NCBI GenBank assembly: GCA_028335865.1
Contig: JAOKTA010000003.1
Span: 1 to 52,499, forward strand
Source of the DNA: Candidatus Nitrosopumilus sp.
GTDB lineage: Archaea; Thermoproteota; Nitrososphaeria; Nitrososphaerales; Nitrosopumilaceae
Direction: 5' to 3'
DNA length: 52,499 bases
The notes below the pieces were generated by a model. The model saw only the letters and a list, made by a program, of their open reading frames with translations, had not been told where the DNA came from and made no database searches. Shown piece by piece: positions 1-52,499 of this stretch. Numbering within the stretch: position 1 is the stretch's first letter; every line of letters begins with the position of its first letter. Made by a program: the position numbers and the translations under genes.

Positions 1-105
1 GATATATTTTTCATCATCCATTCCCTTTCCTAGAGTCTCTGCAAGTGAATTTACTCCTTCAGTTTTGCCTAATGCGTAAATTGCAACTTCTCTAGCAGTT
101 AACAT
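1..105 (-). CDS. Partial hypothetical protein (N-terminus MLTAREVAIYALGKTEGVNSLAETLGKGMDDEKYI), runs off window
   Basis: Open minus frame from ATG at 105 to the window edge. Confidence 0.5.
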   Translation of the reverse strand, partial: MLTAREVAIYALGKTEGVNSLAETLGKGMDDEKYI

Positions 106-238
106 CTTCGTTAGAATTATTCTCGGTTATGTAATAATGTAATTCCGTATAGCATTCTACACAATAATCTTCAAATTTTGTATGATCACAATCATATACT
201 TTCTTCACATCGTTGCTGCATTTTGCACAAATTGCCAT
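92..238 (-). CDS. Small zinc-binding-like protein MAICAKCSNDVKKVYDCDHTKFEDYCVECYTELHYYITENNSNEDVNC
   Basis: 48-aa ORF with CxxC...CxxC; overlaps the next gene's start; below ORF-track cutoff. Confidence 0.6.
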   Translation of the reverse strand: MAICAKCSNDVKKVYDCDHTKFEDYCVECYTELHYYITENNSNEDVNC

Positions 239-251
239 CAGTATAATTCTC

Positions 252-635
252 TTAGGATTTTACTATTTTAATTGCACCCAGTGCAAGTTGAATTATTGCT
301 GGTGCAAATAACATTATAGGATTTCTTTCTACCCCTTCTGGAGCAGGTGTTCCAACCATTGCTAAACCACCAATTATAATTAAAATTCCTGAAACTATGA
401 TTAATCCTCCTAACCCTTTTGATTTTTCTTTAAGTGCAATGAAAAATGCTACAATCGGCAAAAGTATTGCTGGACCGCCAAGTCCCATACCTCGTTGCAT
501 ATCGTCTAATGGTAAGAATCCTTCATTGTCTGAATTACTCATTGAAACTGCAACATCTGCGCCATATAGCACCAATAAAACAATAGATATTCCTGCTAAT
601 ACCATTGCTGCTTTTAATGCCATACTAGAATTCAC
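252..635 (-). CDS. Hypothetical multi-spanning membrane protein
   Basis: 127-aa ORF with about four hydrophobic segments. Confidence 0.7.
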   Translation of the reverse strand: MNSSMALKAAMVLAGISIVLLVLYGADVAVSMSNSDNEGFLPLDDMQRGMGLGGPAILLPIVAFFIALKEKSKGLGGLIIVSGILIIIGGLAMVGTPAPEGVERNPIMLFAPAIIQLALGAIKIVKS

Positions 636-656
636 TACTCACAACATAAAAACCAA

Positions 657-1799
657 TCATATGGATTTGATTTCTACTTTATGTTTAATCTGAGATAACT
701 CATTTAGCAATTCATCAATTGTTTGATTATCTGTTCCAACTATGTTCAAATGGCCTAATTTTCTTAGTGGTTTTGAAATTTTCTTTTCATACATTTTTAA
801 AAATATATTTTTTTCTATAAAATCAATTTTTTTATACTCCCCTTCAAAATCTGGATTTCCTAAAATATTGTACATTATGGTGTTGTAGGTTAGTTCTGTA
901 TTTTCTAATTCTAATCCTAAAATTGCTCGTAAATGCTGCTCAAATTGAGACGTTTTTCCTGATTGCATGGTATGGTGGCCTGAATTATGTACTCTTGGAG
1001 CAATTTCATTAATTAGGATATGGCCTTCTTTTGTTACAAACATTTCAATTCCAAAAATCCCTGCACCTTTTAGAACAGACATTGTTTTTTCTGCAATTTG
1101 ATCTGCTTCAGATATAATTTGTTTTGAGACTCGTGCAGGAGCTATTGTTTGCCGCAAAATATTTTTTTCATGTATATTTTCAACAAGTGGATATGACTTA
1201 ATTTGTCCCTTTGTATTTCTTGCAGCTATTACTGATACCTCCATTTCAAATGGAATGAATTTTTCTAATAGTAATGGCTTTCCTTTAAAATACTCATATG
1301 CTTTTTGAACATCTTTTTCAGAATCAATTTTATAATTCCCTTTTCCGTCATATGCATCTCTTCGTGCTTTTAATAGTGCAGGAAAACCAAATTTTTCTAA
1401 TCCACTTTTTAACTCATTAAAATTATCAATTTTAATAAATTCTGGAACTGGAATGTTGTTCTCTGACAAGAATTGTTTTTGCAGTAATTTATCTTGAATT
1501 ATTTTTAATGTTTCGGGGGACGGGCTTATTTGTGAATTATTTTCAACTGATTTTAATACGTCGCTATCGCCTGATTCAATTTCATATGTGATTATGTCTG
1601 CTTTTTTTGATAATTCTATAATTGCGTCTCTGTCTTTAAAATCTGCAATTATTTGTTCTGCTCCAACTAAAGATGCTGAACAATTTTGATTTGGGTCTAA
1701 AACTATTACTTTAGAAATATGTTCGGGCATTGTTTTAGCTGCTTCTGTTAGCATCATGCCAAGTTGCCCTCCCCCTATAATTCCTAAAATTTTTACCAA
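657..1799 (-). CDS. purK: 5-(carboxyamino)imidazole ribonucleotide synthase (ATP-grasp)
   Basis: IGGGQLGMMLTEAAK N-terminus, ATP-grasp motifs, EIAPRVHNSGHHT; near purE. Confidence 0.95.
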   Translation of the reverse strand: MVKILGIIGGGQLGMMLTEAAKTMPEHISKVIVLDPNQNCSASLVGAEQIIADFKDRDAIIELSKKADIITYEIESGDSDVLKSVENNSQISPSPETLKIIQDKLLQKQFLSENNIPVPEFIKIDNFNELKSGLEKFGFPALLKARRDAYDGKGNYKIDSEKDVQKAYEYFKGKPLLLEKFIPFEMEVSVIAARNTKGQIKSYPLVENIHEKNILRQTIAPARVSKQIISEADQIAEKTMSVLKGAGIFGIEMFVTKEGHILINEIAPRVHNSGHHTMQSGKTSQFEQHLRAILGLELENTELTYNTIMYNILGNPDFEGEYKKIDFIEKNIFLKMYEKKISKPLRKLGHLNIVGTDNQTIDELLNELSQIKHKVEIKSI

Positions 1800-1841
1800 T
1801 AGATGAGTTCATTAAAAAGCACTAAAAATATCTAATGTAAA

Positions 1842-1937
1842 ATGTCTAAAATTCTTAAAATTCTTTTAGGATCTGTAGTGTTGGGCGTTGTATTCCTTGT
1901 TCAATTACTCGTTTTAGGAATTGATTTTAATTTTTAG
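1842..1937 (+). CDS. Small single-TM protein [31 protein letters not shown]
   Basis: 31-aa ORF with hydrophobic core in the purK/purE spacer. Confidence 0.4.
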
Positions 1938-1943
1938 TTTCTT

Positions 1944-2171
1944 TTAGTATCGAAATGAATCTTTAGTACCTTCTGTAGGTGGAATTGATTTAACCCATTT
2001 TTTATAATCTTCCTGCGATGAATTGTATTCGTCCTCTTTTGCTTCTCGTACTATGAAATCCTCTAAATCTACAAAATTTTTACAATTCTCACATAACCAT
2101 AGAGTTCTATTCTCTGGCATCGCCGTCTTAGGCAATCTCCTACCTGCACATTGCTTACAAAAAAGTGGCAT
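1944..2171 (-). CDS. Zinc-ribbon hypothetical protein
   Basis: CKQC...CENC motifs, 75 aa. Confidence 0.7.
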   Translation of the reverse strand: MPLFCKQCAGRRLPKTAMPENRTLWLCENCKNFVDLEDFIVREAKEDEYNSSQEDYKKWVKSIPPTEGTKDSFRY

Positions 2172-2242
2172 TACTTAGCATACTTTTCGTATTATTTAGT
2201 TAAATCGAAATTGTTAATTATTCTTAATCTTTTTCTATTGTA

Positions 2243-2818
2243 TTGGTATATTCAAAAAAACCTCTAGTTGGTATTATTATGGGATCTAGTTCTGACAGCA
2301 GAATTATGCAGGGTGCATCAGAAATTTTAGATCAATTTAACATCAAACATGAGGATCAAATCGTTTCTGCACATCGAACCCCTGCTAGGTTATCTGAATA
2401 TGCAAAACATGCTGAAAACATGGGATTTAAAGTAATTATTGCTGGTGCCGGTGGCGCTGCACATTTACCTGGCATGATAGCTTCACACACAATTATTCCT
2501 GTTATCGGTGTACCAATTTTAGTATACAACGATAAGAATGCAAAAAAATCGGACACCTCAAAATTTTCTGCATTTGGCGGATTAGATTCATTGTTATCAA
2601 TAACTGAAATGCCTTCTGGTTCTCCTGTTGTTTCAGTTGGAGTTAACAAATCTGCAAATGCTGCAATATACACAATGAAAATACTTGCAAACGAATTTCC
2701 AGATTTACAAAAAAAATTAAAAATACATAAATCTGATCAACATGACTCAGTCATAAAAGAATCTGATCAATTAAAAAAACAAGGCCTTTCAAAATTTGCC
2801 CAAAATAAATTCAAATGA
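2243..2818 (+). CDS. purE: N5-carboxyaminoimidazole ribonucleotide mutase (TTG start)
   Basis: VGIIMGSSSD, VSAHRTP, AGAGGAAHLPGM motifs. Confidence 0.95.
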   Translation: MVYSKKPLVGIIMGSSSDSRIMQGASEILDQFNIKHEDQIVSAHRTPARLSEYAKHAENMGFKVIIAGAGGAAHLPGMIASHTIIPVIGVPILVYNDKNAKKSDTSKFSAFGGLDSLLSITEMPSGSPVVSVGVNKSANAAIYTMKILANEFPDLQKKLKIHKSDQHDSVIKESDQLKKQGLSKFAQNKFK

Positions 2819-2857
2819 CCTATTAGTTTAGTAAATATTCCAGTTTACAAAGTCTAG

Positions 2858-3275
2858 ATGGTATTATCCAAAAGACCGATAGTTAAGAACGCTAAATCTG
2901 CTAAAAATTCTGTGCAACAACGTTCACTCATCTTATTTCATTCTGCTATCCAGTCTCCAAAAACTAGACCGTTATGCATTTAGAAAATGATTTGATACCT
3001 TTCTCAAATCAAATCCTAATGTTAACATCAACATAGCTGAAAAACTCATGGGATATTCAACAACAATTCCACTAGATAAGGTATACTTCAAACCTACAAT
3101 AGAACAAATGTTTGATGAATGTCAAAAGGCAATCCATGAATTATTGATTGATGACAAGTATAGATTTCAATTACAACTAAAAGAAAAAGATGAGAAGATC
3201 GATGAATTAAGTCAAAAGGATAATGAGATTGATGTGCTAAAAAATTCATACTTGAGATCAAAAATAATATGCTAG
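2858..3275 (+). pseudogene. Tyrosine recombinase/integrase remnant: N-terminal and C-terminal fragments joined, catalytic core missing
   Basis: 2858-2983 encodes MVLSKRPIVKNAKSAKNSVQQRSLILFHSAIQSPKTRPLCI*; about 3009-3275 encodes NPNVNINIAEKLMGYSTTIPLDKVYFKPTIEQMFDECQKAIHELLIDDKYR..., resembling the C-terminus of archaeal integrases. Confidence 0.55.
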
Positions 3276-3385
3276 AATTACAAAATAAGTTTAAAATATA
3301 ATTTTATATATTGCAAAATTATCGATACAACGTCTATTATACCAAAGTCAAAAACTAGGTACAATGAAATATTGTGTATCTAGAA

Positions 3386-3430
3386 ATGATGAGAAGATAC
3401 GGGTGAAATAAATCCCGTTCTTCTCATCAT
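3386..3430. repeat. Intergenic stem-loop ATGATGAGAAG..ACGGG-TGAAATAAAT-CCCGT..CTTCTCATCAT
   Basis: Long inverted repeat; related copy at 16294-16342. Confidence 0.6.
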
Positions 3431-3559
3431 AACTAATTGACAATTATCAATTAAATCTTAAACTAGAATTTCTTAACATGATTTTGAAAGTATTCTTTAA
3501 TCTTGTTTTATTTAATTTTAGTCAACTAATCCGTTGTATCGAAATAAATTCAAATAATT

Positions 3560-4768
3560 CTATGTTAATAATTTGAATTGAACATTTTTCTCCTGTAGGG
3601 ATTTTATCAAAGATTCTGCCTGTTCTTTTCCTTGCGTTTCTAGATTTAGTGTAACTGATGCTGAACCTGCATTTACATCCGAACTTAATCTATCGTGTAC
3701 AACTTCTACAATATTTGCATTAGCTAAAGTGATTATATCTACAATTTCTTTAAATGCTCCTGGTCTATCTGGCAGTAAAACTGATAATTTTAGTAACCTG
3801 CTCATTGCAGCCAGTCCTTTATCTACAATTTGACCTAAAAGATACATGTCGACATTACCTCCTGCTAAAACTGCTACCACTTTTTTTCCAGGTGATGGTT
3901 TTTTTGAAATTAAGTATGCTAACCCTACTGCACCTGCAGGCTCAACCACAAATTTCATTCTTTCCATTAATAGAAACATTGCTTTAGTAATTTCATCATC
4001 GTCAACTAATACAATTTCATCTATTAGATTTTTAATTATTTTAAAAGTAATTTCTCCTGGCATTTTTACTGAAATACCATCTGCTATTGTTCTATCCCCT
4101 CCTGTTGATCTCCTTTCGTTTTGTTTAACTGATTCATACATTGAAGGAAATGACTTTGATTGAACGCCTATCACTTTGACATTTGGATTTTTTTCTTTTA
4201 TGGCTATTACAGTTCCTGCAGCTAAACCGCCACCACCTATTGGTAGATAAATTTCTTCAACATCTGGAAGGTCTTCCAATATTTCTAATCCTATTACTCC
4301 TTGCGCTGCTATGATTTGAGGGTCATCAAAAGCTTGTACTATTGTAGCGCCTGTCTCTTTTGCAATTTCTTTTGCTTTAAAATATGATTCATCATAATTC
4401 ATTCCTTCTAGTATAACATTGGCACCATATCCTCTTGTTGCTGCTACCTTTGCAGGCGATGCATTTTTTGGCATTACAATTGTGCATGAAATATTTTCTA
4501 ATGACGATGCTAACGCTACCCCTTGTGCATGATTTCCTGCAGATGCAGCTACCACTCCGTGTTTTTTTTCTTCTTCAGATAATGATTTTATTTTATAATA
4601 TGCTCCTCGAATTTTGAATGATCCTGTTTTTTGTCTAAATTCTTCTTTTAGGTAAATTTCTGAATTTGTTAAATCACTAAATGTAGGTGAATGAATTAAA
4701 GGGGTTTTTCTAATTACATTGCCTCGTAATGCATTTGCTTTCAGTATTTCATCATATGTTGGATTCAT
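3560..4768 (-). CDS. ilvA: Threonine ammonia-lyase with C-terminal ACT domain
   Basis: TGSFKIRGAY PLP-lysine motif, SAGNHAQGVA, GGGGLAAG. Confidence 0.93.
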   Translation of the reverse strand: MNPTYDEILKANALRGNVIRKTPLIHSPTFSDLTNSEIYLKEEFRQKTGSFKIRGAYYKIKSLSEEEKKHGVVAASAGNHAQGVALASSLENISCTIVMPKNASPAKVAATRGYGANVILEGMNYDESYFKAKEIAKETGATIVQAFDDPQIIAAQGVIGLEILEDLPDVEEIYLPIGGGGLAAGTVIAIKEKNPNVKVIGVQSKSFPSMYESVKQNERRSTGGDRTIADGISVKMPGEITFKIIKNLIDEIVLVDDDEITKAMFLLMERMKFVVEPAGAVGLAYLISKKPSPGKKVVAVLAGGNVDMYLLGQIVDKGLAAMSRLLKLSVLLPDRPGAFKEIVDIITLANANIVEVVHDRLSSDVNAGSASVTLNLETQGKEQAESLIKSLQEKNVQFKLLT

Positions 4769-4865
4769 TGGAGATGTTGCTACTTATTTGGTGTATTTGA
4801 GTTCATCGATGGATTATCCTTATTAATTTAATTTTTATGCGTAATTTTAAAATTAAAATGACGTT

Positions 4866-5705
4866 CTATTCTTTAATTGCCATTTCTAATTCTTCTAATT
4901 TTTTTACAATGTTATCTTTTGCTACACTTGACATTTTTCTTGGATCAAATAGCCCTTCGCGATTATTATTTTTAATAAATTCAATATCTAGTGTAAATAG
5001 AGCGCCCTCTTCGCCACCAACTAATCTTGTATCATCAATAAGTACAGAACTTGTTTGATACGTTTCAATTAACAATGAATCTAATTCCTTAAACAGTTCA
5101 TTCTTTTTTTCTGATAATCTTTTAAATTCTTCTCCAGAATCTTTCTCAATTTCTTCATATACTTTTTTACTAAACTCTTCGTCTTCATAAAATACTTCAA
5201 ATAGTTTTTGATGATCAAAATCTTTGTATCCCATTTCTTTTAATTTATTCAATACAAATTGATCACTGTTATCGGATAGCTCTGTTTCTTTGTTTTTTGT
5301 TTTATCTACAATCTCTGCTAATTCTTTTTGACAATCAATCACTCTTTGAAGTGGTTTGTAGAATAGCAATACGTGAAATTGTAATGATATGTGTCCTGAT
5401 ATTAAATAATTTCCTTCATTGACTTCAAATTTTGTAAATATTCTTCTAAGATCTTCATTGTTGGTAACTGATACATCTTGAAGTGACCAATTCGTTAATT
5501 TTTGGATTAGTTTTTCAAGATAATTTGTAATCTGTTTTGGATCAAACGTTTTTTGTTCTGTAATTGTTGAGTCTCCCATCATAACTTTCACATCTACCAT
5601 TTCTGTTAATTCTAGAATTTTTTTTAAAAATTCATTTTGTATCAATTCATTTTTTTTATTTAGTATCTGGATGAATTCATCTGGTGATCTTGAACCTAGT
5701 CGCAC
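4866..5705 (-). CDS. Hypothetical protein
   Basis: 279-aa ORF, no recognised domain. Confidence 0.7.
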   Translation of the reverse strand: MRLGSRSPDEFIQILNKKNELIQNEFLKKILELTEMVDVKVMMGDSTITEQKTFDPKQITNYLEKLIQKLTNWSLQDVSVTNNEDLRRIFTKFEVNEGNYLISGHISLQFHVLLFYKPLQRVIDCQKELAEIVDKTKNKETELSDNSDQFVLNKLKEMGYKDFDHQKLFEVFYEDEEFSKKVYEEIEKDSGEEFKRLSEKKNELFKELDSLLIETYQTSSVLIDDTRLVGGEEGALFTLDIEFIKNNNREGLFDPRKMSSVAKDNIVKKLEELEMAIKE

Positions 5706-5829
5706 AAAAATTTTCCTAATTTTACTCTCCTTAAACCTTCATTATCATTATTTGTATGAATTTCTAGTATGGTGGTATATTTTTCCAATACTCGACAATA
5801 TCTAAATAGATTAATTCCTATTTCTAGGC

Positions 5830-5952
5830 ATGGATGAATCAACATTACTGTGTGATAATTGTAACAATGCGATTGTTGAATACTATGACCCCAGTTATAG
5901 GGGCAATAGAGGTAAATGTACCCTATGCAAAATTGATTTTCCCTTGGAATAA
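5830..5952 (+). CDS. Small zinc-ribbon protein MDESTLLCDNCNNAIVEYYDPSYRGNRGKCTLCKIDFPLE
   Basis: 40-aa ORF with two CxxC pairs. Confidence 0.6.
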   Translation: MDESTLLCDNCNNAIVEYYDPSYRGNRGKCTLCKIDFPLE

Positions 5953-5962
5953 ATGACTAAAA

Positions 5963-6742
5963 ATGATTGAAAAAGAAAATACTAAAAAAAGCAACCCTGT
6001 AGTTGATATGTTACTTAGTAGACATACTGAAAAAACATTAGATTCTGAAACTATGATTGTAGAAACTCAAAAACGAGTTTGGGGTGCTTTGAAAAAAGGA
6101 TATGAGTACAGTGGAGTGGTAGATGAATCTGAGGAATTCCTTCGAAAACATGTGTTTTCTAAATTAGATATGGTTGTTTTGTATGTGGATTTAGTTGGTT
6201 CAACTACTATGGCTTTAGAAATGCCTGCAGAAAAAATTGCAATTATTATTAGTTCTTTTGCACAAGAAATGGCTGCGGTAATTAGAAATCATAATGGGTA
6301 TGTTTTAAAATTTGTTGGAGATGCAGTTATTGGTTATTTTGTTGCAGATAATAATTCGTTACTTATAGCTGATAATGCAGTTAACTGTGCAAAATCTATG
6401 AATACAGTTATTCAAAAAGGAATTAATCCCATACTGAATCAATATGACTATCCTGATTTGATGGTAAAAATAGGAGTTGATTTTGGCCAAAATATTGTTG
6501 TTAGATACGGTGCAGATGAAATTAATTCTCATGTGGATTTAATGGGACCTGCAATGAATATTGCCGCAAAAATTCAAAATATGGCAAAAGCAAATCAGAT
6601 TTTAATTGGTAGTGATGTATGTGAGCGTCTACATCCAACACTACAAGATGATTTTGAAAAAATAATTTGGAAAAATGATGAATGGAATTATCGTTCTAGA
6701 TCAACTGGTGAGATTTATGAAGTATTGGGATTTAAAGGATAA
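5963..6742 (+). CDS. Class III adenylate/guanylate cyclase domain protein
   Basis: MVVLYVDLVGSTTMALEMPAEKIA, KFVGDAVIGYF, VGVDFGQ-like cyclase motifs. Confidence 0.85.
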   Translation: MIEKENTKKSNPVVDMLLSRHTEKTLDSETMIVETQKRVWGALKKGYEYSGVVDESEEFLRKHVFSKLDMVVLYVDLVGSTTMALEMPAEKIAIIISSFAQEMAAVIRNHNGYVLKFVGDAVIGYFVADNNSLLIADNAVNCAKSMNTVIQKGINPILNQYDYPDLMVKIGVDFGQNIVVRYGADEINSHVDLMGPAMNIAAKIQNMAKANQILIGSDVCERLHPTLQDDFEKIIWKNDEWNYRSRSTGEIYEVLGFKG

Positions 6743-6764
6743 TATTTTATTTTTATAAATTCAA

Positions 6765-6911
6765 TTAAATTGTAAATTTTTCTGGACATTCAATATGTTC
6801 ATAATGATGCTCTGTAAATTTTTCTTGAACTACATACATTACAATTTTGTGTAACTCCTCGTCTTTGATATTTTTTTTACATCGCAAACACGATCTTTTT
6901 AACTCCATCAT
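6765..6911 (-). CDS. Small CxxC protein MMELKRSCLRCKKNIKDEELHKIVMYVVQEKFTEHHYEHIECPEKFTI
   Basis: 48-aa minus ORF, CLRC...HxxHIEC. Confidence 0.5.
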   Translation of the reverse strand: MMELKRSCLRCKKNIKDEELHKIVMYVVQEKFTEHHYEHIECPEKFTI

Positions 6912-7048
6912 GACTAATATTGATCAAAATTAGTAATCTATAACGATCTACGATCAACTGAAATTGAGCAAAAATTACTATTATTAGACTAAAGAGTATA
7001 TCAAATGACTAAAGTAAGCCACAAATATGCCAAATTTAGACAGATTAT

Positions 7049-7429
7049 ATGGATAATATGGTAATGAGACACTTGCAAGACCTTTATGGATTAAATCCAA
7101 ATATTCCTCATATGGCATTTCAATTTCCAAGACTGCCTCCTGGATTAACTCATCCGCTATCACCTGTAAATCACAATCAGATGAAGCCACAATTAGCACA
7201 ACATAATGAAACAATGAATCAAAAACTTCAAGGATTCCAAAGAATGTACCAAGATTATGCTTCAGGATTACTATCTAAAGATTCTCCAGTAGTTCCACCA
7301 GGACATCCGCTATTTACTAGTAGAAATTCTGTTCAGATATTGAAAACTCAAAATGATAAATTAGTTAAAGAGAATTTAGAATTGAGAAAAAAATTACAAA
7401 GTAGACCTTCTGATAGACATAATCCATAG
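7049..7429 (+). CDS. Hypothetical protein
   Basis: 126-aa ORF with C-terminal coiled-coil-like segment. Confidence 0.6.
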   Translation: MDNMVMRHLQDLYGLNPNIPHMAFQFPRLPPGLTHPLSPVNHNQMKPQLAQHNETMNQKLQGFQRMYQDYASGLLSKDSPVVPPGHPLFTSRNSVQILKTQNDKLVKENLELRKKLQSRPSDRHNP

Positions 7430-7479
7430 AAATTTAATTTTAAATTATTGATAATCCTTATTAGATTCCTAGATTAATT

Positions 7480-7872
7480 TTGGATATGAAAAAAACTCCT
7501 GCAGATAAATTGCGAGATGCAGTGATATCTTACAAGAAACAATGCCAAAGTATTCTAAAATTATCTGACCATATTCGATATGCTGGTGTAATCAATGCAT
7601 ATGGCAGGACTTTAACTGGCATAATCAAACCTAATGTTAAACCTTTCTTAAAATCTGAAGAAATCAAAAATGAATTTTTCATAGTTTCCACATTAATCTC
7701 ATTAAGACAATCCAGCGAGAACGAACTTGGAAAATTAGATCATGTGATTTTAAAACATGCAAAAACCCATATTGTTATTTTGCATAAAAATAATGTCACT
7801 TTTTATGTATCAATTAATCCAAAAGAGAAAAATTCTGAGCAACTTGTTTCAAAAATAAAAAAAATCGTCTAG
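7480..7872 (+). CDS. Conserved-type thaumarchaeal hypothetical protein (roadblock-like fold possible)
   Basis: 130-aa ORF; family not certain. Confidence 0.6.
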   Translation: MDMKKTPADKLRDAVISYKKQCQSILKLSDHIRYAGVINAYGRTLTGIIKPNVKPFLKSEEIKNEFFIVSTLISLRQSSENELGKLDHVILKHAKTHIVILHKNNVTFYVSINPKEKNSEQLVSKIKKIV

Positions 7873-7937
7873 TATTTTTTTATTTCAAAATACATGCTGC
7901 TTAAACTTCAAATATTGTTTTTTAAAAATACTCTATA

Positions 7938-8534
7938 TTGAATAATGCTCTAAAATTTTGGTTTAAGACATTTTTAACATATGGATTATTATCTTTATCA
8001 TTTTCTTTGATTGGTATTTCACTGGATTATTTTTCAGATAATGTTGAAAAAGATGACAAAATTGGAATTGAAATTCTAAAAAGTGCCTCACTAGAACATG
8101 TGCTGGGACATATTGGTTTTGGTATGATTGTTGCCCTCCCAACTCTTGCATATCGATATATTATAGCGTCTGGTGGATTTGCGATACTATTGGATGCTGA
8201 TCATTTGATACAATTTTTTGGAATTGAAAATATTGCTAGACTGGGACATGGTTTCATTTTTGCTATTTTGGTTACCATTGTTATGATGTTTTTGTTTGGA
8301 AAAAAAGATTATTTTTTAGGTGTGATTTCATTTGCTGCAATTTTATCTCATATTTCATTTGATATATTGATTGGAGGTGGTTCTGCATTTCCATTATTTG
8401 CTCCAATTAGTACCCGTTTCTTTACTTTTCAAGCAAATGATTGGTTATTGGTATTAACTTCAGGTGTTCTCATAGTTTTATCAATTAAGATTATTATTTC
8501 TAGAAAAATCTATTTTGAAAAATTAAATAAATAA
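7938..8534 (+). CDS. Hypothetical integral membrane protein (metal-dependent hydrolase-like, YdjM-type)
   Basis: Hydrophobic ORF with conserved His/Asp (DADHLIQFFG, GHGFIFA, SHISFDILIGGG). Confidence 0.6.
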   Translation: MNNALKFWFKTFLTYGLLSLSFSLIGISLDYFSDNVEKDDKIGIEILKSASLEHVLGHIGFGMIVALPTLAYRYIIASGGFAILLDADHLIQFFGIENIARLGHGFIFAILVTIVMMFLFGKKDYFLGVISFAAILSHISFDILIGGGSAFPLFAPISTRFFTFQANDWLLVLTSGVLIVLSIKIIISRKIYFEKLNK

Positions 8535-8602
8535 TTTTGATAACTATCAGATACTAGATAATTTAAAAAGAAAATTTTAGGATTGTTTTTTATAAAAACA
8601 AT

Positions 8603-9022
8603 CTATGTTGGTGTAAATCCATGATATCCGCTAGTTTGTTGATCCTGGTCTTTGTATGTTGGCTCAAACAATGAAATTAGATATTCATCTGGATCTAAAA
8701 TCACTGCGTTTTTGCCTGCATCTTTTTCAATGGTGTCTCGATAAACCTTAACACCTTTTGTTTTTACTTCTTCAAGTGCAGATTTTAAATCACCTACTAT
8801 GAATCCTAGACTTATTCCATTCTCTATTGAACTGCCTACGTGTTGAGCCGTTAGAGATGCAGGATGTAAACTCAACAAAGCTCCGGATGTACCTAAATCT
8901 ACCCATGTTTCTCTTTGGTCTTTGATTGGCAATCCAATTATTTCATGGTAGAATTTTATGGATTTGTCTAAATCTTTGACAGCTAAGATTACGTTACCGA
9001 CTTTCTTGATATTCACATACAA
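8603..9022 (-). CDS. VOC/glyoxalase superfamily protein
   Basis: GNVILAVKDLDKSIKFYHEIIGLPI, DPDEYLISLFEP. Confidence 0.85.
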   Translation of the reverse strand: MYVNIKKVGNVILAVKDLDKSIKFYHEIIGLPIKDQRETWVDLGTSGALLSLHPASLTAQHVGSSIENGISLGFIVGDLKSALEEVKTKGVKVYRDTIEKDAGKNAVILDPDEYLISLFEPTYKDQDQQTSGYHGFTPT

Positions 9023-9080
9023 TATAGCTTAAAGTTGCTTAAATCAATTACTCTAATTTAAAAATAATTTTAAATTATGC

Positions 9081-9299
9081 CTATTGAACTTCTACCATTG
9101 TTTCAGTCCGTTCAACACCGCTAATTTTTTGAATTTCATTTGTTACTTCTTTTATCTGTACTAACTGTTCTACATCAATAATTGCAACTGCATCAAATTG
9201 ACCGCTTGTTGGAAATGAGTCAACTATGGATGTTAATTTTTTTAATTTAACCGATATGAGTTTTTTTGGAGATTTTACTAAAATTATTGCCCTTACCAT
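9081..9299 (-). CDS. Stand-alone Lrp/AsnC ligand-binding (RAM) domain protein
   Basis: 72-aa RAM-like ORF; no HTH. Confidence 0.75.
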   Translation of the reverse strand: MVRAIILVKSPKKLISVKLKKLTSIVDSFPTSGQFDAVAIIDVEQLVQIKEVTNEIQKISGVERTETMVEVQ

Positions 9300-9532
9300 C
9301 CTAAATCCACCTCCACTTCAATTAGAGTTTCCGTAGTTACAATATCTTTAATTTTTTTAAAACCAATTACCATTTGATTAATTTCATCCATACTGCCTTT
9401 TAAAATCACACTGACATCTGCTCTACCTGTAACTATCATTGTTTGTTTGACGACTTTTCTTTTCTTCTTTAATATTTCAACTACCGAATCTACTTTTCCA
9501 GGTTTAACTGTGATCAAACATAATGCTTGCAT
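9293..9532 (-). CDS. Stand-alone Lrp/AsnC ligand-binding (RAM) domain protein
   Basis: MQALCLITVKPGKVDSVVE..VTGRADVSVILKG. Confidence 0.8.
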   Translation of the reverse strand: MQALCLITVKPGKVDSVVEILKKKRKVVKQTMIVTGRADVSVILKGSMDEINQMVIGFKKIKDIVTTETLIEVEVDLGW

Positions 9533-9796
9533 AGATCCTTTAGATTGTTAAACCTGATAAAGATTTCTAGGGCGTATCTAAACAAAATTGATAGACTGGC
9601 ACAAGTTAGGATCTAATTACGATAATTCATAGTAATGTATCCAAAATAATTTTGATTTTAAAACAGCCTTTTTGATTTACATAACGAAAGATTACTGCGG
9701 GGTGAGTTTTTTATATCAATCTTGATCCTACCACTAGTATACAGCGAATTTAACACCCGTACACTACTGTTGTTAGACTTGGGAGGAATGAGGATT

Positions 9797-9828
9797 CTTC
9801 TCATTTTATTTTTACAATAACAAAAAGG
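9797..9828 (+). terminator. Terminator-like hairpin GAGGAATGAGGATTCTTCTC + ATTTTATTTTT (start approximate)
   Basis: Hairpin followed by T-rich tail; same tail at 10472 and 10787. Confidence 0.35.
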
Positions 9829-9857
9829 TAAATTTAGACATATTTTCTTTGTAAATC

Positions 9858-10079
9858 ATGAACCGTGAACAGGCAGTAGTTGTTGCAAAATTAGTTGCGT
9901 ATTTACTAATTATTGCTGGAATCATAATGTTATTTGCAGCGATTATGTATTTGATAACAGGTCCAGTAAATTTAGTTGTTATAGTTTGGGTCATAGTTGG
10001 AGCATTAATGCTAGGTATTGGGGCAACAGGATTAAGATATATCAAAAAATTAAAACTAGATATTAAATATGAAAATTAA
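9858..10079 (+). CDS. Small two-TM membrane protein
   Basis: 73-aa hydrophobic ORF. Confidence 0.65.
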   Translation: MNREQAVVVAKLVAYLLIIAGIIMLFAAIMYLITGPVNLVVIVWVIVGALMLGIGATGLRYIKKLKLDIKYEN

Positions 10080-10115
10080 TCTGATTTTAAAAAAGAACTT
10101 TTAGTTTACGTAATT

Positions 10116-10313
10116 CTAGGCCGAAGTCTCTTTTTTACCTGAGTCTGGATTAATAATAGAAAATTTATCACGTACATAACCACTAGAACTTGATGGTGCC
10201 TCATTCAACTAAAACCCGCATCTATCAATGGAACAGGAATACCCCAAGGCCATTACAGCCGTTAAGGCAAGGATAAATCCAACAATTAGAACATTTGATT
10301 TCTTAATTCCCAT
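10116..10313 (-). pseudogene. Small secreted/lipoprotein-like ORF with internal in-frame TAG
   Basis: MGIKKSNVLIVGFILALTAVMALGYSCSIDRCGF*LNEAPSSSSGYVRDKFSIINPDSGKKETSA*; TAG at 10209-10211. Confidence 0.45.
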
Positions 10314-10329
10314 AATTAAGAAACAGAAT

Positions 10330-10795
10330 AGATTGATCTTATTAAGATCCCCCTCAGTAGGCATCCCATACACTTCTTGATCATCAAATTAATCACTCCA
10401 CGTTTGATGAATACAACATGGGTGTTGTTACACTTGAGAGGATTCCGTCGTTGGCATTCTCTCATTTTATTTTTCTAATTCCAACAATCACCACATCTGG
10501 AATTCCCAGACACATTCCAATTCTAGGGTCAAGTCTCTTTTTTTGTAACACTAGGTTTTGTTAATAGATTGATCTTATTAGGATCCCCGATGGTAATTTA
10601 CTCATACACTTCTTGATCATCAATTACCACAGTTGATGAACAAACAACGGTCAATTGCTACTAACACGAGTTATCTATTTCGTGTTAAACGGACTTTTGT
10701 TAGGACCGTAAAGTGTTGCTACATGGGCTTGATCAAGTACATGGATAGTGGGAGAGTTTCTAGAAGAATTCTCTCATTTTATTTTTTTATTACAA
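10330..10795. repeat. Two related intergenic elements: TAGATTGATCTTATTARGATCCCC...CATACACTTCTTGATCATCAA...GAGAG-hairpin-CTCTCATTTTATTTTT
   Basis: Shared blocks at about 10330-10475 and 10566-10790. Confidence 0.45.
10460..10525 (-). pseudogene. C-terminal fragment of a CFI-box-CTERM type surface protein
   Basis: Minus frame ...IGMCLGIPDVVIVGIRKIK* matches LGMYLGVPAIVIVGIR... ends of the proteins at 18016 and 32749. Confidence 0.6.
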
Positions 10796-10919
10796 CGTAT
10801 GACTCAAATGATTCATTTCGGTCAAATTTGGGCTCTTAAGATCACCTGTTTTGGTTGTTTTTTTGAAATAAAATTGGATGATGTGAGTCAGCGTATGTAG
10901 TAAATGAATCTGCACTTTT

Positions 10920-11174
10920 CTAATCTACGGCTTCTTGTGATCTTGCTTCTTCAAGATATGCTCTACGCTCTTCATTTATCTTGTCTTGGTCGATAACAAT
11001 ATCATCATCAACTATTACAATTCCGCCATCGCTAGGCTCCTCATTAATTTTTTTAGCCTTTGATTTTGACTTGGTTGCTTTGGTTGTTTTTTTAGTTTTA
11101 GCCGTGACTTTTTTTGTAACTTTTTTTTCTGCCATGAATATCGAAAATCTTGGGATGGTGTGACTTTTAAACAT
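10920..11174 (-). CDS. Hypothetical Lys-rich/acidic-tail protein (likely starts at internal MAEKKVTKK)
   Basis: 84-aa ORF. Confidence 0.6.
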   Translation of the reverse strand: MFKSHTIPRFSIFMAEKKVTKKVTAKTKKTTKATKSKSKAKKINEEPSDGGIVIVDDDIVIDQDKINEERRAYLEEARSQEAVD

Positions 11175-11200
11175 TATGTCCTTTTACGGACTTTTTACAC

Positions 11201-11422
11201 TTAATCTGTGTCTACTTCTATGGATTCATTGGTGATCTCTGTAATTTCTTGAAGAACTATCTTTTTAATTTCATCTATAGAGTCAACTTGTCCTGAAATC
11301 ATGTAATTTAGCTGATCTAATATTGCATATTGAACACGGGCTCTTAAGACCTCAAGAACATCTGTTTCAACTGTGGGATGAAATTCACTTATCCACTGAT
11401 CTAAATCTTCATTTTTGATCAT
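11201..11422 (-). CDS. Hypothetical protein
   Basis: 73-aa ORF. Confidence 0.6.
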   Translation of the reverse strand: MIKNEDLDQWISEFHPTVETDVLEVLRARVQYAILDQLNYMISGQVDSIDEIKKIVLQEITEITNESIEVDTD

Positions 11423-11590
11423 ATTTTTAGATGTGTTATCTTAAATTTATCTTCTGTGCATTTTTTATTTTTCTGTTATTTTTAATGTTGTAATATTGTT
11501 GAAAATAGAGTACACCCAAGTCAACAATTAACTCTTGAATGAATTTATCTTCAATTAATAATTAGACATGCTATTGGGAGGTGAAAGCAA

Positions 11591-11923
11591 ATAGCAAAAT
11601 TAACAGATTATCTGGTAGTAAAAGATTCAGTATCGTTGGCAAAAATTGATGGTCATCCGTTTACCATAACTCACATTGAAGATTCTAATTATACTCAGGG
11701 TGAGGATGTTACACGAGGGGTAAAACTTACGATGAAAGAATTTTTTTCCGTGGATGGCAATCAAATGAATAAATTTCATACTACTCGAGTTGCCATTGTA
11801 AAGAAATTTTCTAATCAAAAACTTAGAGATGACATTAATTCCAGTAAAGAGACACTTTGCGTAAAATGTATCTCTGAGAAATCAAGTTCTGGAAAAAGTT
11901 TCTTTAATTTGGTTGACGCATAG
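11591..11923 (+). CDS. Hypothetical protein, probable non-canonical ATA start (ORF track starts at internal TTG 11636)
   Basis: GGAGGTGA Shine-Dalgarno 6 nt before ATA; reads (M)AKLTDYLVVKDSVSLAKIDGHPFTITHIEDSNY... Confidence 0.6.
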   Translation: MAKLTDYLVVKDSVSLAKIDGHPFTITHIEDSNYTQGEDVTRGVKLTMKEFFSVDGNQMNKFHTTRVAIVKKFSNQKLRDDINSSKETLCVKCISEKSSSGKSFFNLVDA

Positions 11924-12050
11924 ACTTTTTTGAGAGTAATTTCTAATCCCTCATTTTTATTCATATAATTCCGTAAACGTTATTTTTTTCCTTAATTCCT
12001 AAGTAATTTAGCAATTAGATGAATTTTTTTAATAGGCCGGAATACTTAGT

Positions 12051-12245
12051 TTGTTGAATTTTGATTGCGTATTTCCTTCATGTGATTTTAAGTGTAATAA
12101 TGTTGAGGAAATAGAATTTCTAAACCATTTGAAGGAAGAACATTCTGATGAACTACTGAAAATTTCAAAAAAAGAAAACATGTCAATTAAAGCAGTAGAA
12201 ATGATAACAACATCTAACTCAAGTGTTTTCATTAATTCTAATTAA
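12051..12245 (+). CDS. C2H2-type small zinc-finger protein
   Basis: CVFPSCDFKCNNVEEIEFLNHLKEEH. Confidence 0.6.
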   Translation: MLNFDCVFPSCDFKCNNVEEIEFLNHLKEEHSDELLKISKKENMSIKAVEMITTSNSSVFINSN

Positions 12246-12351
12246 CATAAAAAACAGGAATAGATTTTTTGAATCATGTGGATGAATGTCCAATATTTAT
12301 CAAATTAATGATTTTTGAGACTATTGGATCTAAAGTAAATTAAATCAAGAG

Positions 12352-12425
12352 TGCCAGGGGCATGATTTGAACAAGCGACAGCCCGGTCTTCAGCCGAGTG
12401 CTCTTCCAGGCTGAGCTACCCTGGC
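12352..12425 (-). tRNA. trnF: tRNA-Phe (anticodon GAA)
   Basis: GCCAGGG/CCCTGGC acceptor, GCTCAGCCTGGAAGAGC D-arm, CTCGG-CTGAAGA-CCGGG anticodon arm, TTCAAAT T-loop; no intron, no encoded CCA. Confidence 0.93.
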
Positions 12426-12467
12426 ACTAAAAAAAATACTCAAGATGAGACATTAAAGTTTGTCTTT

Positions 12468-13004
12468 TTATGGTTTCCAGAGGATGTCTTCTATCCCTTT
12501 TCGCTTATTGATTAAACGACCCAATACAAACATCAAATCTGATAATCTGTTGAGATATTTGATGCAGTTGGAATTTATTTCATCCTTATCGCTTAATTTT
12601 ACTACTAGTGTTTCTGCCCGTCTTACAATTGTTCTAACTTGATGTGTCTGTGCAGCTGCTAAGTTTCCTCCAGGTAGAATGAAATTTGTTAGCGGGGATA
12701 ATTCTAATTCAAACAGATCAATTGATTTTTCTAATTTTTCAATCATCTCCAAGGATACCCTATTTTTAAGATCATTTAGATTCTGGTTGGATAAATCGGA
12801 ACCCAGTAAAAATAAATCATTTTGAATTTGACTCAAAAGTTGACTGACATCATCATCCAATACATTTGTTAAAACAATACCTATGGCTGCATTTGCTTCA
12901 TCTACTGTCCCATATGCCATAATTCTTGGATGTGATTTTGCAATTCTAAAATTACCCTGTAAACCTGTATTCCCGTCATCTCCTGTTTTTGTGTAAATTT
13001 TCAT
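12468..13004 (-). CDS. ATP:cob(I)alamin adenosyltransferase (PduO type)
   Basis: MKIYTKTGDDGNTGL, YGTVDEANAAIG, RRAETLVV. Confidence 0.92.
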   Translation of the reverse strand: MKIYTKTGDDGNTGLQGNFRIAKSHPRIMAYGTVDEANAAIGIVLTNVLDDDVSQLLSQIQNDLFLLGSDLSNQNLNDLKNRVSLEMIEKLEKSIDLFELELSPLTNFILPGGNLAAAQTHQVRTIVRRAETLVVKLSDKDEINSNCIKYLNRLSDLMFVLGRLINKRKGIEDILWKP

Positions 13005-13091
13005 ATCTTGTTTAATTTGACTTAATTATTATGTGATTCGAAAAAGTAAATATGAAAATTCATTAGGACAAAATATTATCCATAATGTATC

Positions 13092-13622
13092 ATGATTTTA
13101 GATTTTTTTAAAACTGCAGTAAATTTAAAAAATATTTCCAGACAGGGATGGATAGACAAATTATCTCTAAAACACCCTGAATCTGTGGCTGATCATAGTT
13201 ATTCTATGGCAATAATGGGCATGATAATATCTGATTTAGAAAATTACAATTCTGAGAAAATATTAAAAATGATATTATTGCATGATTTGGCTGAATCAAA
13301 AATTGGAGATTATACTCCCAACCAAATAAGCAAAGAAAATAAAATAAAAATTGAAAATAACGCATATGATGAAATGATCAGCACTTTACCTGAATCCATA
13401 AAATCACAATATGCTCAAATTTGGAAAGAATACCAAAAACAAGAATCTCCTGAATCAAAAATTGTACGTCAAATTGATAAATTAGAAATGACATTACAAG
13501 CAAAAATGTATCAAAAAGAGGGGTCATCTAAAGAAGCAGTAGACTCTTTTTTTAAATCCGCAGAAGATGGGATTACCCATCCAAAACTAAAAGAGATTCT
13601 GAATCAAATATTGCAAGATTAA
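13092..13622 (+). CDS. HD-domain 5'-nucleotidase-like (YfbR type) hydrolase
   Basis: RQGWIDKL..ESVADHSYSMA, LHDLAESKIGDYTP. Confidence 0.88.
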   Translation: MILDFFKTAVNLKNISRQGWIDKLSLKHPESVADHSYSMAIMGMIISDLENYNSEKILKMILLHDLAESKIGDYTPNQISKENKIKIENNAYDEMISTLPESIKSQYAQIWKEYQKQESPESKIVRQIDKLEMTLQAKMYQKEGSSKEAVDSFFKSAEDGITHPKLKEILNQILQD

Positions 13623-13630
13623 ATTATCAA

Positions 13631-14059
13631 TTAGAATCCAAGTTTAATTTGATTTGCAAGAACTATGGTGATGGTTCCGTATGTGACTAATGCAAGCACC
13701 GAAATAAAACACCCCCAATTCACAGCTTTTTCATATTTTAATCCGCTTCTATAATCAAGCAAAATACCTCGAAGGCCATTAAAACCATGAACTGATACTA
13801 AAATTAAAATCATTTCTAAAAGTAATGCATAAGTAAAATTTTGATAGTTAGAAATTACAGACTCATACGACAACGATGCTGCAAAATTTCCCGTTGCAAA
13901 TCTGACTGAAATGTGTAACGCAACTAATCCTATGGCACCTAAAGCTGTGCCGTAATGGATTTTTCGAATATGACTTTCCCTTATTCTTAAAATTTGAAAA
14001 ACACCCCTAGTGCGGCGTATAATGCCAATGCTGAGACTCCCATAGTAACGTAAATGCAC
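13631..14059 (-). CDS. sdhD: Succinate dehydrogenase membrane anchor subunit; true start probably near RESHIRKIHYG
   Basis: 3-TM protein with HGFNGLRGILLDYRSG; overlaps sdhC-like ORF. Confidence 0.7.
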   Translation of the reverse strand: MHLRYYGSLSIGIIRRTRGVFQILRIRESHIRKIHYGTALGAIGLVALHISVRFATGNFAASLSYESVISNYQNFTYALLLEMILILVSVHGFNGLRGILLDYRSGLKYEKAVNWGCFISVLALVTYGTITIVLANQIKLGF

Positions 14060-14376
14060 AGTCTGTTCTTTTTGCCCATTGATTGAACTTGATACGGATA
14101 ATCCGGTCTAGTCGGAGTTCCAATTCCTATTCCGCCTTGATTTAACATCAATCTAATGCCGTTAAGACAATGAAATGCACCTAAAGCAATCATTACAGAT
14201 AAGACAACAAAACCTAATGGGGAATATGTTAAAAATAATAATTGTCCCCAAGACATTCTATCCAGAACAGACATTGCATGAATTACATGTACGACGAAAA
14301 ATATTAGTAAATAAATTCCAGAAATTCTCATAAGCAACCATGAGACCCTACTTACCCCATACCCAGAAGGGTTCAA
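13987..14376 (-). CDS. sdhC: Succinate dehydrogenase cytochrome b subunit
   Basis: SWLLMRISGIYLLIFFVVHVIHA, FHCLNGIRLML. Confidence 0.75.
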   Translation of the reverse strand: MNPSGYGVSRVSWLLMRISGIYLLIFFVVHVIHAMSVLDRMSWGQLLFLTYSPLGFVVLSVMIALGAFHCLNGIRLMLNQGGIGIGTPTRPDYPYQVQSMGKKNRLCIYVTMGVSALALYAALGVFFKF

Positions 14377-14416
14377 CCATGTACGAATTCCTTTACTATT
14401 TTCTTTATTCAGAATT

Positions 14417-14518
14417 TCACTGATTGAAGGCAGTATTTATGACCTGACGGGATAATGTCCATGCTGCCAAAAGCACAAATGAAATTACATACAAATCACT
14501 TATGTTTTGATAGAACAT
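14417..14518 (-). CDS. 33-aa single-TM protein MFYQNISDLYVISFVLLAAWTLSRQVINTAFNQ upstream of sdhC
   Basis: Small ORF directly 5' of the sdhCD-like genes. Confidence 0.45.
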   Translation of the reverse strand: MFYQNISDLYVISFVLLAAWTLSRQVINTAFNQ

Positions 14519-14623
14519 TTTTCTTGTTTTTATGGAATAATTTACAAATAAAATACGTCTTCATTAGATTTGATCAAAGAACAGCTAAACCACCATCATA
14601 GAAATAAACCAACAAAAATAATG

Positions 14624-14824
14624 CTATTGTGAGTCTTTTTTCTCGTTTATTTTTCTTGTTTGGTTAATGAAACTTTTCATAAATGCACCTATTGAGAGCA
14701 TAACTATTCCAAAAATCATAACGACAAGTATTGTTGTTTCACTGTAATCTCCGATAAGGGTAATTGAAAGTAATATTCCTGCTATTCCAATTATCATCAA
14801 TAAGTATGATATTTTGGCAAACAT
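14624..14824 (-). CDS. Small two-TM membrane protein
   Basis: 66-aa hydrophobic ORF. Confidence 0.6.
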   Translation of the reverse strand: MFAKISYLLMIIGIAGILLSITLIGDYSETTILVVMIFGIVMLSIGAFMKSFINQTRKINEKKDSQ

Positions 14825-15033
14825 AATTTACAAATAAAATCGGTCTTGATTAACTTTGGTTAAATGTCTAAAACATCTTGATTATGGGCACAAATTAACA
14901 AAAATAATGCTAATCTGGTAGAAATCATCTATCCCGTATCTATTCTAACTAGAGAAGAACACAATACTAAATTATCTAGAACTGATACTAGTTTATGCTA
15001 TACCGTTAAATGATATTCTAAACATTATTTTTT

Positions 15034-15675
15034 ATGGTTAGAACTGGAAAAGTAATCCCTAAGGAAATCATCTTTCCCATAATCCGCATACTGGACGATA
15101 AAGCAACATGGACTAATATTTACAATAATACTATTAATGAAAAGGGCAAAAGATACGCAAGCAATGACATTGGTTTTACTTTGGAGCACTACCTAGAAAA
15201 AGAACTGATTGAAGAGCAAATGAGAAATAAACAAACTAGAGTTTTCTCTATTGGTAAATCTGCAAATAATGACTATGAGGATTTTTTAAAGAACGTTACA
15301 GAATCCAAAAGGGATATTCTAAAACAGCACGTAGACAAATTAGGCCGTAAGCAAGTATTTACAAAAACTAAAGAATTTGTTCAAGAGAACCATGCTGATT
15401 TCACAAGATTTGTTCTAGCACTTGAAGATAGTGCACAATTCTATACTAACTTACTTCACACTAGAGATAATTCTGATTACGATGATGATTCTATGACTTT
15501 ATCAGCTAACAATGCTGTCAATGAAATGTTTAACGCGAAAATAACTTACATGATTAAACTGACTAACAAATCAATTCAGGAATGCTGCGTTAAATTGTAT
15601 GTTGGAAAAGAGCAAGATGAAATAATTTTGATCAAAGGACAAATCGACAACGTAGTTAGTTCTCTTAATCTCTGA
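15034..15675 (+). CDS. Hypothetical protein with wHTH-like N-terminus
   Basis: 213-aa ORF. Confidence 0.65.
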   Translation: MVRTGKVIPKEIIFPIIRILDDKATWTNIYNNTINEKGKRYASNDIGFTLEHYLEKELIEEQMRNKQTRVFSIGKSANNDYEDFLKNVTESKRDILKQHVDKLGRKQVFTKTKEFVQENHADFTRFVLALEDSAQFYTNLLHTRDNSDYDDDSMTLSANNAVNEMFNAKITYMIKLTNKSIQECCVKLYVGKEQDEIILIKGQIDNVVSSLNL

Positions 15676-15793
15676 TACTTTCTAAAAAACATGTATCTCA
15701 GGCATGAATTAAAGAAAAAACCAATCAGTTTGTAGCAGACACATCAAAACTAAAAGAAATATTTACAAAGATAATTCAGGAAAAATAGTTAGA

Positions 15794-16036
15794 ATGTCTG
15801 AATCTGAAAAAATGTCTGAATCTGAAAAAGATCAATTAATTGACGCTCAAAAAGAGGTTATTGGTATCTTGTTTGAGGTCATAAAACGACTTCAAACAAA
15901 CAATGATCTTGATCAGGAGTATTTTGAAATTATGCAAAAAGGTGATAAAAATAATAAAAGAATTCAGGACATCATAAATGAACGCGAAGAAAATTCTAAA
16001 ATCGTTGGCAGATTGTTGGAACAATTAGAAACTTAA
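15794..16036 (+). CDS. Hypothetical protein; duplicated MSESEK N-terminus
   Basis: 80-aa ORF. Confidence 0.55.
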   Translation: MSESEKMSESEKDQLIDAQKEVIGILFEVIKRLQTNNDLDQEYFEIMQKGDKNNKRIQDIINEREENSKIVGRLLEQLET

Positions 16037-16293
16037 GTTCATAAAAACACATGCTAGAAATTTTACAACACATGTATCAATATTATGTTCAATGCACTAA
16101 GTATTTGGAGCTGAATTAATCCCCGCCAACTACTGTAATTGCAATTAAAACAACAGTCAATGCCGCAATGTATCCTCACAGTCTAGATTTATTCGTGCAA
16201 AAAATAATAATTTCCAGTATTTATTCTAATTTTAAAAAATAATTCATATCGTGTAACTCCAGTACAAAACAAGTTTTTTAGTTTAGGGATAGC

Positions 16294-16342
16294 GAGGAGA
16301 AGATAGAAAAACACAGGTGAAATAAATCCTGTTCTTCTCATC
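16294..16342. repeat. Intergenic stem-loop, second copy of the 3386-3430 element
   Basis: GAGGAGAAG...ACAGG-TGAAATAAAT-CCTGT-TCTTCTCATC. Confidence 0.6.
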
Positions 16343-16474
16343 ACTCACTATGAATGTGCAATTAGGATTAGTGTGAATTTACATAATAGGAATTAGGTAC
16401 ATTCGATAAATGAACTAGGACCATTAGATAAATCTCAGATTTAAGATGTGCTGATATTTTGATAAAAATGGACC

Positions 16475-16768
16475 CTAACAACCACAGTCATCATCAGAGA
16501 TAATTCTCAAATGAGCGGTCTGTTGATATTTGTCTTGAACATAATTTGCAAGATTGGTTATGCGTACTCTTGACTCTTTTATTTTCCAACTGCCCTCATT
16601 TTCAAACCAGAATTCAATCTCATCAAGATCATAGCGCTCATTTTTTTTAACTAATTCTCTAAAAATAATTTTTATTTCCTCGACTTCAGATTCTGTGAGT
16701 TTAGATTTATCTTCAACCATTGTTGTAATTTCGTTTAATTTTATTATTACATTATTTGTAAGAGGCAA
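16475..16768 (-). CDS. Hypothetical protein
   Basis: 97-aa ORF ending DDCGC. Confidence 0.6.
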   Translation of the reverse strand: MPLTNNVIIKLNEITTMVEDKSKLTESEVEEIKIIFRELVKKNERYDLDEIEFWFENEGSWKIKESRVRITNLANYVQDKYQQTAHLRIISDDDCGC

Positions 16769-16838
16769 TAATACATTTCAATTGTGATTCTATAATTGTC
16801 TTTTTGAATCAAGATTGTTTTTATAATAAACAAATTCT

Positions 16839-17195
16839 TTGTCAAATATGCAGTATTTTCAGGCATTAAAACTGGGACAAAAAAGAGTTGCAGAGTCCAG
16901 AGAGTATCTTAATACATTAACTGGTGGAAAAGCGATGCCTGCATTGGCACTTGCCGCTACAAAGTCTAATGTGTGGCAAGCAGTTGGAGAAGAAAATCTC
17001 TACGCATTTGTAGATGAGTCTGCAGGTTTCATCTTAACTGACAATAGTGGATATATTCTTGCATTGGTGGATAAATCAGGTTCTTCAAAAACAATAGTTC
17101 AGGGTGTAACACAACTACAAAAAGAAAAGTTAGAAAAAATATTTGAAAAAGATAACGTTCAAAAATTTGAAGGCAAGGTAATACTTCCAGTTTAA
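16839..17195 (+). CDS. Hypothetical protein
   Basis: 118-aa ORF (likely from internal MQYFQALKLGQKRV). Confidence 0.65.
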   Translation: MSNMQYFQALKLGQKRVAESREYLNTLTGGKAMPALALAATKSNVWQAVGEENLYAFVDESAGFILTDNSGYILALVDKSGSSKTIVQGVTQLQKEKLEKIFEKDNVQKFEGKVILPV

Positions 17196-17247
17196 ATTCA
17201 AAATTAACATTATCCCTTATAGCCAGTGTTTACATAATTTTAGACAT

Positions 17248-17877
17248 ATGCAAAAACCAGATATTGAAAAAAATATATTTTTATATTTAACAAAAAAGGA
17301 ATCTGCGACAATTAATCAAATAGCATTAAAAATTAAATGTGAAAAAAAAGATTTAACAAATGTAATTCAAAATAATACAAAGAACAAATCTAATCCCCTA
17401 GGTTTTATTCTAGAAGATAGTAAAACCACCCCGTATCGCTATTCTATTGAACCAACAAACTATGACACAATACACACGCAAATCAATAATTATCTTAAAG
17501 GAATTGATGGTATCCTAAAATTGTATTTCAAGAGCATGTCTAAAAAAAATAGTGTTTTTCAAAGCGATAATGATCAAAATTCTTTATCAACCACGGTAAA
17601 TCTAAATACAAACGGAACAATTATGCTTAAAAAAATTGGTTTGATTTTAGATAGAATCCAACAGCTATCTTTTTTGATCAACTATTACAAATTAACAAAC
17701 AAGATACCTTCACATATGATGATGTATGTTGATGATGATCATTCAAAATGTCTACAAGCTTATTTGGAAATTATTAACAAATTAAAGAATATGGCCGATA
17801 AGAAAGAATCGCAACAAAATGCCATTGAATTATGCCTATTCAAGCATCAATTTGTCGTGAATCACATGGATCTTTGA
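17248..17877 (+). CDS. Hypothetical protein with wHTH-like N-terminus
   Basis: 209-aa ORF. Confidence 0.6.
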   Translation: MQKPDIEKNIFLYLTKKESATINQIALKIKCEKKDLTNVIQNNTKNKSNPLGFILEDSKTTPYRYSIEPTNYDTIHTQINNYLKGIDGILKLYFKSMSKKNSVFQSDNDQNSLSTTVNLNTNGTIMLKKIGLILDRIQQLSFLINYYKLTNKIPSHMMMYVDDDHSKCLQAYLEIINKLKNMADKKESQQNAIELCLFKHQFVVNHMDL

Positions 17878-18015
17878 GTTTGTTGTCAGTATTGATCCAG
17901 ATATTGAATCAATACCTTTAGGCGCTTTTTCATGCCATCCTATATCCTCAGACCTTTTAATGATGAAAATTTCAAAGATTTAGATTGATTAATTACTAAA
18001 CACCTCATACACTTC

Positions 18016-18819
18016 ATGTTGATATTGAAATCTTCATTCATTATTGCAATAGTAGCTGTTGCCATGATTGGTGTCATGGTTCCAATGATATTTGCAGTAA
18101 CTCAATTAACAATTAACAGTTTAGAAATTTATGAAGACGCAGATTATACTAGATACCGCGTAACTGGAGACGCACCTGAATCTGCTGATATTACATTTAA
18201 AACTACAAAACCTGATGGTTCACCTGGAAATTATCCGGGGGGTGTAGACACAAGTAAGCCGGCATACATTGTGGACAATAAAATTGATTCTACTAATAAT
18301 TTAGTTTATGGAACTTGGACTCTGGAAGTTTGTGCACCTGAATACGATGTGTGTGTACAAGAATTATTTACAATTGATGAACCTGTTACCTTGCCTGATG
18401 ATGTAGCAACTCAAACTGAAGTAATTTCAAATGAAAAATCCACTGAAGAAGGCGGTGGCTGTCTAATTGCAACGGCCACATATGGTTCCGAAATGTCAAT
18501 TGAAGTTCAACAGTTACGAGAGTTACGTGATAATCAATTGTTACAAACGGAATTAGGGACACAATTCATGGGAATGTTTAACGATGTTTACTATTCATTC
18601 TCACCAGCAATTGCAGACATGGAGCGAGAGCATCCAATGTTTAAGGAAATTGTAAAAGTTGGACTAACTCCAATGCTATCATCATTATCCCTAATGGATA
18701 ACGCAAACTCTGAGTCAGAAGTTCTAGGACTTGGACTATCAGTAATCGCACTAAATCTTGGAATGTACCTAGGGGTTCCAGCCATTGTAATTGTTGGAAT
18801 CAGAAGAACAATTTTTTAA
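18016..18819 (+). CDS. Secreted CFI-box-CTERM domain surface protein
   Basis: Signal peptide, GGGCLIATATYGSEM CFI-box, C-terminal TM. Confidence 0.85.
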   Translation: MLILKSSFIIAIVAVAMIGVMVPMIFAVTQLTINSLEIYEDADYTRYRVTGDAPESADITFKTTKPDGSPGNYPGGVDTSKPAYIVDNKIDSTNNLVYGTWTLEVCAPEYDVCVQELFTIDEPVTLPDDVATQTEVISNEKSTEEGGGCLIATATYGSEMSIEVQQLRELRDNQLLQTELGTQFMGMFNDVYYSFSPAIADMEREHPMFKEIVKVGLTPMLSSLSLMDNANSESEVLGLGLSVIALNLGMYLGVPAIVIVGIRRTIF

Positions 18820-18930
18820 AATCAGAATAACTTGTGGAAAATCACTGTAAATTATGGTAAAAACCTAAAGTGTGACTGAATTTATTTAAAAAAATTGATA
18901 CAAAACCTTTAGTTATGATAATGTCTAAGT

Positions 18931-20163
18931 ATGAAAATGAGTAAATTTTCACAGGAAATTGAAGTTAGTGGCCATCTGATAGATTCATCAATTTTAACTA
19001 AAATTTTTGATAAAATTATGGATTTAAAGGGTGAATTTAATGTCGAAGAAATAGACATCGGCAGTAAGAAGAAGGACCACTCCTATGCAAGATTAACCAT
19101 TACTGGAAATGATCAATTACACTTAGATGAAATATTAAAAACAATTTACAGGGAGGGGGCTACATCTAAAATTCAAAAAGAAGTTAAATTAAAAAAATCA
19201 CCAAAAAATTTTGTAATGCCTGATAATTTTTACAGCACCACAAATAATCACACACAAGTTTTTGTAAATGGAAAATGGATTGTTGTTGGAAATATGATGA
19301 TGGACAAATGCATTGTTGTAAAAGGAAACAAAGCTCATTGTGTTCCAGTTAGAGATGTACAAAAAAATGATCAAATTATTGTGGGAGAGGATGGAGTCAA
19401 GATTACACCACCAGAACGTCCACGTGAGGGGGTTAATGTTTTTGAATTTATGGGCAGTTCAAGCTCTAGTGAAAGACCAACTCAACATATTGCAAAACAA
19501 GTAGCTGATGATATCTTCAACACCAAAAAGAAGGGCGGAAAAATTATCATTGTTGGCGGTCCGGCAATTGTGCATACTGGTGCTGATGATTCAATATCTG
19601 AATTAATTAGATCAGGGTATGTTGACGGATTATTAGCTGGAAATGCATTGGCTGTACATGATATAGAATATGCAACACTTGGAACATCTTTGGGCATGAA
19701 TGTTAGGGATGGAACTTTAGCTTATCATGGACATAGAAACCATATGGACACCATTAATGCTGTATTCAAAGCAGGATCCATCTCCAACATGGTTAAAACT
19801 AAAAAATTAACAAAAGGCATAATGTATGAATGTGTAAAAAATAAAATTCCGTTTGTTTTGGCAGGTTCCATTAGAGATGATGGCCCATTACCTGATGTAA
19901 TCACAGATGTTGCAGAAGCTCAAAGGCAATACAAAAAAGTTCTCAAAGGCGTAGACATGGTAATAATGATTTCAACCATGCTTCATTCTATTGCAACTGG
20001 AAATATGCTACCAGCTGCTGTTAAGGTAATTGTTGTAGATATCAGTCAGCCAACAGTTACTAAATTGATGGATAGAGGCACATGGCAAGCACTAGGAATT
20101 GTTTCTGATGTGGGGGCCTTTTTACCAATGGTGGTTCAGCAAATTAGAAAAAGATCAAAATAA
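18931..20163 (+). CDS. TIGR00300 / LOR-SDH-like family protein (archaeal ornithine cyclodeaminase type)
   Basis: LIDSSILTKIFDKIMD, GGPAIVHTGADDSISELIRSGYVDGLLAGNALAVHDIE. Confidence 0.8.
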   Translation: MKMSKFSQEIEVSGHLIDSSILTKIFDKIMDLKGEFNVEEIDIGSKKKDHSYARLTITGNDQLHLDEILKTIYREGATSKIQKEVKLKKSPKNFVMPDNFYSTTNNHTQVFVNGKWIVVGNMMMDKCIVVKGNKAHCVPVRDVQKNDQIIVGEDGVKITPPERPREGVNVFEFMGSSSSSERPTQHIAKQVADDIFNTKKKGGKIIIVGGPAIVHTGADDSISELIRSGYVDGLLAGNALAVHDIEYATLGTSLGMNVRDGTLAYHGHRNHMDTINAVFKAGSISNMVKTKKLTKGIMYECVKNKIPFVLAGSIRDDGPLPDVITDVAEAQRQYKKVLKGVDMVIMISTMLHSIATGNMLPAAVKVIVVDISQPTVTKLMDRGTWQALGIVSDVGAFLPMVVQQIRKRSK

Positions 20164-20246
20164 TTTTAATTATCACTGATTCTTGTTTTAATACAATTTA
20201 GAATTTTTTCCATTAAACTTAAGTTCATAATTCTTGCAGAAAATTC

Positions 20247-20486
20247 ATGGCAGATAAGAAAACAATGAACATTATGTGTAAGTGGTGTAATGTTTCTAAA
20301 GTGTGCCATATTGTTAGCCAAGAAGTTACAGATCATCACGGAAGTTATGGGATAGACAGCATCATGATGGCTAAAATTAAAATCCACAAACATTACAAGG
20401 GAAAAAATCAGTGCAAAGGATCAGATAGGATAATTACCGCACCTCTGGATAAGACACTAAAAGATAATAAAATACACTATCACTAG
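20247..20486 (+). CDS. Small CxxC hypothetical protein
   Basis: MCKWCNVSKVCHIV. Confidence 0.55.
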   Translation: MADKKTMNIMCKWCNVSKVCHIVSQEVTDHHGSYGIDSIMMAKIKIHKHYKGKNQCKGSDRIITAPLDKTLKDNKIHYH

Positions 20487-20652
20487 GTTCATAAATTTTC
20501 AAAAAGATTTTTTTGCTTTCGATCAAAAAACGCAATTCAGACAAAAGATTGTAAAAATTATATTTTTAATTGTAAGAATTTTATCATTGCTTGCAATTAT
20601 TACACAAAAAAAATTATACTTAATTACCATAATCCCCTAGCATTATCATTAG

Positions 20653-20727
20653 GAACAAGTCCACCATTACCCCCTGAGTTTCATCACTCTAAAGGAAACC
20701 AAACGGGATTCTGCCCTGGGCTTGTTC
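20653..20727 (+). ncRNA. Candidate structured ncRNA
   Basis: GAACAAG...CTTGTTC closing stem followed by T6; TATA-like element (TTATACTTAA) upstream; no ORF. Confidence 0.3.
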
Positions 20728-20740
20728 ACTTTTTTAATAT

Positions 20741-21007
20741 TTATGAAATATCTATTCCAAGACGTCTTGCACATGCAATAGCTGCTTTACCGTCATCTTC
20801 TGTAATTCCAAATTTCATTAATTGTTCAGTCCACTGGGTGCCTGTATTTCGAGTATTTTCTTTATAGTATTCTCTTAAAATCGTGCCTACGCGGTCATCT
20901 AATCTCTGTTTTGTTGCTTCATTCATGCCTGCTTGTAGTATTGTAGAATCAGATGTGGCAAGAATTTTGATAAATTCCACATCTTCTAAAGATAAATCAA
21001 ACATCAT
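20741..21007 (-). CDS. Hypothetical protein overlapping gatB 3' end
   Basis: 88-aa ORF. Confidence 0.65.
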   Translation of the reverse strand: MMFDLSLEDVEFIKILATSDSTILQAGMNEATKQRLDDRVGTILREYYKENTRNTGTQWTEQLMKFGITEDDGKAAIACARRLGIDIS

Positions 21008-22410
21008 ATGCCTATCTGTTTTTTTAACAAATTCAACGTTAACGTTGGATCTGCTTTTCCTTTAGTTGCTTGCATTACTTTTCCTACCAAATAGTTGATT
21101 GTTTGAATATTAGATTTTGCTTGTTCCACTGCTTGCGGCTCATCAGCAATTATTTTTTCCACAATTTTTAATAATTCTGTTTCATCTGAAACATTTCCTA
21201 AATCTAATTCAGAGATTACTGCAGATACTGATTTTCCTGTTTTTAAAATTGCATGCAATGCGTTTTTAGAAGAATTTCTAGATACAGTACCTGTTTGAAT
21301 TGCGTCGGCTAATTCTTTTAAATGAACTGCGGTAAGCTTTGATGTTTCACGTTTTTCTCGGGTGTCTTCTAAACCCATTAGTTCCGTAGTGATAATATTG
21401 GCAACTTCTTTTGCATTGGATTCTGTATGTGCTGCTTCAAATAAATCTGAATAGAATTTATCTGATGATAAAACGTCTGCAACTTGTGCCGATATTTTAT
21501 ATTTTGATATGTATCGTTCTTTCTTAGAATTTATGCTTTCAGGCATTTTTAATTTTAATTCATCTCGAATTTCAGGATTGATTTTTACCCATGGAATATC
21601 CCCTTCAAGAAAATAACGATAATCCAAATCTTCCTCTTTTGAACGTGAAGATACAGTAATCTTTCTCCTATCATCCCAATGACGAGTCTCTTGGGCAATG
21701 GGGATGTCTCTATCATGTAGACTCTCTTGCCTTGTTATTTCAAAGTGGGATGCTTTTTCTAAATCATGAAATGAACCAATGTTTTTAATTTCGACTTTAT
21801 TTCCTCCATGTACGGACACATTTGCATCTGCCCTCATCGCACCCTCTAAACTAGGGTCTGCCACGCCTAGATTTTTAAGCAAATCCGATAAAATGTTGAG
21901 AAAATCACGAACTTCTCTAGGCGTTTCAAAATCGGGCTCAGTTACAATTTCCACTAAAGGTGTACCTGCGCGATTATAGTCAACTAGTGTGATTTGATTT
22001 TTAGAAGAACTACCCTCGTAAATTATTCTACCCGGATCTTCTTCTAATTGTATTCGAGTAATTCTAATTTTTTTGTCCCCTATGGATATTGTTCCGGTTC
22101 CTCCTACACTGGTATCTCCATAGATGTTCAATTGAGTAATCTGAAAATTTTTGGGTAAATCTGGATAAAAATAATTTTTTCTGAAAAATGCAATTTTTTC
22201 TGGAGTTGAGCAGTTTAATGCCATTGCAATCATTGTTGCCTTTTTTACAGCTTCTTGGTTTAATCGGGGCAAGCTGCCCGGTATTCCTGCACAAACAGGA
22301 CAGATATTTTCATTTGGTGCAAATTCCCTATAGTTTGCCTTACATGAACAAAATAATTTACTTTGCAAATTTGTCAATTGACAGTGAATCTCTAGACCAA
22401 TTTTGGTCAT
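21004..22410 (-). CDS. gatB: Asp/Glu-tRNA(Asn/Gln) amidotransferase subunit B
   Basis: IGLEIHCQLTNLQSKLFCSC, DYNRAGTPLVEIVTEPD. Confidence 0.97.
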   Translation of the reverse strand: MTKIGLEIHCQLTNLQSKLFCSCKANYREFAPNENICPVCAGIPGSLPRLNQEAVKKATMIAMALNCSTPEKIAFFRKNYFYPDLPKNFQITQLNIYGDTSVGGTGTISIGDKKIRITRIQLEEDPGRIIYEGSSSKNQITLVDYNRAGTPLVEIVTEPDFETPREVRDFLNILSDLLKNLGVADPSLEGAMRADANVSVHGGNKVEIKNIGSFHDLEKASHFEITRQESLHDRDIPIAQETRHWDDRRKITVSSRSKEEDLDYRYFLEGDIPWVKINPEIRDELKLKMPESINSKKERYISKYKISAQVADVLSSDKFYSDLFEAAHTESNAKEVANIITTELMGLEDTREKRETSKLTAVHLKELADAIQTGTVSRNSSKNALHAILKTGKSVSAVISELDLGNVSDETELLKIVEKIIADEPQAVEQAKSNIQTINYLVGKVMQATKGKADPTLTLNLLKKQIGI

Positions 22411-23855
22411 ATTGGAACCTCTGGAAGTGTAACTGTTTGCTCTAACGCATGTGCAGCTTGTAATAGTAATTTATCATTCATGGAATTTGCCAAGAGTTGA
22501 ATTCCAATTGGAAGGCCATTTACAATTTTAAACGGAATCGAAATTGCAGGTTTTCCAGTAAGGTTAGCAGTTACCGTATTGATATCAATTAGAAACAGGG
22601 ATACAGGATCATCTATTTTTTCTCCAATTTTAAATGGCAATACAGGTACAGTTGGCGCAATTAAAAGATCAAATTTCTTAAACGCCTCGTTGATTTCTTT
22701 AGTTAATTTAGTTTTAACTTTCATAGCTTTCAGGAAATATTTTCCGGCATGACCTGCGGATGGAACAAATCCTCCGATAATCATTCTTCTTGTTACCTCA
22801 GGACCAAAATTTCTTCGTGCCTTTGAAATGTATGAATTAAACTCATACCCCTCAACTGGAAAATCATAACCATATCTTAAATTATCATACCTTGCAAGGT
22901 TACTTCCAGCTTCAGTAGCTGTAATTGTATAGTATGCTGCAACAGAATATTTTACCATTTCCAGCGATATCTCCTCACAAATGGCTCCCAACCCTTCCAG
23001 TTTTGAAATGGCCTCTTTTGTGGCGGTTAGTACTTCCGGATCAATGCCATCGCCCATCATATCTGTAATTATTCCTATTCTTTTGCCTTCAATCCCTGAA
23101 TCAATATTTGCCAAATAATCCTCATTGTTGTTATTTACAGTAGTGTTGTCATTAGGATCAATGCCTGCAATTAGATTTAGCATGAATGCCGTATCTTTTA
23201 CAGTCCTAGTGAGAGGTCCTACCTGTTCAATACTGTTTGCATATGAAATTATTCCATATCTGCTGATTAAACCATATGTTGGTTTGTACCCTACAGTAGA
23301 ACAAAAACTTGCAGGGTTTCTGACCGACCCTCCTGTATCTGATCCTAATGATGCAACGCATTCAAAGGAACTGACGGACACTGCACTTCCGCCTGATGAG
23401 CCGCCTGGAACATATTCTGTATTCCAAGGATTCTTGCTTGGACCATATGCGCTAAATTCAGTGGTTAGACCCATGGCAAATTCATCCATGTTTGCTTTTC
23501 CAATAAAAATTGCATCTTGTTTTTTTAATTTAGAAATTACAGTTGCATCGTAGGGTGCAATAAAATTTTCAAGCATTTTTGATGCACACGTAGTTTTGCT
23601 ATTTTTGATGCACATGTTATCCTTAATTGAGATGGGCATTCCAAAACAAGATCCGACATCTTCACCTGATTTAATTTTCTTATCTAGTTCACGAGCTTGA
23701 TCAAGTGCCTTGTCATTAATTGATAGAAATGCATGCAGTTTATCCTCTACGCTGTCAATCCTTTCAAGGGTTTTTCCAATAAAATCCTCTACGGAAATAT
23801 TTCCATTTTTTGCTTCTTCAACAAATTCAAGGGCAGAAATTTTTAGATTCGTCAT
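22407..23855 (-). CDS. gatA: Asp/Glu-tRNA(Asn/Gln) amidotransferase subunit A
   Basis: Amidase signature GGSSGGSAVSV..GSDTGGSVRNPASFC. Confidence 0.97.
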   Translation of the reverse strand: MTNLKISALEFVEEAKNGNISVEDFIGKTLERIDSVEDKLHAFLSINDKALDQARELDKKIKSGEDVGSCFGMPISIKDNMCIKNSKTTCASKMLENFIAPYDATVISKLKKQDAIFIGKANMDEFAMGLTTEFSAYGPSKNPWNTEYVPGGSSGGSAVSVSSFECVASLGSDTGGSVRNPASFCSTVGYKPTYGLISRYGIISYANSIEQVGPLTRTVKDTAFMLNLIAGIDPNDNTTVNNNNEDYLANIDSGIEGKRIGIITDMMGDGIDPEVLTATKEAISKLEGLGAICEEISLEMVKYSVAAYYTITATEAGSNLARYDNLRYGYDFPVEGYEFNSYISKARRNFGPEVTRRMIIGGFVPSAGHAGKYFLKAMKVKTKLTKEINEAFKKFDLLIAPTVPVLPFKIGEKIDDPVSLFLIDINTVTANLTGKPAISIPFKIVNGLPIGIQLLANSMNDKLLLQAAHALEQTVTLPEVPI

Positions 23856-24118
23856 GACATCTTTGGGGCGTGCACATAGGTTCCTTTGTAGTGATTCATT
23901 TTCTCAATTAACTTATCTTCAAATGGAATAAATTCATCTTTTCTTAAACTCTCAATTGAAATTTCAGGCATGGATATTTCTTCAGACTCCACACCTGCAG
24001 AATCTAAAATATCAAAATAACTGATCATTTTTTTTACTTTTTCTAAATACTCGCTGTGATCATCTATATCTATTTTCATTAATTTTGAAACATGTTCAAT
24101 TTCTTCAACGGTAACCAT
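23852..24118 (-). CDS. gatC: Asp/Glu-tRNA(Asn/Gln) amidotransferase subunit C
   Basis: EEIEHVSKLMKIDI; overlaps gatA. Confidence 0.9.
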   Translation of the reverse strand: MVTVEEIEHVSKLMKIDIDDHSEYLEKVKKMISYFDILDSAGVESEEISMPEISIESLRKDEFIPFEDKLIEKMNHYKGTYVHAPKMS

Positions 24119-24298
24119 TCTCTATACTCCTATGTAGCTAATTTATCAATCTTCATATAAAATGTAGGTGAAAATTAGAATGATCTTAGGATTAGACGAT
24201 AAGGCAGTCCCATAACACCTAGGTTTGGTCATCATATTCTGTAATATCCACAGACATTCTTGCATATGTTTGACAATATTTTGTAAATCTCTTTATGC

Positions 24299-24505
24299 AT
24301 GTTTTCAGTTATCAAGTGGATGGTTCTGATACTAATTGCAATTGTAGTGGGGATTCTGGTGGTAGCAATTTTGATAATAAAGGCAACTAAAACACCGCCA
24401 CAGGACATAGTGGGGATGAACATAACCTGCAAAAAATGCGGAACACGAACAAATGGATTAGCATGTCCCAAATGTAAAAATAAATCTCAATCCTTTGGTG
24501 TTTGA
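24299..24505 (+). CDS. Single-TM protein with C-terminal zinc ribbon
   Basis: N-terminal TM then CKKCGTRTNGLACPKCKN. Confidence 0.65.
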   Translation: MFSVIKWMVLILIAIVVGILVVAILIIKATKTPPQDIVGMNITCKKCGTRTNGLACPKCKNKSQSFGV

Positions 24506-24599
24506 AGAGTCAATGAATGTATTAAATCAAAACCTACAAAGTTAAAAAAAATAGAATTTGTAGGATCATTGTTAAATATTATTTGTTCCTAATAGAACT

Positions 24600-24698
24600 A
24601 ACAAGAAATCACCATCTCTGCGTCGTAGAATGGTGATTAAGGAAGACGATTCATGTTAGGACTCATTTACGTTCAATGTTTTCCCACCCTTTCTTGTT
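24600..24698 (+). ncRNA. Candidate structured ncRNA
   Basis: 9-bp closing stem AACAAGAAA/TTTCTTGTT plus 8-bp internal stem ATCACCAT/ATGGTGAT; no ORF. Confidence 0.45.
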
Positions 24699-24866
24699 GT
24701 TTTAAAATTTAGAAATAATGAGAAGTTTCAATATTGTCTGTGCGTAATATGTCATATCCACGATGGTTTGAGCCACAAGGTAGGAGCAATAATCCCGAAA
24801 GATGCGTTAGTTTGAATTATCGCAGCCCAGCATTACCCATGGCAATACTATGATTTGATAAATTAG

Positions 24867-24898
24867 CATAAATAAAAAAAACAATGAAAAAATTGATT
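24867..24898 (+). repeat. 32-bp exact direct repeat, copy 1
   Basis: CATAAATAAAAAAAACAATGAAAAAATTGATT also at 25021-25052. Confidence 0.8.
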
Positions 24899-24930
24899 TT
24901 ATAGGTAATTTTGGTTATAGAAAATTTGTG

Positions 24931-25000
24931 CCCAGATTAACATGAATTCCAGTTCGGTTCAAATCCCCTTTCTTTTCATGTTCCTTTGTAATCTTGGCTT
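24931..25000. ncRNA. Candidate structured ncRNA/hairpin
   Basis: AACATGAA/TTCATGTT 8-bp stem with outer CCAGATTA/TAATCTTGG stem. Confidence 0.3.
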
Positions 25001-25020
25001 GATTCCTATTTCCAAATTTC

Positions 25021-25052
25021 CATAAATAAAAAAAACAATGAAAAAATTGATT
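25021..25052 (+). repeat. 32-bp exact direct repeat, copy 2
   Basis: See 24867-24898. Confidence 0.8.
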
Positions 25053-25078
25053 AGCAGATCAAAATTTATCCTAATAAT

Positions 25079-25615
25079 TTAGCAATCAGGATTTTCTATT
25101 TCAGTACCTAACGCATCTGCGATTACATTTGCCCAATTAAATGCCGCAACAACTGCGGTAATTTCCACAACTTGTTTATCATCATATCCAGAATCTTTTA
25201 AAATTTTATGATCATCGGATGTAATTTTATTTTCAGGATCATTAATTTTCAATGCATAGTTTAATGCAGATTTTTCCTTGTCTGAAAAACTTTCAAAACT
25301 GCCCTTAAGATCATTGATTTTTTCTTCTGTAAAACCCATTAATTGCAATAACATCCCATGAGCTTTTGTACAATACTCACATGAATTTGCATTTGAAACT
25401 ACCAGTGCAATTGATTCTTTCAGTATTCTTGGAATGGATGATTCCCGAAGTAGGATAATCTTTACTCCGTCCCAGAACCATCTGGCAATTTGCGGATCAA
25501 TACTAGTTGTTTTTAAAATATTTGGTATTTTACCAATTTTTAATTCATCGTTGATTTCTTTGTACAATGATAAAATTTCAGGATTTGATTCATCGCCTTC
25601 TTTTACAAATGGCAT
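25079..25615 (-). CDS. Carboxymuconolactone decarboxylase / AhpD-like alkylhydroperoxidase family protein
   Basis: SNANSCEYCTKAH motif. Confidence 0.85.
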   Translation of the reverse strand: MPFVKEGDESNPEILSLYKEINDELKIGKIPNILKTTSIDPQIARWFWDGVKIILLRESSIPRILKESIALVVSNANSCEYCTKAHGMLLQLMGFTEEKINDLKGSFESFSDKEKSALNYALKINDPENKITSDDHKILKDSGYDDKQVVEITAVVAAFNWANVIADALGTEIENPDC

Positions 25616-25650
25616 GTATTGCTAAAATTTGAATCTAATATATGCATGAT

Positions 25651-26106
25651 CTATTCTCTTTCTTCTATTTCTTTGGCTTTAGCAACACATTGTTCTGCTT
25701 CTTCATGCCTTCCTAATTTCTTTAATGCAAAACTTTTCCAAGTCCAAAAATCAGGATTTGTACTGTCTATACTAATTGCTTCATCAAAACACACAAAGGT
25801 TTCTTCATATCTTCCGAGGTGTGATAATACCTGACCCTTACAAAACCATGCTTCCCAACGTGTTTTCCAAGAGTCCAAAACAGTTGCTTCATTATAACAC
25901 TCAAGGGCTTCTTCAAATCTCTCTAGTTCAGATAATGCTGAACCTTTACTGAACCAAAAATCCCAAACTTCAGGTTCAATACTAATTGCTTCGTTAAAAC
26001 ACTCAAGGGCTTCTTCAAATTTTTCCTTTTTGCTAAGATTGACTCCTTTATGATGTAGATGAGATGCCTTTTCTTCGTTAGATTTACCAAAACCAAACAA
26101 ACCCAT
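25651..26106 (-). CDS. TPR repeat protein
   Basis: Repeated ALECFNEAISIEPEVWDFWFSKGSAL units. Confidence 0.85.
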   Translation of the reverse strand: MGLFGFGKSNEEKASHLHHKGVNLSKKEKFEEALECFNEAISIEPEVWDFWFSKGSALSELERFEEALECYNEATVLDSWKTRWEAWFCKGQVLSHLGRYEETFVCFDEAISIDSTNPDFWTWKSFALKKLGRHEEAEQCVAKAKEIEERE

Positions 26107-26252
26107 ATCACAAACTCATGAATTGGATTTAGATAAGCATTTTCGTGCCTATTTTTGAGGTTCTTTGGAAGACTCATTCACATGTGGCATTTGACACATT
26201 TCCTATGTCCGCCAGCAATGTCATTCATAGACTTAATTGTAAAATAATCCCA

Positions 26253-27767
26253 TCAAATTGTTTTCATAAATTCTTTCGAATCATCTTCAATCTGCTTCTT
26301 TCTTTCCTCTGACATGTTTTTAATATTTGAAAATGCTGTCCACAGTCTAGGGTTGTTTTTCAATTTTTCTTGATTTTTTAAAAAAAAGTTCCAATACAGA
26401 TAGTTAAACGGGCATGCGTCTTTTCCATTTTTTACTTTAACGTCATACTCACAATTTTTACAATAATCGGACATTTTGTTGATATAATTTCCACTTGCAG
26501 CATATGGCTTAGAGCCAAGAATTCCTCCATCTGCATAAAGAATCATCCCGTGTGTATTGGGTAATTCTACCCATTCAAACGCATCAGCATACACTGACAG
26601 ATACCAATTGCAAACCTGCTTGGGATTAATTCCCGCAATTAGCGCAAAATTTCCGGTAATCATTAATCTTTGAATGTGATGTGCGTATGCCTCCTGCTTT
26701 GTTTGATCAATGCAACATTTCATACAGTTCATTTTTGTTTTTCCTGTCCAGTAAAAATCAGGAAGTTTGTTTTTTGCGTTAAAAAAATTTGTTTGCGAGT
26801 ATTTTGGCATGTGGTGCCAATAAACTCCTCTTACAAATTCTCGCCATCCTAAAATCTGTCTTACAAACCCTTCAATTGATTCTATTGGCAGGTCCTTATT
26901 TTCTAAAACTTTTTGAATTACGTCTCGCGGATTTAGCAATCCTATGTTCAGGTAAACGGATAAGACCGAATGATATAGAAATTTTTCATTTTCTTTCATT
27001 GCGTCTTCATATGGACCAAAAAATTCCAACCTGTTTTGTATGAAATCCTCCAAACTTTTGACTGCGTCCTCCCTGGTTGTTGCAAACCAAAATGGTTCCA
27101 AATCCCCAAAATGCTTTGTATGTTTTTCTCGTAATTGCGATATTACGCGTTTTGTAATTTTATCTGGCTTGCAAACTAGGGGATTGGGAATTTTTGAGTG
27201 ATTCTTCGGTAGTCGATTTCTGTTTTTTATGTCATAATTCCATTTTCCGCCTACCGGCTTTCCATCACTATCCATCAGGATATTGTACTTTTTTCTCATT
27301 TTTTGATAAAATAATTCCATTTTGAGTTCTTTTCTTGAATTTGCCCAGTCTGAAAATTCATCCATTTTGCAAAAAAATCTTGAATCATCCAAAACAGTTA
27401 CGGTAATTCCCAGCACCTTTTCCAATTTCTTCACCTCGTCTAAAACTCGATATTCGCTAGGATGCGTGATTTTGATGGATTTTGGATTGAATTTTTTGCA
27501 TTGCCGTTCTAGTTCTTTTGTGAAATTTTCCTCTGATTTGTCAAATTCAACATACGTTATGTCAAATCCTTTTTTTTTAAGTTCATTTGCAAAATGCCGC
27601 ATTGCACTAAATATCAGCACCAATTTTTTTTTGTGATGGTTTGCATACTCCATTTCATTTGAAACCTCCATCATCAGAATTTTGTCCTCGTTTTTTCTAA
27701 TTTTTTCCAACGAGGATATTTCGAGAGATAGTTGATCTCCTAAAATAATTATTAAATCACGAACCAA
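26253..27767 (-). CDS. Deoxyribodipyrimidine photolyase-related (cryptochrome-like) protein
   Basis: IILGDQLS, QILGWREFVRGVYWHHMP, NPKQVCNWYLSVYADAFEWVELPNT, Fe-S-type cysteines. Confidence 0.92.
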   Translation of the reverse strand: MVRDLIIILGDQLSLEISSLEKIRKNEDKILMMEVSNEMEYANHHKKKLVLIFSAMRHFANELKKKGFDITYVEFDKSEENFTKELERQCKKFNPKSIKITHPSEYRVLDEVKKLEKVLGITVTVLDDSRFFCKMDEFSDWANSRKELKMELFYQKMRKKYNILMDSDGKPVGGKWNYDIKNRNRLPKNHSKIPNPLVCKPDKITKRVISQLREKHTKHFGDLEPFWFATTREDAVKSLEDFIQNRLEFFGPYEDAMKENEKFLYHSVLSVYLNIGLLNPRDVIQKVLENKDLPIESIEGFVRQILGWREFVRGVYWHHMPKYSQTNFFNAKNKLPDFYWTGKTKMNCMKCCIDQTKQEAYAHHIQRLMITGNFALIAGINPKQVCNWYLSVYADAFEWVELPNTHGMILYADGGILGSKPYAASGNYINKMSDYCKNCEYDVKVKNGKDACPFNYLYWNFFLKNQEKLKNNPRLWTAFSNIKNMSEERKKQIEDDSKEFMKTI

Positions 27768-27806
27768 AGTTAGTCCTTTTTAATACAATTTCATAATTTA
27801 TTACTC

Positions 27807-27935
27807 TTATTCTAATATCTCAAATGGAAGACTCAATATGCAATCATCAAAAACACTTGGAACCATAACTTCAACCATGGCAACTGTCACTATTGCAATA
27901 AGAAATACAGGTTTCAATACTGTCATCAAAAACAT
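27807..27935 (-). pseudogene. Signal-peptide fragment of a CFI-box-CTERM type surface protein
   Basis: MFLMTVLKPVFLIAIVTVAMVEVMVPSVF..., resembles MRIILKPVLIIVMAIVAMVGVVVPSV of the 32749 gene; upstream DNA also similar. Confidence 0.6.
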
Positions 27936-28115
27936 CCGATATTTATGAAATTAATTCTAATTTTTGTACATATTTCATACGGTGAACAATTCCAAGATTC
28001 TAATATGCATTAAATGATTTAATCATACATTTTAGAAATTATTTTCAGGTAATCTTTCTAGTAGATTAATCTCACATAACACAATTACCCTGCCTTTTAG
28101 GCTCAATCTAGCCTA

Positions 28116-28298
28116 GTGTATGATCTCATGATTTGTAATATCCTTGGCTGTAGTACGGAATCGTGTTTTAGAATACTATACTCACATTACAACAATTCCA
28201 GTAAACCATTTGCCAAAGAAATCATGAGGGTGTGTGAGAATCATGCTAGACTGATTGGAGAAGAAGACAGCATGATACAAGCTCAGGTGTTGAGTTGA
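28116..28298 (+). CDS. Hypothetical protein
   Basis: 60-aa ORF. Confidence 0.4.
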   Translation: MYDLMICNILGCSTESCFRILYSHYNNSSKPFAKEIMRVCENHARLIGEEDSMIQAQVLS

Positions 28299-28315
28299 GG
28301 AAAATAGAGATAGAC

Positions 28316-28462
28316 ATGAATGATAAGGATTATCTTGATTTTCTTAGCATCTCTATCAATGCAGAATTATCCGTTGAGGAAAATTTGAAAAATATCATCA
28401 AGTATCATCTGATAACTTATCGCAATAAAAGAAAGATTAGAAATCAAAAATTATTCTCATAG
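28316..28462 (+). CDS. Hypothetical protein MNDKDYLDFLSISINAELSVEENLKNIIKYHLITYRNKRKIRNQKLFS
   Basis: 48-aa ORF following the 28116 ORF. Confidence 0.4.
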   Translation: MNDKDYLDFLSISINAELSVEENLKNIIKYHLITYRNKRKIRNQKLFS

Positions 28463-28783
28463 TTGAGATTGTGCATTATCCCATTTGTCTGCATCTTTTT
28501 GTGACATTGTAATGAACGGTTCACTACTAGCTGAATCAACTATCATTTTGAATGTGGTCTTTGAATTGGAACAGGTCAATCCATAGTTAATTTTTTTCTT
28601 AAAAAGTCCCATTATTCCAGAATGGCGTTGGTGTGTCAATACCATTACTTTTGCATATTGTTTCCAACGTCTAACTTTAGTTTCATTACCTACATTTTCA
28701 ATACAAGTTTCTTTGTCAAGTATTTCAAGAACTGCTACTTTGACATTTCTTTTACATTCTTTACAGTAAACTAGACGATTCAC
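28457..28783 (-). CDS. Zinc-ribbon-like hypothetical protein
   Basis: YCKECKRN N-terminus. Confidence 0.55.
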   Translation of the reverse strand: MNRLVYCKECKRNVKVAVLEILDKETCIENVGNETKVRRWKQYAKVMVLTHQRHSGIMGLFKKKINYGLTCSNSKTTFKMIVDSASSEPFITMSQKDADKWDNAQSQL

Positions 28784-28925
28784 GTTAAGTGATGTTGAAT
28801 ATTATGCCGTTTAATCTTTCTCAGCTAGCCGTAAAAATAATCTATAACTTATCAAAGTTGACAAGTTAATGTATGTGGTTTTTATGAATAAGCACCATCA
28901 GATTCAGATATCAGTGAAAGAGACA

Positions 28926-29069
28926 TCAATTCTTACTGATTGTTAGAATTACATCTTCTAATCCCTGATAACATACTACTTCATACGGATAACTTACCTT
29001 ACAAAATTTACATTTAAGCACGAATAATCGCCCTATACCCCATTTATCTGAACAATCATAATTTGACAT
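28926..29069 (-). CDS. Small CxxC protein MSNYDCSDKWGIGRLFVLKCKFCKVSYPYEVVCYQGLEDVILTISKN
   Basis: 47-aa ORF. Confidence 0.5.
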   Translation of the reverse strand: MSNYDCSDKWGIGRLFVLKCKFCKVSYPYEVVCYQGLEDVILTISKN

Positions 29070-29149
29070 GCAAGCTATATCAAAACGGTATCAATTTTGA
29101 TACACTCTCCTTCTCTAAAGTTTAAAACAGTTGGTTACAATCGTACACT

Positions 29150-29794
29150 GTGAAATCAATAATTCCATTAAGATATTATCGTGATCAAATCCCTGAAGTT
29201 CAAATTAAAGATAGGGGCAATGACGGAGTGAAGTTTCAAACAATCTACAACAAATTTGTAGAACTTGGAATCAAAGGCGCTAGAAATAAAAATAAAGTAA
29301 GAGGTGATTTAGATTATTACGTCGAACTGGGATTTTTTATCAAATTCCAAAATGAACACCATCAACCACTATACTACCAAACGCATATCGGAGGGGATCT
29401 AAAAACTGACATGTATCTACTTGAGGGAGTGAAATTTGTTAAATCATTACTTGATACAAAATTTAAAAAAATAAATGACGAGTGGGAGAAAATAGATAAG
29501 AGCAAAATATTCTACAAACAGAAAACTTTTGGTAAAGGAAAATATCCCAAACCTACTAAAAAATTGGAAAGATGGATTATGCTATTTGATCCCGTTATAG
29601 TAATTACTCAAAATTTAATGTGGACTAGGGAAACTATGGACTATGATATGCTGAAAGATGATTATTCTAAACTCATTGCAAACACAATCAAAGAGTTGAA
29701 CAGATTTGCAAAATTAGTACACTCAACAAGTGAGGACAATGAAAGAGCCGTTGAGGTGATATTTGCTAGAATGCCTTTTAGAATGACTTTCTAA
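29150..29794 (+). CDS. Hypothetical protein with wHTH-like N-terminus (GTG start)
   Basis: 214-aa ORF. Confidence 0.65.
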   Translation: MKSIIPLRYYRDQIPEVQIKDRGNDGVKFQTIYNKFVELGIKGARNKNKVRGDLDYYVELGFFIKFQNEHHQPLYYQTHIGGDLKTDMYLLEGVKFVKSLLDTKFKKINDEWEKIDKSKIFYKQKTFGKGKYPKPTKKLERWIMLFDPVIVITQNLMWTRETMDYDMLKDDYSKLIANTIKELNRFAKLVHSTSEDNERAVEVIFARMPFRMTF

Positions 29795-29811
29795 TCTAGT
29801 CAAGTTTAGTG

Positions 29812-31089
29812 TCAGAACGGGGTGGTAAAAATAAATTTTAATAAAATAAAATACACTGCAAATCCTGATAAGAATAAAATTCCAGATATGCTCAGAATTT
29901 TCAACCATATTGCAGGTTGATGGGACTTTTCCAAATATTTTCCAGTTACCAGCCTATAGTTGAAAATTGCAATAACGGGGGCTATTACAAATGAAAGGAT
30001 TGTTGCAAAATCAATTAACTCCTTCAGATTATCCCCAAATTGAAGCACAGTTACCAGTGATCCTGAGGCTAAAATTATGAGAAAAACAGTGTATAATTTT
30101 CGTGAACTTTTAATCTGATCTGTGTTATTTTTTCTAAACAGTAACTCTACTGTTCTGTTAAGGGCCCTAGAATATCCGTCAAATACGGCAAGAATTGTTC
30201 CGAACATCACAGTAAATGCCGATGCAGCGATTACAATGTAGCTCCAATTCCCCATTACACTGGAATACATCGTAATGATTGCATGGGCAAACTGGGAATT
30301 GTTGTTAGGAAGTTCTTCACCTGAACCATAGAAGATGAAAGTACCTAGGGTGACAAACATTATTGCCAAAATTCCTGTTAACAAGTAAGAAATTCTAAAT
30401 TCCAATAGAGTTTCTTTCAATTTTGGTTTGTACTTTGATTGTTTTATTTTCTCTAATGTCCACAGACTGTTCCAACTTGACAAATCAATTGCAGTAGGCA
30501 TCCACCCCATCAATGCAAGTAAAAAGAAAATTCCCGTTGTCGTCCACAGTTCTTTTGGAATGAAATCTTTTACGGGTTCTATTGGCCCGTTAATTACAGT
30601 AAGTGAAAATGCCAGTACAGTAGATACAACTAGGACAGTAACGATAATTTTGATCAGGTTGTCCAGTAGATTGAATTTGCCTATTGACAAAATCAGCACA
30701 CATGAAATGAATAACAGTATGATAGACCATTCCCCTAAAAATTCTAAATTAAATAAATTCTCAAAAAATCCAGCAGCTACAAACCCTACAGCACCTGTTA
30801 CAAAAAACATCGAGCATACAGTAATTATCAAATACAAAACTAGGATTGGAGTTCCCAATTTTTTGTAACCGTCAATTATGCTGGTTTGAGTTGAATTTGC
30901 ATATCTGGAACCATATTCAAAAAATGGATATTTTAGTACACTGACCAGTACCACAAATCCAATTATCATCAATCCAAAATCGGCACCTGCCCTAGTGGAT
31001 TGGATTAGGTGTGACACGCCTATCGCAGTACTGGCAAATAGCAGTCCTGGGCCGCTAATTTTAACAATTTTTGATACAGCCTCTATCAT
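29812..31089 (-). CDS. NRAMP family divalent metal transporter
   Basis: SGPGLLFASTAIGVSHLIQSTRAGADFG, multiple TMs. Confidence 0.85.
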   Translation of the reverse strand: MIEAVSKIVKISGPGLLFASTAIGVSHLIQSTRAGADFGLMIIGFVVLVSVLKYPFFEYGSRYANSTQTSIIDGYKKLGTPILVLYLIITVCSMFFVTGAVGFVAAGFFENLFNLEFLGEWSIILLFISCVLILSIGKFNLLDNLIKIIVTVLVVSTVLAFSLTVINGPIEPVKDFIPKELWTTTGIFFLLALMGWMPTAIDLSSWNSLWTLEKIKQSKYKPKLKETLLEFRISYLLTGILAIMFVTLGTFIFYGSGEELPNNNSQFAHAIITMYSSVMGNWSYIVIAASAFTVMFGTILAVFDGYSRALNRTVELLFRKNNTDQIKSSRKLYTVFLIILASGSLVTVLQFGDNLKELIDFATILSFVIAPVIAIFNYRLVTGKYLEKSHQPAIWLKILSISGILFLSGFAVYFILLKFIFTTPF

Positions 31090-31136
31090 GAGTATGAATT
31101 AAAAAATTGTTTTGAGGTATTAAAATTAAAACATCA

Positions 31137-31772
31137 TTACAGTGGTTTGTTATCTGAATTTTTCTGATGATTTTCCGTAAACCCTAAGACAATGGAGTTG
31201 ATACTTGCCAATTCGCCATAAAGTTCACCTATGCTCAATGACAGTTCAGTCCCATCTGGCTCCTCGTATGTGAATTCAAAATTATTATTTATCCACCAAG
31301 AATCATTTTTTAAAACATTTCTCAAATCTACATTGAAAAATGTTCTAAGACCTGCTTTGTGAAATACGGGTATTCCGTTATTTTTGTAATCTCCCAAATG
31401 GTCAATCATTTCATTGTACCCCGGTTCCTCTTTTACCATTCCAAGTTTTTCAAAATTTAAAGAAAATTTCAAACATGATTTGTATATCTCAAAATATGAC
31501 AATGTCCCCTGAGCAAACATGCTGATCAAATCAAACATCATGGATTTATCAAAATCTTCAACTTTACTTCCGTCTGACATGTGTTGTTTCAAAAGAGATA
31601 TTTTGCTTTCAATTGATTTTTTTTGCAATTCTATTCTGTCGATTCTTTTTTGAAAAGAGTGATAGACCAGTCCGGTTTTTTTATGAATTAGTTCGTGGGA
31701 TGCAAGTAATGGAAAAATTTCTTTATCAAACTTTTCTCGATATTCCCGTAAAAGATCAGCATATGCACTCAT
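31137..31772 (-). CDS. Hypothetical protein
   Basis: 211-aa ORF. Confidence 0.65.
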   Translation of the reverse strand: MSAYADLLREYREKFDKEIFPLLASHELIHKKTGLVYHSFQKRIDRIELQKKSIESKISLLKQHMSDGSKVEDFDKSMMFDLISMFAQGTLSYFEIYKSCLKFSLNFEKLGMVKEEPGYNEMIDHLGDYKNNGIPVFHKAGLRTFFNVDLRNVLKNDSWWINNNFEFTYEEPDGTELSLSIGELYGELASINSIVLGFTENHQKNSDNKPL

Positions 31773-32009
31773 TACAAATCAAAGTCAGCTATCCTGATAA
31801 AAAAATTACGGGATTGTAGAGTTTCAATTATCATCATATGCTACGGATGTTGTGTTGAATCATGCATTTTGTTGCAAATTAGATGTGTTTCTAGCTCAAA
31901 CATAGAATATGTGCAAATTGTACTAATTTTTAAAAAATGATGTTTTATTTTGTGATATGTGAGATCTTGGCGTAGTGTCTTTTTTTAACAGTTATGACAT
32001 ACTGTAATT

Positions 32010-32108
32010 ATGGAAAAAAACTGGTTACAAGAGGGTGAAAGTGGAAAAAGTAGATGGTGTAACCACGCAGAAGAAGATCCAAAAGACGAAAACGACCACG
32101 ACTGTTAG
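32010..32108 (+). CDS. Small protein MEKNWLQEGESGKSRWCNHAEEDPKDENDHDC
   Basis: 32-aa ORF. Confidence 0.3.
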   Translation: MEKNWLQEGESGKSRWCNHAEEDPKDENDHDC

Positions 32109-32327
32109 GCCCTAGACCAAGTTTAGTGTTGTATTACGATAGAAGGAAAATTTCTTTTGGATCTAGTCCATATTTTCTAGCATCAGGCGGTCAAGATTGA
32201 ATTCGATAAAGCCTGACTTTTTTACACACTTCGTATCCATTAATCAGAATTTTATAAATTCCAAATAGATTTTTTAGATATTGAAAATATTGAATGTCTT
32301 TTTTAGTGTGACATCTGTGGGACTATC

Positions 32328-32555
32328 ATGGGATTGCTTGGAAAGAAGAAAGAAAAGTGTGAAGCTTGCAACAAAGCCTTTGAGATTCACGATGAATTTG
32401 AGGAGCATAAAAAAATACACCCTCCAACTAAACCATGTACAAAATGTTCTGGACTAATGCAATGGGAAAGACAGCAAGCCCCTCTTTATTGGAATCTAAT
32501 CTATGTGTGTCGAGAATGTGATTTTATTGGCGAAATGTGGAAATACCATCACTAG
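32328..32555 (+). CDS. Zinc-finger protein (C2H2-like plus zinc ribbon)
   Basis: CEACNKAFEIHDEFEEHKKIH...CTKCSGLM...CREC. Confidence 0.7.
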   Translation: MGLLGKKKEKCEACNKAFEIHDEFEEHKKIHPPTKPCTKCSGLMQWERQQAPLYWNLIYVCRECDFIGEMWKYHH

Positions 32556-32695
32556 TCTTTTTTTGTACTAACGTAACCGCACTGTTTGCATTCATAGCGA
32601 ATATCCCCCTCTTTCAAATCATTTTTTCGCATCATAACAACTACCGACTCATGACATTGTTTACAAACCCCGTTAGGAAAATTACTATCGTCCAT
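32552..32695 (-). CDS. Small zinc-ribbon protein MDDSNFPNGVCKQCHESVVVMMRKNDLKEGDIRYECKQCGYVSTKKD
   Basis: 47-aa ORF, two CxxC pairs; convergent with 32328. Confidence 0.6.
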   Translation of the reverse strand: MDDSNFPNGVCKQCHESVVVMMRKNDLKEGDIRYECKQCGYVSTKKD

Positions 32696-32748
32696 GAATT
32701 TGTTTTTCACTCATCAAATATAACCAAAACTTGTGTGTGCTATCTTTT

Positions 32749-33906
32749 TTAGATTCTCTTTCTAATTCCAACAATAACTATGGCTGGAACTCCCAGATAC
32801 ATTCCAAGGTTTAGTGCGATTACTGAGAGTCCAAGTCCCAATACTTCTGATTCAGAGTTTGCGTTCTCCATTATTGCAAGTGATGAAATCATTGGGGTAA
32901 TTGCAAGTTTTACTACTTCTTTGAACATTGGATGTTCTCTTTCCATGTCTGCAATTGTCGGACTAAATGAATAGTAAACGTCATTGAATGTTCCCATAAA
33001 TGCAGTTCCAGATTCTGTTTGTAGCAGTTGGTTGTCCCTTAACTCTCTGAGTTGTTGAACCTCAGTTGCCATCTCAGAACCGTAAGTGGCTGTTGCAATG
33101 AGGCAACCTCCGCCTCTAGGAATACCTGGATTGGTAGAAGCCGTAGGGTCAGAGCTAGATATGCAGTTACCCTTGAGGAATACTTCGCCAAAGTTTGTTT
33201 CAGTGGATCCTTGAGATACTATTTGTTGATTTTGAATTAGATACATTTCCAAGTAGCCCTCTTGTGTTAATTTTTGAATTTTTGTACCAAACATGCCCTG
33301 ACTTCCCAGGGTAGAATTACATTCAAAAATAACCTCATCGTTATTTTGACCAATTATTTCAGTAAAATCAACATTTGAAGTCTGATATGCACCAGACCAG
33401 TTAGTATTAGAAAATATCAATAACTTTGCTTTTCCATCAGGCATTTCCATATCCAATTCGGATTGTACAATTTGTTCTATTGTTTGTGGCCCGCTACTTT
33501 GCACGATGGCAGGCTGTGAAAAAACATGCGTTCCCACAATAGACATTTCATCATTTGATCTTTTGAAAGGAATGGTGATAGTTCTGTCATAAGGTGTAAT
33601 GGTCTCGTCATACGAAACAAGTTGCATTCCCCGAATAAACACGTCAAAGTCAATGTCTTCAGAATCAACTTTTGCATCAATTATGGATCTTGGCAATGTT
33701 ATGATTAATTCGCCTCTTGCCCTGGCATCAAGGGAGATAAGTAAAGATGCGTTCTCAGAATCTATTTCAAAGTTTAAAATTTCTCCGCCGCGAATAGTAT
33801 AATCAAAATCATCAAATTGTTGTGCAGCAACACTAGGAACCACAACTCCAACCATGGCGACAATTGCCATTACAATAATCAATACAGGTTTCAATATTAT
33901 CCTCAA
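32749..33906 (-). CDS. Secreted CFI-box-CTERM domain surface protein
   Basis: Signal peptide, GGGCLIATATYGSEM, near-identical C-terminal domain to 18016 protein. Confidence 0.85.
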   Translation of the reverse strand: MRIILKPVLIIVMAIVAMVGVVVPSVAAQQFDDFDYTIRGGEILNFEIDSENASLLISLDARARGELIITLPRSIIDAKVDSEDIDFDVFIRGMQLVSYDETITPYDRTITIPFKRSNDEMSIVGTHVFSQPAIVQSSGPQTIEQIVQSELDMEMPDGKAKLLIFSNTNWSGAYQTSNVDFTEIIGQNNDEVIFECNSTLGSQGMFGTKIQKLTQEGYLEMYLIQNQQIVSQGSTETNFGEVFLKGNCISSSDPTASTNPGIPRGGGCLIATATYGSEMATEVQQLRELRDNQLLQTESGTAFMGTFNDVYYSFSPTIADMEREHPMFKEVVKLAITPMISSLAIMENANSESEVLGLGLSVIALNLGMYLGVPAIVIVGIRKRI

Positions 33907-34265
33907 ATAGGTCGCATATTTATGAAATTAGTTGATTTTGATGACTGATTTTAAGAAATTACTCTGATTTTAAGAAAAGAGGCTTCATTCTATGATGTTC
34001 AACTTATGGGGCAGTCTCTTTTTTATCGCGGTGAATTTGTAACATAGGAAAACTAAGATTGGGGATTTTAACAAAACCAGCAAAATCAGATAGTCAGTTG
34101 ATTCCAACATATCTGCTACTACGTTACAACATAAAAAAGAAAAAAAGTTATGACAACTGGATTCCAGAGGCGCATTTGAGAGCAAAATGCGTTTACTGCC
34201 CTAGATCTTGACGTTTGTTTTGATGTTTAACCAAAGTTAATGAAGAACAATATAATCTGTAAATC

Positions 34266-34475
34266 ATGACAGAGCAAAATAAAGAAGATAATTCTGAATT
34301 ATTACTTGAATTGGTTGACAAAGGAATTGCGTTACAAAGAGAAGAAAAACACAAAGAAGCAATTGCATGCTTTGATGAAGCAATTAGTATCGACAAAGAC
34401 ATGGGCGGTGAAGCAGATTCGAACCTACTGCTTCTCAAAGATAATTCATTGAAAAAAATAGGTAAATCAGATTAA
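34266..34475 (+). CDS. Short TPR-containing protein
   Basis: KGIALQREEKHKEAIACFDEAISIDKDMG. Confidence 0.65.
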   Translation: MTEQNKEDNSELLLELVDKGIALQREEKHKEAIACFDEAISIDKDMGGEADSNLLLLKDNSLKKIGKSD

Positions 34476-34489
34476 GCAAAATAATTTAA

Positions 34490-35095
34490 TTATATTTTAA
34501 ACTCTTCAGATTTTATCGCATGCTGCTTGAAGTATGTGTGAATTGCTTTGATAGTCACATCGTCTTTATTTTTACCAGTTACAGCGTTCATGATTTTTTC
34601 AATGTACGTGTCTAGCTTTTTGATTCGCTCATCTGCAACGCTACTAGAAATTAATGATGATTTCTTTTGATAATCTAATTTGGCTTTGACCATGTTTGCC
34701 CGCCTTACTTCTTCATTGACATGCTCCAACACATCAAGACATTTTTGTCTTAAACCCTTGCCGTCATTTCTCATTATTCCGGACAATTGACTTAGATTGT
34801 GTAATTCAGTTTTCTGATTCATTTCAAAGGCGTCCATTAGCATCGTAAAATCAAATTCACTTTGTGCTTTGTCCTCTTTTCTATAGAATAATTTGTTTTG
34901 TTTTGGATTAGTTTTAAGATAACCCATTGCAAGCAATGCCTTGCAACTTTCAATCATTTGTGCTTTATCTGTTCCAATCTTTTTGTGTAGATCATTGGTG
35001 GATATCCAGTTGGAAGTTTCTTTCAAGATTGAATCATAGTTTTTAGTGGTCAATGTCGATTGGATAATTTTCCAATAGATTAGTATTAGTTTCAT
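34490..35095 (-). CDS. Hypothetical protein
   Basis: 201-aa ORF. Confidence 0.6.
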   Translation of the reverse strand: MKLILIYWKIIQSTLTTKNYDSILKETSNWISTNDLHKKIGTDKAQMIESCKALLAMGYLKTNPKQNKLFYRKEDKAQSEFDFTMLMDAFEMNQKTELHNLSQLSGIMRNDGKGLRQKCLDVLEHVNEEVRRANMVKAKLDYQKKSSLISSSVADERIKKLDTYIEKIMNAVTGKNKDDVTIKAIHTYFKQHAIKSEEFKI

Positions 35096-35291
35096 ACCTG
35101 ATTTTGAGAATCTGCAGTTTTGTCTTGCTGCATCTGCGGATATTAAGTCGTCTTATCGTGCCCGTGTGCACATATCGTGCATATTGTCGCACAATTACCC
35201 TTCCCACCGGAGAAAATAATGACTTGCAGCGGCAGAGTTTTAGAAATATGTTGGATGCGACTGTTAATCCAAAGTTAAAACGATAATGAAA

Positions 35292-35621
35292 CTAGAGTAC
35301 AAATGTTCGAATTAATTCAATTGCACTATCCTTCAATTTTATTGAATAACAGTGTGAATTTACATCATTGATTGCAGCCAAATTATTGGCAAATACTTTT
35401 TTGCTGTGACCGCCATAAGATGCGTTATCTGATTCATCAAAACAAATAGTCATCTGCTTCATGCTTAGTTCATTCTTTAAAAGAAACGCAATAAACTTTT
35501 GATAGTTATCCGTATTAACCCAGTCTATTTTTTTCTCTTCGCTTATTCCAATCCAGATCTCAATAGAGTTTTGGTATAGGGCCTTTTTTCTTAATTCTTC
35601 TAATATCAATAATGTTCTCAA
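35292..35621 (-). CDS. Hypothetical protein
   Basis: 109-aa ORF. Confidence 0.5.
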   Translation of the reverse strand: MRTLLILEELRKKALYQNSIEIWIGISEEKKIDWVNTDNYQKFIAFLLKNELSMKQMTICFDESDNASYGGHSKKVFANNLAAINDVNSHCYSIKLKDSAIELIRTFVL

Positions 35622-35783
35622 TTCTATCGGTTATTTATCAAATTACTTTTACGGGAAAAGTCAACCCATATCGCCTGTTGGGTTATACGATTACCACATC
35701 TATGCGGTAAACCATGACTAGGGATGCCATTCATCTTGAAATGCCATTTGTGGAAAGTGTCAGTTAGACTGCGTTAGAGGACG

Positions 35784-36089
35784 TTAGAAATTGATCAAAA
35801 GTCTAGAATTTGTTAATTTTTTAGTAGGTTGATTAGATATTTTTCCGTTCCAGATAGAATAGTTTTCATGTATGCTTTCATCTTCAGGTAAGAACTCGTA
35901 CACAAATTTTCCATCTTTTAATTTGTCAAGCAGCATGGATTTGACATCATCAGAAATGTTTCTGGGATAAAAATCGTATTCAAATTTTTCATAGATGTAT
36001 TTTTTAATGTATGATTCATCTTTTCTTGATTTAATCCACCATTCTGGAGAGACATCCATGTAGAATTCCAATTCCCCCATATTTTGCAA
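35784..36089 (-). CDS. Hypothetical protein
   Basis: 101-aa ORF. Confidence 0.5.
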   Translation of the reverse strand: MQNMGELEFYMDVSPEWWIKSRKDESYIKKYIYEKFEYDFYPRNISDDVKSMLLDKLKDGKFVYEFLPEDESIHENYSIWNGKISNQPTKKLTNSRLLINF

Positions 36090-36166
36090 AGTAGTCTATT
36101 GTTGATATGGATTTCCTCTGTAATTGATTTTCTTGTCTTTGTTGTTTTAAGGATCTATTTTTTTCA

Positions 36167-36925
36167 TCAATCATCTTTTACTTCAATTTTATTTTTACCA
36201 AATTTGTTGTATCCCTCTTCATTGTATCCCTCATTGTTGTAACCCAGATGATCATACCCGAGTCTATCGTACCCGTCTTTGTCATGCCTATTACCATCAT
36301 ACCCGTCTAAACCATACCCGTTACTGTCATACCCGTTTTCATCGTACCCGTCCTTGTCATACCCGTTTTCATCGTACCCGTCCTTGCTGTAACCCTCTTT
36401 GTTAAACCCGTTTTTGTTGTATCCTTCCTTGCTGTAACCCTCTTTGTTAAACCCGTTTTTGTTGTATCCTTCCTTGCTGTAACCCTCTTTGTTAAACCCG
36501 TTTTTGTTGTATCCTTCCTTGCTGTATCCTTTTTTGTTGTAACCCTCCCCATCAAAAGTTATTCCTGTATCAATGTGAATCCCATCAGAAGAAAAACCGC
36601 GATTATCATGTCCTTCCTTGTCATATCCTTTTTTGTCATACCCGTTTTTGTTATACCCATCATCGTCATACCCCTTGTTATCATATCCCTCTTCGTTGTA
36701 CCCCTCTACGTTGTACCTGTTTTTGTTGTATCCCTTTTTGTCATACCCGTTTTTGTCATACCCGTCCTTGTTGAGTTTCTTTTTGTCATACCCCTTGCTA
36801 TCAAACCCGTTTTCATCAAACCCGTTTTTGTTGTATCCCTTTTTGTCATACCCGTCTTTGTCATACCCGTCTAAATCATACCCAAACTTGTCAAATGTTT
36901 TAGTAAATTTATCAAACAGTCCCAT
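36167..36925 (-). CDS. Pentapeptide-periodic (Y/F-D/N-x-x-G) repeat protein
   Basis: Dozens of GYDKDG/GYNKNG/GFNKEG units; in-frame 45-bp tandem duplication. Confidence 0.75.
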   Translation of the reverse strand: MGLFDKFTKTFDKFGYDLDGYDKDGYDKKGYNKNGFDENGFDSKGYDKKKLNKDGYDKNGYDKKGYNKNRYNVEGYNEEGYDNKGYDDDGYNKNGYDKKGYDKEGHDNRGFSSDGIHIDTGITFDGEGYNKKGYSKEGYNKNGFNKEGYSKEGYNKNGFNKEGYSKEGYNKNGFNKEGYSKDGYDENGYDKDGYDENGYDSNGYGLDGYDGNRHDKDGYDRLGYDHLGYNNEGYNEEGYNKFGKNKIEVKDD

Positions 36926-37070
36926 AACAGAAATTCATGAATTCAATTTAATTAAGCATTTTGATATGTGCTTTTAACAAATTATTTCTTTGAATTCTTT
37001 TTGGTTTTTAAAAATGATTTTTTCTTTGAAGTGCATGGAGTAATGGCATGCAGTCTTTTTTTGTAGGTCA

Positions 37071-37214
37071 CTATTCGTCCTCTTCTGCTTGTTTTGAAAT
37101 TTTCTCCATTGCTATGAGGATATCTTCTTCAGACATGCCCTGGTCTTTCATTCGTTGCATGATGTCCTTTACAATCCCTTCAATCATTTCCTTTTTTTTG
37201 ACTGCGTCTAACAT
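37071..37214 (-). CDS. Small acidic/helical protein MLDAVKKKEMIEGIVKDIMQRMKDQGMSEEDILIAMEKISKQAEEDE
   Basis: 47-aa ORF. Confidence 0.5.
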   Translation of the reverse strand: MLDAVKKKEMIEGIVKDIMQRMKDQGMSEEDILIAMEKISKQAEEDE

Positions 37215-37306
37215 GAAATGTCAACAACACCCTAGTATTTGAAAATATAGGCGTGAAAACAGGCCAATCGTTCAAGAATTATTCTAATTTTAATCCCAGA
37301 TCGATT

Positions 37307-38101
37307 TTATTCTAAAAGATATTCTGGATTTTCCTTACAAACTTCCTTCATTGTTTCATACGTTTCTTTTTTCCATAAATTGTCCTCAATGCCCCGAAAC
37401 TCTTTCATCATTTTAGGGAACATCTTTGTTAATGCAAGCTCCATTTCTCCAGCATGTCTTTGATAGTCTGTCTTTGTAGGTCTGCTCATTCTCGGCATAA
37501 CATCAAGAGGGTTTGTTTCTCTTTTGTCTTCTTGGATATTTTGCAATAATTTTGTTTTGACTTGATTTGAGAATTTAGCAGAATTAAGATTGTTCTCAAA
37601 GGCCATGGCATTTCTTAACCATAATTCTTGGTTTTTTGGATCATTTCTTCTTCTGTAACTTGCAAGGATTGTTTGTAAGGAGATTAAACCAAACTTGAAT
37701 ATCATTTCAGATATGTCATTTTCAGGTTTAGTAAAATATTTTTTTATCTTAGATAGTTCTGACTTCTCAACGTACAATTGTTGAATCATAAAGGAAGTGA
37801 AATCTTTGTATGCATATGCTTCAAATTGTGCAGTAAATTTTTCTACATCTGCAACAAGGTATCTGGGATCTTTTGGTTTAACAGTTACATTCTTGATGTT
37901 GTCATCTTTTTCCAATTGTTTTAGAATTCCGTTGATTCCCTCTTTGGAATAGTTCGTCTCTATACTTCTATGAATTTCTGCCAGACCCACTTCCTTGGTT
38001 TTATCTTTCAACATGAATAAAATTATTTTTGATTTTACGGATTCATTGCTTTCATCTTTTTGTATGGCCTGATTCGCTATTCTTTTAGATGACATATCCA
38101 A
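37307..38101 (-). CDS. Hypothetical protein with wHTH-like N-terminus
   Basis: 264-aa ORF. Confidence 0.65.
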   Translation of the reverse strand: MDMSSKRIANQAIQKDESNESVKSKIILFMLKDKTKEVGLAEIHRSIETNYSKEGINGILKQLEKDDNIKNVTVKPKDPRYLVADVEKFTAQFEAYAYKDFTSFMIQQLYVEKSELSKIKKYFTKPENDISEMIFKFGLISLQTILASYRRRNDPKNQELWLRNAMAFENNLNSAKFSNQVKTKLLQNIQEDKRETNPLDVMPRMSRPTKTDYQRHAGEMELALTKMFPKMMKEFRGIEDNLWKKETYETMKEVCKENPEYLLE

Positions 38102-38212
38102 ATATGTCAGGTACCGTTGTTATATTAACCAATTTTTATGCCTAACTTTGTGAAAATATCTAAAAAGCGCACAAAAGATCATGTTTATTTTATTGAAACA
38201 CCATACTGAGTA

Positions 38213-38620
38213 GTGCAAAAAACTGAACCAGACATGACTCTAATTGATAGGGCTACTTCAGCAAAAAAGACATTGATTCGAATGTCTAAAATCATCAGAA
38301 ACTCCACCACACATGATCCTGAGAGTAGAAGGTCTGAAACAATGAGGAACATTGCACAAATTATTGAGGAGTCCAGTAATTCAATTGAGATTGAAGAGAT
38401 TGTCAATCAGGTTTATTCAAATCCAGAATGGTTCAAATCTTATTATGAAATTTCAAGACCCGTCGGAAATATCATAATTAACAAATGTTGTCAGAAACAA
38501 GAAAAATTCATCATAACTTATGATGTAATGTTTGGGGACGAAGAGAAATGGTTAGTGTGCGATGAACACGAGAAAATGGAATCATTTTCCAAGTACATCA
38601 TCGATAAGAAAAGTATCTAG
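38213..38620 (+). CDS. Hypothetical protein
   Basis: 135-aa ORF. Confidence 0.6.
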   Translation: MQKTEPDMTLIDRATSAKKTLIRMSKIIRNSTTHDPESRRSETMRNIAQIIEESSNSIEIEEIVNQVYSNPEWFKSYYEISRPVGNIIINKCCQKQEKFIITYDVMFGDEEKWLVCDEHEKMESFSKYIIDKKSI

Positions 38621-38663
38621 GTTTTTTACTGTCGTTAAGTTTTCCAGGTATTTTTTTTAATTA

Positions 38664-38876
38664 CTAGTTTTCAACAACTAAAGTTACAACAATTTCAGTT
38701 TGATCATTTTCAAGGTCATCATCTAACATGATTTGTTTATCCACCAGCTTGTACTCCTCAATTAAAGACCCGTATTCATCAAACCTTCTAACTAGTTTGC
38801 TTTTTGGAAGAACAACTACATCGCCGGCGCCATGATAGATTTCAACTGATTCGCCATTTTTTATTATTATTTTCAA
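38664..38876 (-). CDS. Hypothetical protein
   Basis: 70-aa ORF. Confidence 0.5.
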   Translation of the reverse strand: MKIIIKNGESVEIYHGAGDVVVLPKSKLVRRFDEYGSLIEEYKLVDKQIMLDDDLENDQTEIVVTLVVEN

Positions 38877-38964
38877 TCTGTCTACTAATTTAAAATTCGA
38901 TATAAAAAGTTGATTTTTCTATTTAATTTTCAAACATTATTTCTAATTTTAAAAAGAGTAGTTT

Positions 38965-39126
38965 TCATGTTGCATTCTCCAGTAAATCCCTCACACAATC
39001 ACCACATAATCGGTCATCTTCGCTCATAGATGATGGTATGCTCATTCCAAACATTGATTCTAAATTTTCTGATGAAAATTTGTCAATTCTTTCCAATTCT
39101 TTTTTGCATTTAAAACAATCAACCAT
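38965..39126 (-). CDS. Small CxxC protein MVDCFKCKKELERIDKFSSENLESMFGMSIPSSMSEDDRLCGDCVRDLLENAT
   Basis: 53-aa ORF, two CxxC pairs. Confidence 0.6.
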   Translation of the reverse strand: MVDCFKCKKELERIDKFSSENLESMFGMSIPSSMSEDDRLCGDCVRDLLENAT

Positions 39127-39328
39127 TCTAGTTTCTAATTATTTCTAGTAGATTAGTATTATTTTCCATTAATTTATGCCTGGATAACTATTTTCTAACA
39201 TAATTCTGAGCAATTTTTTATTGATTTGATACGGTTTTTTTTATCTTTGTGTATGTAGAGTCCACAAGATTCTTAGTTTTGTTAGTGATCAGACACAAAG
39301 ATAATTCCAATATCATATTCAGGGGCAT

Positions 39329-39472
39329 CTAATTTTGACATTCTAATTTTCCTTCTATTATTTTATGGCAGAATTCACACTTGTTACACTTTGGACAAAA
39401 CATTGATTTTGTCATTCTTTTACATCCCGGGCATTCACGTTCTGCTATTTCTGCATCAAATACTGTACTCAT
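39329..39472 (-). CDS. Small zinc-ribbon protein MSTVFDAEIAERECPGCKRMTKSMFCPKCNKCEFCHKIIEGKLECQN
   Basis: 47-aa ORF, multiple CxxC. Confidence 0.6.
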   Translation of the reverse strand: MSTVFDAEIAERECPGCKRMTKSMFCPKCNKCEFCHKIIEGKLECQN

Positions 39473-39709
39473 TTCAGTTTAAACTCCAATCTCTTTTTTA
39501 TTAAATTTTTTGAATGGTGTAAACCAAAGCGTTTTGTAGTTTAGAATTGTTTTTTAATTCCAACATGATATTTGAAAGTCTTTTGAAAAATTATTTATTC
39601 GCCTCCTTAAATTCACCAGAGTAATTTTTCATGTATGGTATTTATCAAATTATTTCTGATTTTAAAATTTGTAATTTTGTCCCAAAGATATGTTGAAGTT
39701 AACGTCTCA

Positions 39710-41020
39710 TCAGGGGGTAAGTCTATCCACATCTCTTGGATAAAATGTAGTGTCGCGAATATTCTCAGTTCCAGTCAAGGCCATGATTAATCTCTCAAGA
39801 CCAATTCCGCAACCTGCGTGTGGTGGAACACCGTAATCAAATGCGTTAAGATGGTACTCAAAGGAGTCTGTCTTCATGCCTTTGTTGCTCATTCTTTGAG
39901 CAAGCTCGTCACGTTTTTCAATTCTTGTACTGCCTGAAGACAATTCCAAATCTCCAAACATCAAATCAAATGATTCTGAAATTTTAGGATTGGATTTGCT
40001 GTCTTTCACGTAGAATGGTTTTGGACCCAAAGGCCAGTCTGTAATAAAGTAAAAACCATCAAGGCCTATTTTTTTAAGATTTGAAGGATACAGGTCATCA
40101 CCCCATTCTGTTTTTGCGCCTGCTTTTTGCATCCTGTCCACAAGATCATCGTATGTGTATCTTGGAATGCTTTCTGGAACTGTAATTGGAGCAAATTCAG
40201 AACCAGGGTTTTTTTGAATGTAATCATTAACTGCATTGATTGAAACTTTGATAATGTCCTCGATTCTGCTCATCACGTCATTGTAATCAACAAATGCCTC
40301 TTCCAAGTCTATGGAAATTGCTTCAGCCAAATGTCTGTTTGTCCTTGATGGCTCTGCTCTAAAAATAGGTGCAATTTCGAAAACTTTTTCAAAACTCATC
40401 GTTAGCTGTTCTTTGTACAGCTGGGGGCTTTGAGCTAAAAATGCCTCCTTGTTGTAGTAAAATATCGGGAACAATGCAGCTCCACCTTCAGTAGCTGTCG
40501 CAATCATTTTCGGAGTGTTAATTTCTACAAAATTTTGATCAATAAAGTAATCTCTAATTGTTTTCAGAACCAAACTTCTGGTTTTGAAAACATGTTGCAG
40601 TACATCACGTCTAAGGTCAATTGGTCTTACCTCCAAACGGGTGTCGATGTTTTTTACAGTTTTAGCAGTTGGCTCAAATGGTGGAATTGTTGTAACTTCA
40701 GAAAACACACGCAACTCGTTTGGAATAATTTCAAATCCGCTTGGTGCCTTCTCGGATGCCTTTATTGTTCCAATTACCCCTATGGATGAGTGTGCTTTTA
40801 GAGAAGATATTTTTTCACGTATCTCGTCAGGACAATCCCCTTTCTTTGCAACAATTGAAAGGTCGCCGTTCTTATCTCTAACAGTTGCAAAACTGATGTT
40901 TCCATGACCTCTAACTGTCAAAACCCAGCCCATTACGGTGACCTGAGTTCCGTCCATTGAGGCGTTTAATTCATTAGAATAGTGAGATCTACGCAAGTTT
41001 CCCAGTTCAGTTTCAATCAT
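39710..41020 (-). CDS. aspS: Aspartyl-tRNA synthetase (archaeal type, probably Asp/Asn non-discriminating)
   Basis: FVEINTPKMIATATEGGAALFP, FRAEPSRTNRHL, GCGIGLERLIM; presence of GatCAB. Confidence 0.95.
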   Translation of the reverse strand: MIETELGNLRRSHYSNELNASMDGTQVTVMGWVLTVRGHGNISFATVRDKNGDLSIVAKKGDCPDEIREKISSLKAHSSIGVIGTIKASEKAPSGFEIIPNELRVFSEVTTIPPFEPTAKTVKNIDTRLEVRPIDLRRDVLQHVFKTRSLVLKTIRDYFIDQNFVEINTPKMIATATEGGAALFPIFYYNKEAFLAQSPQLYKEQLTMSFEKVFEIAPIFRAEPSRTNRHLAEAISIDLEEAFVDYNDVMSRIEDIIKVSINAVNDYIQKNPGSEFAPITVPESIPRYTYDDLVDRMQKAGAKTEWGDDLYPSNLKKIGLDGFYFITDWPLGPKPFYVKDSKSNPKISESFDLMFGDLELSSGSTRIEKRDELAQRMSNKGMKTDSFEYHLNAFDYGVPPHAGCGIGLERLIMALTGTENIRDTTFYPRDVDRLTP

Positions 41021-41131
41021 GATTTATAATATTCCCATATTTTTTGGTGTAATTAATTTTTTCAAAAGTATCATTGTAATTCTCAATCTTCACAATCTTT
41101 ATAGTCACCTAATAGAGAAACTCAAAACAAT

Positions 41132-41326
41132 ATGGTAAATATCCTAATTGGACTTGTAATTGCAATGTTCCTAATTGTTGCAGTATATGTCGGATATCAC
41201 GCATCACAGGAGTTTGCAGAGGGTGCTGGAGGCCATAGCATACCAATAGATCTTAAAATTTTAGAAAGCAGTCCTGAATTGTTGCACATTATTGAGAAAC
41301 AGGACGGATACAAATCCATCATTTGA
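41132..41326 (+). CDS. Hypothetical protein, N-terminal TM
   Basis: 64-aa ORF. Confidence 0.5.
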   Translation: MVNILIGLVIAMFLIVAVYVGYHASQEFAEGAGGHSIPIDLKILESSPELLHIIEKQDGYKSII

Positions 41327-41361
41327 TCTTCATACGGTTTTAGATTAATTAAATAGAATTT

Positions 41362-41595
41362 TTGATAACAATCATGACATTAACTAACAGAGAGAAAATA
41401 ATTTCAATAATTTCAAACGGAATTGCCGTATTCTCCCTGTTGCAAGAAAGGGAGGAATTGCCTAAAAATACCACGATGTATGATTTTGTCCTCAAGGTAA
41501 TTCCTGCAGATATAAAATCAGAGCTGAGTGTGGAACTAATTGACGAGGTTTTCAAATACGTCACCTCTGCACACAGCTCTTCCAACGTGCAATAG
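41362..41595 (+). CDS. Hypothetical protein
   Basis: 77-aa ORF. Confidence 0.55.
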   Translation: MITIMTLTNREKIISIISNGIAVFSLLQEREELPKNTTMYDFVLKVIPADIKSELSVELIDEVFKYVTSAHSSSNVQ

Positions 41596-41606
41596 TTTCA
41601 GATGAA

Positions 41607-42215
41607 ATGGAAAAAACAGATTCTGGTAAAATTATTTCAAACTTTACCTCCCTTGATTACGTAGTTCTTTCATGCATGCATTATACGGATTTGAAAGTAA
41701 TGATCAAGATCAACCCCCTGGACTTGGTGGTGAGCTGTGAAAAATTATTTGACTGCGAATTTATGAAAAAAATGAACGGTGAACCGTCATCGGAATTAAA
41801 ATTAAAAATACAAAACTGGTTAAACTCCATAGAGTACAAGCAGTATACCCAAAATACAGCACAGTCCCTAGGTGCAAGCGACAAGCAGAGAATCAGAAAT
41901 ATTTATGCCAAATTAGGATTAAAGCCCCATGATTTATCCGAGCTGACAGATGCCGGAATTAAATTTCTTGAAAGCAAAGAGTTTGAGATAAAACAGAAAT
42001 GGGATGAGATGGTACAAATGAACATCTCACAAGATGCAATTAATTTAAAAAAATCAATAGACAAATATGCAGATTTAATTCCGCTAATGTTTACCACGGG
42101 GATTGCAAACGGTCAGTTATTTTCTGCAATGTTTAAAACAGTAAATTTTGGGATGTACGATTACTTGTCTAAAAACCCGCTCATCCATCCAATCTTTCTG
42201 GATTATCTCAAATAG
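41607..42215 (+). CDS. Hypothetical protein
   Basis: 202-aa ORF. Confidence 0.6.
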   Translation: MEKTDSGKIISNFTSLDYVVLSCMHYTDLKVMIKINPLDLVVSCEKLFDCEFMKKMNGEPSSELKLKIQNWLNSIEYKQYTQNTAQSLGASDKQRIRNIYAKLGLKPHDLSELTDAGIKFLESKEFEIKQKWDEMVQMNISQDAINLKKSIDKYADLIPLMFTTGIANGQLFSAMFKTVNFGMYDYLSKNPLIHPIFLDYLK

Positions 42216-42233
42216 ACGATATTTGCAAACAAG

Positions 42234-42436
42234 ATGTCAGAAGAAAATAAATTCTGTCTGCACATAATCAAAGCGTGCATTGCGATGACAAGAGAACACT
42301 GTTTGTATTAAAACAAGGAATTGAAGAAACATGGGAGGAATTAAAGAAAACGGATTTTGGCGACAAGGGTTTGATTGAAAAGCTGTCGGAGGAAATTCAG
42401 GAATATTTTGAATACAAAAATGCGCCGTCAAATTAA
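42234..42436 (+). pseudogene. Possible frameshifted small ORF
   Basis: MSEENKFCLHIIKACIAMTREHCLY* then other frame LFVLKQGIEETWEELKKTDFGDKGLIEKLSEEIQEYFEYKNAPSN*. Confidence 0.4.
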
Positions 42437-42852
42437 AAATTATCATAAATCAGATATATCAATTCTCATTCTGAAATAACCCTCACCTCTTAACCTCACG
42501 ATCAGTTATTGGGTATAGTCAAGGTGATAATTCACTGAACTCCATACAAGAAGCACTCTAACCATACTGTATGAGTCAGGGATTATCATCAATTTCATAA
42601 AAAAACCATTGATTCGCGATCTACAAATACTAGTGCGATCCACAATAAGTTAGTCTTGGTGGGATAAAGAACGTCGATACGTCATATCTCTTCAGGACGC
42701 AAAATTTTCAATTAACTGGTTTAGCCATCTGTGTTTTTTCAGCCCCCATCATGAGCATACAAAACATATCTCAAGTTTGTTAATTCCTTGCAGGGCTCGT
42801 TTATTTGCATACCAATGAAAATAAATAAAATTATGACGTGATGAATAATTCT

Positions 42853-43623
42853 CTACCCTAGTGTAAATACGGAACCATCTTCTGGGTTGCCATCTATGTC
42901 AAAACCATATTCGTTGTACTTTGTTCCAGTTTTTTCATGAAGTCTATCCACGTCAAAACCAAAGTCGTTGTATTTTTTTCCAGTTTTTTTATAAAGTTTA
43001 TTTTTATTAAATCCGTCCTTGTTGTACCCGTCTTTGCCAAATCCGTCCTTGTTGTACCCGTCCTTGTTGTATCCATTTTTGCTATACCCGTCCATGTCAT
43101 ACCCGTCTTTGCCAAAATTACTTTGGGTGTGTTTGTTGAATCCTGTATCCTTGTTGTACCCGTCTAGATTAAACCCGTCCGCATCACATCCGTCCTTGTC
43201 ATACCCGTCCATGTCATACCCGTCTTTGCCAAAATTACTTTGGGTGTGTTTGTTGAATCCGGTATCCTTGTTGAATCCGTCCTTGTTGTACCCGTCTATG
43301 TCAAGTTCATACTGATTAAAGCCGTCCTTGGTAAACCCGTCCTTGTTGAATCCATATTTGTCATACCCGTCGATGTCATACCCGTCTTCAGCACACTTTG
43401 TTCGAGTGTGCTTGTTAATCCCTGTGTCCTTGTGAAACAATCTGTAATCATAATCTTCCTCATCCCACTTTTGGTTAGTAATTTTATGAATTCCATCTCG
43501 GTTAAAACCACGTCTGTTATTTCCCTCTATGTCAAATCTTAATTCGTCATACTTTGTTCCAGTAATTTTGTGTATTCCGTCCCCGTTCCACTGTGAACTT
43601 GAATCTGCAGTCATGAAGAACAT
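42853..43623 (-). CDS. Repeat protein mixing GYDxDG units with TGTKYxExGFDxDG and DTGFNKHTQSNFGKDG units
   Basis: Repeat pattern in translation; related to 36167 protein. Confidence 0.75.
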   Translation of the reverse strand: MFFMTADSSSQWNGDGIHKITGTKYDELRFDIEGNNRRGFNRDGIHKITNQKWDEEDYDYRLFHKDTGINKHTRTKCAEDGYDIDGYDKYGFNKDGFTKDGFNQYELDIDGYNKDGFNKDTGFNKHTQSNFGKDGYDMDGYDKDGCDADGFNLDGYNKDTGFNKHTQSNFGKDGYDMDGYSKNGYNKDGYNKDGFGKDGYNKDGFNKNKLYKKTGKKYNDFGFDVDRLHEKTGTKYNEYGFDIDGNPEDGSVFTLG

Positions 43624-43715
43624 ATCAGAGCGAAGGTTAAAAATTAATCAAAATAAAAAATTAAAAAAATACTCGCAATGAGTAAATTTTAGTCGTATTT
43701 TGAAATAATTTTAGC

Positions 43716-43835
43716 ATGTGGGAGGTAATGGACAAAGATAATGTAGCTGAAAATAATGCATGTGACAAAAATGTTGAGGTAGAAAATTACAACGTAAGTT
43801 ACTACAGCAAAGACACCACAGAGGAAATAAGATAA
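43716..43835 (+). CDS. Small acidic protein MWEVMDKDNVAENNACDKNVEVENYNVSYYSKDTTEEIR
   Basis: 39-aa ORF. Confidence 0.3.
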   Translation: MWEVMDKDNVAENNACDKNVEVENYNVSYYSKDTTEEIR

Positions 43836-43954
43836 ATGCATAAAACATTAAGCGATAAATGATGATGATGAAATTTTCTAAATGTAAAAAAACATTAGAA
43901 AAAAAATCCCCGGCAAGAGGTTTGTGAGTTAATCAGAACTGCATACCCTATGAC

Positions 43955-44692
43955 ATGATCAAAATAAATAAAATCAAGGACATCACATTTGTTCTAGCTG
44001 CAGTTACAGATTTTTCAGATTCAATGGGATATTGTGAGTACAAAGTCCCACTATCAATACAGGGGGTAAAACCTAGACCGTCCCAGGCATTAATTCAAGG
44101 AACAAAAGCACATCATGAAAAAGACGTTTACGAGAAAGAACACGTCGAATTAGAACCTGTAACCGTAACTGAAATCAAAGATGAGAAAAAAGATATCGAG
44201 TTTGCACGTGAAAACATTTACTCCACACTAACCCTTCCTTTTGAATTTCCAACTGAAAATGTCATTGTTTCATTGTCTGGAAGAATTGATAAAATCATGC
44301 GAGTTGACGGTACCCTGATAGTTCAAGACGATAAATTTGTAGCAAAACCACAGACGTATGATTCCAAAACGCAGCCATACCCCGGTCAATTGCTTCAGGT
44401 ATTGACATATCTTAATTCAAATTATTCCTCAAAAAGAAGGGCAAACCCTGATGATTATTTGGATATGTCCCATACGCAAAAACAATGGCAACTTCGAATT
44501 TGTGACAGAAAAACCAGGGAGCCATACAAGATATTTTCTGAAGTCCAAGACCCCTTTTCACTGCATTATCTGCACACATCACTTGAGAGATTTGCCAGCA
44601 TCGCAGTGAACCTTACAGAGCCACAGCATCACAACAACAAACGAAAGTGCGACGCATGCGGTTTGAAGAATGCCTGTGAATTTAGATTGTGA
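43955..44692 (+). CDS. Cas4/RecB-like PD-(D/E)XK nuclease
   Basis: SGRIDKI..LIVQDDKF, GQLLQVLTYL, C-terminal CDACGLKNACEF cysteine cluster. Confidence 0.75.
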   Translation: MIKINKIKDITFVLAAVTDFSDSMGYCEYKVPLSIQGVKPRPSQALIQGTKAHHEKDVYEKEHVELEPVTVTEIKDEKKDIEFARENIYSTLTLPFEFPTENVIVSLSGRIDKIMRVDGTLIVQDDKFVAKPQTYDSKTQPYPGQLLQVLTYLNSNYSSKRRANPDDYLDMSHTQKQWQLRICDRKTREPYKIFSEVQDPFSLHYLHTSLERFASIAVNLTEPQHHNNKRKCDACGLKNACEFRL

Positions 44693-44800
44693 TCATGACG
44701 GAATTTGGGATCTATGTGATCAACTACACAGTTTAATTGAGAGAGAAAAACACCCAATCTGCATGTATAATTTAAAAAATAAAAACACGAGGTTAGTAAA

Positions 44801-45727
44801 TTGAATAAAGAATCATCAGCAATCAATCCATCAAGTCTGGAATACATCCAAGTAACACCTGAGGACCACTATGTTCGTAAAGTACCGGCATATCACGAGA
44901 TTAGAAACGAGTTTAAAATCTACGATGGGCTACTTGCAAGCAGAAAGCCACTGTTAATCCAGGGACCAAAAGGAATCGGCAAGACTCTCAGTATTGCAAA
45001 ATGGGTATCCAAAAAAGCAAAAATGCCATTTATTCAATACGATTGTAGTGAGGGAACAAAAGAAAGTAACCTCATCGGTCGTTCTATAATTCACAAAAGT
45101 GGAACTACCCCGTTCAAGCTGGGCGTAATTCCAACAGCAATTGAACTTGCAAACAAAGCAAAAATTGCAGTTCTGTGTCTTGAAGAAGTTGGCTCACTGG
45201 CACCTGCCATGCAAAAATTACTCAACCCTCTACTGGATTGGCGTTCTGGATTGTACGTTGATGCCCTTGACAAAACATTTCACTTGGAAGAGGATGCAAA
45301 ACTGATAGTTTTTGCAACAAGCAACCCAAGCAACAACGGTGGAATTTACGAGTTAAACCAGGATCTAAAAAGTAGATTTGCAATTTGGAACTGGAATTAT
45401 CCTGAGACCAAAGATGAAATGTCAATGGTAAATTTGACTGACATTCCAAAAGAATTCTCAAAAGGCATATTTCTATTGGCAATGGAAACAAGAGCACTTG
45501 AGAAGAACGGAAGTTTAGACTATGCAATATCTACCAGAGACATATCTGATGCATTTCACCTGTACCGCAGCTACAAGTCAGTTGACGGAATTAACGCAGA
45601 ACAACTAGTTTTAGATTTAAAAATACTAGGAAACTATGATGCAGAGGATCAAATTGACACAATCAAGTCACGTATAGAAAGCATCTTTGGTAAAGCAATG
45701 TTTGACGTGTCAAGTAAAACTCAATAA
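44801..45727 (+). CDS. MoxR/CbbQ-type AAA+ ATPase (TTG start)
   Basis: Walker A GPKGIGKTLS, Walker B IAVLCLEEVG, FATSNP sensor, DLKSRF arginine finger. Confidence 0.9.
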   Translation: MNKESSAINPSSLEYIQVTPEDHYVRKVPAYHEIRNEFKIYDGLLASRKPLLIQGPKGIGKTLSIAKWVSKKAKMPFIQYDCSEGTKESNLIGRSIIHKSGTTPFKLGVIPTAIELANKAKIAVLCLEEVGSLAPAMQKLLNPLLDWRSGLYVDALDKTFHLEEDAKLIVFATSNPSNNGGIYELNQDLKSRFAIWNWNYPETKDEMSMVNLTDIPKEFSKGIFLLAMETRALEKNGSLDYAISTRDISDAFHLYRSYKSVDGINAEQLVLDLKILGNYDAEDQIDTIKSRIESIFGKAMFDVSSKTQ

Positions 45728-46521
45728 TGTTTCTGATTTCAGAAAGTAACAATCTAAATTTTGAAAAAAATTCAGAGTACGAAATATATCATAACATGAT
45801 TGGCATCTTTGAGCAATTAAAAAAAAAGAAAATCAAGCTAAATCTTGTTGATGGCAATGCAGTTGAACTAGATAATACCGGCGCAGAATACGAGATAAGA
45901 CTTGGAATTGAACCCGAGGTTGAAACGCCAAAAACAAAACTAGAAAGAATTCTTTCAAAAATAATTTTTAACTCCCCCGATAAAGAATTTAAAAAATACA
46001 TCGATACCATAAAACCCGATACGACCAAGATACAGCACACATTACTTTTAAAAAATTTAAAAATTATCTACGATATTTTAGAAATTAGGCGTGTTGAGTC
46101 ATGCTATGGGGAAATTTATCCAGGCGCAAACGACAGATTTGTGGATGCAAGAGTTGAGAATTTTAAAAAACAAGTCCCAGAGGATGTAATTCCAATTGAC
46201 CCAATAGAAGCGCTACGTTTTGCAAGATATGATCAAACTGATTTAGTCCTAAAAAGTGAGTTCAAAGCTGCCATTGACTACATCAAAGCAGTGGAACTGA
46301 CAGGAAAGAAGGGGGCATATGATCTTGCTTTGATGTACTGGGAAAAAGTTGTTCAGGAATTTTTGTTCAGAAAGAAAGAAACAAACGAGAACCAGGAACT
46401 GGAGGACTTTCTTAGCGATGATGTTCGAAACCAAAAGTCAAAGGACGGTACTGAGGAATCAAAAACAAATTCAGAACAAAATGACGACAAGTCTTCAAAA
46501 AACTTTAGAGGATGTAGTTAA
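45727..46521 (+). CDS. Hypothetical protein between MoxR and VWA genes
   Basis: 264-aa ORF overlapping both neighbours. Confidence 0.7.
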   Translation: MFLISESNNLNFEKNSEYEIYHNMIGIFEQLKKKKIKLNLVDGNAVELDNTGAEYEIRLGIEPEVETPKTKLERILSKIIFNSPDKEFKKYIDTIKPDTTKIQHTLLLKNLKIIYDILEIRRVESCYGEIYPGANDRFVDARVENFKKQVPEDVIPIDPIEALRFARYDQTDLVLKSEFKAAIDYIKAVELTGKKGAYDLALMYWEKVVQEFLFRKKETNENQELEDFLSDDVRNQKSKDGTEESKTNSEQNDDKSSKNFRGCS

Positions 46522-47545
46522 CGAAAAAATTGAGGAGGAGGGAGAGGACAAGTCAAAGGAAAAGGACGGAGGAACAAAGGAGGAAAAAGTTGCAGAGGCC
46601 AAAAAAAGCAAACTGCTATCTGATTTTAAAAATCCGTTTGAGCTTGACGACAAAAGCAAATCCAGCTTTGAGGACACACGTGAAAGGCTAAAAAAATCAG
46701 GAAAAAAAGAAATCTCATCCATAGAGAAGGAACTGGAAAAAATTTCGAAAAAGAAGGTGATACAGAAAGCCAACTGGAACAACATCCAGAGTCACATCAC
46801 CGTAAACGATCACAAGCATACGGATTTAATTGAATTTAACAAAACGACATCCAGAAAATTAAAAAGCACGTTTAAAAAAATTCAGGGCGGAAGAATGAGC
46901 GAGGTTGACTCCACGGGAGAGGACATTGACGTCGAGGCATACATTGACTTTAAAATCAACAAGATTGGAAAGTTCTTAATCAATACCAAGAAATTTTCAG
47001 GCTTTGATATCATCCTGGCAATTGACGAGAGTTCATCCATGGGGGACCACATGGACACAGTCAAGCGAATGTGTGCAACACTTTACGACTCAATATCGGA
47101 CCTGCCCCACGTCAGACTTACAATCATGGGCTGGAACGGAACTGCAGGCCATTGCTACATCAAAAAAATTACAAAACCGACACAGATTGGCTCACTTGAG
47201 GCATTTGGAGAGACACCGCTTGCAATGGCAATCGGGTATGCAAAGCACGAGATTGAAAAAATGACCAGTCAGAGACGTCTGTTTTTCCTGATTACGGACG
47301 GACATCCAAACGAGCACGGCGACATTGCAATCGCAAGAAAGGCAATCAAGCAGATGCATCACAAGGGAATCAGCTGCAACGGAATCTATGTCGGGGACAA
47401 CACCGCAGAGAACACCTCACAGATGAAGGAGATTTTTCTGGACAACTTTGTCATTTGTGAAAATTTTGACTATGTGGACACGTATCTTATGGATAAGATT
47501 AGCAAGCAGATTATTCGCTCAATTAAAAAAGTCAACTTCAACTAG
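46481..47545 (+). CDS. VWA (CoxE/CobT-like) MIDAS domain protein (start revised from ORF-track 46349)
   Basis: IILAIDESSSMGDHMDTVKRMC MIDAS, FGETPLAMAIGYA, FFLITDGHPNE. Confidence 0.85.
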   Translation: MTTSLQKTLEDVVNEKIEEEGEDKSKEKDGGTKEEKVAEAKKSKLLSDFKNPFELDDKSKSSFEDTRERLKKSGKKEISSIEKELEKISKKKVIQKANWNNIQSHITVNDHKHTDLIEFNKTTSRKLKSTFKKIQGGRMSEVDSTGEDIDVEAYIDFKINKIGKFLINTKKFSGFDIILAIDESSSMGDHMDTVKRMCATLYDSISDLPHVRLTIMGWNGTAGHCYIKKITKPTQIGSLEAFGETPLAMAIGYAKHEIEKMTSQRRLFFLITDGHPNEHGDIAIARKAIKQMHHKGISCNGIYVGDNTAENTSQMKEIFLDNFVICENFDYVDTYLMDKISKQIIRSIKKVNFN

Positions 47546-47616
47546 AATTAAAAAAAATATTCAGACTGTGAGTAATTTGTTTTGATTATATGCTAATTAG
47601 AAAACTCATGTAATGA

Positions 47617-47841
47617 TCATCCAACCCCCAATTTCATATCGTTGTTTTTTTGTGTCGGTAATTGGGTTGCACTAATTGCTTTCTTTAGTAACCCGCCAAT
47701 AGTCCCAGATGAGGATTTCAACTGAATTGATACAAATTCTTCACAGTTGATGAGGGTTCTTCTTTTTACAATTACGACCTCATTAACTTTGGATTCCTCT
47801 GTACTTGATTGCACTTCTTGTGTTTCGATTTGTTCTGTCAT
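47617..47841 (-). CDS. Hypothetical 74-aa protein (MTEQIETQEVQSSTEESKVNEVVIVKRRTLIN...)
   Basis: ORF; decayed paralog at 50587. Confidence 0.6.
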   Translation of the reverse strand: MTEQIETQEVQSSTEESKVNEVVIVKRRTLINCEEFVSIQLKSSSGTIGGLLKKAISATQLPTQKNNDMKLGVG

Positions 47842-47880
47842 TGGTTATTATACAATAATGATAGATAATAATAATAACAC

Positions 47881-47906
47881 CATAGTATGCATACTAATCA
47901 TACTAT
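47881..47906. promoter_or_regulatory. Candidate operator TAGTATGCATACTAATCATACTA
   Basis: 14-bp perfect palindrome TAGTATGCATACTA (47883-47896) plus third half-site at 9-bp spacing. Confidence 0.55.
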
Positions 47907-47907
47907 A

Positions 47908-48654
47908 ATGACAAATCTAGCCACGTTTCGAGTGCATATTGCCCCTTTAGGCTTTGAAATTGACAGAATTGTCATCCCCCTCAAACAAACAAAGGCAGAC
48001 AGATTATGGGTAATATCTAATGATAGTCGTCCTAATGATAAATCCACACCATATCTGGAGAAAATAAAAAAAGAATGTAAAAAGATGGGAATTGAGGTTA
48101 AGGTGGCATACAGTGACAGACTGAGTCTTTTCAAAGCAATAAAATCAATCAAAGACATTATTTCTCAAGAAAAAGGTAATTACATTTACGTAAATGTTGC
48201 ATCAGGATCAAAAATACAGGCAATTGCATGTATGATGGCATGTATGGTGTTAAAGGAGTGCGATAACTTACAACCGTTCTATGCAGAACCTGAAAGTTAT
48301 GCCGCATTTGAAGGAAAGCAACAATCATTTGGAATCAAAGATACAATCCCCCTACCAATATACGAGATACAAACCCCAAAACCAAAATTGCTTGCAGCAT
48401 TAAAAATAGTTTCAGACCAACCAAACCAAAAAATTACAAAAAAAGAAATGGCACAAATTGCAGAGGAGCAAAAAATCATCACAGTGAATGCAGAGGATGA
48501 AAATCACTCGCAAGCAAGATTTGCAAGCTTGGATAAGAACATCATAGCACCATTAGAAAAAGAATGGAAGTTTATCGAGGTTGAAAAAATTGGAAGAAAC
48601 CGCTGGATAAAAATTACTCAAGAAGGAAAAGACGCAGCAGAATTTTTACTTTAA
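47908..48654 (+). CDS. CARF-like wHTH regulator (HFX_2341/DUF6293-type); start revised from 47887
   Basis: FRVHIAPLGFEIDRIVIPL, YVNVASGSKIQAIACMMA (CARF-like), C-terminal wHTH. Confidence 0.75.
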   Translation: MTNLATFRVHIAPLGFEIDRIVIPLKQTKADRLWVISNDSRPNDKSTPYLEKIKKECKKMGIEVKVAYSDRLSLFKAIKSIKDIISQEKGNYIYVNVASGSKIQAIACMMACMVLKECDNLQPFYAEPESYAAFEGKQQSFGIKDTIPLPIYEIQTPKPKLLAALKIVSDQPNQKITKKEMAQIAEEQKIITVNAEDENHSQARFASLDKNIIAPLEKEWKFIEVEKIGRNRWIKITQEGKDAAEFLL

Positions 48655-49194
48655 TTCTTTTTCCCACAACTTTCTAAACTCTGGCATTTCTTTGTGTAAC
48701 CATGCATACCATTTTACAAATTCAGCAGTTTCATTTTTGATATAATCTATAATCTCATCATACTTTTTTACATCATACCAGTGAACAACTGGACTTCCGC
48801 TGTGGGATTTACCTGTTAGTTTATCCAGCCCTGATCCCCTGAACTCCCCCTTGTTCATCATAATTCCAATGGCATGCAAGTCAATACATGGCCTGGACAG
48901 TATAGTAATTGGAAATAAATCATATTTTGCAGACTTTTCTAAAAGAAATTTGTGCTCAAATCCCAAATTATACCCGACTGGAACAAAATCAAACGAGTAA
49001 TTGTTAGTAATTGGTGAATCCTCGATGAATTTTCTTAGCATTTCCCCCTCGCCCAATTCCCATTCTTTGAGTATGGTCAATTCCCCCAGTTGTTTGCCCG
49101 TACCGCGCTCAAGTTCCACGTACTGGATGGTGGTTATCTTGCTTTCAACCTCATCAAGACCCGTAGTTTCGATATCCAGGTAGTAATTTCCCAC
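48646..49194 (-). CDS. DnaQ-like (DEDD) 3'-5' exonuclease / RNase H-like
   Basis: YYLDIETTGLD (Exo I), VGYNLGFEHKFLL (Exo II). Confidence 0.75.
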   Translation of the reverse strand: MGNYYLDIETTGLDEVESKITTIQYVELERGTGKQLGELTILKEWELGEGEMLRKFIEDSPITNNYSFDFVPVGYNLGFEHKFLLEKSAKYDLFPITILSRPCIDLHAIGIMMNKGEFRGSGLDKLTGKSHSGSPVVHWYDVKKYDEIIDYIKNETAEFVKWYAWLHKEMPEFRKLWEKELK

Positions 49195-49236
49195 ATTGTT
49201 GCTTGGTTTTTGGATATTTTACTATGATCATTAATT

Positions 49237-49264
49237 GTATGAACAGTATGAACTGTATGCATAC
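49237..49264. promoter_or_regulatory. Candidate operator GTATGAACAGTATGAACTGTATGCATAC
   Basis: Three GTATG at 9-bp period plus CATAC; same architecture as 47881-47906. Confidence 0.55.
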
Positions 49265-49306
49265 TATTGACATGTGTCATAATAATACTATCCGCATATA
49301 CAGTAC

Positions 49307-49420
49307 ATGAAACAGCAAGTAATTCAAAAGAAAACAAACTCGGAGATCACATTTTTTCCAATAATAATCCGAGAGTTTGAGGATGATGACGAACCAATGT
49401 ACTACGGAGGAAAAGCATGA
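49307..49420 (+). CDS. Small ORF MKQQVIQKKTNSEITFFPIIIREFEDDDEPMYYGGKA
   Basis: First of a run of start/stop-overlapping ORFs. Confidence 0.5.
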   Translation: MKQQVIQKKTNSEITFFPIIIREFEDDDEPMYYGGKA

Positions 49421-49530
49421 CGGTACTGTTTCGAATGAAAAACCATTCACATCGAGACAGCATCCTATCCTCATTTGCAAACCTCAAAGAAAAACTAGAA
49501 GAGTTTGAAAACAAGGGGAATCAAGTTTGA
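49417..49530 (+). CDS. Small ORF MTVLFRMKNHSHRDSILSSFANLKEKLEEFENKGNQV
   Basis: ATGA overlap with 49307 ORF. Confidence 0.5.
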   Translation: MTVLFRMKNHSHRDSILSSFANLKEKLEEFENKGNQV

Positions 49531-49715
49531 AAATAAAGGAACTGAGTTCCAGTGACTTGCAGTCAATTCTTTATTGGTACACCAAGGCATTTGGCGATAG
49601 TGATGAAATACCTGATAATCACAAAAATACATTGATAAAAATTCAAGCAATGGCAATCTATGCAAAAGAAGATGAAGACTGGACTGACAAATTCTTCAAA
49701 AGGAGAATGAGATGA
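49527..49715 (+). CDS. Hypothetical small protein (TTG start)
   Basis: TTGA overlap. Confidence 0.55.
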   Translation: MKIKELSSSDLQSILYWYTKAFGDSDEIPDNHKNTLIKIQAMAIYAKEDEDWTDKFFKRRMR

Positions 49716-49891
49716 AGCAACTGGATTTGGAAAATTTTGAATGCAACATAGGATTGATGGCAAGAGCAAAAGATAATCATGATAATTACGTATTATTCAC
49801 ATTTGAAGATCTTGAAAAAATGATAGAGTATTACAACTCATTCAAAAAAGAATTTAATCAAAAAATGAATCCATCAAGGAATAAAAAATGA
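49712..49891 (+). CDS. Small ORF MKQLDLENFECNIGLMARAKDNHDNYVLFTFEDLEKMIEYYNSFKKEFNQKMNPSRNKK
   Basis: ATGA overlaps on both sides. Confidence 0.55.
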   Translation: MKQLDLENFECNIGLMARAKDNHDNYVLFTFEDLEKMIEYYNSFKKEFNQKMNPSRNKK

Positions 49892-50103
49892 TTAATAATA
49901 ATTTGACATGCCCTCAATGTAATAAAAACAATGTAGCAGTAATCTTCTGGGGATACCCTGGAAACATGGACTGGTATCTGCAGGCAATTAAGAATAAGGA
50001 GATCGTTCCCGGTGGATGTCTTATTGGCAATGATGATTCAAAATGGGAATGTACTGATTGCCATTGGCAATGGGGTACGAGAGATGAGGATGAGGACGAA
50101 TGA
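49888..50103 (+). CDS. Zinc-ribbon protein
   Basis: CPQCNKNNV..WGYPGN..GGCLIGNDDSKWECTDC. Confidence 0.7.
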   Translation: MINNNLTCPQCNKNNVAVIFWGYPGNMDWYLQAIKNKEIVPGGCLIGNDDSKWECTDCHWQWGTRDEDEDE

Positions 50104-50297
50104 AAGGGTTTACTAAAGTTCTTTTTTGGACATTGACTATTATTTTGGGGTTTGTCAATCCAGTAATCAGCGTAATAATGGTAGTGCTGTATTATCTTCC
50201 AAAAATTATCGATGATGCTTGCAAGCCATGTAATGAACCACAAGAAGATTATGAGATGAACTCGTTTTCAGAAGACGTGATAGAGGATATGAAATAG
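50100..50297 (+). CDS. Small membrane protein
   Basis: N-terminal hydrophobic segments; ATGA overlap. Confidence 0.6.
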   Translation: MKGFTKVLFWTLTIILGFVNPVISVIMVVLYYLPKIIDDACKPCNEPQEDYEMNSFSEDVIEDMK

Positions 50298-50590
50298 TGT
50301 CAAATGAAACAGTGGATTCCAAAAAGAAAAGTGCGTCTGAGGCATTTGTTAACTCCTTTGGAGGCTATCCTATAGGGTATGGAGTTGGAATTATTATTTT
50401 ACCACTTTCTATGGGTTGGGTTCAAGAGGATCCATACATGGCAAACATCGCAATTACAGGGGTGTATGCCACAGTGTCTTTTGTCAGGTCATATTTTTTG
50501 AGAAGAATATTCGAGAAGTATGGCATTGATGACAATTTCATCAGGTTGGCTCAAAAAGGCATTAGAAAAATAACGAAGATAATAAAATGA
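50297..50590 (+). CDS. Small two-TM membrane protein (GTG start)
   Basis: 97-aa ORF, overlaps previous stop. Confidence 0.6.
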   Translation: MSNETVDSKKKSASEAFVNSFGGYPIGYGVGIIILPLSMGWVQEDPYMANIAITGVYATVSFVRSYFLRRIFEKYGIDDNFIRLAQKGIRKITKIIK

Positions 50591-50795
50591 CTGACCAAAA
50601 TGAATCAAAAACTGAGGAATCTAAAGTAAATGAAGTCATTATTGTCAAACGAATGACACTGACTAATTGAGAGTAGTAGGTATCAATTCAGCTAAAGTCA
50701 TCTGATGAAATATCAAGGGTTTACTCAAAAAAGCAATCAGTGCTACAGAATTATCCTCCATGACAAGTGATGATAAAAAGTTGGGAACTTCATAA
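50587..50795 (+). pseudogene. Decayed paralog of the 47617 protein
   Basis: TEESKVNEVIIVKRMTLTN* ... VSIQLKSSDEIS / frameshift / GLLKKAISATELSSMTSDDKKLGTS*. Confidence 0.7.
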
Positions 50796-50827
50796 TGTAA
50801 TTTGTAAAATAATTGTTAAAAAATTTG

Positions 50828-52096
50828 TTAATCTAGAATTTTTTGTAAAAATTCAAAAATTCTGTTCGTACGGATTTTGCTATCTGGAATAGAAATTAAA
50901 TCCATAGCAGCATCAATGTCAATAAATCTAATTTTAATTGTGTAATCACGATTTTCTGCTTTATATTCATCAGAAAGGGATTTTGATGTTTTTGGATAAA
51001 TCAAATAACCCTCATTTTTTCCCTGATGGCTCATATAATCTAGCATTTGTCTCAAATCTTCACGTTTGATATTATTAGTTCCATCAGCACTCACACTATC
51101 TTTGTACTTGGTATCTAAGATGTATTTCACATCCACACCATTTTCTTCGTAAATAAAACCATCAGGCTCATTAGATTTTTTTTCACCTAATTTAGATTTC
51201 CAGGATAGAGAACTTTTAGGCTTATTACTTGTTAGTGGATGGTTCTCGGCTATGAGTTTAAAAAAGAATTTTTCAAAGATCTTGTTCATATCTATAAAAA
51301 ATGAATTAACAAATGATGTTTCTTGTTTATAAAAATCAGAAATTCCCATATTTTGGATTATAATTTTACAAAGATCATGTGTTTTTTCATAATATTGATT
51401 TAATCGAGTGTAGTTGAGTTGTTTAAAATGATCCATAGAGATTTTTTTGTACTCTACAAATTGTTCCATTTGTTGAATCATACTATTAAATTCATTTTTT
51501 TTAGAATCAAAATTTGTTAAATCACGACATTGATATAAACAATATAATAAAATCTGATTTTCTAAATTATTATATTCTAATTCATCATATTCGCAAGCAA
51601 ATTTTGCATTTAATGTAGCATCATTTTGAAGTTGTTGAACAAGTAATAATTTTCCTCTCAAACAAGGCATGGAAGTATCTTGATGAAGTACATATGATTT
51701 GTAAAGACCCTGCATAATCAAATTTTTACAATGATGAAGAAAAGAGGAAATTATAATTTCAACCAACATATTGTTTTCATTTTTAAATTTAATTTCACTT
51801 TCAGGTATTAGTTCAACCTCTACATCCCAGGCATAGTTGATGAGTTTTACTAAATTTTGTATGTTTGTAAATTTTGGATTTATAATTACTGAAAAATTGG
51901 TAAATTGTGCAACACCAATTTTACTTTCTGCTTTAAATTCTATTTTTTTTAACCTTTCATTACTTCGAATTGTTAAAAATTTTTTATTTTCTAATTTTTC
52001 TTGTAAAACTAGATCTTCATCGTCCATCAAAATATTCTTTTTATCATATGATAGAGATTGATATTCGCGTAATTCAATTGTTTTATTATTTCCCAT
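50828..52096 (-). CDS. mcrC: McrC, nuclease subunit of McrBC-type type IV restriction system
   Basis: PDGFIYEENGVDVKYILDTKYKDS PD-(D/E)XK; McrB C-terminus immediately upstream. Confidence 0.85.
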   Translation of the reverse strand: MGNNKTIELREYQSLSYDKKNILMDDEDLVLQEKLENKKFLTIRSNERLKKIEFKAESKIGVAQFTNFSVIINPKFTNIQNLVKLINYAWDVEVELIPESEIKFKNENNMLVEIIISSFLHHCKNLIMQGLYKSYVLHQDTSMPCLRGKLLLVQQLQNDATLNAKFACEYDELEYNNLENQILLYCLYQCRDLTNFDSKKNEFNSMIQQMEQFVEYKKISMDHFKQLNYTRLNQYYEKTHDLCKIIIQNMGISDFYKQETSFVNSFFIDMNKIFEKFFFKLIAENHPLTSNKPKSSLSWKSKLGEKKSNEPDGFIYEENGVDVKYILDTKYKDSVSADGTNNIKREDLRQMLDYMSHQGKNEGYLIYPKTSKSLSDEYKAENRDYTIKIRFIDIDAAMDLISIPDSKIRTNRIFEFLQKILD

Positions 52097-52499
52097 TAGT
52101 TTGATGTTAAAATTTTATTAATTGCTGCTTTGAAATTTTCATCATCATTTTTCCAGTCAGATTTTATTTCATCATTTAAACTATCTATAAAATCTGAATT
52201 AAGAATTTTATCTTCTAATTTTTTGTAATCATGATAAAAATAATCTTGCAATAATGGAATAATTTCTACAGCAAATATAGTGCGTAGATCTTCAATATTT
52301 TTACAATCATCCATAAAATAAGAATGGCCAATTTGTTTATCTCTAAATTGTGGGCCTTCGGCTCTAATTCTACTGTTTAATGTAGATAGTAGATTTTTTA
52401 ATGAAATATCGTCTATGGATTTATCTAATTCTTTGAGACCATATTCTGGCATTAGTTCTTCAAAAGCAAATCTTCGTCTTAATGCCGTATCCAGTTGGG
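52096..52499 (-). CDS. mcrB: McrB-type AAA+ GTPase, 3' end only
   Basis: Open minus frame to window edge: QLDTALRRRFAFEELMPEYGL...IGHSYFMDD...EIIPLLQDYFYHDY. Confidence 0.8.
   Translation of the reverse strand, partial: QLDTALRRRFAFEELMPEYGLKELDKSIDDISLKNLLSTLNSRIRAEGPQFRDKQIGHSYFMDDCKNIEDLRTIFAVEIIPLLQDYFYHDYKKLEDKILNSDFIDSLNDEIKSDWKNDDENFKAAINKILTSN

Follow-up and report, generated by a model that had tools for sequence, protein, structure and literature searches.

CARF-domain transcription factors with a winged helix-turn-helix (wHTH) have been described in several archaea. Csa3 is CRISPR-linked and binds cA4 (PMC8844856); in S. islandicus the expression of nurA-rad50-mre11-herA goes up when Csa3b is overexpressed, and for Csa3a a coupling between the activation of CRISPR and of DNA-repair genes is reported (PMC7480081). 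In Haloferax mediterranei HFX_2341 mainly represses transport and metabolism genes and cas genes (PMC11434293), while for MM_0565 of Methanosarcina mazei the authors found no distinct binding motif (PMC7465815). A position rule is available from another set of regulators, TrmBL1, Tgr and VNG1451C, whose palindromes activate when placed upstream of BRE/TATA and repress when placed downstream (PMC4158304). Comparative sequence data make it very probable that, in ammonia-oxidising archaea, a CARF regulator acts through one strictly positioned signal on its own gene, a microprotein gene and DNA-cutting and repair genes.

The window, the whole 52,499-nucleotide stretch of DNA analysed here, is a contig of a Candidatus Nitrosopumilus sp. 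draft genome of 726,794 b (727 kb; 56% complete). An earlier note on this DNA had described a perfect 14-bp palindrome, TAGTATGCATACTA, at 47883–47896, an additional CATACTA 9 bp past it, and the array GTATGAACA-GTATGAACT-GTATGCATAC at 49237–49264; all three are exact in the sequence, with the additional CATACTA at 47899–47905. The composite that it held to be common to both promoters, GTATG-N4-GTATGCATAC, matches exactly twice in the window, where composition alone predicts 1.1e-4 exact matches and shuffling predicts 0.06 when as many as two mismatches are tolerated. The motif is not scattered over unrelated sites: at up to one mismatch only the two window copies occur in the draft genome, and at two mismatches there are two further places. 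Table 1 lists the features of the locus.

Table 1. Operators, promoter element and genes of the regulator locus in the window
Feature	Position	Strand	Placement or basis
74-aa protein	47617..47841	-	Start 41 bp from O1; no Pfam match
Operator O1, TAGTATGCATACTAATCATACTA	47883..47905	+	2 bp before regulator ATG, 41 bp before divergent ATG 47841
HFX_2341/DUF6293-type regulator, 248 aa, N-terminal CARF and C-terminal winged helix	47908..48654	+	Pfam
RNase H-fold (DEDD-like) exonuclease, 182 aa, target gene	48646..49194	-	PF13482, 3.4e-5
Operator O2b, overlapping O2a, 9-bp-shifted, made by third GTATG repeat	49235..49257	-	PWM match
Operator O2a, TAGTATGCATACAGTTCATACTG (read on - strand)	49244..49266	-	Right edge 40 bp from ATG 49307
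Putative TATA element, ATAATAAT, small-ORF promoter	49279..49286	+	-28 to -21 from ATG; sequence
37-aa microprotein, MKQQVIQKKTNSEITFFPIIIREFEDDDEPMYYGGKA, first gene of small-ORF operon	49307..49420	+	Family member
Rest of small-ORF operon: 62-, 59-, 71-aa (zinc-ribbon-like), 65- and 97-aa (DUF7220 membrane protein) ORFs	49527..50590	+	

The CARF-like N-terminus and C-terminal HTH that had been claimed for the regulator are borne out by Pfam matches above cut-off to HFX_2341_N (PF19810; 1.5e-35, 122.6 bits versus a cut-off of 30) and to the DUF6293_C winged helix (PF22665; 2.6e-23, 82.8 bits versus 27). Csa3_N matches much more weakly (34.9 bits versus 27), and the Card1 CARF domain also gives a weaker match above its cut-off; no TrmB domain is among the Pfam matches. 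ATG 47908 is preferred as the start, since the alternative at 47887 falls within the operator. Because a sequence search of the PDB gave weak matches only, a fold search was used: an AF2 model (pLDDT 88.6) retrieved Csm6, Csa3-cA4, ring nucleases and Cam1 as top Foldseek matches (E values 1e-7 to 1e-8; Csa3-cA4 6wxq, E=4.9e-8), with TM-scores by query length, taken over both domains, of 0.4–0.5. The predicted structure is a CARF fold close to that of Csa3-cA4. The CARF ligand motif is (D/N)-X-(S/T)-X3-(R/K) in the β4-α4 loop (PMC8844856), and the corresponding region here reads N96-x-[A/S]98-SGS-K102, in which N96 and S99-G-S-K102 are invariant across a 31-sequence alignment and position 98 is serine in many orthologues and alanine in the window protein. 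We lean towards a nucleotide-type ligand for this domain. Across 252 family genomes the Cas10 palm domain gave no match above cut-off; such a ligand is therefore unlikely to come from a type III system, and type III CRISPR was rejected as the source of the signal. The window and the inspected gene lists showed no cas operon near the regulator, only a solo Cas4-like PD-(D/E)XK gene, and the regulator is therefore not classed as a Csa3.

Fifty-eight named orthologue loci were collected, and 51 upstream regions were aligned on the start codon. Across these Nitrosopumilaceae orthologue promoters the motif is conserved as a 23-bp unit, TAGTATG-cwwACTrTA-CATACTA, with near-invariant arms; it begins at −25 from the ATG in 39 of the 51 regions and is a strong candidate for an operator. 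At the regulator's own promoter TAGTATG-N9-CATACTA ends 2–3 bp before the HFX_2341/DUF6293 start codon and lies downstream of the TATA box, a TATA-like ATTATTATATA being found ~10 bp upstream of the 23-bp self-site. Since this element is ~38 bp before the regulator ATG, the transcription start is expected to fall inside the operator, and the pyrimidine-purine seen at operator positions 13–14 in nearly all self-sites would be fitting for an initiator there. The earlier description of the repeats as GTATG at 9-bp spacing suits the other target promoters, which keep the inner GTATGCATAC, better than the self-promoter, where the inner half-site is variable. Direct 9-bp repeats as the sole definition of the motif were rejected, as the 23-bp inverted repeat is the unit conserved at the self-promoter.

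From stretches of at most 20 kb surrounding loci with the motif, 122 distinct sites were obtained (69 self-promoter, 53 other). In 105 of the 122, the flank of the operator that faces away from the regulator has an ATG or GTG at a distance of exactly 40 or 41 bp, against an average of 8 for other two-base windows (~8 expected); one other window is high, owing to a conserved ATG at +5 which belongs to the promoter and is not a start. A binomial calculation was also made for the 40/41-bp spacing. Forty of the 53 sites without an adjoining regulator gene follow the same rule, so the spacing is imposed by the target promoters. The operator thereby occupies −63 to −41 of the target start codon, abutting BRE/TATA. 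When 82 promoters were aligned at 40 bp, the base preceding the ATG was a pyrimidine in every one, and a TATAATAA TATA element appeared near −28 to −22. Both the −1 pyrimidine and the TATA position match initiation at the ATG, and target transcripts are probably leaderless; for Nitrosopumilus we came across no publication on leaderless transcription. The usual A-A near −34/−33 is replaced by a conserved T-G, which suggests a weak BRE. A composition profile of control promoters, drawn from crude gene calls, was too noisy for a general TATA/BRE pattern. The profile of the 82 aligned divergent promoters also backs the TATA assignment at the small-ORF promoter (Table 1).

Control of the 74-aa, exonuclease and small-ORF promoters, as the earlier note had envisaged, gains comparative support from this geometry, to which all three conform. 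Homologues of the 74-aa protein (G165, G167, G122 and G086) also start 40–41 bp from an operator. For the exonuclease the relevant site is O2b: from its GTG (49194) the distance is 49 bp to the 23-mer operator but 40 bp to the left edge of the 9-bp-shifted one, which has a weak PWM score (8.0), yet is exactly placed. The G086 and G167 orthologues of the exonuclease have a single operator at exactly 40 bp from the start codon, and alignment of the region against G167, G086 and G152 reveals exactly one inserted 9-bp unit in the window and in the close relative G168. From these alignments, the exonuclease is seen to meet the 40-bp rule via a 9-bp tandem duplication.

An operon that Pfam identifies as NurA-HerA-Mre11-Rad50 follows the operator in relatives. 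All four genes stand in this order in G108, G121, G122, G038, G149 and G085, and in the likewise operator-linked nurA operon of G031 the contig ends within Rad50. Two types of NurA, of about 288 and 365 aa, are found in mostly different genomes. For the 365-aa type 30 genes were examined, and about 15 of them have a clear operator at the fixed place; none was present at 30 loci of the PF09376-best, mostly 288-aa type; an operator at every nurA was consequently rejected in favour of the 365-aa type only. The regulator gene adjoins the nurA operon in G108, G121, G014 and G177, the last two without a nurA site, which is also absent from the regulator-carrying G178, G112 and G118. A leader ORF of 27–31 aa, ITNSQIITLGKYHT, distinct from the microprotein, lies between operator and nurA, mostly overlapping or abutting the nurA start (L132, about 2223–2315; L136, L126, L133 and others). 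Further operator targets in relatives are a UvrD-PD(D/E)XK helicase-nuclease (G152), PIN-domain proteins, zinc-ribbon small proteins and DUF7220-containing operons. Elsewhere in the window, the regulon cluster is adjoined by an McrC-like gene (PF10117) that has a small ORF upstream of it (50828–52452), the solo Cas4-like PD-(D/E)XK gene (43955–44692) is again found next to regulator loci of G066, G074 and G086, and two long proteins of repeated DGYDKDGYN-type motifs are encoded at 36167–36925 and 42853–43623.

The gene divergent from the regulator mostly encodes a protein of 22–44 aa with the core [FY]P[RK][IV][IK][RS]xF[DE], starting 40/41 bp from the operator. It was found in Nitrosotalea-, Nitrosotenuis-, Nitrosarchaeum- and Nitrosopumilus-type loci (L035-L092 and others), and the window microprotein reads FPIIIREFE over this core. 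Differences within the family are concentrated at the third codon position (318/382/1094 and 188/225/1089 by codon position), and the codon changes are mostly synonymous; the microprotein is thus coding and under purifying selection. In some cases it also stands first in front of UvrD-PD(D/E)XK. The DUF7220 small membrane protein of the same window operon (97 aa, 50297–50590; DUF7220 match 8.6e-18) is related to the phage family phrog_4276 and recurs in operator-linked operons, at L122, L123, L124, L136 and L138.

Of 252 Nitrosopumilaceae genomes, 119 have an orthologue of the regulator. A search of all 252 with the exact pattern gave about 47 matches, versus 2 with a reversed control, and the refined pattern (≤2 mismatches) is present in 97 of the 119 regulator-carrying versus 18 of the 133 regulator-free genomes (Fisher p=3e-29, a statistic that takes no account of phylogeny). 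Nitrosotalea genomes often have the self/microprotein site only. The motif is also kept in orthologous promoters, just upstream of the regulator start in nearly all orthologues, which together with the gene co-occurrence upholds the autoregulation that had been proposed. A mobile-element or viral origin was rejected: no relative of the regulator was found in IMG/VR, and the regulator matched no PHROG. The motif matches three IMG/VR contigs, in two of them within a coding gene; on a 62-kb viral contig (IMGVR_UViG_3300025168_000084; L188, 12557–12651) there are three intergenic or promoter-like copies, which could reflect a virus exploiting the regulator, or chance or a host segment.

Taken as a whole, we think it likely that the CARF-wHTH regulator encoded between the repeats uses them as its operator, for autorepression and for the activation of a DNA-processing/defence regulon. 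Bound between the TATA box and its own start codon, the regulator would block initiation and so repress itself; bound at −63 to −41, directly upstream of BRE/TATA, it would help to recruit TFB/TBP and so activate. The CARF domain would switch the regulator upon a signal that is probably of nucleotide type. In the window the predicted regulon comprises the 74-aa gene, the exonuclease and the microprotein/DUF7220 operon, to which relatives would add nurA-herA-mre11-rad50, UvrD-PD(D/E)XK and PIN genes. Self-repression with target activation is proposed by analogy to the position rule of TrmBL1, Tgr and VNG1451C, and on that analogy activation at the target promoters is moderately likely. An effect of a CARF-wHTH protein on end resection has a precedent in the reports on Csa3b and Csa3a in Sulfolobus. 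A wider scheme, in which a damage- or infection-derived nucleotide signal operates a CRISPR-independent second-messenger switch for genome protection, with end-resection and further nuclease operons activated from the −41 operator and modulation by the divergent microprotein, is offered tentatively and is rather doubtful as it stands.

The regulator might instead repress at all sites, blocking TFB at the adjacent BRE of its targets until the signal releases it. Such a role would suit an operator whose edge at −41 abuts the BRE region, and Haloferax HFX_2341 represses most of the genes that it affects, including cas genes upon overexpression. However, repressors usually allow a variable position, whereas the spacing here is 40/41 bp at 105 of 122 sites; the T-G in place of the BRE adenines matches a weak, activator-dependent promoter, and archaeal dual regulators activate from upstream sites. 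Repression throughout therefore seems unlikely to us, although it keeps an appreciable minority chance. It is improbable that a different transcription factor reads the operator and that the CARF gene is merely one of its targets. This would account for seven genomes that have a nurA site and no detectable PF19810 protein (G149, G035 and G025, each 99% complete; G106, 92%; G085, G244 and G031). Some of these sites are weaker, but that of G035 scores 27.3, and either these genomes have lost the regulator recently or their site is read by another protein. Another factor would also accommodate the 22 genomes with a regulator homologue and no motif at ≤2 mismatches, yet many of the regulator-positive, motif-free genomes have divergent or fragmentary homologues only, and the strong co-occurrence and near-universal self-site are hallmarks of autoregulation. 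We infer that the CARF-wHTH protein itself binds the operator, and the link between the two is very likely. A non-regulatory origin, as the end of a mobile element, a site of recombination or a dispersed repeat, is brought to mind by several regulon loci rich in small element-like genes, including the phage-related DUF7220, and by the intergenic copies on the 62-kb IMG/VR contig, but it is largely refuted by copies that are promoter-locked at two fixed positions and do not occur in bulk elsewhere, and its probability is very small.

CARF-wHTH regulators are a known kind; the operator, the position code, the regulon and the microprotein appear to be new. Control of double-strand-break processing in archaea outside the Sulfolobales is poorly understood, and no defined binding motif is given in the papers that we found on HFX_2341 and MM_0565; with one operator, one candidate protein and a base-pair-exact list of targets, both questions become testable in vitro. 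The predicted regulon would connect DNA end resection with a CARF sensor where the genome has no recognisable cyclic-oligoadenylate synthase, which points to a novel signal in some of the sea's most abundant archaea, and the conserved microprotein beside the regulator offers a new handle on the system.

The position-dependent regulators TrmBL1, Tgr and VNG1451C likewise have an operator upstream of BRE/TATA at some promoters and over the start region at others, but they belong to the unrelated TrmB sensor family, respond to sugar ligands and use other palindromes. Csa3a and Csa3b of the Sulfolobales share the CARF and wHTH domains and, from the Csa3-cA4 structures, the fold; in contrast, the present regulator has no cas-gene link in the inspected loci, no Cas10 over cut-off and a palindromic operator. 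MM_0565 is also a CARF-wHTH regulator, with broad effects outside CRISPR (PMC7465815). HFX_2341 has the same Pfam architecture, HFX_2341_N plus DUF6293_C, and, as here, is not tied to CRISPR loci, acting as a global regulator (PMC11434293); no operator was mapped in that work, whereas the Nitrosopumilaceae regulator is associated with a fixed-position operator and a DNA-processing regulon.
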